A stretch of 33,289 nt of DNA from a virus: the IMG/VR virus record IMGVR_UViG_3300025128_000178, positions 1 to 33,289 of that record. The stretch is one strand, 5' to 3'. The position numbers and the translations under genes are program-made. Each line of letters begins with the position of its first letter. The stretch's first letter is position 1. Below, in pieces: positions 1-33,289 of the stretch. Below the pieces are notes generated by a model that made no database searches, had not been told where the DNA came from, and saw only the letters and a list, made by a program, of their open reading frames with translations.

Positions 1-1
1 A

Positions 2-343
2 ACCGAAGAAGATCACGAACTAGGTCATAGTAATAGTGGTCATGAAATCACAGAAGCACAATGCGAGGTCATCTGCAAAAGATTAACCGAAGCATTAGAC
101 AACGGAGAAACGGAAGAATATAAAAAGAGTTATTACAACTTTATTAATAATCTTCCTCTTGTTAAGTGCGACACTTGTGAGGGAGTAGGAGAACGAAACG
201 ATCAATACGTTCAAGGAGAATGTAACGCTTGTCATGGTAAAGGAGAACGTAAGGACTTTGCAACACATTACCCTTTTGAGATAAAGAACGTTGAAGAATT
301 TAGGAACTTCATCAGAGAATCAGGAGGATTCGCAATCAGCTAG
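2..343 (+). CDS. Partial gene: protein with two DnaJ-like CxxCxGxG zinc motifs
   Basis: The reading frame is open from the window edge to TAG at 341-343, so the 5' end is missing (113 codons visible). It holds CDTCEGVG and, 17 residues later, CNACHGKG, the paired CxxCxGxG motifs of the DnaJ central zinc-finger domain. No J-domain HPD motif is seen in the visible part. The residues before the motifs are acidic and probably helical. It could be a free-standing phage zinc protein or the tail of a larger one; DnaJ-type zinc domains have been reported in marine podovirus proteins. A strong terminator follows 20 nt downstream, so this is the last gene of a plus-strand transcript. The zinc motif is clear; the function is unknown. 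Confidence 0.75.
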   Translation, partial: TEEDHELGHSNSGHEITEAQCEVICKRLTEALDNGETEEYKKSYYNFINNLPLVKCDTCEGVGERNDQYVQGECNACHGKGERKDFATHYPFEIKNVEEFRNFIRESGGFAIS

Positions 344-363
344 AACACTTCTCCTATAGTGGG

Positions 364-398
364 AAAGGACGGAAGCTCCCAGCTTCCGTCCTTTTTTT
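364..398. terminator. Strong bidirectional rho-independent terminator
   Basis: A perfect 14-bp stem (364-377 with 381-394) with a CCC loop runs into seven T's at 392-398. On the opposite strand the stem is followed by TTTCCC. It sits between the end of the plus-strand gene at 343 and the minus-strand nuclease gene ending at 708, so it can stop both convergent transcripts. Confidence 0.9.
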
Positions 399-449
399 GT
401 GTTTGGTGTTAGTGTTCGTATTGGTATTAGGCCCATGTCCGTCCCGGCC

Positions 450-473
450 AGCTCTGGACTCCTGAGCAGAGCT
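450..473. repeat. Hairpin AGCTCTG/CAGAGCT
   Basis: Perfect 7-bp arms (450-456 and 467-473) with a 10-nt loop, inside the first copy of the tandem repeat. Confidence 0.6.
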
Positions 474-492
474 AACAAGCAAGCAAGCCCCC

Positions 493-515
493 AAACCCTT
501 ATCCCATAAGGGTTT
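493..515. repeat. Hairpin AAACCCTTAT-CCC-ATAAGGGTTT
   Basis: Perfect 10-bp arms with a 3-nt loop. The right arm is part of ATAAGGGTTTCCG (506-518), whose reverse complement recurs at 6002-6014 in the other gene-free region. Confidence 0.7.
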
Positions 516-585
516 CCGACCGACCAACTGCTGTGTTTTAACTACCAGCTTCCATCCCGGGCTGGACCCAGAGCAAACAAGCAAG

Positions 586-638
586 CAAGCAAGCAAGCTG
601 AAACCCTTGTAGTATAAGCGTTTCAGCTTGCTTGCTTG
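586..638. repeat. Long hairpin with perfect 19-bp arms built from AAGC units
   Basis: Arms at 586-604 and 620-638 are exact reverse complements (AAGC units followed by CTGAAAC) around a 15-nt loop. It sits between tandem repeat copies 2 and 3. No T-run follows, so it is not a typical terminator. A small GGGC-GAA-GCCC hairpin (644-654) follows. Confidence 0.8.
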
Positions 639-707
639 GGCGAGGGCGAAGCCCGAGCCAGTACCATCCCGGTTGCTGGACCCAGAGCAAACAAGCAAGC
701 AAGCAAG

Positions 708-1136
708 CTACCCAGTCAATTGTTCCTTCGTCCTATCTCTAACGAGAAAGGTCAAATGACTTTGGACGAAGGACCAATTGACTGGGCTAGAGAGAGAAAG
801 GGGAGAAAGAGAGAGACCTTGTTCAGAGAGATCTCTTACTTGGTCAGAGGAATAAATATAAATGTCATATTTTCTTGGACTACTCTCCAAGACCCTCTTG
901 ACCAAGATAAAAGCAGGGGAGTTTTTACGTTCTTCATGGTAGGCAATTTGGTGAGGAGACATATTAACTCTATTACTTTTTGTTACCTTCAATTCAACAG
1001 TAAAGTAAATACCCTCTTTGGTAGTGCCTAAAACATCTGGTATGCCGTGATTAACCCGTGATTCCAAGCGAATCCAAGAAAACTCCGTCAAGTTTTTTCG
1101 TACTTGTTGCCAAAACAATTTTTCAGGTTGTGCCAC
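708..1136 (-). CDS. VRR-NUC/Holliday-junction-resolvase-like PD-(D/E)XK nuclease
   Basis: 142 aa. The core has G-I-P-D-V (about residues 30-35) followed by V-E-L-K-V (about 47-51), the PD...ExK active site of small VRR-NUC/HJR-type nucleases. Such enzymes cut branched or flap DNA; a role in phage recombination or genome processing is inferred. The start is GTG at 1136, since no in-frame ATG lies near and homologous-looking sequence begins at once; there is no clear Shine-Dalgarno, and TATAAT lies about 12 nt upstream, so the message may be nearly leaderless. The last 40 residues are low complexity (Ser/Leu-rich) and end inside a 23-bp inverted repeat (711-786), so the C-terminus looks like a recent add-on. 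It is the only minus-strand gene in the early region. Confidence 0.75.
   Translation of the reverse strand: MAQPEKLFWQQVRKNLTEFSWIRLESRVNHGIPDVLGTTKEGIYFTVELKVTKSNRVNMSPHQIAYHEERKNSPAFILVKRVLESSPRKYDIYIYSSDQVRDLSEQGLSLSPLSLSSPVNWSFVQSHLTFLVRDRTKEQLTG
711..786. repeat. Inverted repeat with 23-bp arms inside the nuclease 3' end
   Basis: Arms 711-733 and 764-786 match at 22 of 23 positions (CCCAGTCAATTG ... CAATTGACTGGG), with a 30-nt loop. It lies within the coding sequence of the minus-strand nuclease, just before its stop codon at 708-710, and directly abuts the AAGC repeat block. Confidence 0.85.
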
Positions 1137-1231
1137 AGTAAAAATATTATACTTTATTGGTAGAAATGAGTTGTATTTATGGGATATTTATTATAAGGTG
1201 GGTATGTAATTTATTAACAAAAGGAACAATT
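1137..1231. promoter_or_regulatory. Divergent promoter region between nuclease and early operon
   Basis: Both first genes point away from this 95-bp AT-rich gap. On the minus strand TATAAT lies about 12 nt before the GTG start. On the plus strand TATACT lies at about 1151-1156. No good -35 boxes are seen, so the assignment rests on position and the -10-like hexamers. Confidence 0.4.
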
Positions 1232-1669
1232 ATGAAATTTTTAGAAGAAAAAGAATATAAGGGGTATTCAATTTATGTGTATGAACAAAAACCTTCTCCA
1301 GAATGGGAGAAGCATTGGGAGACTGATGATCTTCGCGGAGATGAACTAGGAACTCATGCTTACAAAATATTTAATAAACAAGGTGAACAAGTAGGGATAG
1401 ACAGATGTTGTATGGGTGATGAAGGAGCTTGTTTTGAAAACGCAGAAGCAGATATTGACTGCGGAGATGTTGATGATGTTGTAAGGGAAACAAGTATGAA
1501 TGATGAAGAAATGATGAAACTTGTTTACAGTTTAGCGGAGTTAGATGAACACAGAAGAAAGGAATTAGCGATACTACTTTTATCTACAACATTAAATCCT
1601 CTAGCAGTAGAACAAACTGCTGGGTTTATGGTGGGGATAGCAGACGTAATGACAGAGGAGAAAAGCTAA
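1232..1669 (+). CDS. Unknown acidic early protein
   Basis: 145 aa from ATG at 1232, preceded by AAAGGA at good spacing. A longer frame begins at 1157 but its extra residues lack an RBS and look non-native. The N-terminus (MKFLEEKEYKGYSIYVYEQ) and a following stretch with two adjacent Cys and D/E-rich segments suggest a small folded domain, then a helical C-terminus. First gene of the plus-strand early operon; its stop overlaps the next start (TAATG). It ends in EEKS, shared with four other genes here. Not recognised. Confidence 0.7.
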   Translation: MKFLEEKEYKGYSIYVYEQKPSPEWEKHWETDDLRGDELGTHAYKIFNKQGEQVGIDRCCMGDEGACFENAEADIDCGDVDDVVRETSMNDEEMMKLVYSLAELDEHRRKELAILLLSTTLNPLAVEQTAGFMVGIADVMTEEKS

Positions 1670-2037
1670 TGAAGTATAAAATAAGGTATCAAGATACTAT
1701 GACAACGTATCTTCTTGATGAGACTTTTAATACAGAAAAAGAAGCTGAAAACTTTATCAACTTAAATCTAGGTGAAGGCAGTTGTTATGAGGTGGAATTA
1801 AAGGAAAACGACAATGAACCAACAAAGAAAATTCATATTGACTTTGAATGTGTCACTAACTTTTTAGAAGAATACGACTATTGGGGTGGTGACGGGTGGG
1901 TTACTGAAATATTAAATGGGAATATTGATCTAGAGTTAATGCGTAAAGCAGTCATCTCTCATTCAGTTGGCAACAGAGCTGAGTGTCAGCAATGTGTTGA
2001 TGATATGTTTATAAAAAAATGGTGGGAGAAAGACTAA
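1669..2037 (+). CDS. Unknown early protein
   Basis: 122 aa, starting within the TAATG overlap behind GGAGAAAAGC. It starts with a beta-rich stretch and ends with a Trp-rich tail (KKWWEKD). It contains single Cys residues but no clear metal motif. Its own 3' end carries GGAGAAAGACTAATG, a variant of the repeated gene junction of this operon. Not recognised. Confidence 0.65.
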   Translation: MKYKIRYQDTMTTYLLDETFNTEKEAENFINLNLGEGSCYEVELKENDNEPTKKIHIDFECVTNFLEEYDYWGGDGWVTEILNGNIDLELMRKAVISHSVGNRAECQQCVDDMFIKKWWEKD

Positions 2038-2171
2038 TGAGCAAGGTAATAAACATTAAACCTTACATAGCTAGACGTGTAAACAAAGAAGTACGCGAGC
2101 GAGACGAAAAGTATTGCGAGCATTGTGGAATGCCAAAGGACGAATGTCCGGGATATAAGTGTTGGATATGA
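2037..2171 (+). CDS. Small four-cysteine zinc-finger-like protein
   Basis: 44 aa. ATG at 2037 overlaps the previous stop (TAATG) with GGAG upstream; it ends at TGA 2169-2171. Cysteines are spaced C-x2-C-x6-C-x4-C (YCEHCG...ECPGYKC), which fits a small treble-clef or zinc-ribbon fold. The N-terminal half is basic (YIARRVNKEVRER), suitable for nucleic-acid contact. Likely a regulator or host-takeover protein; function unproven. Confidence 0.6.
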   Translation: MSKVINIKPYIARRVNKEVRERDEKYCEHCGMPKDECPGYKCWI

Positions 2172-2308
2172 ACGAAGAAATAAAGAAATTAGTTGATGAT
2201 TTGGGTTGGGAATATCAACGCATGTCATCAAGTGGGAGAGAGACATATAAACAATTATGTCTCAAACTTGGTTGGAAATTTGAATGGAATGATGAGGAAC
2301 TAGGATGA
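2168..2308 (+). CDS. Small early protein, unknown
   Basis: 46 aa. ATG 2168 overlaps the previous stop by four bases (ATGA) and the stop at 2306-2308 overlaps the next start at 2305, so it is translationally coupled on both sides. The sequence has two similar short helical units, each with L-G-W (DDLGWEYQ and KLGWKFEW). Not recognised. Confidence 0.55.
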   Translation: MNEEIKKLVDDLGWEYQRMSSSGRETYKQLCLKLGWKFEWNDEELG

Positions 2309-2604
2309 AATTTAAGTATCGACCCCTTCCCGATCTGGTAACGATTAAACCTTCTAAGATAGACGGACTAGGTCTATTCGCTACCCAAGATATTCCAAAA
2401 CCTAGAATTATAGGAAGAAGTCACGTTCAGTTTACGGACGAATGGGAAAGGACACCTGTTGGTGGATTTTTAAATCATTCAGATACGCCTAATTGCGTGG
2501 TAGTTGGCTTCTACCCAGAATCCCCTATAAAAGATTTATATACTATTAAACCAATCAAGAAAGGTGAGGAACTAACTGTTTACTACACCATAGATCAGGA
2601 GTAA
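2305..2604 (+). CDS. Minimal SET-domain protein (predicted protein lysine methyltransferase)
   Basis: 99 aa. It has the core SET features in order: G-L-G-L-F-A (21-26), F-L-N-H-S-D-T-P-N-C (55-64, the NHS...PN block that binds S-adenosylmethionine and forms the pseudoknot), and K-K-G-E-E-L-T-V-Y-Y (85-94) with the terminal Tyr residues expected at the active site. The SET family transfers methyl groups to lysines of proteins; here no pre- or post-SET zinc domains are present, so it is a stand-alone core. In a phage early operon a host target is plausible but inferred. ATG overlaps the previous stop (ATGA). Confidence 0.85.
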   Translation: MKFKYRPLPDLVTIKPSKIDGLGLFATQDIPKPRIIGRSHVQFTDEWERTPVGGFLNHSDTPNCVVVGFYPESPIKDLYTIKPIKKGEELTVYYTIDQE

Positions 2605-2606
2605 GA

Positions 2607-3038
2607 ATGAAATTTAAAATAGATAAAGACGTACCTATACCAAAAAGATTTGAAAACGCAGTAAGCAACAACAGTATCTACACGGAAATCGTACCCCAAT
2701 TAACAATAGGAGACTCCGTAGGTGGGCTAACTCAAACACAAGCAAATAGCTTAGCTACCTTTATGAAAAAGCAAGGTAAGAAATGCACTACAAGAAAAGT
2801 AGATAAAAGACCGAGCCGAGAAGCTGAATACAGAGTTTGGTATGTAGCAGATATAGCACCTGAAACTAAAGTTATCCCGGACACGGCTTTACCCATAGAT
2901 AATGTTTGTATTTGCAACAACGACATAATGAAAGAAGCAGAACTACACGAAGATGATAAGAATATCGTTGAAGATATGTACGAAGTAAACAAGATCATTA
3001 ACCAGGAATTCAATTTAATAAAAAATAAGGAGAAATGA
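2607..3038 (+). CDS. Conserved small phage protein (DUF7303-like)
   Basis: 143 aa, preceded by CAGGAGTAAGAATG. The N-terminus (KDVPIPKR) followed by a G-D-S segment (36-38), then KKQGKKCTTRK and YRVWYV, is the pattern of a short phage family of unknown function whose members read 'PIP.R ... GDSF ... G.....R......RVWR'. Beyond about residue 90 the sequence is a non-matching acidic, probably helical tail. Family placement is from memory of the pattern and moderately sure; function is unknown. Confidence 0.6.
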   Translation: MKFKIDKDVPIPKRFENAVSNNSIYTEIVPQLTIGDSVGGLTQTQANSLATFMKKQGKKCTTRKVDKRPSREAEYRVWYVADIAPETKVIPDTALPIDNVCICNNDIMKEAELHEDDKNIVEDMYEVNKIINQEFNLIKNKEK

Positions 3039-3238
3039 TGGAAGATTATAAAGATTATAAATCTGTAGTTTCTAATACTACATTTCATTTATCAAATGAT
3101 GAGGGCGATATATTAGAAAATGCAGACGGAACTATCAAAGAGTTTTATTTTAAAGGTAGATTAAAACTTTTGGAATATCTTTGCGAAGATATAACTGTTG
3201 ATGATTTAGAGGAAGTAGAGAATGCCAGACAACATTAA
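3035..3238 (+). CDS. Small early protein, unknown
   Basis: 67 aa. ATG 3035 overlaps the previous stop (ATGA) behind AAGGAGAA. Acidic; it contains a short segment (NDEGDILENADGTIKEF) that looks like a beta-hairpin, then a helix. A second in-frame ATG follows directly at 3038. It overlaps the next gene by 17 nt. Not recognised. Confidence 0.6.
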   Translation: MMEDYKDYKSVVSNTTFHLSNDEGDILENADGTIKEFYFKGRLKLLEYLCEDITVDDLEEVENARQH

Positions 3239-3464
3239 CCCGGAGCATTACAAAGAAGGCCCCATTGAATGTATTGAGGTTATCAAGGCAAGCATGACTC
3301 CAGAAGGATTTGAAGGTTACCTAAAGGGATCCATTTTTAAATACTTATGGAGATACGAACGCAAGCATCTGGGCAACGAAGTAGAGGATTTACTAAAAGC
3401 AGAATGGTTTTTAAAACGACTAATACAGGAGAGAGTGGACGACAATGGACATAGAGAAACTTGA
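3222..3464 (+). CDS. DUF3310 phage protein
   Basis: 80 aa. NPEHYKEGPIECIEVI at the N-terminus, then G-F-x-x-Y-L-K-G-S-x-x-K-Y-L-W-R-Y and K-A-x-W-F-L, is the signature of DUF3310, a small helical family very common in phages (sometimes annotated SaV-like or nucleotide kinase without biochemical proof). The length is normal. It lies within the early operon, overlapping neighbours on both sides (17 and 20 nt). Identification is firm; function is unknown. Confidence 0.85.
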   Translation: MPDNINPEHYKEGPIECIEVIKASMTPEGFEGYLKGSIFKYLWRYERKHLGNEVEDLLKAEWFLKRLIQERVDDNGHRET

Positions 3465-3570
3465 ATACATACAACAGACTTTGGAAGAAGTGAAAGAAGA
3501 TAGGCCAGATAGAATAAAAATTAGAGTTTCGTTGGCACTTATAAAAGATATGAAAAAGGAGAAAAGCTAA
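3445..3570 (+). CDS. Very small early protein ending in EKS
   Basis: 41 aa, MDIEKLEYIQQTLEEVKEDR at the start; highly charged and probably a single or paired helix. ATG 3445 lies within the end of the DUF3310 gene (overlap 20 nt) behind GGAGAGAGT. The end is the repeated junction GGAGAAAAGCTAATG (3558-3572), giving C-terminal KEKS and overlapping the next start by one base. Supported by tight coupling and the junction repeat rather than homology. Confidence 0.55.
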   Translation: MDIEKLEYIQQTLEEVKEDRPDRIKIRVSLALIKDMKKEKS

Positions 3571-3785
3571 TGGGTAAAGAATATTTAATAAGGAAACATA
3601 AACAACATTTCAAGCATTTAACTTGGAATGAGTTTATTACATGTGAAAAGTTAGAGTTAATTCATGTGGCACTACAAGAGCTACAACAGGAATTTACTAT
3701 TTCTGATACTAACTCACATTTAGAAGATGCTCTTAAATTTACAGAAGATTTAAGAGAAAAGTATTTGATTAAGGAGAAAAGCTAA
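3570..3785 (+). CDS. Small early protein ending in EKS
   Basis: 71 aa, mainly helical and charged, not recognised. It starts within one copy of the repeated junction (3558-3572) and ends with the next (3773-3787), so its stop overlaps the following ATG by one base. Confidence 0.6.
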   Translation: MGKEYLIRKHKQHFKHLTWNEFITCEKLELIHVALQELQQEFTISDTNSHLEDALKFTEDLREKYLIKEKS

Positions 3786-3937
3786 TGGAAGATTTTGTAC
3801 TAGATATACAAATTAATGTGAACGATACTGATGAAGATACACACATTAAAACTTTAACTGCGTCTGTGCTTAAAGATGAAACTTTAATAATGGTTATGGA
3901 AGATGTTGCAAAACATTTAAACGAGGAGAAAAGCTAA
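3785..3937 (+). CDS. Very small acidic early protein ending in EKS
   Basis: 50 aa, acidic (MEDFVLDIQINVNDTDEDT at the start). It starts within junction copy 3773-3787 and ends with copy 3925-3939 (C-terminus NEEKS). Beta-strand-like N-terminal half, helical C-terminal half. Not recognised. Confidence 0.55.
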   Translation: MEDFVLDIQINVNDTDEDTHIKTLTASVLKDETLIMVMEDVAKHLNEEKS

Positions 3938-4134
3938 TGGCTAAATTAAAAATAGGTTGGTGCGAAATATCAGTAGACATAGACGGAGAAAAAGAAACTT
4001 GGCTAGGAAATATAAGAAAAGTAGGTCAAGAAGAAAGTGTGGTTGAAGTTCCGCGTTGGGACGAAGATACCGAAACAGAAACTATAGAAACTTATGACAT
4101 ACCTAACAACTGCATGACTCAGGAGAAAAGCTAA
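3937..4134 (+). CDS. Small acidic early protein ending in EKS
   Basis: 65 aa, starting within junction copy 3925-3939 and ending with copy 4122-4136 (C-terminus TQEKS). The sequence alternates hydrophobic and charged residues (a small beta sheet is likely) with an acidic D-E-D-T-E-T-E-T stretch. Not recognised. Confidence 0.6.
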   Translation: MAKLKIGWCEISVDIDGEKETWLGNIRKVGQEESVVEVPRWDEDTETETIETYDIPNNCMTQEKS

Positions 4135-4367
4135 TGGCTAAAGATTTATTTATGGACTTGTGGGAAAGGACTACGAATATGTTTGGTGGTCAACAAGAGA
4201 TAGACTCAAAGATACTTAAACGCAAGGTTAAGTATTATGTAGTTCCTAAAAAAGATGGTATTCCCATTATTAGAATACACGAAGATGAAGATGAAATTTT
4301 TAACGACCGAAAATTGCATAAGCGAGTAGTAGGAGAGATAATTAACAAAATAACAGAGGAGTTATAA
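4134..4367 (+). CDS. Small early protein, unknown
   Basis: 77 aa, starting in the last junction copy (4122-4136). It contains a basic patch (KILKRKVKYYVV) followed by an acidic EDEDE patch. The stop TAA at 4365-4367 is directly followed by the next ATG, with GAGGAG upstream. Not recognised. Confidence 0.6.
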   Translation: MAKDLFMDLWERTTNMFGGQQEIDSKILKRKVKYYVVPKKDGIPIIRIHEDEDEIFNDRKLHKRVVGEIINKITEEL

Positions 4368-4514
4368 ATGGCTAGTGAATATATTTTAGATAAACTTAGT
4401 GGTGAATACGTTTTAGTTTGTTCTGATTCAAGCAGACCAACAATACGTTTAGGCACAGATGATTTGGCAACGGCTAAAGCTAGAGCCAAACCACACATGA
4501 ATTTCAATGACTGA
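4368..4514 (+). CDS. Very small early protein, unknown
   Basis: 48 aa (MASEYILDKLSGEYVLVCSD at the start). RBS GAGGAG lies 7 nt before ATG 4368. It ends TGA 4512-4514, overlapping the next gene by 8 nt. Not recognised; supported by RBS and operon packing. Confidence 0.5.
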   Translation: MASEYILDKLSGEYVLVCSDSSRPTIRLGTDDLATAKARAKPHMNFND

Positions 4515-4761
4515 GTTATATAAAGACAAGTTTCCTTGTCACCCTACGTTTCAAATTGATTTGTCCCGGAACAAAACAATAGATTGGACTTTAAAAATGG
4601 TTCCTCCTGAATCTATCTATTGGAAAACCGGGAAGATTAAAAAGAAAGAAATAAGAATTCTATCTAAGGTTACGCCAGATGAACGTAAAGAATTCACTGA
4701 TGAGATCTTTTTAGATATATACCCCCCAATAATTAAACAACAAAAGGTAAGACAACTATGA
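4507..4761 (+). CDS. Small early protein, unknown
   Basis: 84 aa, starting MTELYKDKFPCHPTF and with a basic middle (KTGKIKKKEIRI). It overlaps both neighbours by a few bases (start inside the previous gene, stop 4 nt into the next). Not recognised. Confidence 0.6.
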   Translation: MTELYKDKFPCHPTFQIDLSRNKTIDWTLKMVPPESIYWKTGKIKKKEIRILSKVTPDERKEFTDEIFLDIYPPIIKQQKVRQL

Positions 4762-5093
4762 TTAGACAAATAGCTTATTTAGATAAGCCACAAGCAAAAG
4801 CAGTAATTCAATTATTTAAAAGAAGTCAGCTACAGGATCTGGCCGTCTTTTTAAGTATTGATAGTAAGAATAATAAAGGCCCCTATAAATTATGTTTAGA
4901 TTGCCCACAAGATTCACACCCACGAATCAATGCAAAAATACAAGACGTAGCTGACACGCTAACCGATGATGACAAGCAAGCTATATTAAGTATTGATTGG
5001 CAGATGTATGATGATGCAGAAATACTTACAGAACAAATAGGAATGACCCCAGACTACAAAGAATACGTTGAAGAACAAGAGAGGAATCAATGA
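4758..5093 (+). CDS. Early protein, unknown
   Basis: 111 aa, starting in an ATGA overlap. An N-terminal helical part (PQAKAVIQLFKRSQ) precedes a C-L-D-C pair at about residues 51-54 and an acidic helical tail. Not recognised. It is coupled to the next gene by another 4-nt overlap. Confidence 0.65.
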   Translation: MIRQIAYLDKPQAKAVIQLFKRSQLQDLAVFLSIDSKNNKGPYKLCLDCPQDSHPRINAKIQDVADTLTDDDKQAILSIDWQMYDDAEILTEQIGMTPDYKEYVEEQERNQ

Positions 5094-5338
5094 CTGAGTA
5101 CACAGACAGAGTAAGGCAAACTAAGTTTAAACTAGATGCTGAGAAATGGGGTAGAGGTATCAACTACTATCATTTTAATGACGGAGTTAGAGAAATTCGT
5201 TACAACAACGGAATATCTAAATTTGAAAATATCCACACCGGGCTAAAATGGACGACCTATCCAAAAAATCATGAGGAATCTATTTACGATAAATTCAAAA
5301 AACTTTTAGCAGACATTAGATTTAAAACTACTGATTAA
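5090..5338 (+). CDS. Last gene of the early operon, unknown
   Basis: 82 aa, starting in an ATGA overlap behind GAGAGGAA. Rich in aromatic and basic residues (KWGRGINYYHFNDGVREIRY), which suits a small beta-sheet domain. Its 3' end overlaps the convergent terminase small-subunit gene by 11 bp, with no terminator between. Not recognised. Confidence 0.65.
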   Translation: MTEYTDRVRQTKFKLDAEKWGRGINYYHFNDGVREIRYNNGISKFENIHTGLKWTTYPKNHEESIYDKFKKLLADIRFKTTD

Positions 5339-5831
5339 TAATCACGGCTTCTTCTGCTTCTAATAAAGGTTTGTAATCCCCAAGCAATTTTTGGATCCTT
5401 TCTTTTATTTCTATTTCGCTGAGAGAATCAAGCGTCCCGGTACGAACTTCTTTACGTTCAACATACAAGCCAGCAGCTCTACCTCTTTGAACTTCAGCAG
5501 AAACCGCAGCCGTTAAGTTACCTTTGTCTATGGCCTGATCTCTAATCTTAGCTAACTCTCTAACGTGACGACTAAACGTAACCTCATACTTTTTGTCCAG
5601 CTCTGCCTGGAGACCCTGAATGTAACGAACAACAAGCGGATACTTTTGAGGGTTAGTTAACTCCGAAGCTCTGACAGCAGCAGAACTCTCAGCGTAACCA
5701 GCCGCAAGCGCGCATTCAGTTTGAGTTTTAGATCCGTCATTGTAAACGTACTCTTTTGCAAACTTAGCTTGTTTAAGTGTCAGATGCTTTTCGTTCTTTC
5801 CAGATATGTTTCCTGATATTCCTTTTGGCAT
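5328..5831 (-). CDS. terS: Terminase small subunit
   Basis: 167 aa. After a short basic leader, residues about 17-70 read LTLKQAKFAKEYVYN, then TQTECALAAGYAESSA and a conserved R-A-S-E-L, the DNA-binding helix-turn-helix of the Terminase_2 small-subunit family. This part recognises the packaging site and loads the large subunit. The C-terminal part is helical, as expected for ring assembly. ATG 5831 has AGGACA upstream. The large subunit is not in the window. The adjacent 570-bp gene-free stretch with repeated TCTAAC motifs is a candidate binding region, which is inference. Confidence 0.85.
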   Translation of the reverse strand: MPKGISGNISGKNEKHLTLKQAKFAKEYVYNDGSKTQTECALAAGYAESSAAVRASELTNPQKYPLVVRYIQGLQAELDKKYEVTFSRHVRELAKIRDQAIDKGNLTAAVSAEVQRGRAAGLYVERKEVRTGTLDSLSEIEIKERIQKLLGDYKPLLEAEEAVIINQ

Positions 5832-6401
5832 TGTCTTGTCCTAAATTAAAAGAAAAATTATACCCCAAAGTAATAAAAAGTATCTAATCTTTTTATTTTA
5901 TGGGATATGTACCTCATAACTTCTACCGGGTTAGACGGAAAGCCCCGTTCTATAAGGGTTTTTTGGACTTTCTAACCTGACCTAACTTTTGCCAAGTTAG
6001 ACGGAAACCCTTATAAGAGCTATATTTTCATCACTTCTAACCCAGAAAACTAAAATTCTGTAATATTTTTGTATTTAGAAAAACTTTTTGTAAAAAATAG
6101 AAGTTAGGTTAGGTTTTGTTATATAGGAAAAGAAACATTGCTAATAAAATCAATAGCTTACGATCTAACCTTACCAAAGTTAGAAGATTTTTTTCTTCAA
6201 CTAAATCAATAGGATAGAGCTAACTCTTAATTCTGATCTCAGGTTAGAAAATAGGTCCTTTATCCCAGATACTTGGTCCCAGATCCTTCGTCCATGAAAA
6301 AAGGGAAGACCTGTTGATCTTCCCTTTTCTTTTTTAACAATATAAATCCCAAGGAGGTAAATTTATACAAGATGTATTGTATATTATTTCTACCCGACAG
6401 G
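5832..6401. other. 570-bp gene-free region with repeated TCTAACCT-like motifs
   Basis: AT-rich intergenic stretch between the terminase small subunit and the virion-type genes. About eleven copies of TCTAAC/GTTAGA-type motifs occur in both orientations at 5930, 5971, 5981, 5996, 6036, 6103, 6108, 6164, 6180, 6219 and 6243. GTTAGACGGAAA occurs twice (5930-5941 and 5996-6007), each followed by an AAGGG/CCCTTATAAG element. T-rich runs occur at 6050-6100 and 6186-6197. An origin, packaging or operator array is possible. A terminator closes the region at 6299-6336. Confidence 0.7.
6299..6336. terminator. Bidirectional rho-independent terminator
   Basis: An 11-bp stem (6299-6309 with 6318-6328, GGGAAGA/TCTTCCC core) with an 8-nt loop and a T-run on each strand. 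It lies downstream of the minus-strand genes ending at 6402. Confidence 0.85.
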
Positions 6402-6629
6402 CTACCGCTTATTGTATCTTTGGCGCAAAAAGTTTTTGTAATTACTGACGTAAGTATCGTAATCGAGGGTAGTAGATCCAAAAGAAGAAAACTCATCGCA
6501 GTAATCTAACCACATACGACGACAAAACCTTTGAAAGTCTCTGCGTTCTTTATTAAAGATGTTATCCCAATTGCTACTGAACTGTTCTGAAGAAACTGAT
6601 AGGGGTCTTGGCTTTGATCCTTTACCCAC
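6402..6629 (-). CDS. Small conserved phage protein, unknown
   Basis: 75 aa, beginning MGKGSKPRPLSVSSEQFSSN and then W-D-N-I-F. This opening (short basic GKGSKPRP leader, then a helical N/W-rich part) is a pattern I associate with small phage proteins in structural regions; function unknown. Rich in Tyr, Arg and Phe. It overlaps the end of the upstream gene by 8 nt and is followed by a terminator, so it ends the transcript. Confidence 0.7.
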   Translation of the reverse strand: MGKGSKPRPLSVSSEQFSSNWDNIFNKERRDFQRFCRRMWLDYCDEFSSFGSTTLDYDTYVSNYKNFLRQRYNKR

Positions 6630-7371
6630 CGCCGCCCGGTCCTTTAGCTATTCTCTGTTGAACTCCTCTTTGTGCCATTTGTAAAGCTGCCATTGCTGCG
6701 TAAACACCATTCATACCACCACTTTTATAAGCACTTTTCAGTAAGCTAGGAGCTGCGCTTCTAAACGCTGCTGATGTAGCTAAACTTCCGATTCCTTGTC
6801 CAAGAGTCTGTCTACCTCTGGCTATGTTAACTAAAGATCCAAGTCCTTGACGTTGCATACCAGAAAGACCTAGACCACCTAACGCCTTACCGAAAGCAAG
6901 ACGCTTCATCACACCACCGACAAAAGACTTAGGGTCCTTTGCGTTACGCAGTCCTCTGATGAAGTCATAAGCAAACTTAGCATTACGAGTGGCTGGATGA
7001 ATACTCGCCAATTTACCAAAGAATTTTTTAAATTTAGGACCCCATGTACCGCCGAAGATTCCAGTCTCTTGTTCCTTCGTCTCTTCAAAAGTCTGCTCCG
7101 ATCCTGTAGCTTCTTGAGAATCTTTGTTCTTTCTTCTAGAAGGCCTAATCATTCTTGCGTAAGGAGACCCCATGAAATCTTTAATATAAGAAGAAGGATC
7201 GAACATACCAACGTTGGTATCGAAGTTCGTTCCGCTTCCCGGACTGTAAATAGAAGTTCCTCCCGGACCGAATCGATCGCTCATGCCAGGACGTACTCCA
7301 GAAACTACTACTTCATCGATTTCGACTCCTGTATCACCAGTGCCACCACCTCCAATTGATCCAATAGGCAT
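6622..7371 (-). CDS. Glycine-rich virion-associated-type protein, unknown
   Basis: 249 aa. Gly-rich at both ends (MPIGSIGGGGTGDTG; C-terminal KGPGGGG) with a charged middle (KFKKFFGKLA) and a Gly/Ala/Leu-rich helical stretch (about residues 150-240). This low-complexity amphipathic style is common in phage internal or tail-associated virion proteins. No catalytic motif is seen. SD AAGGAAG precedes ATG 7371. Structural role is inferred from composition and from clustering with other minus-strand genes. Confidence 0.65.
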   Translation of the reverse strand: MPIGSIGGGGTGDTGVEIDEVVVSGVRPGMSDRFGPGGTSIYSPGSGTNFDTNVGMFDPSSYIKDFMGSPYARMIRPSRRKNKDSQEATGSEQTFEETKEQETGIFGGTWGPKFKKFFGKLASIHPATRNAKFAYDFIRGLRNAKDPKSFVGGVMKRLAFGKALGGLGLSGMQRQGLGSLVNIARGRQTLGQGIGSLATSAAFRSAAPSLLKSAYKSGGMNGVYAAMAALQMAQRGVQQRIAKGPGGGG

Positions 7372-7396
7372 TATGTGTTCTTCCTTTTCATAAAAT

Positions 7397-7651
7397 TTAT
7401 TTTACTCTGACAGAGGACTTTTTCAAAGCATTATCAGGCGTGTAACGTTGTACTTGTCTAGGCGTGTAACCTTCTCCGATTGCTCGAATGACTACTAGCT
7501 TCTTGTAAACAGAAGGCAGAATTGCCCAATCTCGAATTTCCGTAGAGGTACGCCCACAACCCTTACAGATTGCGTCACCCCATTGAGTTGCTGAACAAAC
7601 TCCTATACAGGGACTTTCAGCAAGACTCTGGGAATTGCCTTCAACGTCCAT
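7397..7651 (-). CDS. DUF1289 four-cysteine protein
   Basis: 84 aa from ATG 7651, chosen because GGGAG lies 6 nt upstream; the frame can be extended to a TTG at 7684 but that lacks an RBS. S-P-C-I-G-V-C ... C-K-G-C-G-R-T-x-x-E-I-x-x-W is the complete DUF1289 signature, usually a small cellular protein of proteobacteria that probably binds zinc or Fe-S by its four cysteines. After the motif comes a helical, basic part. Presence in a phage suggests an acquired host gene. Function is not known for the family. Confidence 0.8.
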   Translation of the reverse strand: MDVEGNSQSLAESPCIGVCSATQWGDAICKGCGRTSTEIRDWAILPSVYKKLVVIRAIGEGYTPRQVQRYTPDNALKKSSVRVK

Positions 7652-7671
7652 AACATCTCCCATAATAAAGA

Positions 7672-7697
7672 AAGGGCTCAACAAGTGTCAAGCCCTT
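7672..7697 (-). terminator. Hairpin after the methyltransferase gene, overlapping a possible promoter
   Basis: AAGGGCT/AGCCCTT arms (7672-7678 and 7691-7697) followed on the minus strand by TTTCTTT. It fits a terminator for the methyltransferase transcript. The loop and right arm also contain TTGACA, 18 nt before TATTAT on the minus strand, which would be a promoter for the DUF1289 gene. Confidence 0.55.
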
Positions 7698-7853
7698 AAA
7701 GGTCACCGTGTCGGAAATCTTTAGCTAATAAACAAACTAAAAACGCTATAACTCCAGCCCTTTTTGCAGATGTTTTTCTTATGAAGGCACACCGTCTGCT
7801 GGCACCTTCCGGGTATTATGCTCATAGGGGTAAGCTCCCGCCCGGCACGGTCA

Positions 7854-9917
7854 TCATATTATTCCTTTCAATATATGTGCGATAACTTCTATCGTCCACC
7901 CGTTACCCAACATCTTGTATCTTTGTGTGTTGCTAACGTGGTTCGTATAGTTGTCTGGTACCGTTTGAAGACGCTCGCATTCTAAAGGAGTTAATTTACG
8001 CCAATGTAAATTTTCTACATCTTCTGTTATTTTTGGACTATCTGACCTAGCAAGAACTGTTGGTGATTTACCATTAGTTTCATACACTCTTCGTTGTCTT
8101 TCATTATCTTTTAATTCTTCTCTTGAAATATCAAAAGCTTTGTTGGGTTTTTTAGAGGTACCAACGTTTGTCCTATCTGCAAAAGAAGCAGTTAGTGCAT
8201 GACTCTTTCCTTCTTCATGAAATACTCTGTCTTGCATGTAAGGTTGTTTCCCACTAGCTTTCTTACTTGGATTGATTTGATTAGGTTTAGTTGAAACCAC
8301 TATACTATCTTTCTGCACGGTAGTTAAAGCATTTGATTTATCGTCGTCCCTTGTCTCTAGTTGTTGAGTCCATGAATCATCGTCGCTTACTTGTCGACCT
8401 CTTAATGCTCCGCCCTTAACTCCGTCAGGTAATCTTTCTATCTCCAAGATATGAGACTTGGTTAAAGAAGTAGTCAGCGTATTCATCTTGCCGTCTTCTC
8501 TTGGTACCATTTCTTTTCCACCTCTTGGTGACCAATCCTTCCCGGTCCTTTGTCGGTGTTCCTTCCTTATTCGTTTACTTTCCTCAGTCCTTTGTTCAGT
8601 TAAAGCCCTAACCATTACTTTAGGTTCTCTGTGTCCACCTTGACAGGTAGTCAACGTAGGTGATTTACCATCTTCTGAGTAAACTCTTTTTAAACTATCG
8701 TGACCTTTTATGTCTACCGCCGTCCCAACTCTTTTAGGTTTAGTCTCAATCAATTGTTCTTTATTACTAGCCGTAATGGTAGGAGACTTGCCTTCTTCTG
8801 AGTAAACTCTTTGCGTGCTTTCATACACACCATCTCTGTAGATAAACTCCATGATCTGAGCATCAAAAGAATCATCTTTAATATCAAGAACTTCTTTTAA
8901 TTTAAACCAAATGTCATCACTAGGTATTGCAAAGCTACTGTCCGTTCTAAACCAATGTTCTACTTTAGTAATAGGTAGATCCGTTTCTTCAGCGATTTGC
9001 TTATTGGTCTTTTTAACATTAGCTTTTGCTTTTCTTAACAATTGTTGTAGCTTTTCTAGGTCTACTTCGTGTTTCCTAACTTTAACTTCTTCAACGGCCA
9101 TACCTACTTTAATAGGTTTCATTGGAACTAAAGTCATGCCGTTGTTCCCAGCACCTTTATACATAGTCGCAGTCATACATAGAGACTTCTCGTCAGGCAT
9201 TTTAAGGTGTCTGCGATTACGTTCTGTGTGTTTGACTGGTTTATGTTGCTCAATGTAGCTACCGTCCGTTGGTTCTTTATGATAACCAGCAATGACCGTA
9301 CCGATTTTTTCTGAATCTTCATTGTAAAAGTAGCCTTTACCTCTTTTAGCGTTAAGCACTCTATCTACTTTAGCTTCTGATATATCGTACTTCTCATCAG
9401 GTTCGGTTTCTAAAATATCTCTAAGCACAATGCCTCTATCTTCAGGTTGTTCTACTCCGGGTATATTAGTCCAATAGTATCTCAATCTGTTTTGTGCGCT
9501 AACTAAAGCACTATTTATTAAGATAGGTTCGACTCCAACTTGTTCTGAGATGACATCTAAGAATTCTTTCTTCATCTTTACGTTCTCTAAAAGAAAGTAT
9601 TTAGGCTTTACCTCTTTTAAGATCCTGACGAACTCAAAAAACAACGCAGAACGTGGGTCATCAAAAGCCAATTGATTGCCTGCAAAAGAAAATCCTTGGC
9701 ATGGAGATCCTGCAAGTACAAGATCTATGTCTGGGTAGTCCTCTCCTTTAACATCACAAACATCTCCTATCTGGATAATGTCTGGATAGTTAGCTGAAGA
9801 GACTTGAATAGCGTATTTGTCTATTTCAGAAGCATAATATTTGTCGACCTTAATTCCTAGACGGTCAAGAGCAAGTCGACCACAACTCATTCCGTCAAAT
9901 AAACTTAATATATTCAT
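7854..9917 (-). CDS. C5-cytosine DNA methyltransferase with expanded repeat-cassette recognition region
   Basis: 687 aa, much longer than a normal Dcm-type enzyme (350-450). Motif I is FDGMSCG (7-13), motif IV GSPCQGFS with catalytic Cys73, motif VI ENV (111-113), motif VIII QNRLRYYW (142-149), and the C-terminal motifs IX-X include TPLECERLQTVP (643-654) and GNG (671-673). The enzyme methylates cytosine C5 using S-adenosylmethionine. Between VIII and IX lie about 490 residues with eight copies of a R-V-Y-x-E-x-G-K-S-P-T-x-T-A-like cassette (near 197, 240, 370, 411, 472, 524, 564, 610) and an inserted helix-turn-helix (about 300-345, TNKQIAEETDLPITKVEHWF). A conventional enzyme has about one such cassette. 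No restriction enzyme is nearby, so protection of phage DNA is likely. Confidence 0.9.
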   Translation of the reverse strand: MNILSLFDGMSCGRLALDRLGIKVDKYYASEIDKYAIQVSSANYPDIIQIGDVCDVKGEDYPDIDLVLAGSPCQGFSFAGNQLAFDDPRSALFFEFVRILKEVKPKYFLLENVKMKKEFLDVISEQVGVEPILINSALVSAQNRLRYYWTNIPGVEQPEDRGIVLRDILETEPDEKYDISEAKVDRVLNAKRGKGYFYNEDSEKIGTVIAGYHKEPTDGSYIEQHKPVKHTERNRRHLKMPDEKSLCMTATMYKGAGNNGMTLVPMKPIKVGMAVEEVKVRKHEVDLEKLQQLLRKAKANVKKTNKQIAEETDLPITKVEHWFRTDSSFAIPSDDIWFKLKEVLDIKDDSFDAQIMEFIYRDGVYESTQRVYSEEGKSPTITASNKEQLIETKPKRVGTAVDIKGHDSLKRVYSEDGKSPTLTTCQGGHREPKVMVRALTEQRTEESKRIRKEHRQRTGKDWSPRGGKEMVPREDGKMNTLTTSLTKSHILEIERLPDGVKGGALRGRQVSDDDSWTQQLETRDDDKSNALTTVQKDSIVVSTKPNQINPSKKASGKQPYMQDRVFHEEGKSHALTASFADRTNVGTSKKPNKAFDISREELKDNERQRRVYETNGKSPTVLARSDSPKITEDVENLHWRKLTPLECERLQTVPDNYTNHVSNTQRYKMLGNGWTIEVIAHILKGII

Positions 9918-9929
9918 AATTATGTTAAG

Positions 9930-9956
9930 TGTATCACGATATATACGACAGATACA
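9930..9956. promoter_or_regulatory. Dyad upstream of the methyltransferase start
   Basis: TGTATC (9930-9935) and GATACA (9951-9956) form 6-bp arms around an AT-rich centre (GATATATAC), 13 nt upstream of the methyltransferase ATG. There is no Shine-Dalgarno for that start. It may be an operator or promoter element. Confidence 0.4.
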
Positions 9957-9996
9957 ATAAAAGTTACATTAACAGCAATTAAAATAAGCTCGGTTT

Positions 9997-10143
9997 TCAG
10001 CCTTGCCCCCTGTATCTTTTTCTGGTCCCCTTCATTTTAGAGTTCCGGGACTGACCTTGCGTGGTCTTTTTGGATTTTTTCTTGGACTCATCATAAGAGG
10101 TTCCGCGTTTGTCGCGTAAACTTCTCGGTGGACTCTTCCTCAT
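9997..10143 (-). CDS. Small, highly basic protein, unknown
   Basis: 48 aa, starting MRKSPPRSLRDKRGTSYDES and continuing with runs of Lys, Arg, Ser, Gln and Gly; no hydrophobic core. Such a protein would bind nucleic acid or be disordered. Stop TGA at 9997-9999. No Shine-Dalgarno is seen upstream of ATG 10143; instead two copies of a 13-bp repeat (10146-10158 and 10169-10181) lie just upstream. It fills an otherwise empty 290-bp gap. Moderate support only. Confidence 0.45.
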   Translation of the reverse strand: MRKSPPRSLRDKRGTSYDESKKKSKKTTQGQSRNSKMKGTRKRYRGQG

Positions 10144-10145
10144 AG

Positions 10146-10181
10146 ATATTACTTATGATATACTATACATATTACTTATGA
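10146..10181. repeat. Two 13-bp direct repeats ATATTACTTATGA
   Basis: Exact copies at 10146-10158 and 10169-10181, 23 bp apart (about two helical turns), in the short gap between two minus-strand genes. The spacing suits a dimeric regulator or duplicated promoter element. Confidence 0.6.
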
Positions 10182-10211
10182 ATAACCTTTTTGCCCAGAT
10201 CCGTTTTATAC

Positions 10212-10403
10212 TTACCGTGACGTTTCCGATATTTTGCGTCGCAATCCTTCAGTATAGTTCAACAATCGTTCTGTAACTTCACTAGCAATTCTTGAATACC
10301 TAGGTCCTTCGATCCAGGCTTCATTAACGTGTGGAGTAGAAGGATCGTCAGCTTTGAACTGGCCTTCTGTTGTGCGCGCTCTTTTTCTAGTTGTTTTCGA
10401 CAT
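10212..10403 (-). CDS. Small conserved phage protein, unknown
   Basis: 63 aa. It starts with a very basic segment (MSKTTRKRARTTEGQFKADD) followed by P-S-T-P-x-V-N-E-A-W and a helical end. This layout (basic leader, G-x-F-x-A-D-D-P-S-T-P-x-V-N-E-A-W) recurs in short phage proteins of unknown function. It overlaps the thermonuclease gene by 17 nt, so it is likely co-translated. Confidence 0.65.
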   Translation of the reverse strand: MSKTTRKRARTTEGQFKADDPSTPHVNEAWIEGPRYSRIASEVTERLLNYTEGLRRKISETSR

Positions 10404-10809
10404 ATAGTCCTCTCTTAATTAATTGCTCTCTATTCTTACGATGTTCTGCAATTATTTCTTCTTTACTTTGTCCATAATAGGCTACTGCATGGTTTTCATC
10501 AACCATCTTCACATTGATATTTACCCCATCAATAATAACTTCACCTAACACTCTGCCAAACTTACCTCTAGAGTCTTTAAGTTTTGTTTGAATGACTATT
10601 TGTTTTCCACAATCTACGGCCTCTTTTAAGAAAGCCGTAGCCAACTTTCCTCTAGCCTTCTCATCAAGATTACGAGTCCGTGACTCGGGAGTATCAATAC
10701 CATATAAACGAACGCGAGACTTATAAAGAATATCAAAGCCAAGATCCAACACAACGTCGACAGTATCTCCATCGACAACTCTTTCCACCTTACAACTGTA
10801 TTCATACAT
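10387..10809 (-). CDS. Thermonuclease (staphylococcal nuclease family)
   Basis: 140 aa. V-D-G-D-T-V (11-17) supplies the calcium-binding Asp residues; V-R-L-Y-G-I-D-T-P-E (about 33-42) supplies the Arg, Asp and Glu of the first active-site cluster; K-F-G-R-V-L-G (about 82-88) supplies the second catalytic Arg. This is a complete SNase/TNase domain that cuts DNA or RNA near AU-rich sites with calcium. No signal peptide is seen, so it acts in the cytoplasm, perhaps degrading host DNA or acting during processing. ATG follows the stop of the upstream giant gene directly; AGGAG lies 12 nt before. Confidence 0.9.
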   Translation of the reverse strand: MYEYSCKVERVVDGDTVDVVLDLGFDILYKSRVRLYGIDTPESRTRNLDEKARGKLATAFLKEAVDCGKQIVIQTKLKDSRGKFGRVLGEVIIDGVNINVKMVDENHAVAYYGQSKEEIIAEHRKNREQLIKRGLYVENN

Positions 10810-13800
10810 TTATCTATAACTCCTTCCATAGTCACCGTAGTTCATGCTGTAGCCAGCCCCTTGGGCCTTCGTCACTAAACCACCTTTTTTATACCCTTTA
10901 AATCCTTTAAATACTCCTGCTAAGATTAACTGTCTCAGTGGTCTTATGTCCAATGCAAAATAAGGACCCCCAGCAATACTTTTTGACTTAGGTAATTCTT
11001 TTAATAAATCATCCGCTTTTAAATCAGCTCTATAACTAGCTATTACTTTTGATATTTTTTTAAGTTCTGCTTTTTGTGCTATGTACACAGATGGTGGAGC
11101 TCCTCCATATCCTTTAGTGCTTATAAAAATAAAATTATCCCCATCATCTACCGCCTTCGCTACCATTCTTCTTACATTCATAGCTGGCCAGTTTTCTTTC
11201 ATTGGGAAATCTGGAACTACGTTTCTTTCTGAAGTTTTTCGATCTTTTTCGTAGTCCTGGAAGGTTTTAACTTCATCTGCCGTAGGATAATTAGCCGCTT
11301 CAGCTAACAAAGGTGTCACTGTTCTGTATTTATTTGCCAAAACAGGAACATAATTTTTTACAAGTTCTTTTCTATCGGTTGCGTACTGTTCTTCTATTGC
11401 ATCGTCTGGGTTAAAAGCCATATCCACTACGTCATCGTGTATGTTTCCAAGTTCATTAGCGGAGTCTTCAAACCTAGCAGCTTCAATGTCGAAGTCATGA
11501 TAAAATCTTAAATAATCGAAAACTAATTCTTTTCTGCCCTTTCCGTCTTTGGCGTTAAAAATGTTCTGAGGAGTATCAACATAGTTTTGAAATTCTCTTT
11601 CGTTTATTGTAATACCTATTGTTTCAAAAGGTTGTTGTTCAGAAATTTTGTCTACAAGGGCAAATGCTATGTTTTTATTGTAGTCGTTATTTAATTTACC
11701 ATTTCTTTCAGCAAATTCACTTGAAAGACTCGTAAGTTCGCTTTCAACAAAATTACTAACATTATATAGTGATTGGTCTTGAAGAACATCTTCAAGAACA
11801 TCTTCTATTAAAAGATTAGCCACATCTTTAGCATCGTTAGGAGTCATATTCCTCCAATTTTGTTTCTCCTTTACTTCTTCTACAAATTCTTCCCTTGCAT
11901 ATCTAAACCTACTTAGTTTATTTTTTGTATCTTCTAGTTCTGGTGAAGCTTCTTCTAAAGAAGTTATTTTGGAAAGATATGTTTCTTTTTTATTGGGGTC
12001 AGTATCTTGTGCGTGCCCATGTAATTTAGACTGGCTTTCTGCAAGTAACTTTCCAGATCCCAATCCTTCTGGGTGTTGTACGTTATAACCGCGCATCCAC
12101 ATAAGTGCTCCATCGCCATGTGGACTGTGCATCTGGTCCCCACCGTCACGATGTTGATAGACACTATCACTTAAAATTTCATTTTCTGGAAATATAGGTT
12201 CGTAATGCAGCCAAGATTCCCAATAATTATCTTCTACATTGTCAATATCAGGAAATAGACGCTCTAAACCTTCGCTTCTAAATGTATGCCCACCACTATG
12301 TTGTGTGTCGTATCCTTTTGTATCAAAATCATAGTAACGGTTAAGAGAATTATAAAGAACGTTTTCTATTTCTTCTTTAGTTACCATTTCGCCAGCGTCT
12401 TTTTTAGCTTTTAAAAATGGGGCTATTTCTAAATTAATTGCTTCATCGGCAATAGCTTTGTTACCTTGTTTTTCACGGTTAATTACTTCAAACCAATTAT
12501 CATCTGTTTCTCGAATACCTAATTGTTGCAATACCGTTTCTGGGTTCATTGGTTTTTTAGGATCTTTTGCTAAACGTTGTTCTAATATTCTGTCTTGCAC
12601 CAAAATTGATTGAGTCATGTACATAGGATCAATTCCACGTTCTAAAGTCGTAATGCCTGTTCTTCTGTACGAGGGTTTTTCATATACTTGTTCTTTAGCT
12701 TGAGGATCCAAAACAGCAGCGTTTTCTCCAATAAAACGTGGATCTATGTCACCTTTAGCCCCACTTAAATCTGCTTGGTCTGTATATCTTTCTCCTTCAG
12801 TTCTAATCGTTTGTGCAATTCTTTGGACAATTTGTTGAGGGTTGTTGTCTGGATTTCTAGGATCAAAAAGTTCAAAATGATCTTTTATGTATCGTTGAGC
12901 ATCAACAAAAATATTAAATCTAGTGTCACTGTCTAATCTATGCCCAAAATTTGTTTCAATTAAATTTTTTACATAACGTTCTTGGGAAGATAAAAACTCT
13001 TGGACATTTTCGCTAGTAAATCCAACACCACCGGGATTTACTGACGCTGTCTCTTCAAATTCTGCAAGACCTTCTAATGCAAGACCAACAGAATCTTCTG
13101 GATTCACTTCTGTGGGTAGCTCATCCTCCACAATAGCAAGATTAGGATTAATTGTTTCATCCATTTGATCTACCGCTTCGTCAGGTGTGGGCTGCTCTAA
13201 CATTGCATTTTTTATACTGCTATCAACTATTTCTTCTTGCAAGTTCCCTAAAGCTTGTGCACCAGCTATCGGTGCTTGGATTGAGGTTCCAGAACTTGTG
13301 CCAATTAGTCCTTCTCCTATGGCTGCTTTAGGATCTATTTGTAATCCAGCAGCAGTTAAGCCTGTGCCACCTATTTGTTCTGTAAAACCTTGACCTGTTT
13401 CCGTTACTCCTTCTCTTGCTCCTGCTTTAAGCGTTTTACCTACAGTGCTATTTAAAAGACCTATGTTCTTTATGCCTATAGCATTCAACACACCAGAAAA
13501 CCCGGCAGTTCCCAATGCACCTGCCCAATCTTCCGCGTTAGGTTCTTCTCTACCATTATTTCTCGCACGTTCAAAAGCTACTGGTCCAGCTACTTGTACC
13601 GCTTCAAATAATGTTGGCCCAAGAAATGCGCCTATTATCCCACCAATTGCAGTACCCCCCGGTCCAACGAGTGAGCCTGCACCAGCTCCGATACCAGCTC
13701 CACCTATTCTAGAGAGTATAGAGCCTCCTAACTGTCCTGCTTGTTCTACTGTAGCTAAAGGTAATTCACTCCAATTGTAGTCATACCATTCCCCCTCTGG

Positions 13801-13965
13801 GTTTATAAATCTAGCTGCTGCTGATTCATAATCTTCAGGGGCTTCTATAAGATCGCGGAGTTCTTTTGCTTGTGTATCAAAACCTAAAGCTTCTAGCGTT
13901 GTTGCTACATTTTCAGTCGGTTGATCTATGCCATAACGAAAGGCTTTTTGAAAATCATTTGCCAT
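10810..13965 (-). CDS. 1051-aa polyvalent-type virion protein
   Basis: Residues 70-130 and 145-210 are Gly/Ala-rich and hydrophobic (GAGIGAGAGSLVGPGG; GTAGFSGVLNAIG; EGVTETGQGFTEQIGG), a style common in large phage DNA-ejection or internal virion proteins. Further on, ALMWMRGYNV followed by KLLAESQSKLHGHAQ and, about 280 residues later, FPMKENWPAMNVRRM resemble the 'HVRFNDR...EIQSDWHQ' and 'PFPFKKSWHELALKRM' blocks of large phage polyvalent proteins. The catalytic role of that domain is not established. The C-terminus (KKGGLVTKAQGAGY) is typical of phage structural proteins. It starts 1 nt after the stop of the upstream gene. Size and style resemble the 1848-aa protein at 27233. Confidence 0.65.
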   Translation of the reverse strand: MANDFQKAFRYGIDQPTENVATTLEALGFDTQAKELRDLIEAPEDYESAAARFINPEGEWYDYNWSELPLATVEQAGQLGGSILSRIGGAGIGAGAGSLVGPGGTAIGGIIGAFLGPTLFEAVQVAGPVAFERARNNGREEPNAEDWAGALGTAGFSGVLNAIGIKNIGLLNSTVGKTLKAGAREGVTETGQGFTEQIGGTGLTAAGLQIDPKAAIGEGLIGTSSGTSIQAPIAGAQALGNLQEEIVDSSIKNAMLEQPTPDEAVDQMDETINPNLAIVEDELPTEVNPEDSVGLALEGLAEFEETASVNPGGVGFTSENVQEFLSSQERYVKNLIETNFGHRLDSDTRFNIFVDAQRYIKDHFELFDPRNPDNNPQQIVQRIAQTIRTEGERYTDQADLSGAKGDIDPRFIGENAAVLDPQAKEQVYEKPSYRRTGITTLERGIDPMYMTQSILVQDRILEQRLAKDPKKPMNPETVLQQLGIRETDDNWFEVINREKQGNKAIADEAINLEIAPFLKAKKDAGEMVTKEEIENVLYNSLNRYYDFDTKGYDTQHSGGHTFRSEGLERLFPDIDNVEDNYWESWLHYEPIFPENEILSDSVYQHRDGGDQMHSPHGDGALMWMRGYNVQHPEGLGSGKLLAESQSKLHGHAQDTDPNKKETYLSKITSLEEASPELEDTKNKLSRFRYAREEFVEEVKEKQNWRNMTPNDAKDVANLLIEDVLEDVLQDQSLYNVSNFVESELTSLSSEFAERNGKLNNDYNKNIAFALVDKISEQQPFETIGITINEREFQNYVDTPQNIFNAKDGKGRKELVFDYLRFYHDFDIEAARFEDSANELGNIHDDVVDMAFNPDDAIEEQYATDRKELVKNYVPVLANKYRTVTPLLAEAANYPTADEVKTFQDYEKDRKTSERNVVPDFPMKENWPAMNVRRMVAKAVDDGDNFIFISTKGYGGAPPSVYIAQKAELKKISKVIASYRADLKADDLLKELPKSKSIAGGPYFALDIRPLRQLILAGVFKGFKGYKKGGLVTKAQGAGYSMNYGDYGRSYR

Positions 13966-13966
13966 T

Positions 13967-14335
13967 TTAATTTAACAAAGGATTTTTGTTCTCCTCTTTA
14001 ATAACGTCAAGTTGGTCTTGTAAGTAACCTATTTCTTTTTGCAAAGCAATAATTTTATTATTTGACTCATTTGATGTTTCGGCAATAACTTTTAACGAAG
14101 GATTAATACCTTCATCAATACTTTTATTAATGTAATTAACAGAAGTTTCAATAGATGCAAACCGTTCTTCAATTGCTTGTTGAGCGTTTTCAGTTTCCCC
14201 AATACCACCGATTTCTGCCTCTAAATTTTCAAGTCTATTTATGTAAGTAGCCCCGGTATAACCAAAACCAGCTAACGTGCCGACAATAGACACTAATGCT
14301 ATTAGTTGTGTTGTTTTGTTTTCAAACCATTCCAT
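13967..14335 (-). CDS. Small membrane protein with coiled coil (spanin- or holin-associated-like)
   Basis: 122 aa from ATG 14335 (AGGAG at 5-nt spacing); a GTG two codons upstream is less suitable. A single transmembrane segment (LIALVSIVGTLAGFGYTGA, about residues 10-28) is followed by a long coiled coil rich in Glu, Ile and Asn. This is the layout of inner-membrane spanins and similar phage envelope proteins. No partner outer-membrane lipoprotein gene is seen, so the role is not certain. It is followed by the 1051-aa gene with a single base between. Confidence 0.7.
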   Translation of the reverse strand: MEWFENKTTQLIALVSIVGTLAGFGYTGATYINRLENLEAEIGGIGETENAQQAIEERFASIETSVNYINKSIDEGINPSLKVIAETSNESNNKIIALQKEIGYLQDQLDVIKEENKNPLLN

Positions 14336-14357
14336 TTTCACTCCTAATTAATAAGTA

Positions 14358-16610
14358 TTATATATCTGGTTGTAAGTTTATCATGTCTCCAAGGCTATTC
14401 AAATTGACTTTAGCCAATTGATAAAAGGCCTCAGTATTATCAGATATAACAGAATCAGCATATATAGCTCTAGGTTCGTACCAAGTATCTTGCGTAGGTA
14501 ATTGTATTTCTCTGTACGCATCAAACCCTACGACGTAACCTAGATAAGCTACTAAAGTTGATTGGTCTCCATATTCTCCTGTTTCTTGTTGTTCCGTTTC
14601 AGCTTGTTCTTGTTGTGCTTCTATGTTTTGGGCTACTATTTGTTCAGCTATTTGATCTGCTTCACTAGCTGTCATAACTCCTGATACTGCTGTATCTATT
14701 TCACCTTGCATGTCTTGAACTTGAACATCTGCCATAGCTACTTGAGGTGTACCGTCAACATCGGGCAAAACATTTATTGTTATTGTTGTCCCCCCAGATG
14801 TGCCTGTATCTGAACTCATAGACAATATTTGTTGTGTTTGTGCAGAAGCAGAAGCGAATTGGTCGGATAAACTAGGAGAACTTGTTGTACTTACGCCCCC
14901 AGTTGATGACATAGATGCACCAGATGAACTGCTTGTAACCGTAGAAACATTAGATCCTCCACTAGACCCCCCAGAGTATATTGAACTATTTCCCCCTACA
15001 GAATTTGCACTAGAAGAATAACTATTTCTAGCTGTTTGCATTGTCCCGGCAACAACATCTAAAGCAGATATTCTTACTGAACTTCTTTGTTCTCCTACTT
15101 CTTCTTCGTTTTCGGCGAAGACTTCTTCGATTTCGTTTTCGGACTCAATTTCTTCTTCGATGCTTTCTTCGGTTTCGGCAAGAAGCTCTTCACGACTTTC
15201 TGTAATCTCGAAGACTTCATCAGTTTCTTGAATTTCGTCCATCGTTTCTTCAAACCACTCTTCCAAGTCTTCAATAGACTCGAACTCTTCAATCCTTTCT
15301 TCTTCATTTTCTAGTTCCTCTCTAATTATTGTTTCAAATTCAAATATATCTATAAGTTCATCGGTTCTAATTATATCTAAAACAGCCAACGGCTCATCAA
15401 TACGTTCAAATATTACATACTCTTCTTCAATTATATTAAAATCAGGAAGTGGATCAACATCGCCGATACTATATTCTTCAAATAACATTTCTTCTTCCTC
15501 CCACCCAAATATGTCATCACCACCAAAAGTTATTAATATTTCTTCATATTCTTCTTCATACCCAACGTAGTTAAACTCTTCAAATGGCTCTTCAAACCAT
15601 TCTTCTTCCATATAGTAATCATCGTAGTTTGTTTCTTCTCCATAACCATAATCAAATTCTTCTTCAATGTAATATGCTACTGAAGCTTCTTGTGTATAAC
15701 CCGCACAAAACGGAGCATACTGTGGATCTTCATTACATTGTTGGTCATCGTAAGCTTCCCAATATAAAGGACATGAGGTGCTGTGCAACGAATCTAATCC
15801 ACATTGTTGAGCTAAATATGCAGCAGCGTACCCAGAACAACTTGAACTATTTAAAGGGTCGCTACAGTCAACTGCATTACCTGAACCTTCTCCATATAAA
15901 CTGCCACCATTTTCTAACAATGTATTAAATGAAGTATTATTAAAATTAGTATTTACACATGTGCCAGCAACATTAGTTGTACCTGTGCTACATTCATCGT
16001 GAAAAAGGTACGTATAGATCTCTGTCGCGCTTCCTTGTTCTCCTATTAATACGTCATGGTTAGTTATATTCAACCCACCATATCTATATTCAAACGTATC
16101 ATTAGTCCAAAGTATAACTTCAAAACTATTGTCAGTATTATTACGGCCATACTCTTTCATGTTGTACCAACCAAAAACAGACTTATCAGTAAAATTTTTA
16201 GCTAACATTTTTGAACCGTTATCTCTAATTAAGTCAGTCCAAAAAGGATATAAAGTATAAGTGGTATGAGGTAACGGATCAGGTGTGTAGTCACCACAAT
16301 AGTTATTATAATTTACATTTCCTGTACCTAAACCAAAATGTAGACATCCATTAGTGGCCATCCTTGCAGATGTAAAATCTTCTCCGTATAAAGTAAAAGT
16401 AAAATCTAAATTAAAAGCCCCTGCTAATTGGTCATCGCCAGTATTAAAATTAGTTGTCCCGGTAAGATTAGTTAAATTAAAAAGATCTTGATTAGCTTCG
16501 TATATATACTCAGCTTTTAGTTGATTAACCCCTAATGCAAATAGCCCTGATAAAAGTAAACTACTTATAAAACACCATATATTAGCTTTAGTAGTTATTA
16601 AACTCTTCAT
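14358..16610 (-). CDS. Secreted NIDO-like protein with large acidic and serine-rich regions
   Basis: 750 aa. N-terminal signal peptide or anchor (NIWCFISSLLLSGLFALG, about 9-27). Residues about 40-200 resemble a NIDO (nidogen-type) extracellular domain: F-T-L-Y-G, then A-T-N-G-C-L-H-F-G, P-L-P-H-T, L-Y-P-F-W-T-D-L. Cys pairs in 205-305 suggest disulfides. Residues about 310-510 are an extreme acidic low-complexity run of E, D, F and Y. A Ser/Gly/Thr-rich part follows (about 520-620), and the C-terminus has TQDTWYEPRAIYADSVISDN, a pattern I have seen in marine phage proteins. It may be an adhesin or a surface protein rather than a virion part. The start overlaps the upstream gene by 23 nt. Confidence 0.65.
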   Translation of the reverse strand: MKSLITTKANIWCFISSLLLSGLFALGVNQLKAEYIYEANQDLFNLTNLTGTTNFNTGDDQLAGAFNLDFTFTLYGEDFTSARMATNGCLHFGLGTGNVNYNNYCGDYTPDPLPHTTYTLYPFWTDLIRDNGSKMLAKNFTDKSVFGWYNMKEYGRNNTDNSFEVILWTNDTFEYRYGGLNITNHDVLIGEQGSATEIYTYLFHDECSTGTTNVAGTCVNTNFNNTSFNTLLENGGSLYGEGSGNAVDCSDPLNSSSCSGYAAAYLAQQCGLDSLHSTSCPLYWEAYDDQQCNEDPQYAPFCAGYTQEASVAYYIEEEFDYGYGEETNYDDYYMEEEWFEEPFEEFNYVGYEEEYEEILITFGGDDIFGWEEEEMLFEEYSIGDVDPLPDFNIIEEEYVIFERIDEPLAVLDIIRTDELIDIFEFETIIREELENEEERIEEFESIEDLEEWFEETMDEIQETDEVFEITESREELLAETEESIEEEIESENEIEEVFAENEEEVGEQRSSVRISALDVVAGTMQTARNSYSSSANSVGGNSSIYSGGSSGGSNVSTVTSSSSGASMSSTGGVSTTSSPSLSDQFASASAQTQQILSMSSDTGTSGGTTITINVLPDVDGTPQVAMADVQVQDMQGEIDTAVSGVMTASEADQIAEQIVAQNIEAQQEQAETEQQETGEYGDQSTLVAYLGYVVGFDAYREIQLPTQDTWYEPRAIYADSVISDNTEAFYQLAKVNLNSLGDMINLQPDI

Positions 16611-17649
16611 TACAAGTACGCTTTGACTTCCATTTTCCGCTTTCTCCCCTAGTGTTTTTACACTGTTTCATGAATTCACTTTTATATTGTTTAGCGTCTG
16701 GTCTTTTAGAAGGGTTTTCTTTCCAATATTTACTGGCTTCTTTACCTATCTTTCCATACGCTGGACAAGGAGTGCCTGCCATTTCCATTGCTTGAAAAAC
16801 ACGGGAGTCTTGGCAAAGGATACCTACTGAAGCAACTTTCATCCCAGTATCATATAAATATTTAGACAACTTTAATCTTTCACAATTCTCATCTCTTACA
16901 GTTCTACCTGTTGAAATACCAAATACTTGCCCTTGAAAGGCTCCAGATCTACCAACAGTACACAAGTCCTGACTATAACTCATGATTGAAGGAGCTATAG
17001 CAGAAGCTGGTGGGGCTTCGGTTTTAATATTTTGGTTAATAGTTTGCTCTGATTTACTTTCATTTATATTTCTATTTGTGTTGTCAGACGTAGTATTACT
17101 TTCATTAATGTTAGTGTTTTTATTATCAGTAGTTACGTTTGACTCAGATGTGGATTGGTTAATATTCGTATTGTTGTTTGTATTGTTATTCGTGTTTGTA
17201 TTATTAGACGTACTTGTAGAAGTATTAGTGTTGTTTGTTGTGGTTGTATTAGTGACGTTTTGATCCACACTTGAATTAACTGTACTTGTAGAAGTATTTA
17301 CATTCGTGTTGGTACTGTTATTAGTATTAGTAGCCGTACTCGTATTTACGTTCGTGTTCGTATTATTGTTCGTGTTCGTATTGGTATTTGTATTGGTATT
17401 TGTATTGGTATTTGTATTGGTATTCGTGTTCGTACTGGTATTTGTATTAGTGTTTGTATTAGTATTTGTATTGGTATTAGTGTTCGTATTGGTATTTGTA
17501 TTGGTATTGTTCGTAGTTGTAGTGTTAGTTGTTTCTAAACTATTCTGCTCACAATACTGTTCCCCAGCTGTACAGTCACCTGTTTGGTCTCCATAAGTTG
17601 TACTAAGGAATAGAACTCCTAAAGCCATTAGTAATAGTTTTTTGTGCAT
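16588..17649 (-). CDS. Secreted protein with Asn-Thr repeat and conserved C-terminal domain
   Basis: 353 aa from ATG 17649 (GGAG 9 nt upstream); the frame extends five codons further but lacks an RBS there. A signal peptide (KKLLLMALGVLFLSTTYG) comes first. Residues about 40-210 are a low-complexity Asn-Thr dipeptide tract, almost exclusively N, T and S, coded by near-identical 6-bp units. The C-terminal 140 residues form a folded domain with six Cys (IMSYSQDLCTVGRSGA ... RDENCERLKLSKYL ... AMEMAGTPCP), a pattern recurring in marine phage proteins. Likely a surface or tail-associated protein; the Asn-Thr tract may be a length-variable linker. Confidence 0.7.
   Translation of the reverse strand: MHKKLLLMALGVLFLSTTYGDQTGDCTAGEQYCEQNSLETTNTTTTNNTNTNTNTNTNTNTNTNTNTNTNTSTNTNTNTNTNTNTNTNTNTNTNNNTNTNVNTSTATNTNNSTNTNVNTSTSTVNSSVDQNVTNTTTTNNTNTSTSTSNNTNTNNNTNNNTNINQSTSESNVTTDNKNTNINESNTTSDNTNRNINESKSEQTINQNIKTEAPPASAIAPSIMSYSQDLCTVGRSGAFQGQVFGISTGRTVRDENCERLKLSKYLYDTGMKVASVGILCQDSRVFQAMEMAGTPCPAYGKIGKEASKYWKENPSKRPDAKQYKSEFMKQCKNTRGESGKWKSKRTCNEEFNNY
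17015..17530 (-). repeat. Coding low-complexity Asn-Thr repeat tract
   Basis: Units of AAT/AAC and ACT/ACC/ACG codons; on the plus strand it reads as repeats of GTATTGGTATTT. The most regular part is 17370-17510. Exact repetition would allow slippage and change of length. A 19-nt piece of it also occurs at 410-428. Confidence 0.85.
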
Positions 17650-17688
17650 TGGCTGTCTCCGCAATAGCCGTTTTATTTTTTATAAAAT

Positions 17689-17702
17689 CAATCTATAGAT
17701 TG
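17689..17702. promoter_or_regulatory. 14-bp perfect palindrome upstream of secreted Asn-Thr protein
   Basis: CAATCTATAGATTG lies 40 nt upstream of ATG 17649 in an AT-rich gap; a possible minus-strand -10 (TATAAA) follows. It could be an operator. Confidence 0.45.
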
Positions 17703-17751
17703 TAATATTTCTTGGGCTTTAGGTATAGAGAAAGAAACTATTTTTACTAAT

Positions 17752-18030
17752 TTAATGTCTTTTAATAGAGGGCAAAGGAATAATTTCGCCAAATTGAGTA
17801 GTATAGGCTTCTGTAGTGTCCAATAAAAAAGCTAAAAAATTAACTAATACTCTTTTGTCCATATCATTTTGAACAGCAATATTAGAAACTAAAATAGTTA
17901 AAGCCGTAGTTACTTCCCAAGGTGTTAGTTCTTCGGTAACTTCTTCTAAGATAGGATAAATTTCACTTACTAAATTAGCTATTGCAGACTCTACTTCACT
18001 TTGTTTTAGATAATCATCAAAAGAAGACAT
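17752..18030 (-). CDS. Small helical protein, unknown
   Basis: 92 aa, mainly helical with Leu/Ile/Val-rich segments (LTPWEVTTALTILVSN) but no clear transmembrane helix, and an acidic N-terminus. A TATAAT hexamer lies about 7-12 nt upstream of ATG 18030 and no clear Shine-Dalgarno is seen. It is in a row with the helicase gene 14 nt upstream. Not recognised. Confidence 0.6.
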   Translation of the reverse strand: MSSFDDYLKQSEVESAIANLVSEIYPILEEVTEELTPWEVTTALTILVSNIAVQNDMDKRVLVNFLAFLLDTTEAYTTQFGEIIPLPSIKRH

Positions 18031-18044
18031 ATTTTAATTATACA

Positions 18045-19493
18045 TCATTCAAACCAACTGCGAACCTCTCCTAGAACTTCGTTACTAATCTTAACTTTGT
18101 TTAATAAATTCTTTAGTATCTGTTCATCTACTGTGCCTTCTGAAACCAAATCAATATATGTGCAACTGTGTTCCTGACCAATTCTGTGAATACGATCTTC
18201 AGCTTGTACTCTTAATTCCAAATCATAGGAGTTAGAATAAAAGATCATTGTACTTGCTTCAGTTAAAGTAATACCTCTGCCACCTGTCTGTGGGTTAGAC
18301 ACAAAATATCTAAGTTCGTTCTCCGGGTCTTGAAACTTTTCAATAATATTATGACGTTCGTCTTGAGGTGTCTTACCGTAATAAGAAGCTACAGCACCTT
18401 CTCCATATTTATTGGCTATGGCTTTTTCTAATTCTTGTATGTCGGTTTGGAATACTGCAAAGATTACAACTTTTCCAGATGTCTCTTCTAGTAGATCCAA
18501 TACAGTTTGTATTCTGTTGTTCTTTAAAACAATAGTTTCCCCTTCTTCATTACGCAGACTACCAGCTACCACTTGTTGTAACCGCATTAGTTGAGTAAGC
18601 ATATTCATTGTGGAAAAAAGTTCGTCATTAAGGATCATTAAGGCTTCTCGCTTCATGGTTCCGTATGCTCGTTTTTGTTCATCGGTTAATTCAACGTGTC
18701 TTCTAACATATACTTTCTCCGGGAGATCTAAACATTCATCTTTAATTTTCCTAATAGAAAAATCTTTGATTGATTCTTGGAGCTCTTCTAGTTTTTGAAA
18801 CCCAACTATCTGCTGGAAAGCATGGCTACCCATTTGTCTTCTTTGTGTTATGGCGTATCTTGCTTGAAAAGCATAAAAACTACTGAAGCCTAAAAGATTC
18901 GGAGAAAGAAAATAACATTGTGAATATAAATCGAGAGGTGCTTTGGTGATAGGAAACCCAGTTAAGATTCTTCTGTAGTCAGCTAGTGGAGCCAACTTAA
19001 TCAGATGCTTTGTTCGTTTAGCTTTTGGATTCTTAATAGTAGTTGATTCATCTACGGCCATCATTACGTCATGTGTAACTAAAAACTCCTCAACAAATTT
19101 ACATGCTTTGACTGTAGCAAAAGCTTCAACGTTAACTAGAAAAATATTTAAAGTCCCTTCACTTGGTTCAGTTACCATTTTCTTATATTCATATAACCAT
19201 TTTTGAGTGTGGTTGGGTTGCCACACCAAAACATTTCTTTGTATACGTTCTGGCAGATGCTTATTAATTTCATTAACATCCCAATTTCGTAAATTACCTT
19301 TCGGCGAAACAATTAACAGTCCTGATATTTTACCTTCCTCGAATAATATACCTGCGTTGTCTAAAAGTATTTTAGATTTGCCGAGTCCCATTTCCAAAAA
19401 TAGTGCAAATAGGTTACGATATGCACTTGACTGAAGAGTTTCTAACTGATGCTTGTATGGTTCGCTTTTAAATTTGTAGTCGTTTAATTTCAT
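18045..19493 (-). CDS. SNF2-family DEAD-like helicase/translocase
   Basis: 482 aa. Walker A M-G-L-G-K-S (35-40), V-D-E-S (motif II, about 146-149), L-T-G-F-P (motif III-like, about 178), and near the end Q-T-G-G-R-G-I-T-L (motif V) and R-I-H-R-I-G-Q (motif VI). G-x-G-K and the RIHRIGQ motif are diagnostic of SNF2-type SF2 ATPases, which move along double-stranded DNA. In phage it may help replication, recombination or host takeover. AAAGGACAG precedes ATG 19493. It is transcribed away from the replication operon across a 100-bp divergent gap. Domains are complete; the exact role is inferred. Confidence 0.85.
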   Translation of the reverse strand: MKLNDYKFKSEPYKHQLETLQSSAYRNLFALFLEMGLGKSKILLDNAGILFEEGKISGLLIVSPKGNLRNWDVNEINKHLPERIQRNVLVWQPNHTQKWLYEYKKMVTEPSEGTLNIFLVNVEAFATVKACKFVEEFLVTHDVMMAVDESTTIKNPKAKRTKHLIKLAPLADYRRILTGFPITKAPLDLYSQCYFLSPNLLGFSSFYAFQARYAITQRRQMGSHAFQQIVGFQKLEELQESIKDFSIRKIKDECLDLPEKVYVRRHVELTDEQKRAYGTMKREALMILNDELFSTMNMLTQLMRLQQVVAGSLRNEEGETIVLKNNRIQTVLDLLEETSGKVVIFAVFQTDIQELEKAIANKYGEGAVASYYGKTPQDERHNIIEKFQDPENELRYFVSNPQTGGRGITLTEASTMIFYSNSYDLELRVQAEDRIHRIGQEHSCTYIDLVSEGTVDEQILKNLLNKVKISNEVLGEVRSWFE

Positions 19494-19590
19494 AAGTTCT
19501 GTCCTTTATTCTTCGTTATATATTCAAACACATCTTTAAGTGTTGCAATTCATTATATAGATGATATGATGCTCATGCAACTTTGAGTTG
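19494..19590. promoter_or_regulatory. Divergent promoter region before the replication operon
   Basis: Plus strand: TTGCAA (19543-19548), 16-nt spacer, TATGAT (19565-19570) forms a plausible sigma70-type promoter with transcription starting near 19577. GTTGCA (19542-19547) and TGCAAC (19576-19581) form inverted arms around it, suiting an operator. The minus-strand promoter for the helicase must also lie here, but no good hexamers are seen. Confidence 0.5.
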
Positions 19591-19920
19591 ATGATGAAAG
19601 AAAGAAAAGAAAACGGACGAATAACTAGACTACAAATCGAAGTCTTTTACGATAATTCCTCAGAAGAATTTTTCATCGATATTACCGATCCTACCAATCG
19701 TATCACTCCCTACACTATAGGAGCCTTTGCTACTTTAGATGAGGCATTAAGATATACCTACACAACACTGGACCAACCAATTGGCATTGTTGAAGTAGTT
19801 GGATTGTCGACTGGTAATATTACATTTACTTTAGAGCCGTTAAAATCTTCTCCATGGCCCGAAGTTGCTAAGAAAGATAACGTAGTAGATATAAGGAGTA
19901 AAAATGGAAAAGATAAATGA
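19591..19920 (+). CDS. First gene of replication operon, unknown
   Basis: 109 aa from ATG 19591 (ATG 19594 is an equally possible start; no strong RBS). A predicted beta-rich fold (RLQIEVFYDNSSEEFFIDI) and a helical part, then a short basic tail. The end overlaps the next gene by 17 nt. It may be an early regulator because of its position just after the promoter. Not recognised. Confidence 0.6.
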   Translation: MMKERKENGRITRLQIEVFYDNSSEEFFIDITDPTNRITPYTIGAFATLDEALRYTYTTLDQPIGIVEVVGLSTGNITFTLEPLKSSPWPEVAKKDNVVDIRSKNGKDK

Positions 19921-20476
19921 ACTATTTGAAGAGAGTACAACAAAAGCTGTTGAAGAAATTTCTGATGATTCTATTGGAGACCTTAGTGCCCTCTGCCAAA
20001 AATTACTTAGAGTTCAGGCAGATATTGGAAATGCAGAAGAAAGATTAAAAAGAAAGAAAGAACAGGAGAGGGAACTTTCTGAACAACTCATACCAGACAA
20101 GTTAGCACAACTTGGCGTAACAGACATTAAACTAAATGACGGATCTCGCATTTCTGCGGATCCTTTTTACAGTGCTCGTATTTCTGCTGACAATGCAGAA
20201 GCAGCTCACGCATGGCTACGAGAACAAGGACATGGAGACATCATAAAAAACACAATGACACTTTCGTTTGGTCAAGGTGAAGATGATCTCGCAAAAGAAT
20301 TGGTTGTATCGTTAACTAAACAAGGGTTTATACCCGAGGAAAAGGAAGCGGTTCACCCAAGCACTCTGAGGGCATTTGTTAAAGAACAAATAGAATCAGG
20401 GAATCAATCGTTTGACCAAGATATACAGAAGAGATTCTCTGTGTATCAAGGCAAGCGCACAAAAATAAATCGTTGA
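19904..20476 (+). CDS. Conserved podovirus-type protein, unknown
   Basis: 190 aa. SD AAGGAGTAAAAATG. N-terminal coiled coil (about 30-65, RLKRKKEQERELSEQ), then I-P-D-K-L-A-Q-L-G-V-x-x-I-K-L-x-D-G, N-A-E-A-A-H-A-W-L-R, and V-H-P-S-T-L-R-A-F-V-K-E, a pattern seen in small replication-linked proteins of podoviruses. Function is not established; the position immediately before an ssDNA-binding-like gene suggests an accessory replication role, which is inference. Confidence 0.65.
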   Translation: MEKINELFEESTTKAVEEISDDSIGDLSALCQKLLRVQADIGNAEERLKRKKEQERELSEQLIPDKLAQLGVTDIKLNDGSRISADPFYSARISADNAEAAHAWLREQGHGDIIKNTMTLSFGQGEDDLAKELVVSLTKQGFIPEEKEAVHPSTLRAFVKEQIESGNQSFDQDIQKRFSVYQGKRTKINR

Positions 20477-20498
20477 ACGAAGAAAGAAGGAGTAAAAA

Positions 20499-21287
20499 AT
20501 GGCAACGAAGAAAAATGGTAACGGGACATCCTTAACGTCCCTTTTTGAAAGCATCGAAGAAAAAGGTTTCGGAGATGTGGGTGCGGAAGACCTCAAGACT
20601 CCGCGTGTCAGTATAGTCCAGGCAATGTCTCCGCAAAGACAAAAAACCAGTTCGGACTATGTTGCAGACGCAGAGGAAGGAGACATCTTCTTTTCAGGTA
20701 ACAATTCTTGTATAAATGGCGACGAAGGTTTGCTATTTCTACCTGTCTACTACAACAAAACTCTAGTTGAGTGGCGTTTGAGGGAGAAAGGTGGTGGACT
20801 TGTTACCGTGCATTCCGCAGATTCAGACCTGTTGAACCGATGCACACGCGACGGTCAAGGTAGGTTAGTAACGCCAGGAGGGGACACCCAACTGACTACG
20901 ACTGCCAACCATTATGGCTACGCGCTGGTTGATGATTCACCTCAAAGGTGTGTTATTAACATGACAGGATCTCAACTTAAACACTCGCGTTCTTGGAACA
21001 CTTTGATCCAAGGTACTAAGCTGCAAGGTGCTAAGGGGTTATATACTCCTCCTGCATACTCGCACTGGTATAGTTTAAAAACGCAAGTGGAGTCCAATGA
21101 TCGTGGATCGTGGTATAGCTACAGCATTACCCAAGAAAGGATCTTGGCGGAGAAAGAAGTTGACCTCTTTAAAGAGGCAGAAGATTTCTCTAAGTTTTGT
21201 TCCTCTGGAGGCATGGACCAATTACCCGGTCAAAAGTCTACAGCAATAGAGGATAAGTCTGATTCCAACAAGGATTGGGAAGACTAA
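20499..21287 (+). CDS. Probable ssDNA-binding-like replication protein
   Basis: 262 aa. SD AAGGAG. The core reads P-R-V-S-I-V-Q-A-M-S-P, then GDIFFSGNN, CVINMTGSQLKHSRSWNTL and GSWYSYSI, a conserved phage family found beside primase and polymerase genes. The beta-rich middle and aromatic residues suit an OB-like fold, and the family is sometimes annotated as single-stranded DNA binding; that label is not biochemically proven as far as I know. A C-terminal acidic tail (SDSNKDWED) ends the protein, a feature typical of phage SSBs such as T7 gp2.5. A terminator follows. Confidence 0.6.
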   Translation: MATKKNGNGTSLTSLFESIEEKGFGDVGAEDLKTPRVSIVQAMSPQRQKTSSDYVADAEEGDIFFSGNNSCINGDEGLLFLPVYYNKTLVEWRLREKGGGLVTVHSADSDLLNRCTRDGQGRLVTPGGDTQLTTTANHYGYALVDDSPQRCVINMTGSQLKHSRSWNTLIQGTKLQGAKGLYTPPAYSHWYSLKTQVESNDRGSWYSYSITQERILAEKEVDLFKEAEDFSKFCSSGGMDQLPGQKSTAIEDKSDSNKDWED

Positions 21288-21294
21288 TCACTTT

Positions 21295-21332
21295 AGGCCT
21301 CGATATTACATTTACTTGAAATATCGAGGCCT
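21295..21332. terminator. Hairpin with 13-bp stem, terminator-like
   Basis: Perfect arms AGGCCTCGATATT (21295-21307) and its complement (21320-21332) with a 12-nt loop, in the 60-nt gap before the primase gene; followed by TCTCTTTG, a weak T-run. It probably limits read-through inside the replication operon, or may protect message ends. Confidence 0.65.
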
Positions 21333-21347
21333 TCTCTTTGAGATTGT

Positions 21348-22940
21348 ATGGAAGAAATCGCAAAAAAATTCAAGGAAGTATTTTCTGGTTTAGATAGAGC
21401 GCACGGCATTTATGAAATAACCGGGCAGAAGAATACTGCTAAAGGAGTCAAGAAAGACGGTCGAGGACGGACCCTACAGGAGCCTTTGACTCTAGATTTG
21501 TGGGAAAGTCACCTGAAAGGTAATACATCTATTGGTGTAATTCCGCTTACAGATGATGAAACTTGTAAGTGGGGGTGTATTGATGTGGATGAATATCCAA
21601 TTGATACAAAAGGTTTAATCCAAAAGATTGAGGAGATGCAATTACCATTACTGCCTTGTATGACTAAATCAGGAGGAGTTCATTTATTTTTATTTACTAA
21701 GCAACCTATTCCAGCTTTTAAATTTCAGAGCAAGCTAGAAGAAATAGCAGCAGCCATGGGGAGAACGGGAGATGAAATATTTCCTAAACAATATGAGTGG
21801 TCTAAACAATTACCAAAGGAAAGGCAGACAGGTAATTGGTTAAACATGCCTTACTTTGCTGGGGAAGATACTACCAGATACGCATTAAAATCAGACGGGG
21901 AAGCAGCAGACATAGATGAGTTTTTTGAGCTCGTAGAAAACATTTCAATTACCGAAGCACAATTGGATAAATTTATCCCGGTTAAGAAAAGCAGAAAGAA
22001 ACAAGTTACTAAAGAAGGAACAATGTGGGATGAGGCTCCTCCTTGTTTAGTTCACATGAAGTTAAATGGAATCCCAGAAGGAATGCGTAATAATGCTTTA
22101 TTAAATTACGGCGTGTTCTTACGCAAAGTCTACCCAGAAGGAGAGGAATGGAAAGACCAACTACAAGAAATAAATAAAACCGTATGCAGCAAACCTCTTT
22201 CACATAGCGAATTAAATACAATCATCCAAAGCCTAGAAAAATCAGAATATAGATACCAATGCAGTAAGCAACCTTTAGTGGATTTCTGCCAAAGCGGTAT
22301 TTGTGTAACACGTAGGCACGGCATAGATGCTTCAGAAAGGGATCCAAATTTTGGTGGTTTAAGAAAATACTTAACTGATCCACCTTTATGGCATTTAGAT
22401 GTAGACGGAAGAACAATAGTTTTAGACACTAAACAGTTGCACAACTTTTCTATGTATCAGCAAAGATGTATGGAAGTTTTAAACATCTGCCCTCCTGACG
22501 TGAAGAAATCAGATTGGGTAGCTAAGTTAAACAACTTATTACAAGACGTACAAGAGGTTGAAGTCCCAGCAGATATGACCAAGCAGGGCTTACTTCAAGC
22601 GGCTATATATGAGTTCTGTAGATTATCAGAATCTTCTTCAAGATTATCTATAGCCTCGAACGGAGTATTTAGATTTGAAGAAGAGGGAGAAAAGCAGTGG
22701 TGGTTTACAGGGAGAGATGTGGTCATCTTTATACAAGAGTTTAAAAAGATGCGTCACATTAAAGAAGCAGAAGTATTTACCGAGTTAAAACAAATGGGAG
22801 CTACCAACATAGCTAAGTACATAGACAGAACCGTAGGGAATAAAAAGATTTGGATACTAGATATATATGAAGTAGATGAAAGTTCAATAGACGCTACAGA
22901 TTTTAAAGCAGTTAAAGACGCATTGCCATGGGAAGAATAA
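21348..22940 (+). CDS. Archaeo-eukaryotic-type primase (PrimPol family)
   Basis: 530 aa. Residues 70-120 carry W-G-C-I-D-V-D (75-81, the metal-binding Asp pair) and K-S-G-G-V-H-L-F (107-114, the SGG-x-H nucleotide-binding motif), followed by D-E-I-F-P-K-Q; this is the AEP domain as in phage and TOTE-type primases. Residues about 230-310 resemble the primase C-terminal helical domain (GMRNNALLNYGVFLRK, then CSKPLSHSELNTIIQSLEK), followed by a Cys/His-bearing stretch (YQCSKQPLVDFCQSG). The rest is unassigned. It should make primers or extend them at replication forks. The stop overlaps the helicase gene by 13 nt. Confidence 0.85.
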   Translation: MEEIAKKFKEVFSGLDRAHGIYEITGQKNTAKGVKKDGRGRTLQEPLTLDLWESHLKGNTSIGVIPLTDDETCKWGCIDVDEYPIDTKGLIQKIEEMQLPLLPCMTKSGGVHLFLFTKQPIPAFKFQSKLEEIAAAMGRTGDEIFPKQYEWSKQLPKERQTGNWLNMPYFAGEDTTRYALKSDGEAADIDEFFELVENISITEAQLDKFIPVKKSRKKQVTKEGTMWDEAPPCLVHMKLNGIPEGMRNNALLNYGVFLRKVYPEGEEWKDQLQEINKTVCSKPLSHSELNTIIQSLEKSEYRYQCSKQPLVDFCQSGICVTRRHGIDASERDPNFGGLRKYLTDPPLWHLDVDGRTIVLDTKQLHNFSMYQQRCMEVLNICPPDVKKSDWVAKLNNLLQDVQEVEVPADMTKQGLLQAAIYEFCRLSESSSRLSIASNGVFRFEEEGEKQWWFTGRDVVIFIQEFKKMRHIKEAEVFTELKQMGATNIAKYIDRTVGNKKIWILDIYEVDESSIDATDFKAVKDALPWEE

Positions 22941-24475
22941 CAAAATACTTTGGTCCACCGGGGACAGGTAAAACCACTACCTTAATGAATATCATTGAGA
23001 AATATCTTGATGAAGGCACTCCTCCTGAAAAGATTGCGTTCATTTCTTTTTCTGTTAAAGCTGCTGAGGAAGGAAAGAACAGAGCACATTTAAGATTCGG
23101 ATTGGGGTTTGATGAGATGCCTTACTTCTGTACGAGTCATGCTTTTTGCAAACGGATCATGGGAATATCACAAGTAATGACTGGCAGAGACATCTTTGAT
23201 TTCTTAGAAGAGTATGAATTTAATTTAACTAAGAAGTACGGATCTACTTCTAGAGGCGTTAGGTCCGTAGTCCAAGATCCTTACTTCGATATTATTGAAC
23301 GTTCAAAAGCTAACTGTCGTTCACTTAAAGATGAAAGATTATCTTTAGAAAAAGAACAAAGAAGAGGAGTAGTGACTCACATGTTGGAACCGATAGCTGA
23401 AGCTTGGGAGAGTTTTAGGTTATCTAGAGTTCCCCCAGTTTATTCGTTCGCGGACATGATTAATAAGTTTTTGGACGACGGCACACCTCCTGAATTAGAC
23501 GTGTTGATTGTGGATGAAGCACAAGATTTGGCAGAATTGAATTGGAGATTGGTGGATAAGTTAGCTTTAAACGCAAAGAAAACTTTTATTGCCGGGGACG
23601 ATGACCAAGCTATTTATGAATGGAATGGAGCAAGGCCACAACGTTTTGTTAAGTATGAAGGTACAAGTATTATTCTAGACCAGTCCTATCGCATTCCGTC
23701 AAAGGTACACCCAATAGCTGAGCGTATATCAAAACGTATAGTACAGCGTGAGCCAAAAAGTTATAAACCTAGAGAAGAAAAAGGCACAGTTAATAAAGTG
23801 AGTTCAGTAGAACTACTCCCATTAGAAGAAGGAGATTGGTTAGTCCTAGCTTCTTGTGACTATATGTTAACGGATGCTTCTAAGGGATATAACGTTAGAA
23901 AGTATTTAATAGATAATGGTTACCCTTTTACCCACAATCATTACAGATATATTCCTCGTAAAATGATTACAGCCATTAAGATCTGGGAAAGATTAAATAA
24001 CGAAGAAGAAATAACTCTAGCTGAACTAGATGATCTATATACTTATTTAGGTAAGACAGGTGTTAAGAGAGGATTTATTACACAAGTTTCTCAGGCTCCG
24101 AACCAAGGGCAGTCGTTATCACTGCAACAGATAATAGATAACTATGGACTTAAACCTGAGTGTTTAGGTCAGGAATGGAAAACGGTTTTTGAAAAAACAA
24201 TAGACGTAGAAAGAAGAAGTTTTATTGAGAAAGCACTAAAGAATGACGAAGATCTATATGGAGAACCACGCATTGTCATTTCCACAATTCACCAGGCAAA
24301 AGGTGGGGAAGCGAAGAACGTAGCTGTGTATTTGGATTTATCTAAATCACAGAAGCGAACTTCTATGTTACAACCAGACGGGCTACACAGGCAGTTCTAT
24401 GTTGCGGTTACACGCACAATAGATAATCTATATTTAATTCAAGCCCAAGATGATTACTACAGGTACGTTATATGA
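22928..24475 (+). CDS. SF1 UvrD/RecD-like DNA helicase
   Basis: 515 aa. Walker A G-P-P-G-T-G-K-T-T (9-17), Walker B V-D-E-A-Q-D-L (195-201), motif III A-G-D-D-D-Q-A-I-Y-E-W, a motif V I-H-Q-A-K-G-G-E (about 454-461), and motif VI Y-V-A-V-T-R-T near the C-terminus. These are the full SF1A helicase motifs. The phage replicative or recombination helicase role is inferred. Because no DnaB- or T7 gp4-type helicase is visible, this may be the main fork helicase. It overlaps the polymerase gene by 4 nt (ATGA). Confidence 0.9.
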   Translation: MGRITKYFGPPGTGKTTTLMNIIEKYLDEGTPPEKIAFISFSVKAAEEGKNRAHLRFGLGFDEMPYFCTSHAFCKRIMGISQVMTGRDIFDFLEEYEFNLTKKYGSTSRGVRSVVQDPYFDIIERSKANCRSLKDERLSLEKEQRRGVVTHMLEPIAEAWESFRLSRVPPVYSFADMINKFLDDGTPPELDVLIVDEAQDLAELNWRLVDKLALNAKKTFIAGDDDQAIYEWNGARPQRFVKYEGTSIILDQSYRIPSKVHPIAERISKRIVQREPKSYKPREEKGTVNKVSSVELLPLEEGDWLVLASCDYMLTDASKGYNVRKYLIDNGYPFTHNHYRYIPRKMITAIKIWERLNNEEEITLAELDDLYTYLGKTGVKRGFITQVSQAPNQGQSLSLQQIIDNYGLKPECLGQEWKTVFEKTIDVERRSFIEKALKNDEDLYGEPRIVISTIHQAKGGEAKNVAVYLDLSKSQKRTSMLQPDGLHRQFYVAVTRTIDNLYLIQAQDDYYRYVI

Positions 24476-26343
24476 GTTTTGTTTATAGACCCCCAACGGA
24501 GTGGATTGCACCCGATAGTTTCCCAACAGAAAAATTATGTCAGGCCAAAGAAATTGCCATTGACCTTGAGACCAGAGATCCTAACTTGAAAGAGATGGGT
24601 CCGGGGTACATCAGAGGAGATGGAGAAGTCGTAGGTATTTCTTTTGCTATTGACGGTTACGAAGATTACTTTCCTTTTGGACATGAAGCTGGTTTCAACT
24701 TCACTAAAAAGAAAGTAATAGAGTTTACCAAAAAGATATGTGCTACCGATAGCGATAAGATATTCCACAACGCTACTTACGATGTAGGTTGGTTAGCGAA
24801 AGAAGGTGTTCCTGTTAATGGCAGAATTATTGACACCATGGTCGTTGCTCCACTCATTGACGAGAATCAATACTGGTATTCACTGAATGCTTTGGGTCGC
24901 GAATACATAAATGAAGGCAAGACAGAAGCTGAACTAAATGCTGCTGCGGAGGAGTGGGGGTTGGATCCCAAGGCTGAAATGTGGCGCTTACCATCCGCTT
25001 ATGTGGGTACTTATGCAACACAGGACGCCGCCCTCACGCTTAAATTATGGAATCATTTCAAGATTTTAATAGAGGAACAGAACCTCTGGAACGTGTTCGA
25101 TTTAGAGATGAGAGTGCTTCCTGTCATCTTAGCGATGAAACAAAAAGGAGTTCGCGTTGATTTAGAGAGAGCCGAAACATTAAAGAAGCAATTAATTAGA
25201 CGTGAGAAGAATATTGTTCAACAAATAAAGAAAGAAGCTGGTGTCCCGGAAGTACAGTTATGGGCAGCCAACTCCTTAGCTAAAGTATTTGATGCTTTGA
25301 AGTTAACTTATTTAAGAACTCCAACTGGGAAGCCTAGCTTCACTAAAGCGTTCTTAGAAAATCACTCTCATCCTATTGCTCAATTAATTAGAGAAGCTAG
25401 GGAAGTTAACAAAACACACAGTACGTTTATTGATTCTATTCTGAAGCACGAACATAACGGAAGGATTCATGCTGAGATTAGACAGTTGAAAGGAGAATCA
25501 GGGGGAACAGTCACAGGTCGGTTGTCCATGAGCAATCCGAACTTACAACAAGTTCCAGCTCGAAATAAAGAAATAGGCCCATTGATTAGATCTTTGTTCT
25601 TACCAGAAGAAGGAGAGCAATGGTGTTCGGCTGACTTCTCTCAACAAGAGCCAAGGATCCTGACGCACTATGCGAGCAGATCCAGATACGACGGCGCTGA
25701 AACAATTGCTGATGCGTACCATGAAGGTGATGCTGACTTCCACCAAGAGGTAGCCAACCTAGTGGATATTGACAGAAAGACTGCAAAGACAATAGGACTA
25801 GGAATAATGTATGGAATGGGAAAAGGTAAACTGGCAGATCAATTAGGTGTTACCGTTGATGAAGCTTCAGAAATCCTAGGTAAGTTTAATACTTATGCAC
25901 CATTCGTCAGGCAGTTAGCTGATTCAGTTATGCGTAGTGCTAACTCAAAAGGATATATTAAAACCATATTAGGTAGACGTTGCCACTTTGATATGTGGGA
26001 ACCTCTGAAGTATGGAACAGGTAGACCGTTAAAGCACAAAGAAGCAGTGCATGAATACAACGGAGAAATCAAAAGAGCATTTGTTTACAAGGCTCTTAAT
26101 AAACTTATTCAAGGGTCAGCAGCTGATATGACCAAACAAGCGATGGTTAACTGCTATGAAGCAGGCTATCTTCCTCTCTTACAGGTACACGATGAATTGG
26201 TGTTCTCTGTTAAGTCTCAGGAGGATGTGGATAACATCTGTCGTTTAATGGAAGAAGCTGTGCCTTTGGATATTCCAAACAAGGTTGACGCTGAGATTGG
26301 AAAGAACTGGGGTGACTCAATGGAAACCCCTAAGAAAAATTAG
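24472..26343 (+). CDS. DNA polymerase I family A with 3'-5' exonuclease domain
   Basis: 623 aa. N-terminal exonuclease: I-D-L-E (30-33) and later K-I-F-H-N-A-x-Y-D-V, both Exo motifs. Palm motif A S-A-D-F-S-Q-Q-E (386-393) with catalytic Asp388; motif B R-K-T-A-K-T-I-G-L-G-I-M-Y-G (436-449); motif C V-H-D-E (572-575) with Asp574. No 5'-3' exonuclease domain, as usual for phage. The residue aligned with E. coli Pol I 762 is Leu443. It replicates the phage genome. ATG overlaps the helicase stop; it is followed by a 50-nt gap with a promoter-like element. Confidence 0.95.
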   Translation: MSFVYRPPTEWIAPDSFPTEKLCQAKEIAIDLETRDPNLKEMGPGYIRGDGEVVGISFAIDGYEDYFPFGHEAGFNFTKKKVIEFTKKICATDSDKIFHNATYDVGWLAKEGVPVNGRIIDTMVVAPLIDENQYWYSLNALGREYINEGKTEAELNAAAEEWGLDPKAEMWRLPSAYVGTYATQDAALTLKLWNHFKILIEEQNLWNVFDLEMRVLPVILAMKQKGVRVDLERAETLKKQLIRREKNIVQQIKKEAGVPEVQLWAANSLAKVFDALKLTYLRTPTGKPSFTKAFLENHSHPIAQLIREAREVNKTHSTFIDSILKHEHNGRIHAEIRQLKGESGGTVTGRLSMSNPNLQQVPARNKEIGPLIRSLFLPEEGEQWCSADFSQQEPRILTHYASRSRYDGAETIADAYHEGDADFHQEVANLVDIDRKTAKTIGLGIMYGMGKGKLADQLGVTVDEASEILGKFNTYAPFVRQLADSVMRSANSKGYIKTILGRRCHFDMWEPLKYGTGRPLKHKEAVHEYNGEIKRAFVYKALNKLIQGSAADMTKQAMVNCYEAGYLPLLQVHDELVFSVKSQEDVDNICRLMEEAVPLDIPNKVDAEIGKNWGDSMETPKKN

Positions 26344-26389
26344 GATATATCCTAAGATATAATGTATAATGATATTTACAGGAGTAAAA
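26342..26389 (+). promoter_or_regulatory. Palindrome and tandem -10 boxes before RHH-like gene
   Basis: AGGATATATCCT is a perfect 12-nt palindrome (26342-26353). It is followed by two TATAAT hexamers (26358-26363 and 26365-26370) and AGGAG before ATG 26390. No TTGACA-like -35 is seen, so the palindrome occupies its position. An operator bound by the small protein encoded next would fit. Confidence 0.55.
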
Positions 26390-26560
26390 ATGGATACAAA
26401 TAAATGGAAGAGCGTAGCAATACGTAAAGAGATTGTGGAAGTAGCCGCCGATATTGGTGACAAGACTGAAAGGCCTACTAGCAATGTATTTGCGTATGCA
26501 ATTAAGAGATTGAAAGATGATCTTGATAGCGGACGTTTGAACGACGTACCGAAGGCGTAA
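26390..26560 (+). CDS. Small ribbon-helix-helix-like protein
   Basis: 56 aa from ATG 26390 (AGGAG, good spacing); an upstream ATA at 26369 is not a usual start. The sequence (KWKSVAIRKEIVEVAADIG, then TSNVFAYAIKRLKDDL) has a short beta strand followed by two helices, the layout of Arc/MetJ-type RHH repressors. No toxin gene is adjacent. Autoregulation through the palindrome is inferred. Fold assignment from pattern only. Confidence 0.6.
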   Translation: MDTNKWKSVAIRKEIVEVAADIGDKTERPTSNVFAYAIKRLKDDLDSGRLNDVPKA

Positions 26561-26562
26561 CC

Positions 26563-27279
26563 ATGAAACATAAAATATTGTACGAGTCTCCGTACGAATA
26601 TGGCGTGTTCTCTAGCGAAGACCGACGTAGCGGTCGATTCTATGATTGCAATGGACAGAAACTTCCCTCTGTTACTACTATATTATCCGGGACTAAAGAA
26701 GGAGACTTCTTAAAGAAATGGATTGATAAAGTAGGTGAAGAAGAAGCTGAGCGTATCAGAACAGAAGCTGCGACCAGAGGTTCCTACATGCACGATATTC
26801 TAGAGAAGCAACTCGTTAATGGTGACATTTGGGATTTCAAACCCAGAAACGCTGAGGAAAAGAGAGCATATAAAATGGCCTGTACGATCATGGACCAAGG
26901 GTTGCCCAATGTTTCTCAAGTATATGGTTGCGAAATATCGCTTTACTATCCTGACAAATACGCTGGCAAAGCAGATGTTATTGGAGTGCATGACGGAGAT
27001 CTATCTATTATGGATTTTAAACAAACCAATAAACCTAAACGTAGGCAATGGGTTTGGGATTACTTCCAACAGTTAGCTGCTTATTCATTAGCGCACAACG
27101 AACTGTATGGCACAGACATACAGAAAGGAGTAATTATGATGTGCTCAGTTGATTGCTTATACCAAGAGTTTATCCTTGAAGGAGATGAATTTAAGAGAGC
27201 TGCTGATGCTTGGCTAGAGCGTGTAGAAAGGTTTAGTTTGCCAAATCCCGAAGACCAAGATTCTCCTCAAGATTCCTAG
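26563..27279 (+). CDS. PD-(D/E)XK exonuclease, Cas4/RecB-like
   Basis: 238 aa. R-G-S-Y-M-H-D-I-L-E (about 71-80), Y-A-G-K-A-D-V-I-G (132-140) and S-I-M-D-F-K-Q-T (about 148-155) give the conserved H, D and DxK of the Cas4/RecB-type nuclease core; Y-F-Q-Q-L-A-A-Y (about 167-174) is the matching QxxxY motif. Phage relatives act in recombination and processing of DNA ends. The start is two bases after the RHH-like stop with weak AAGG upstream. The last 47 bp overlap the 3' end of the convergent 1848-aa gene. No four-Cys Fe-S cluster is seen. Confidence 0.85.
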   Translation: MKHKILYESPYEYGVFSSEDRRSGRFYDCNGQKLPSVTTILSGTKEGDFLKKWIDKVGEEEAERIRTEAATRGSYMHDILEKQLVNGDIWDFKPRNAEEKRAYKMACTIMDQGLPNVSQVYGCEISLYYPDKYAGKADVIGVHDGDLSIMDFKQTNKPKRRQWVWDYFQQLAAYSLAHNELYGTDIQKGVIMMCSVDCLYQEFILEGDEFKRAADAWLERVERFSLPNPEDQDSPQDS

Positions 27280-30200
27280 ATAACTCTTTATTCCCTGTTA
27301 AAGAAATTTCTTTGTCTTCTATTAAGTCATACATGTCGTCTAATTCATCTTCAGGCCATTCCCTTTGAAGGTCTTGCTTTTCTGCTTTAGCTTCAAAATT
27401 TTCTTGTGTTTTTGACGGAACAGGCCAAGCAGTAAAAATACCTTCTTCAATGTTATCAATAAAATCTTTTCCTGCACCTGTTCTTTGAACGAATCTTTTT
27501 ATAGCTTCTTCATATACATCTTCATTTACGCCCCATGCTTTTAATGCCTGTGTCTCAAAATATAAATCTTGCTGTATTCTAAACCAAGAACGCTGTGCAT
27601 CCTGCCAATCTTTTATTACATCTTCTTTTGTTAGTTCTTCACCAGAAAGATACTCTCTGCTTAAATTAGGTTTGGTCAGTTCTTCAAACTCATTTATTCT
27701 GTTTCCTATAATAAAGCCCATAGACCTATCTGGATTTATTTCCGAACTTGAAAAACCCATTAGTTTTGCTGCGGCTCTTATAAAAGGCATTGTTTTACCG
27801 TAACGATCATATTGTGCATCGTCTTCTCGCAGTGACCAAATTACATCACTAGCTTGTCTATAGACACCCGGACCAGCTTTGTCAAAACCGTATGCTATTC
27901 CATCCAAAAACTGATCCCATAAGTCATCATCTTCATTCCAAATTGGTTTTATGTTTAAAGGGTTGTCGTCGTTTTGATTACTCATTATATCGGCAGCTAC
28001 TTTCCAAGAAATACTTTCTTGTGTGTATGCTTCAATGTATTCAATAATAAATTGCCCCATTGCTCTGCTTATAGCTTCTGGGTCTCCTTGACCTCTATTT
28101 TCTCTAAGAGTCCCTCCTATAACGCTGTATAATTTTCCTATCGATTCATAAGGAAAGAAATAATTAACGTTTAAGTAAGGAGTATCTCTTTCTTTTTCTG
28201 GGAGATCAGTGTCAGTTTTTTCTCCTAAATAAATTAATCTATCTCTATCTTGATAAGGAGCAATAAGTTCATTAGCAGCATAAGTGTCATCATCATCTAT
28301 ATTAAAAAGTATTTGACTTGCTTTAGCTAAACCAGCAACAAGTCCATGCACCGCTACGTACCCACCAATAGCTCTTTGCGTTGCTCTATTTACAAATGGT
28401 TTTTCTGGTAACTGCACGCCTTCAACTGCGGCTCTTGCTTGTATATCTGGAGATGGCGTATATGTGCCCATTCTGTAAACTAATTGAGCAGAGTTAACCG
28501 TTGTTCTTGCTATTTCTGTGGGAAAAGCAACGAAGTTACCTCTTGGTAACACTTTACTCCACTCAGCAAATTTACCTACATAGTCATAATTAGGCATTGT
28601 GTTCCTTACCATATAAGCTGCTACATGATCTATGTATTTATCTAGGTCAGTTACGTTTCTTAAAACTGTGCCTTGGTCTTGTACATAACTAGAAAGTTTT
28701 TCTGTAATACCGCTTTTTGTTTTTAACGTTTTAGCAAAGTCTCTTAACACTCTTAATTTTAAGTCATCAGAACCTTTTATCTCATCTATCATGTCTTTAA
28801 ACTTTCGTCTTTCAGACAAGAAAGCAAGTATCTTAAAAAAATCGTCTGACGCAGCGTAGGCTCGTCTTGCTCCTCGATTAATACTTAATACATAATCATC
28901 AAATGCTTTACCCGGACCTGTTTGCCCTAAGCCGTACAAAAGATTAACTATTTTATCGAGCGTATCAATTTTAAGTGGAGATCTTGCAATACGAGTAAAA
29001 ACACCTAAAGCATCGTTAGCTCGAACCTCTGTATTTACAATACCAAGTTCTTGCAAATAAGACCAAGCCGAATCGAACTCCTCAACATTACCCGATACTT
29101 CTTCTGTTTCAGGGTCATACCGCACGTTACCAAATAAATCATTCCCAATTAATTGAAGCGCTTCTTGTATATCGGCTTCTTTGTTAAATATATTTATGCC
29201 TCTAAAGTGCCCGTTAAAACCATACATAATTGCAGCACCATATAAGTTTCTCATTTGTGTGCCAGGACTAAGAACAATTATTCCATACTGCACTAAAGCT
29301 TTTGGCATGCCAATTGTTCTTGCAAGAGTGTTTAATATAACAGCTTCTTCTTTTATAGCACTTCCTCCAGACAAAGCTTCCGCCATTGTTCTGGTAGTCC
29401 ACAAACCTTCTAAGGGATTAAAATCATCTCCTGTTTCTATCTTAATTGTATATCCAGGTGTTTTTTCTGGAGAAAACCATTGTTCCCCTGGCATTTCACT
29501 TAATCTTTTAACTTCATAGAAAAAAGTAGCATTTTCTATAGACCTAGCCAATCTAGCAAAAGACGTTGCAGCAATAAGTTCAGGTTCTTTTATTTCCCCT
29601 AACAATTGTCTAACCGCATAAGGTATTTCTCCACGTTGAGTTAAAAGTTGATTGATCTTAATATCTGCTTTTTCTCCTTTTTGTTCTCCTTTTAACAAAG
29701 CAGCTAATTTTGAAACGTCATTAGCACTTTGATACATAGATCTTTCTATCCATTCATTAACTGCTTCTTCTGCCTTTTCTTTTCTTATTTCAAGCGCTCT
29801 TTCTTCAAGTTGTTCTTGGGTAGCGTTAGATCCTAATTCTTGTCTAGCATTTGACCTATAGTCTGGCATTCTATTTCTAAATTTGTACTCCATCGAAGTT
29901 ACAGCTCTTTCATAAAGTGCTGTCATAGGTTGACTTGAAGAAGTAACTTTAGCCCCTACTTGATTTGCAAGTTTTGAAGGCAAGTTTTTTATGGCCTCAA
30001 TATACATTTGGCCTTGTGGGTTCCAACCTAAATTGGGAGAAAAGAATTTATAAGATCTTGTCACATAAGTATTTAAGTTGTGCTCTATTACGGCTCTTAA
30101 ATCTGGATCTAAACTTTCTGCCGGGAGTTCATTTAACATTCTTTTACTCAGTGCATCAATACCTCTTCTTATTTTAAGGGCTGGTTTTCGTAAAGAATCA

Positions 30201-32779
30201 GGTAACTGTCTTGCAGCCACAGGTGTTTTTTGTATATCTGCTAATTGACTTTCTATAAATTCTATCTGATCGTTTATTTGGTTTAAGTCATATTGATCTA
30301 ACTCATCTCTTTTTTCTATCTTTTGTGTTTCAAGTTTAGACAGCTGTTGTTCAGCAGCTCTACGTTCTTCAGCAGTTAATTCTATACGTGCCCCAGTTTG
30401 TTGAAGAAAAGCCATAATTAATTTGTCTGCTTCAGCTTTAGTTTTTACGTCGCCATTTCTAACTGCTTCGGCAATAGCTTGCTCCATCTCTAAGCCTAAT
30501 TTTTGAGCTCTTGTTTCTAATGCTCTAATTCTACTTTCTCTTTGACGAGCTCTATTTCCTATTAATGAACCTGTTGGCATTAACGGTCTCATGTATCTGT
30601 CCCAATACTTAGTTATTCCTTTGGTTTGAAATTGAGGAGATCTACCTACAGGCATTTCTATGGAAATTAATCTTGGGTTTTGATAGTACAATTGTATAGT
30701 GCTTCCATCTAAAACTTCAGATATTGTTTTATTGAAAAAAGGACTATCTAAGGAAACTTCAACACCATCTACTTTAAATACAGAAAGTTCACTGTTACGT
30801 TTAGCCGTTTGTTCAGCTAAACTCATGCCTTCTTCTATACCTTGTCTTTCAAATCCTATTGTTTGTGTATTTCCGTCTGGAAGTTCTACCACTACTTCTG
30901 CTCTTAATGCTTCCCCTTCTGGGCGTAAAATTTCTTCATATTGAGGAGTCATAACAAAAGGAACTGGTTTGCCGTCTTCATCAAAAGATACTTGCGTAAG
31001 ATCTATAGTCCTACTTCTGTTGGAGGTATCTCTTATTTGTCTTTGTAAGTCAACAATAGTTTGTTGTTCCGCTAAAGCAAAAGCAAGTTCAGATTGGGAC
31101 ATACGGTCTATTTTTTCTGGACTTGTGTAAGGAACTCCTTCTTTAACAGCTACTCTTAATTCTTCTAAAGTGTAGTTTTCCTCTATATCTTTTACATGAT
31201 CTCTAAACTCATTTTTACCTAACTTCCATGCAGCTCCGTGATGCTCTCTAAATAAAAGATTTGCACCTGCGTTTGCTATTGCAACACGTTCTTCTTCTCT
31301 ATTTTCTGAAACATCATTTGGGTCGAAACTATACTCCCCTTGCCTCGCTGCCCATCTTTCATAGGCTTCAGGTGTACCAAACTCTTTTAGAATGTGAGCG
31401 TCTAACTCTTCATTCGTCATTGCATCAAGAATAGCTTTTTGTTCGTTGTAAATTCTTTCAGGGTTAAAACCAGAAAGAACCGTGTCCATCATATAGTCTC
31501 TAATTACTACGTCTTGGTTTTTCGCACGAACTGCTCCTACAATTTTTTCTAGTAAAGATTCTCTATTTTCCCCCGGTATCACTGGACCAAACTCGAAATC
31601 ATTATTTGCCTCCATAATTTCTCTAAGTTCGTTAGCGTCTAAATCTTCTATGTTTTTTGCGTAAGGTAGTCCTTTGTCCTCCGCCCATTTTTCAACTAGA
31701 GTTGTTAACTCAGCAGTTGTTAAAGTTTCTGCTTTTTCATCATTTGCACTACGTTCTTCTTCTGTGAACTGTTTTTGAAAATCATTAAACGTAGGAGCAG
31801 CAAGTCTCCCAGTTGTTGCAAATATCGTCCCTTCTCCAATTGCTTCTCCCACGATACTGGTAGCTAGTCCAGTTGTAATATCTAAATTAGGGTCTATATT
31901 ATTTTTGACCATAAGGTTCTGTGTAACTGTGTCCACTCCACCTATGCCACCTTGTAATATAGCCTGTGTTATATAGTGTTTAATTACAGATTTACCAATA
32001 CCAAGCATACCAGCAGGTACACTTGCTGCGTTTATGATCGCACTTATACCTGATTTCTTTAAAGCGTATCTGTCTGCTCCTTCTTCATCATCGGGGTATT
32101 TTTCTAAATATTCGTAGTAAGCATCACCATAACTTTGTGCAAAAACCACAGCACCTCCGCCAATAGCTGCTGCCGTTATACTAGCTATGGGGTTACCTGT
32201 AGCCATAAATGTGGCTCCTCCCGCAGCACCTGCCCCCGCTAAAAATGGAGCTGAGCCCGGTATAACTTCACCGATGGTTGCTGCCCACCATTCTGGATCA
32301 TTAAGATTTTTAAATTGCTCCCATCCTTCTTGTCCGTATTTCGCCTGATAAGCTGCCTCACTGGCTTGTTGTTCATTTAAGTCAGCTCTTTCTCTAAGTT
32401 CTTTAGCGTAATCGTCATGTCCTCTCTCTTCTTGTGCACGGGCTCTAGTCTCTTGAAAATCACCAATAGTTGCTTGTGTAGATCCGTACAGACTGTCAAA
32501 AAATCTATCACTAAATAAAGCTGCTCTTACAGGTAAAGGAAGTAATCCAGTAAAATCTTTTGAAGGTGGTGGACCCCACAAAGAAGTTTCGGTCTCTTCA
32601 GTAGGAACTGTAGGTGTTCCCCCAGTAGTTGGTAAAAGACCAAGTTTTTGTTTCTCTTCTTCTGTAAGAGGTGTTAAAGAAGTTTCGGTTTCTTCAGTGG
32701 GAACTGTAGTAAGTTCTTCAGTCGTTGGTGTAAGACTAAGTTTTTGTTTATCCTCTTCTGTAAGTGGTTCTAAAGGCAT
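27233..32779 (-). CDS. 1848-aa giant virion-type protein
   Basis: N-terminus has a 32-aa tandem repeat (residues 5-36 and 37-68, PLTEEDKQKL... and PLTEEEKQKL...). Residues about 175-215 and 245-290 are Gly/Ala-rich hydrophobic segments like those of phage DNA-ejection proteins, e.g. VIPGSAPFLAGAGAAGGAT. The rest is long, charged and helical with no catalytic motif I can identify (no clear transglycosylase or protease motif). In podoviruses such very large internal or core proteins sit downstream of tail/internal virion genes and are ejected into the host. It begins 3 nt after the previous gene. Named as virion from size, style and context only; a large polyvalent protein family is likely. Confidence 0.65.
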   Translation of the reverse strand: MPLEPLTEEDKQKLSLTPTTEELTTVPTEETETSLTPLTEEEKQKLGLLPTTGGTPTVPTEETETSLWGPPPSKDFTGLLPLPVRAALFSDRFFDSLYGSTQATIGDFQETRARAQEERGHDDYAKELRERADLNEQQASEAAYQAKYGQEGWEQFKNLNDPEWWAATIGEVIPGSAPFLAGAGAAGGATFMATGNPIASITAAAIGGGAVVFAQSYGDAYYEYLEKYPDDEEGADRYALKKSGISAIINAASVPAGMLGIGKSVIKHYITQAILQGGIGGVDTVTQNLMVKNNIDPNLDITTGLATSIVGEAIGEGTIFATTGRLAAPTFNDFQKQFTEEERSANDEKAETLTTAELTTLVEKWAEDKGLPYAKNIEDLDANELREIMEANNDFEFGPVIPGENRESLLEKIVGAVRAKNQDVVIRDYMMDTVLSGFNPERIYNEQKAILDAMTNEELDAHILKEFGTPEAYERWAARQGEYSFDPNDVSENREEERVAIANAGANLLFREHHGAAWKLGKNEFRDHVKDIEENYTLEELRVAVKEGVPYTSPEKIDRMSQSELAFALAEQQTIVDLQRQIRDTSNRSRTIDLTQVSFDEDGKPVPFVMTPQYEEILRPEGEALRAEVVVELPDGNTQTIGFERQGIEEGMSLAEQTAKRNSELSVFKVDGVEVSLDSPFFNKTISEVLDGSTIQLYYQNPRLISIEMPVGRSPQFQTKGITKYWDRYMRPLMPTGSLIGNRARQRESRIRALETRAQKLGLEMEQAIAEAVRNGDVKTKAEADKLIMAFLQQTGARIELTAEERRAAEQQLSKLETQKIEKRDELDQYDLNQINDQIEFIESQLADIQKTPVAARQLPDSLRKPALKIRRGIDALSKRMLNELPAESLDPDLRAVIEHNLNTYVTRSYKFFSPNLGWNPQGQMYIEAIKNLPSKLANQVGAKVTSSSQPMTALYERAVTSMEYKFRNRMPDYRSNARQELGSNATQEQLEERALEIRKEKAEEAVNEWIERSMYQSANDVSKLAALLKGEQKGEKADIKINQLLTQRGEIPYAVRQLLGEIKEPELIAATSFARLARSIENATFFYEVKRLSEMPGEQWFSPEKTPGYTIKIETGDDFNPLEGLWTTRTMAEALSGGSAIKEEAVILNTLARTIGMPKALVQYGIIVLSPGTQMRNLYGAAIMYGFNGHFRGINIFNKEADIQEALQLIGNDLFGNVRYDPETEEVSGNVEEFDSAWSYLQELGIVNTEVRANDALGVFTRIARSPLKIDTLDKIVNLLYGLGQTGPGKAFDDYVLSINRGARRAYAASDDFFKILAFLSERRKFKDMIDEIKGSDDLKLRVLRDFAKTLKTKSGITEKLSSYVQDQGTVLRNVTDLDKYIDHVAAYMVRNTMPNYDYVGKFAEWSKVLPRGNFVAFPTEIARTTVNSAQLVYRMGTYTPSPDIQARAAVEGVQLPEKPFVNRATQRAIGGYVAVHGLVAGLAKASQILFNIDDDDTYAANELIAPYQDRDRLIYLGEKTDTDLPEKERDTPYLNVNYFFPYESIGKLYSVIGGTLRENRGQGDPEAISRAMGQFIIEYIEAYTQESISWKVAADIMSNQNDDNPLNIKPIWNEDDDLWDQFLDGIAYGFDKAGPGVYRQASDVIWSLREDDAQYDRYGKTMPFIRAAAKLMGFSSSEINPDRSMGFIIGNRINEFEELTKPNLSREYLSGEELTKEDVIKDWQDAQRSWFRIQQDLYFETQALKAWGVNEDVYEEAIKRFVQRTGAGKDFIDNIEEGIFTAWPVPSKTQENFEAKAEKQDLQREWPEDELDDMYDLIEDKEISLTGNKELSRNLEENLGLRDLAN
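32576..32767 (-). repeat. Tandem 96-bp coding repeat at the giant gene start
   Basis: Two 32-codon units (residues 5-36 and 37-68) share PLTEE-D/E-KQKL and TVPTEETETSL. The duplication is in frame. Confidence 0.85.
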
Positions 32780-32782
32780 GAC

Positions 32783-33289
32783 CTACTCTGAAACTATCGT
32801 AAAAGTGTTCCATTTTTCTAATGCTTTTCTTAGTTCTGATTTTCCCAAAGGAGGATCTTTTTTCAATAAACTTTGGTAGTAGGCTCCTAAATCTCCTTTC
32901 ATACCTGTATCAGGTATAGCACGTATTTGACCTTGATACTCTATGGGAATTTTACCTCCTGTTTGTCCATAAAATATTATAAAAGCTTCAGCAAACTTTC
33001 CGTCTTTAGCTTTAATCGCTGCATCCCATTGTTTTCCTAAACGTTCGTTTTCTTCTTTTATTCTATTTATGTCTCTTAAAGTAATCGCTTCGGACTCCGC
33101 AGCGGAAAGATCAAAATCTAAGCCTCCCACACCTTTACCTCCCGCTTGTGCAGTTAGTAAAGCTTTTTGTAGACCTATTTCATCGGCTAGAGCTGCATCT
33201 CTTGCACTTAGTTCGGCTTTTCTTCCTGCCGATCTAGCACCTAGAAAATGTCCACCTGTGGATCCAATAGAAGCATATCCAGATCTAGC
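32783..33289 (-). CDS. Partial gene, virion-associated-type protein (5' end outside window)
   Basis: The frame is open to the window edge on the minus strand (168 codons visible), stop TAG at 32783-32785. It reads SIGSTGGHFLGARSAGRKAE, then a helical Ala-rich part (IGLQKALLTAQAGGKG) and a charged C-terminal part. A GTG at 33130 could look like a start but the frame clearly continues upstream. Composition and position just before the giant gene suggest an internal virion protein. Not identified. Confidence 0.65.
   Translation of the reverse strand, partial: ARSGYASIGSTGGHFLGARSAGRKAELSARDAALADEIGLQKALLTAQAGGKGVGGLDFDLSAAESEAITLRDINRIKEENERLGKQWDAAIKAKDGKFAEAFIIFYGQTGGKIPIEYQGQIRAIPDTGMKGDLGAYYQSLLKKDPPLGKSELRKALEKWNTFTIVSE

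Follow-up and report, generated by a model that had tools for sequence, protein, structure and literature searches.

The DNA analyzed here (the window) is a 33,289-base virus record from IMG/VR that covers part of the genome of a relative of the HTVC023P/Pam3-type podophages, with matches to HTVC027P, 023Pt_psg01, and DSL-LC04 in the DNA polymerase, primase, helicases, DNA-end-protecting protein, and small terminase subunit. HTVC023P-type phages are widespread in the ocean and, to our knowledge, their acquisition of accessory genes is poorly understood. The stretch 344-707, gene-free as originally predicted, lies between convergent genes, namely a plus-strand gene for a Cys-rich protein, which ends at 343, and a minus-strand nuclease gene, whose stop codon is at 708-710. 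Genes of the Cys-rich family also flank the cluster in most relatives, in either orientation. The features of the locus are collected in Table 1, and two of them, the hairpin at 711-786 and the terminator hairpin at 361-397, had been overlooked in the original prediction.

Table 1. Features in and around the repeat array, with positions in the window.
Positions	Strand	Feature
2-343	+	Cys-rich (DnaJ zinc-finger-like) gene, 3' part
361-397	+	Intrinsic terminator of the plus-strand gene; perfect 14-bp hairpin with T-run
409-428		20-nt exact copy of window 17477-17496, in the (Asn-Thr)n repeat of gene 16588-17664
441-492	-	Block 1, divergent copy; 7-bp hairpin at 450-473; GCTTGCTTGCTTG run at 476-488 on the minus strand
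493-516	-	Stem-loop AAACCCTTATGGGATAAGGGTTT, 10-bp perfect arms (493-515), before the motif of block 1
523-539	-	17-nt exact match AAAACACAGCAGTTGGT to a tail-fibre repeat (N-T-A-V-G codons) of relative G005
561-594	-	Block 2, 34-nt repeat; minus strand reads GCTTGCTTGCTTGCTTG-TTTGCTCTGGGTCCAGC
586-638		Stem-loop with AAGC.../...GCTT arms; 26-nt arms, 92% complementary
638-659		G+C-rich mini-hairpin around GGGCGAAGCCC; module adjoins the stem-loop in many copies
675-708	-	Block 3, 34-nt repeat, immediately at the nuclease stop codon
708-1136	-	Nuclease, 142 aa, VRR-Nuc/Hjc Holliday-junction-resolvase-like
711-786	-	23-bp stem with 30-nt loop, within the last nuclease codons; largest hairpin
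1171-1201	+	Early-type promoter TTGTAT-TTATGGGATATTTAT-TATAAG of the next gene

The three related blocks that had been predicted at 441-708 are real. The repeat search found three copies, at 459-492, 561-594, and 675-708 (start-to-start spacing 102 and 114), and copies 2 and 3 were identical over 34 nt, exactly as had been stated, while copy 1 was 65% alike; TRF did not report the array when run on the window. Of the three hairpins described as perfect, those at 450-473 and 493-515 are so, but the third, at 586-638, is not. On the minus strand each unit has the order hairpin, (GCTT)n, T-rich tail, and G+C-rich spacer. Read along the nuclease strand, the cluster begins with the 23-bp stem, the stop codon, (GCTT)4G-TTTGCTCTGG, and a G+C-rich spacer, continues with the AAGC/GCTT-arm stem-loop, (GCTT)5G-TTTGCTCTGG, a spacer, and stem-loop AAACCCTTATGGGATAAGGGTTT, and, after (GCTT)3G-TTAGCTCTG and another spacer, reaches the terminator that belongs to the opposite gene. 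The unusual composition was also borne out, the array having a G+C content of 51-52% compared with 33-41% in 2-kb bins. The region folded far better than its shuffles both as DNA (z -10.2) and as RNA (z -6.6), and none of 100 shuffles was as good in either. The suggestion of a dedicated, Rfam-type structured RNA found no support, because the Rfam search of the region returned nothing but eukaryotic miRNA hairpins, which fell far short of the gathering score. A protein-coding reading of the whole array was ruled out, since the units, which are 47-128 nt long, do not come in multiples of three.

The neighbouring nuclease resembles Hjc and VRR-Nuc enzymes. The motif residues of its putative PD-(D/E)XK core, E25, GIPD34, E48-L-K50, and Q63, were invariant in 11 members. 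The Hjc profile matched 10 of the 11 members weakly (best E 0.0012; the first member fell short of the curated cut-off), the sequence of the VRR-Nuc structure 4QBN matched weakly as well, and the top Foldseek matches of the nuclease model (pLDDT 74) were archaeal Hjc and VRR_NUC, with E about 1e-3 and TM about 0.4. Prokaryotic VRR-Nuc enzymes cleave four-way junctions (PMC4103454). That this nuclease acts on the adjacent stem-loops is a conjecture.

A nuclease search of IMG/VR gave 66 related loci, mostly on metagenome contigs, in which ORFs were called by a simple script. The 56 loci that were scored comprised 28 with a hairpin at the 3' end of the gene plus the motif, 19 in which one or more perfect DnaA boxes precede the motif, and 9 with neither hairpin nor motif, whereas a hairpin without the motif was seen in none of the 56. 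The unit of the family is GCTTGCTTG, followed by a T-rich tail and then by a G+C-rich spacer; it is usually preceded by a stem-loop, which varies in sequence, and the copy number of GCTTGCTTG elements among relatives ranged from 1 to 16. In the larger contigs the motif occurred essentially only between terS and terL, concentrated from the nuclease to TerL and in one main orientation; the few copies elsewhere include coding ones, and about 0.4-0.9 per record are expected by chance. The confinement of copies between terS and terL disfavours the genome-wide mobile repeat that had been among the original suggestions. The motif GCTTGCTTGTYTGTTCTGAC was found in 52 IMG/VR stretches, one of them (L112) only 1.3 kb long, and nearly all of those with enough flank carried TerL, the nuclease, the Cys-rich gene, or TerS of the same phage group. 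Blastn of the region against isolate phages returned nothing relevant, and the single match in bacterial and archaeal genomes, on a MAG contig outside the phage group, was taken as chance. The element was seen only in HTVC023P/Pam3-like podophages. Since nine relatives are without it, one of them with a nuclease 92% identical to that of the window, the element is dispensable or replaceable. In L054-L074 (for example, L063 5390-5436), the hairpin gives way to perfect DnaA boxes, two to three of which directly surround the point where the nuclease gene ends. In phage 023Pt_psg01 (L099) an unannotated nuclease gene (15018-15394) is followed by GCTTGCTTG, and repeated GGGCCCACCC-type islands occupy the spaces up to TerL (15400-17860), which suggests that this cluster could be an older, diverged form. 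The 84,189-base contig with L089 and L090 probably joins two phage genomes, because primase, helicase, and end-protecting genes are present at both of its ends.

The original prediction had staked its case on conservation and structure in relatives, and both hold strongly, by the family search and by covariation. In relatives, 96.8% of the cells of the nuclease hairpin corresponding to 711-786 were paired, and 11 of its 23 pairs had changed on both sides. Cells changed on both sides numbered 80, compared with 29 in shuffles and at most 8 when the partners were slid by 1-3 columns; these counts are not of independent events, the sequences being related, and several different arms occur. Both arms are coding, yet the 3' arm covaries with the 5' arm, and in the alignment the C-terminal residues of the nuclease vary along with the hairpin arm. 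Other stems of the cluster covary too (CCCTTG/CAAGGG, CCTCTG/CAGAGG, and CCTTTG/CAAAGG, with further variants ACAACGACT, ACAACGGCT, and CTCACC), as do the arms of the counterparts of 586-638, and in L014 the loop of the latter stem is exactly inverted. Judged from these alignments, the stem structure appears to be selected or actively maintained. As a test for RNA versus DNA, G-U pairs were counted, and the 7 G-U against 8 other mismatches, in related sequences, gave no clear G-U excess.

We also analyzed the transcription context of the elements. Relatives with several copies, such as L040, have small leftward genes with their own promoters and terminators, and there the element follows one gene's terminator and precedes the next gene's promoter. 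Of the 30 copies listed from relatives, 12 have a TATGGGA...TATAAT promoter-like sequence adjoining the stem-loop on one side, and about as many of the listed copies have a GGCGAGCGAAGCGAGCC mini-hairpin on this promoter side. The opposite tail is T-rich (6.5 T in 12 versus 1.8). The TATGGGATA core of the 1171-1201 promoter also adjoins the stem-loop in many copies in relatives. Between the units of the window's own array, three units between convergent genes, no promoter was found, and in terminator scoring of this array no stem scored; the T-runs after many stems are interrupted.

Gene content and orientation from the nuclease to TerL differ among relatives. In L011, L013, L006, and L137 a 232-bp piece lies between two GCTTGCTTG runs, while L007 and L014, which are otherwise alike, have a single merged GCTTGCTTG run in its place. 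The piece encodes a complete 64-aa protein, whose ribosome-binding site adjoins the repeat. In a second subclade several array units have been gained or lost likewise at GCTTGCTTG, and the spacers change fast among otherwise near-identical genomes. The originally proposed recombination site is therefore supported by gain and loss of units and of a gene exactly at GCTTGCTTG, and is partly shown; gain and loss alone do not prove a role in shuffling, because deletion between direct repeats needs no special function. The 3643-5117 part of L006 is an inverted duplication of about 670 bp, about 90% identical and centred on an AAGC/GCTT hairpin, which may be a natural rearrangement or a chimeric assembly.

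The arrays also contain short gene pieces of 17-21 nt that match repetitive genes of the phages themselves or, in some cases, the nuclease gene. The array of L059 holds 21 nt of the nuclease gene, and there are also N-T-A-V-G-type codons that match tail-fibre repeats in G018 and G005, among them the 17 nt in the window (Table 1). Array segments reached 32 bits in 7 of 80 cases, compared with 0 of 240 shuffled segments. The 20-nt match at 409-428 exceeded the longest found in 200 array shuffles (17 nt), but about 9% of random window pieces also reach at least 19 nt, so that it is suggestive only of a captured fragment of the window's own gene at 16588-17664. A CRISPR-like array of repeats and captured fragments was ruled out, the repeats being inconstant beyond about 20 nt and most inserts having no match.

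The region is thus real and is conserved in a group of ocean phages; a recombination role is partly shown, and we infer a transcription role. Among the functions first listed (origin, structured RNA, packaging or recombination site, mobile repeat), a recombination role found direct support, the genome-wide mobile repeat was disfavoured, and a dedicated RNA family was unsupported. We tentatively favour the explanation that the elements are stem-loop linkers resembling PeSLs, which separate small gene cassettes in a hypervariable region from terS to terL and serve as transcription boundaries and as recombination points. The stem-loops would form the ends or boundaries of transcripts, the direct repeats together with the stem-loops would be the points of recombination at which cassettes are shuffled, and the adjacent Holliday-junction-resolvase-like nuclease would possibly act on these structures. 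Linker elements with recombination explain why the motif is confined to a hypervariable stretch, why stems covary and are coupled to promoters, why gains and losses fall at the repeat, and why the element is dispensable.

PeSLs (promoter early stem-loops) have been reported in T4-type phages (PMC4503421, PMC3950731). PeSLs are described there as stem-loops that are coupled to early-type promoters, are dense in a hypervariable region, separate small genes, and carry signs of gene gain and loss at the element. In the present cluster the stem-loop likewise is intergenic and separates small genes where the genome is hypervariable, and breakpoints fall at GCTTGCTTG, with one gain or loss of a whole gene and several of units. 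The cluster differs in its phage family, that of HTVC023P/Pam3-like podophages, and in having, besides the stem-loops, GCTTGCTTG runs, a G+C-rich spacer, and inserted gene fragments; it also has its promoter and T-rich tail on opposite sides of the stem, with many copies promoterless. The haloarchaeal virus HGTV-1 has a conserved promoter-like motif and an inverted repeat before many small genes, which its authors likened to PeSLs (PMC3950731); it differs from the cluster in belonging to an archaeal tailed virus and in its TATA-box-like promoter, and it is not known to carry a GCTTGCTTG array. The PeSL idea, known from T4-type phages and one archaeal virus, would here extend to a third phage lineage. 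A lineage-specific, structurally conserved element at which units and a gene come and go would give a testable handle on cassette shuffling.

The main rival, which we consider unlikely though it has some chance of being right, is that the array is the phage replication origin, with iteron-like direct repeats (GCTTGCTTGTYTGTTC) beside DnaA boxes, or beside a priming hairpin where boxes are missing. It holds this place because 19 relatives have perfect DnaA boxes where others have the hairpin and because diverged direct repeats occur without GCTTGCTTG. Close to their first repeat, all 19 scored members of one subclade have at least one perfect box (TGTGGATAA/TTATCCACA) and no hairpin, scanning of 60 kb in G018 gave only two further TTATCCACA sites, and short A-poor direct repeats come after the nuclease stop even where GCTTGCTTG is lacking, for instance in L020 (AGCTTGCTTCTATTGTTC) and L015 (GCTTGTT). 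That hairpin and DnaA boxes interchange at one fixed position was unexpected. The likeness to iteron and DnaA-box origins, direct repeats beside boxes, is limited to that subclade, however, and no DnaA box cluster was found in the window's clade or in isolates HTVC027P and DSL-LC04. The copies are also scattered between small genes along as much as 3 kb, and the repeat spacing of 53-115 bp is wide for iterons. GC skew was rejected as evidence of an origin, since cumulative skew tracks gene orientation; at four-fold sites it was flat in G005 and G001, with no replichore switch at the array.

It is improbable, in our judgement, that the array is a packaging initiation site (pac or cos) recognized by the small terminase subunit, although its place between the two terminase genes, ahead of the late genes and mainly on one strand, would suit such a site. 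Many contigs end within a few hundred bp of the nuclease stop, but these ends differ in place, as expected from assembly breaks at repeats and not from a fixed terminus, and contig ends were ruled out as genome termini because those near the array do not coincide. The nine relatives without the element also speak against packaging, as do promoter-coupled copies up to 3 kb away, which would be unexpected of pac.

A role in RNA only, with no part in recombination, seems quite improbable; the elements would then terminate transcripts of the nuclease and its neighbours in a strand-specific way, or provide RNase sites at their 3' ends. Such a role would suit the overlap of the hairpin with the end of the nuclease gene and the order of stem and T-rich tail in the sense direction, as in L021 and L033. 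It does not account for why only the stretch before TerL is affected in a genome with many transcription units; the leftward genes of L040 have separate canonical terminators, tandem units with fast-changing spacers are unnecessary for termination, and G-U pairs showed no clear excess.

A small MITE-like mobile hairpin element, mobilized by the adjacent nuclease, is very unlikely, since, despite that structure-specific nuclease, the joint absence of hairpin and motif in relatives, and the loop inversion between the window and L014, copies are not dispersed across the genome or shared with other phages or with hosts, neither a target-site duplication nor constant ends were seen, and relatives without the element retain the nuclease.

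Beyond the PeSL-like linkers, integrons offer a further comparison. Integron attC sites are inverted repeats that flank cassettes, their structure being kept and their centre variable. The attC core GTTRRRY, read by eye, is not the repeated unit of the cluster, so the likeness is a resemblance only, and no integrase was identified near the cluster. We regard as very doubtful an integrase-less, integron-like phage platform in which the nuclease, at the head of the cluster, would act on cruciform-forming stem-loops and on the GCTTGCTTG repeats that follow them, and would thereby insert, delete, and invert small gene cassettes and gene fragments before the late operon.

Several other features were observed in the window. 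The minus-strand gene at 16588-17664 is predicted to encode a protein of 358 aa, the N-terminus of which is signal-like and which contains a long (Asn-Thr)n tract. Two 96-bp tandem copies with 83% matches (32580-32775) lie at the N-terminal end of the 1848-aa gene at 27233-32779. A 99-aa SET-domain protein (Pfam PF00856, E 1e-12) is encoded in this phage at 2305-2604 on the plus strand. On the minus strand, 7854-9917 encodes a 687-aa C5 DNA methyltransferase, the middle part of which has several degenerate RVYxExGKSPTLTA-type repeats, resembling in its predicted sequence an enzyme with several target-recognition modules.
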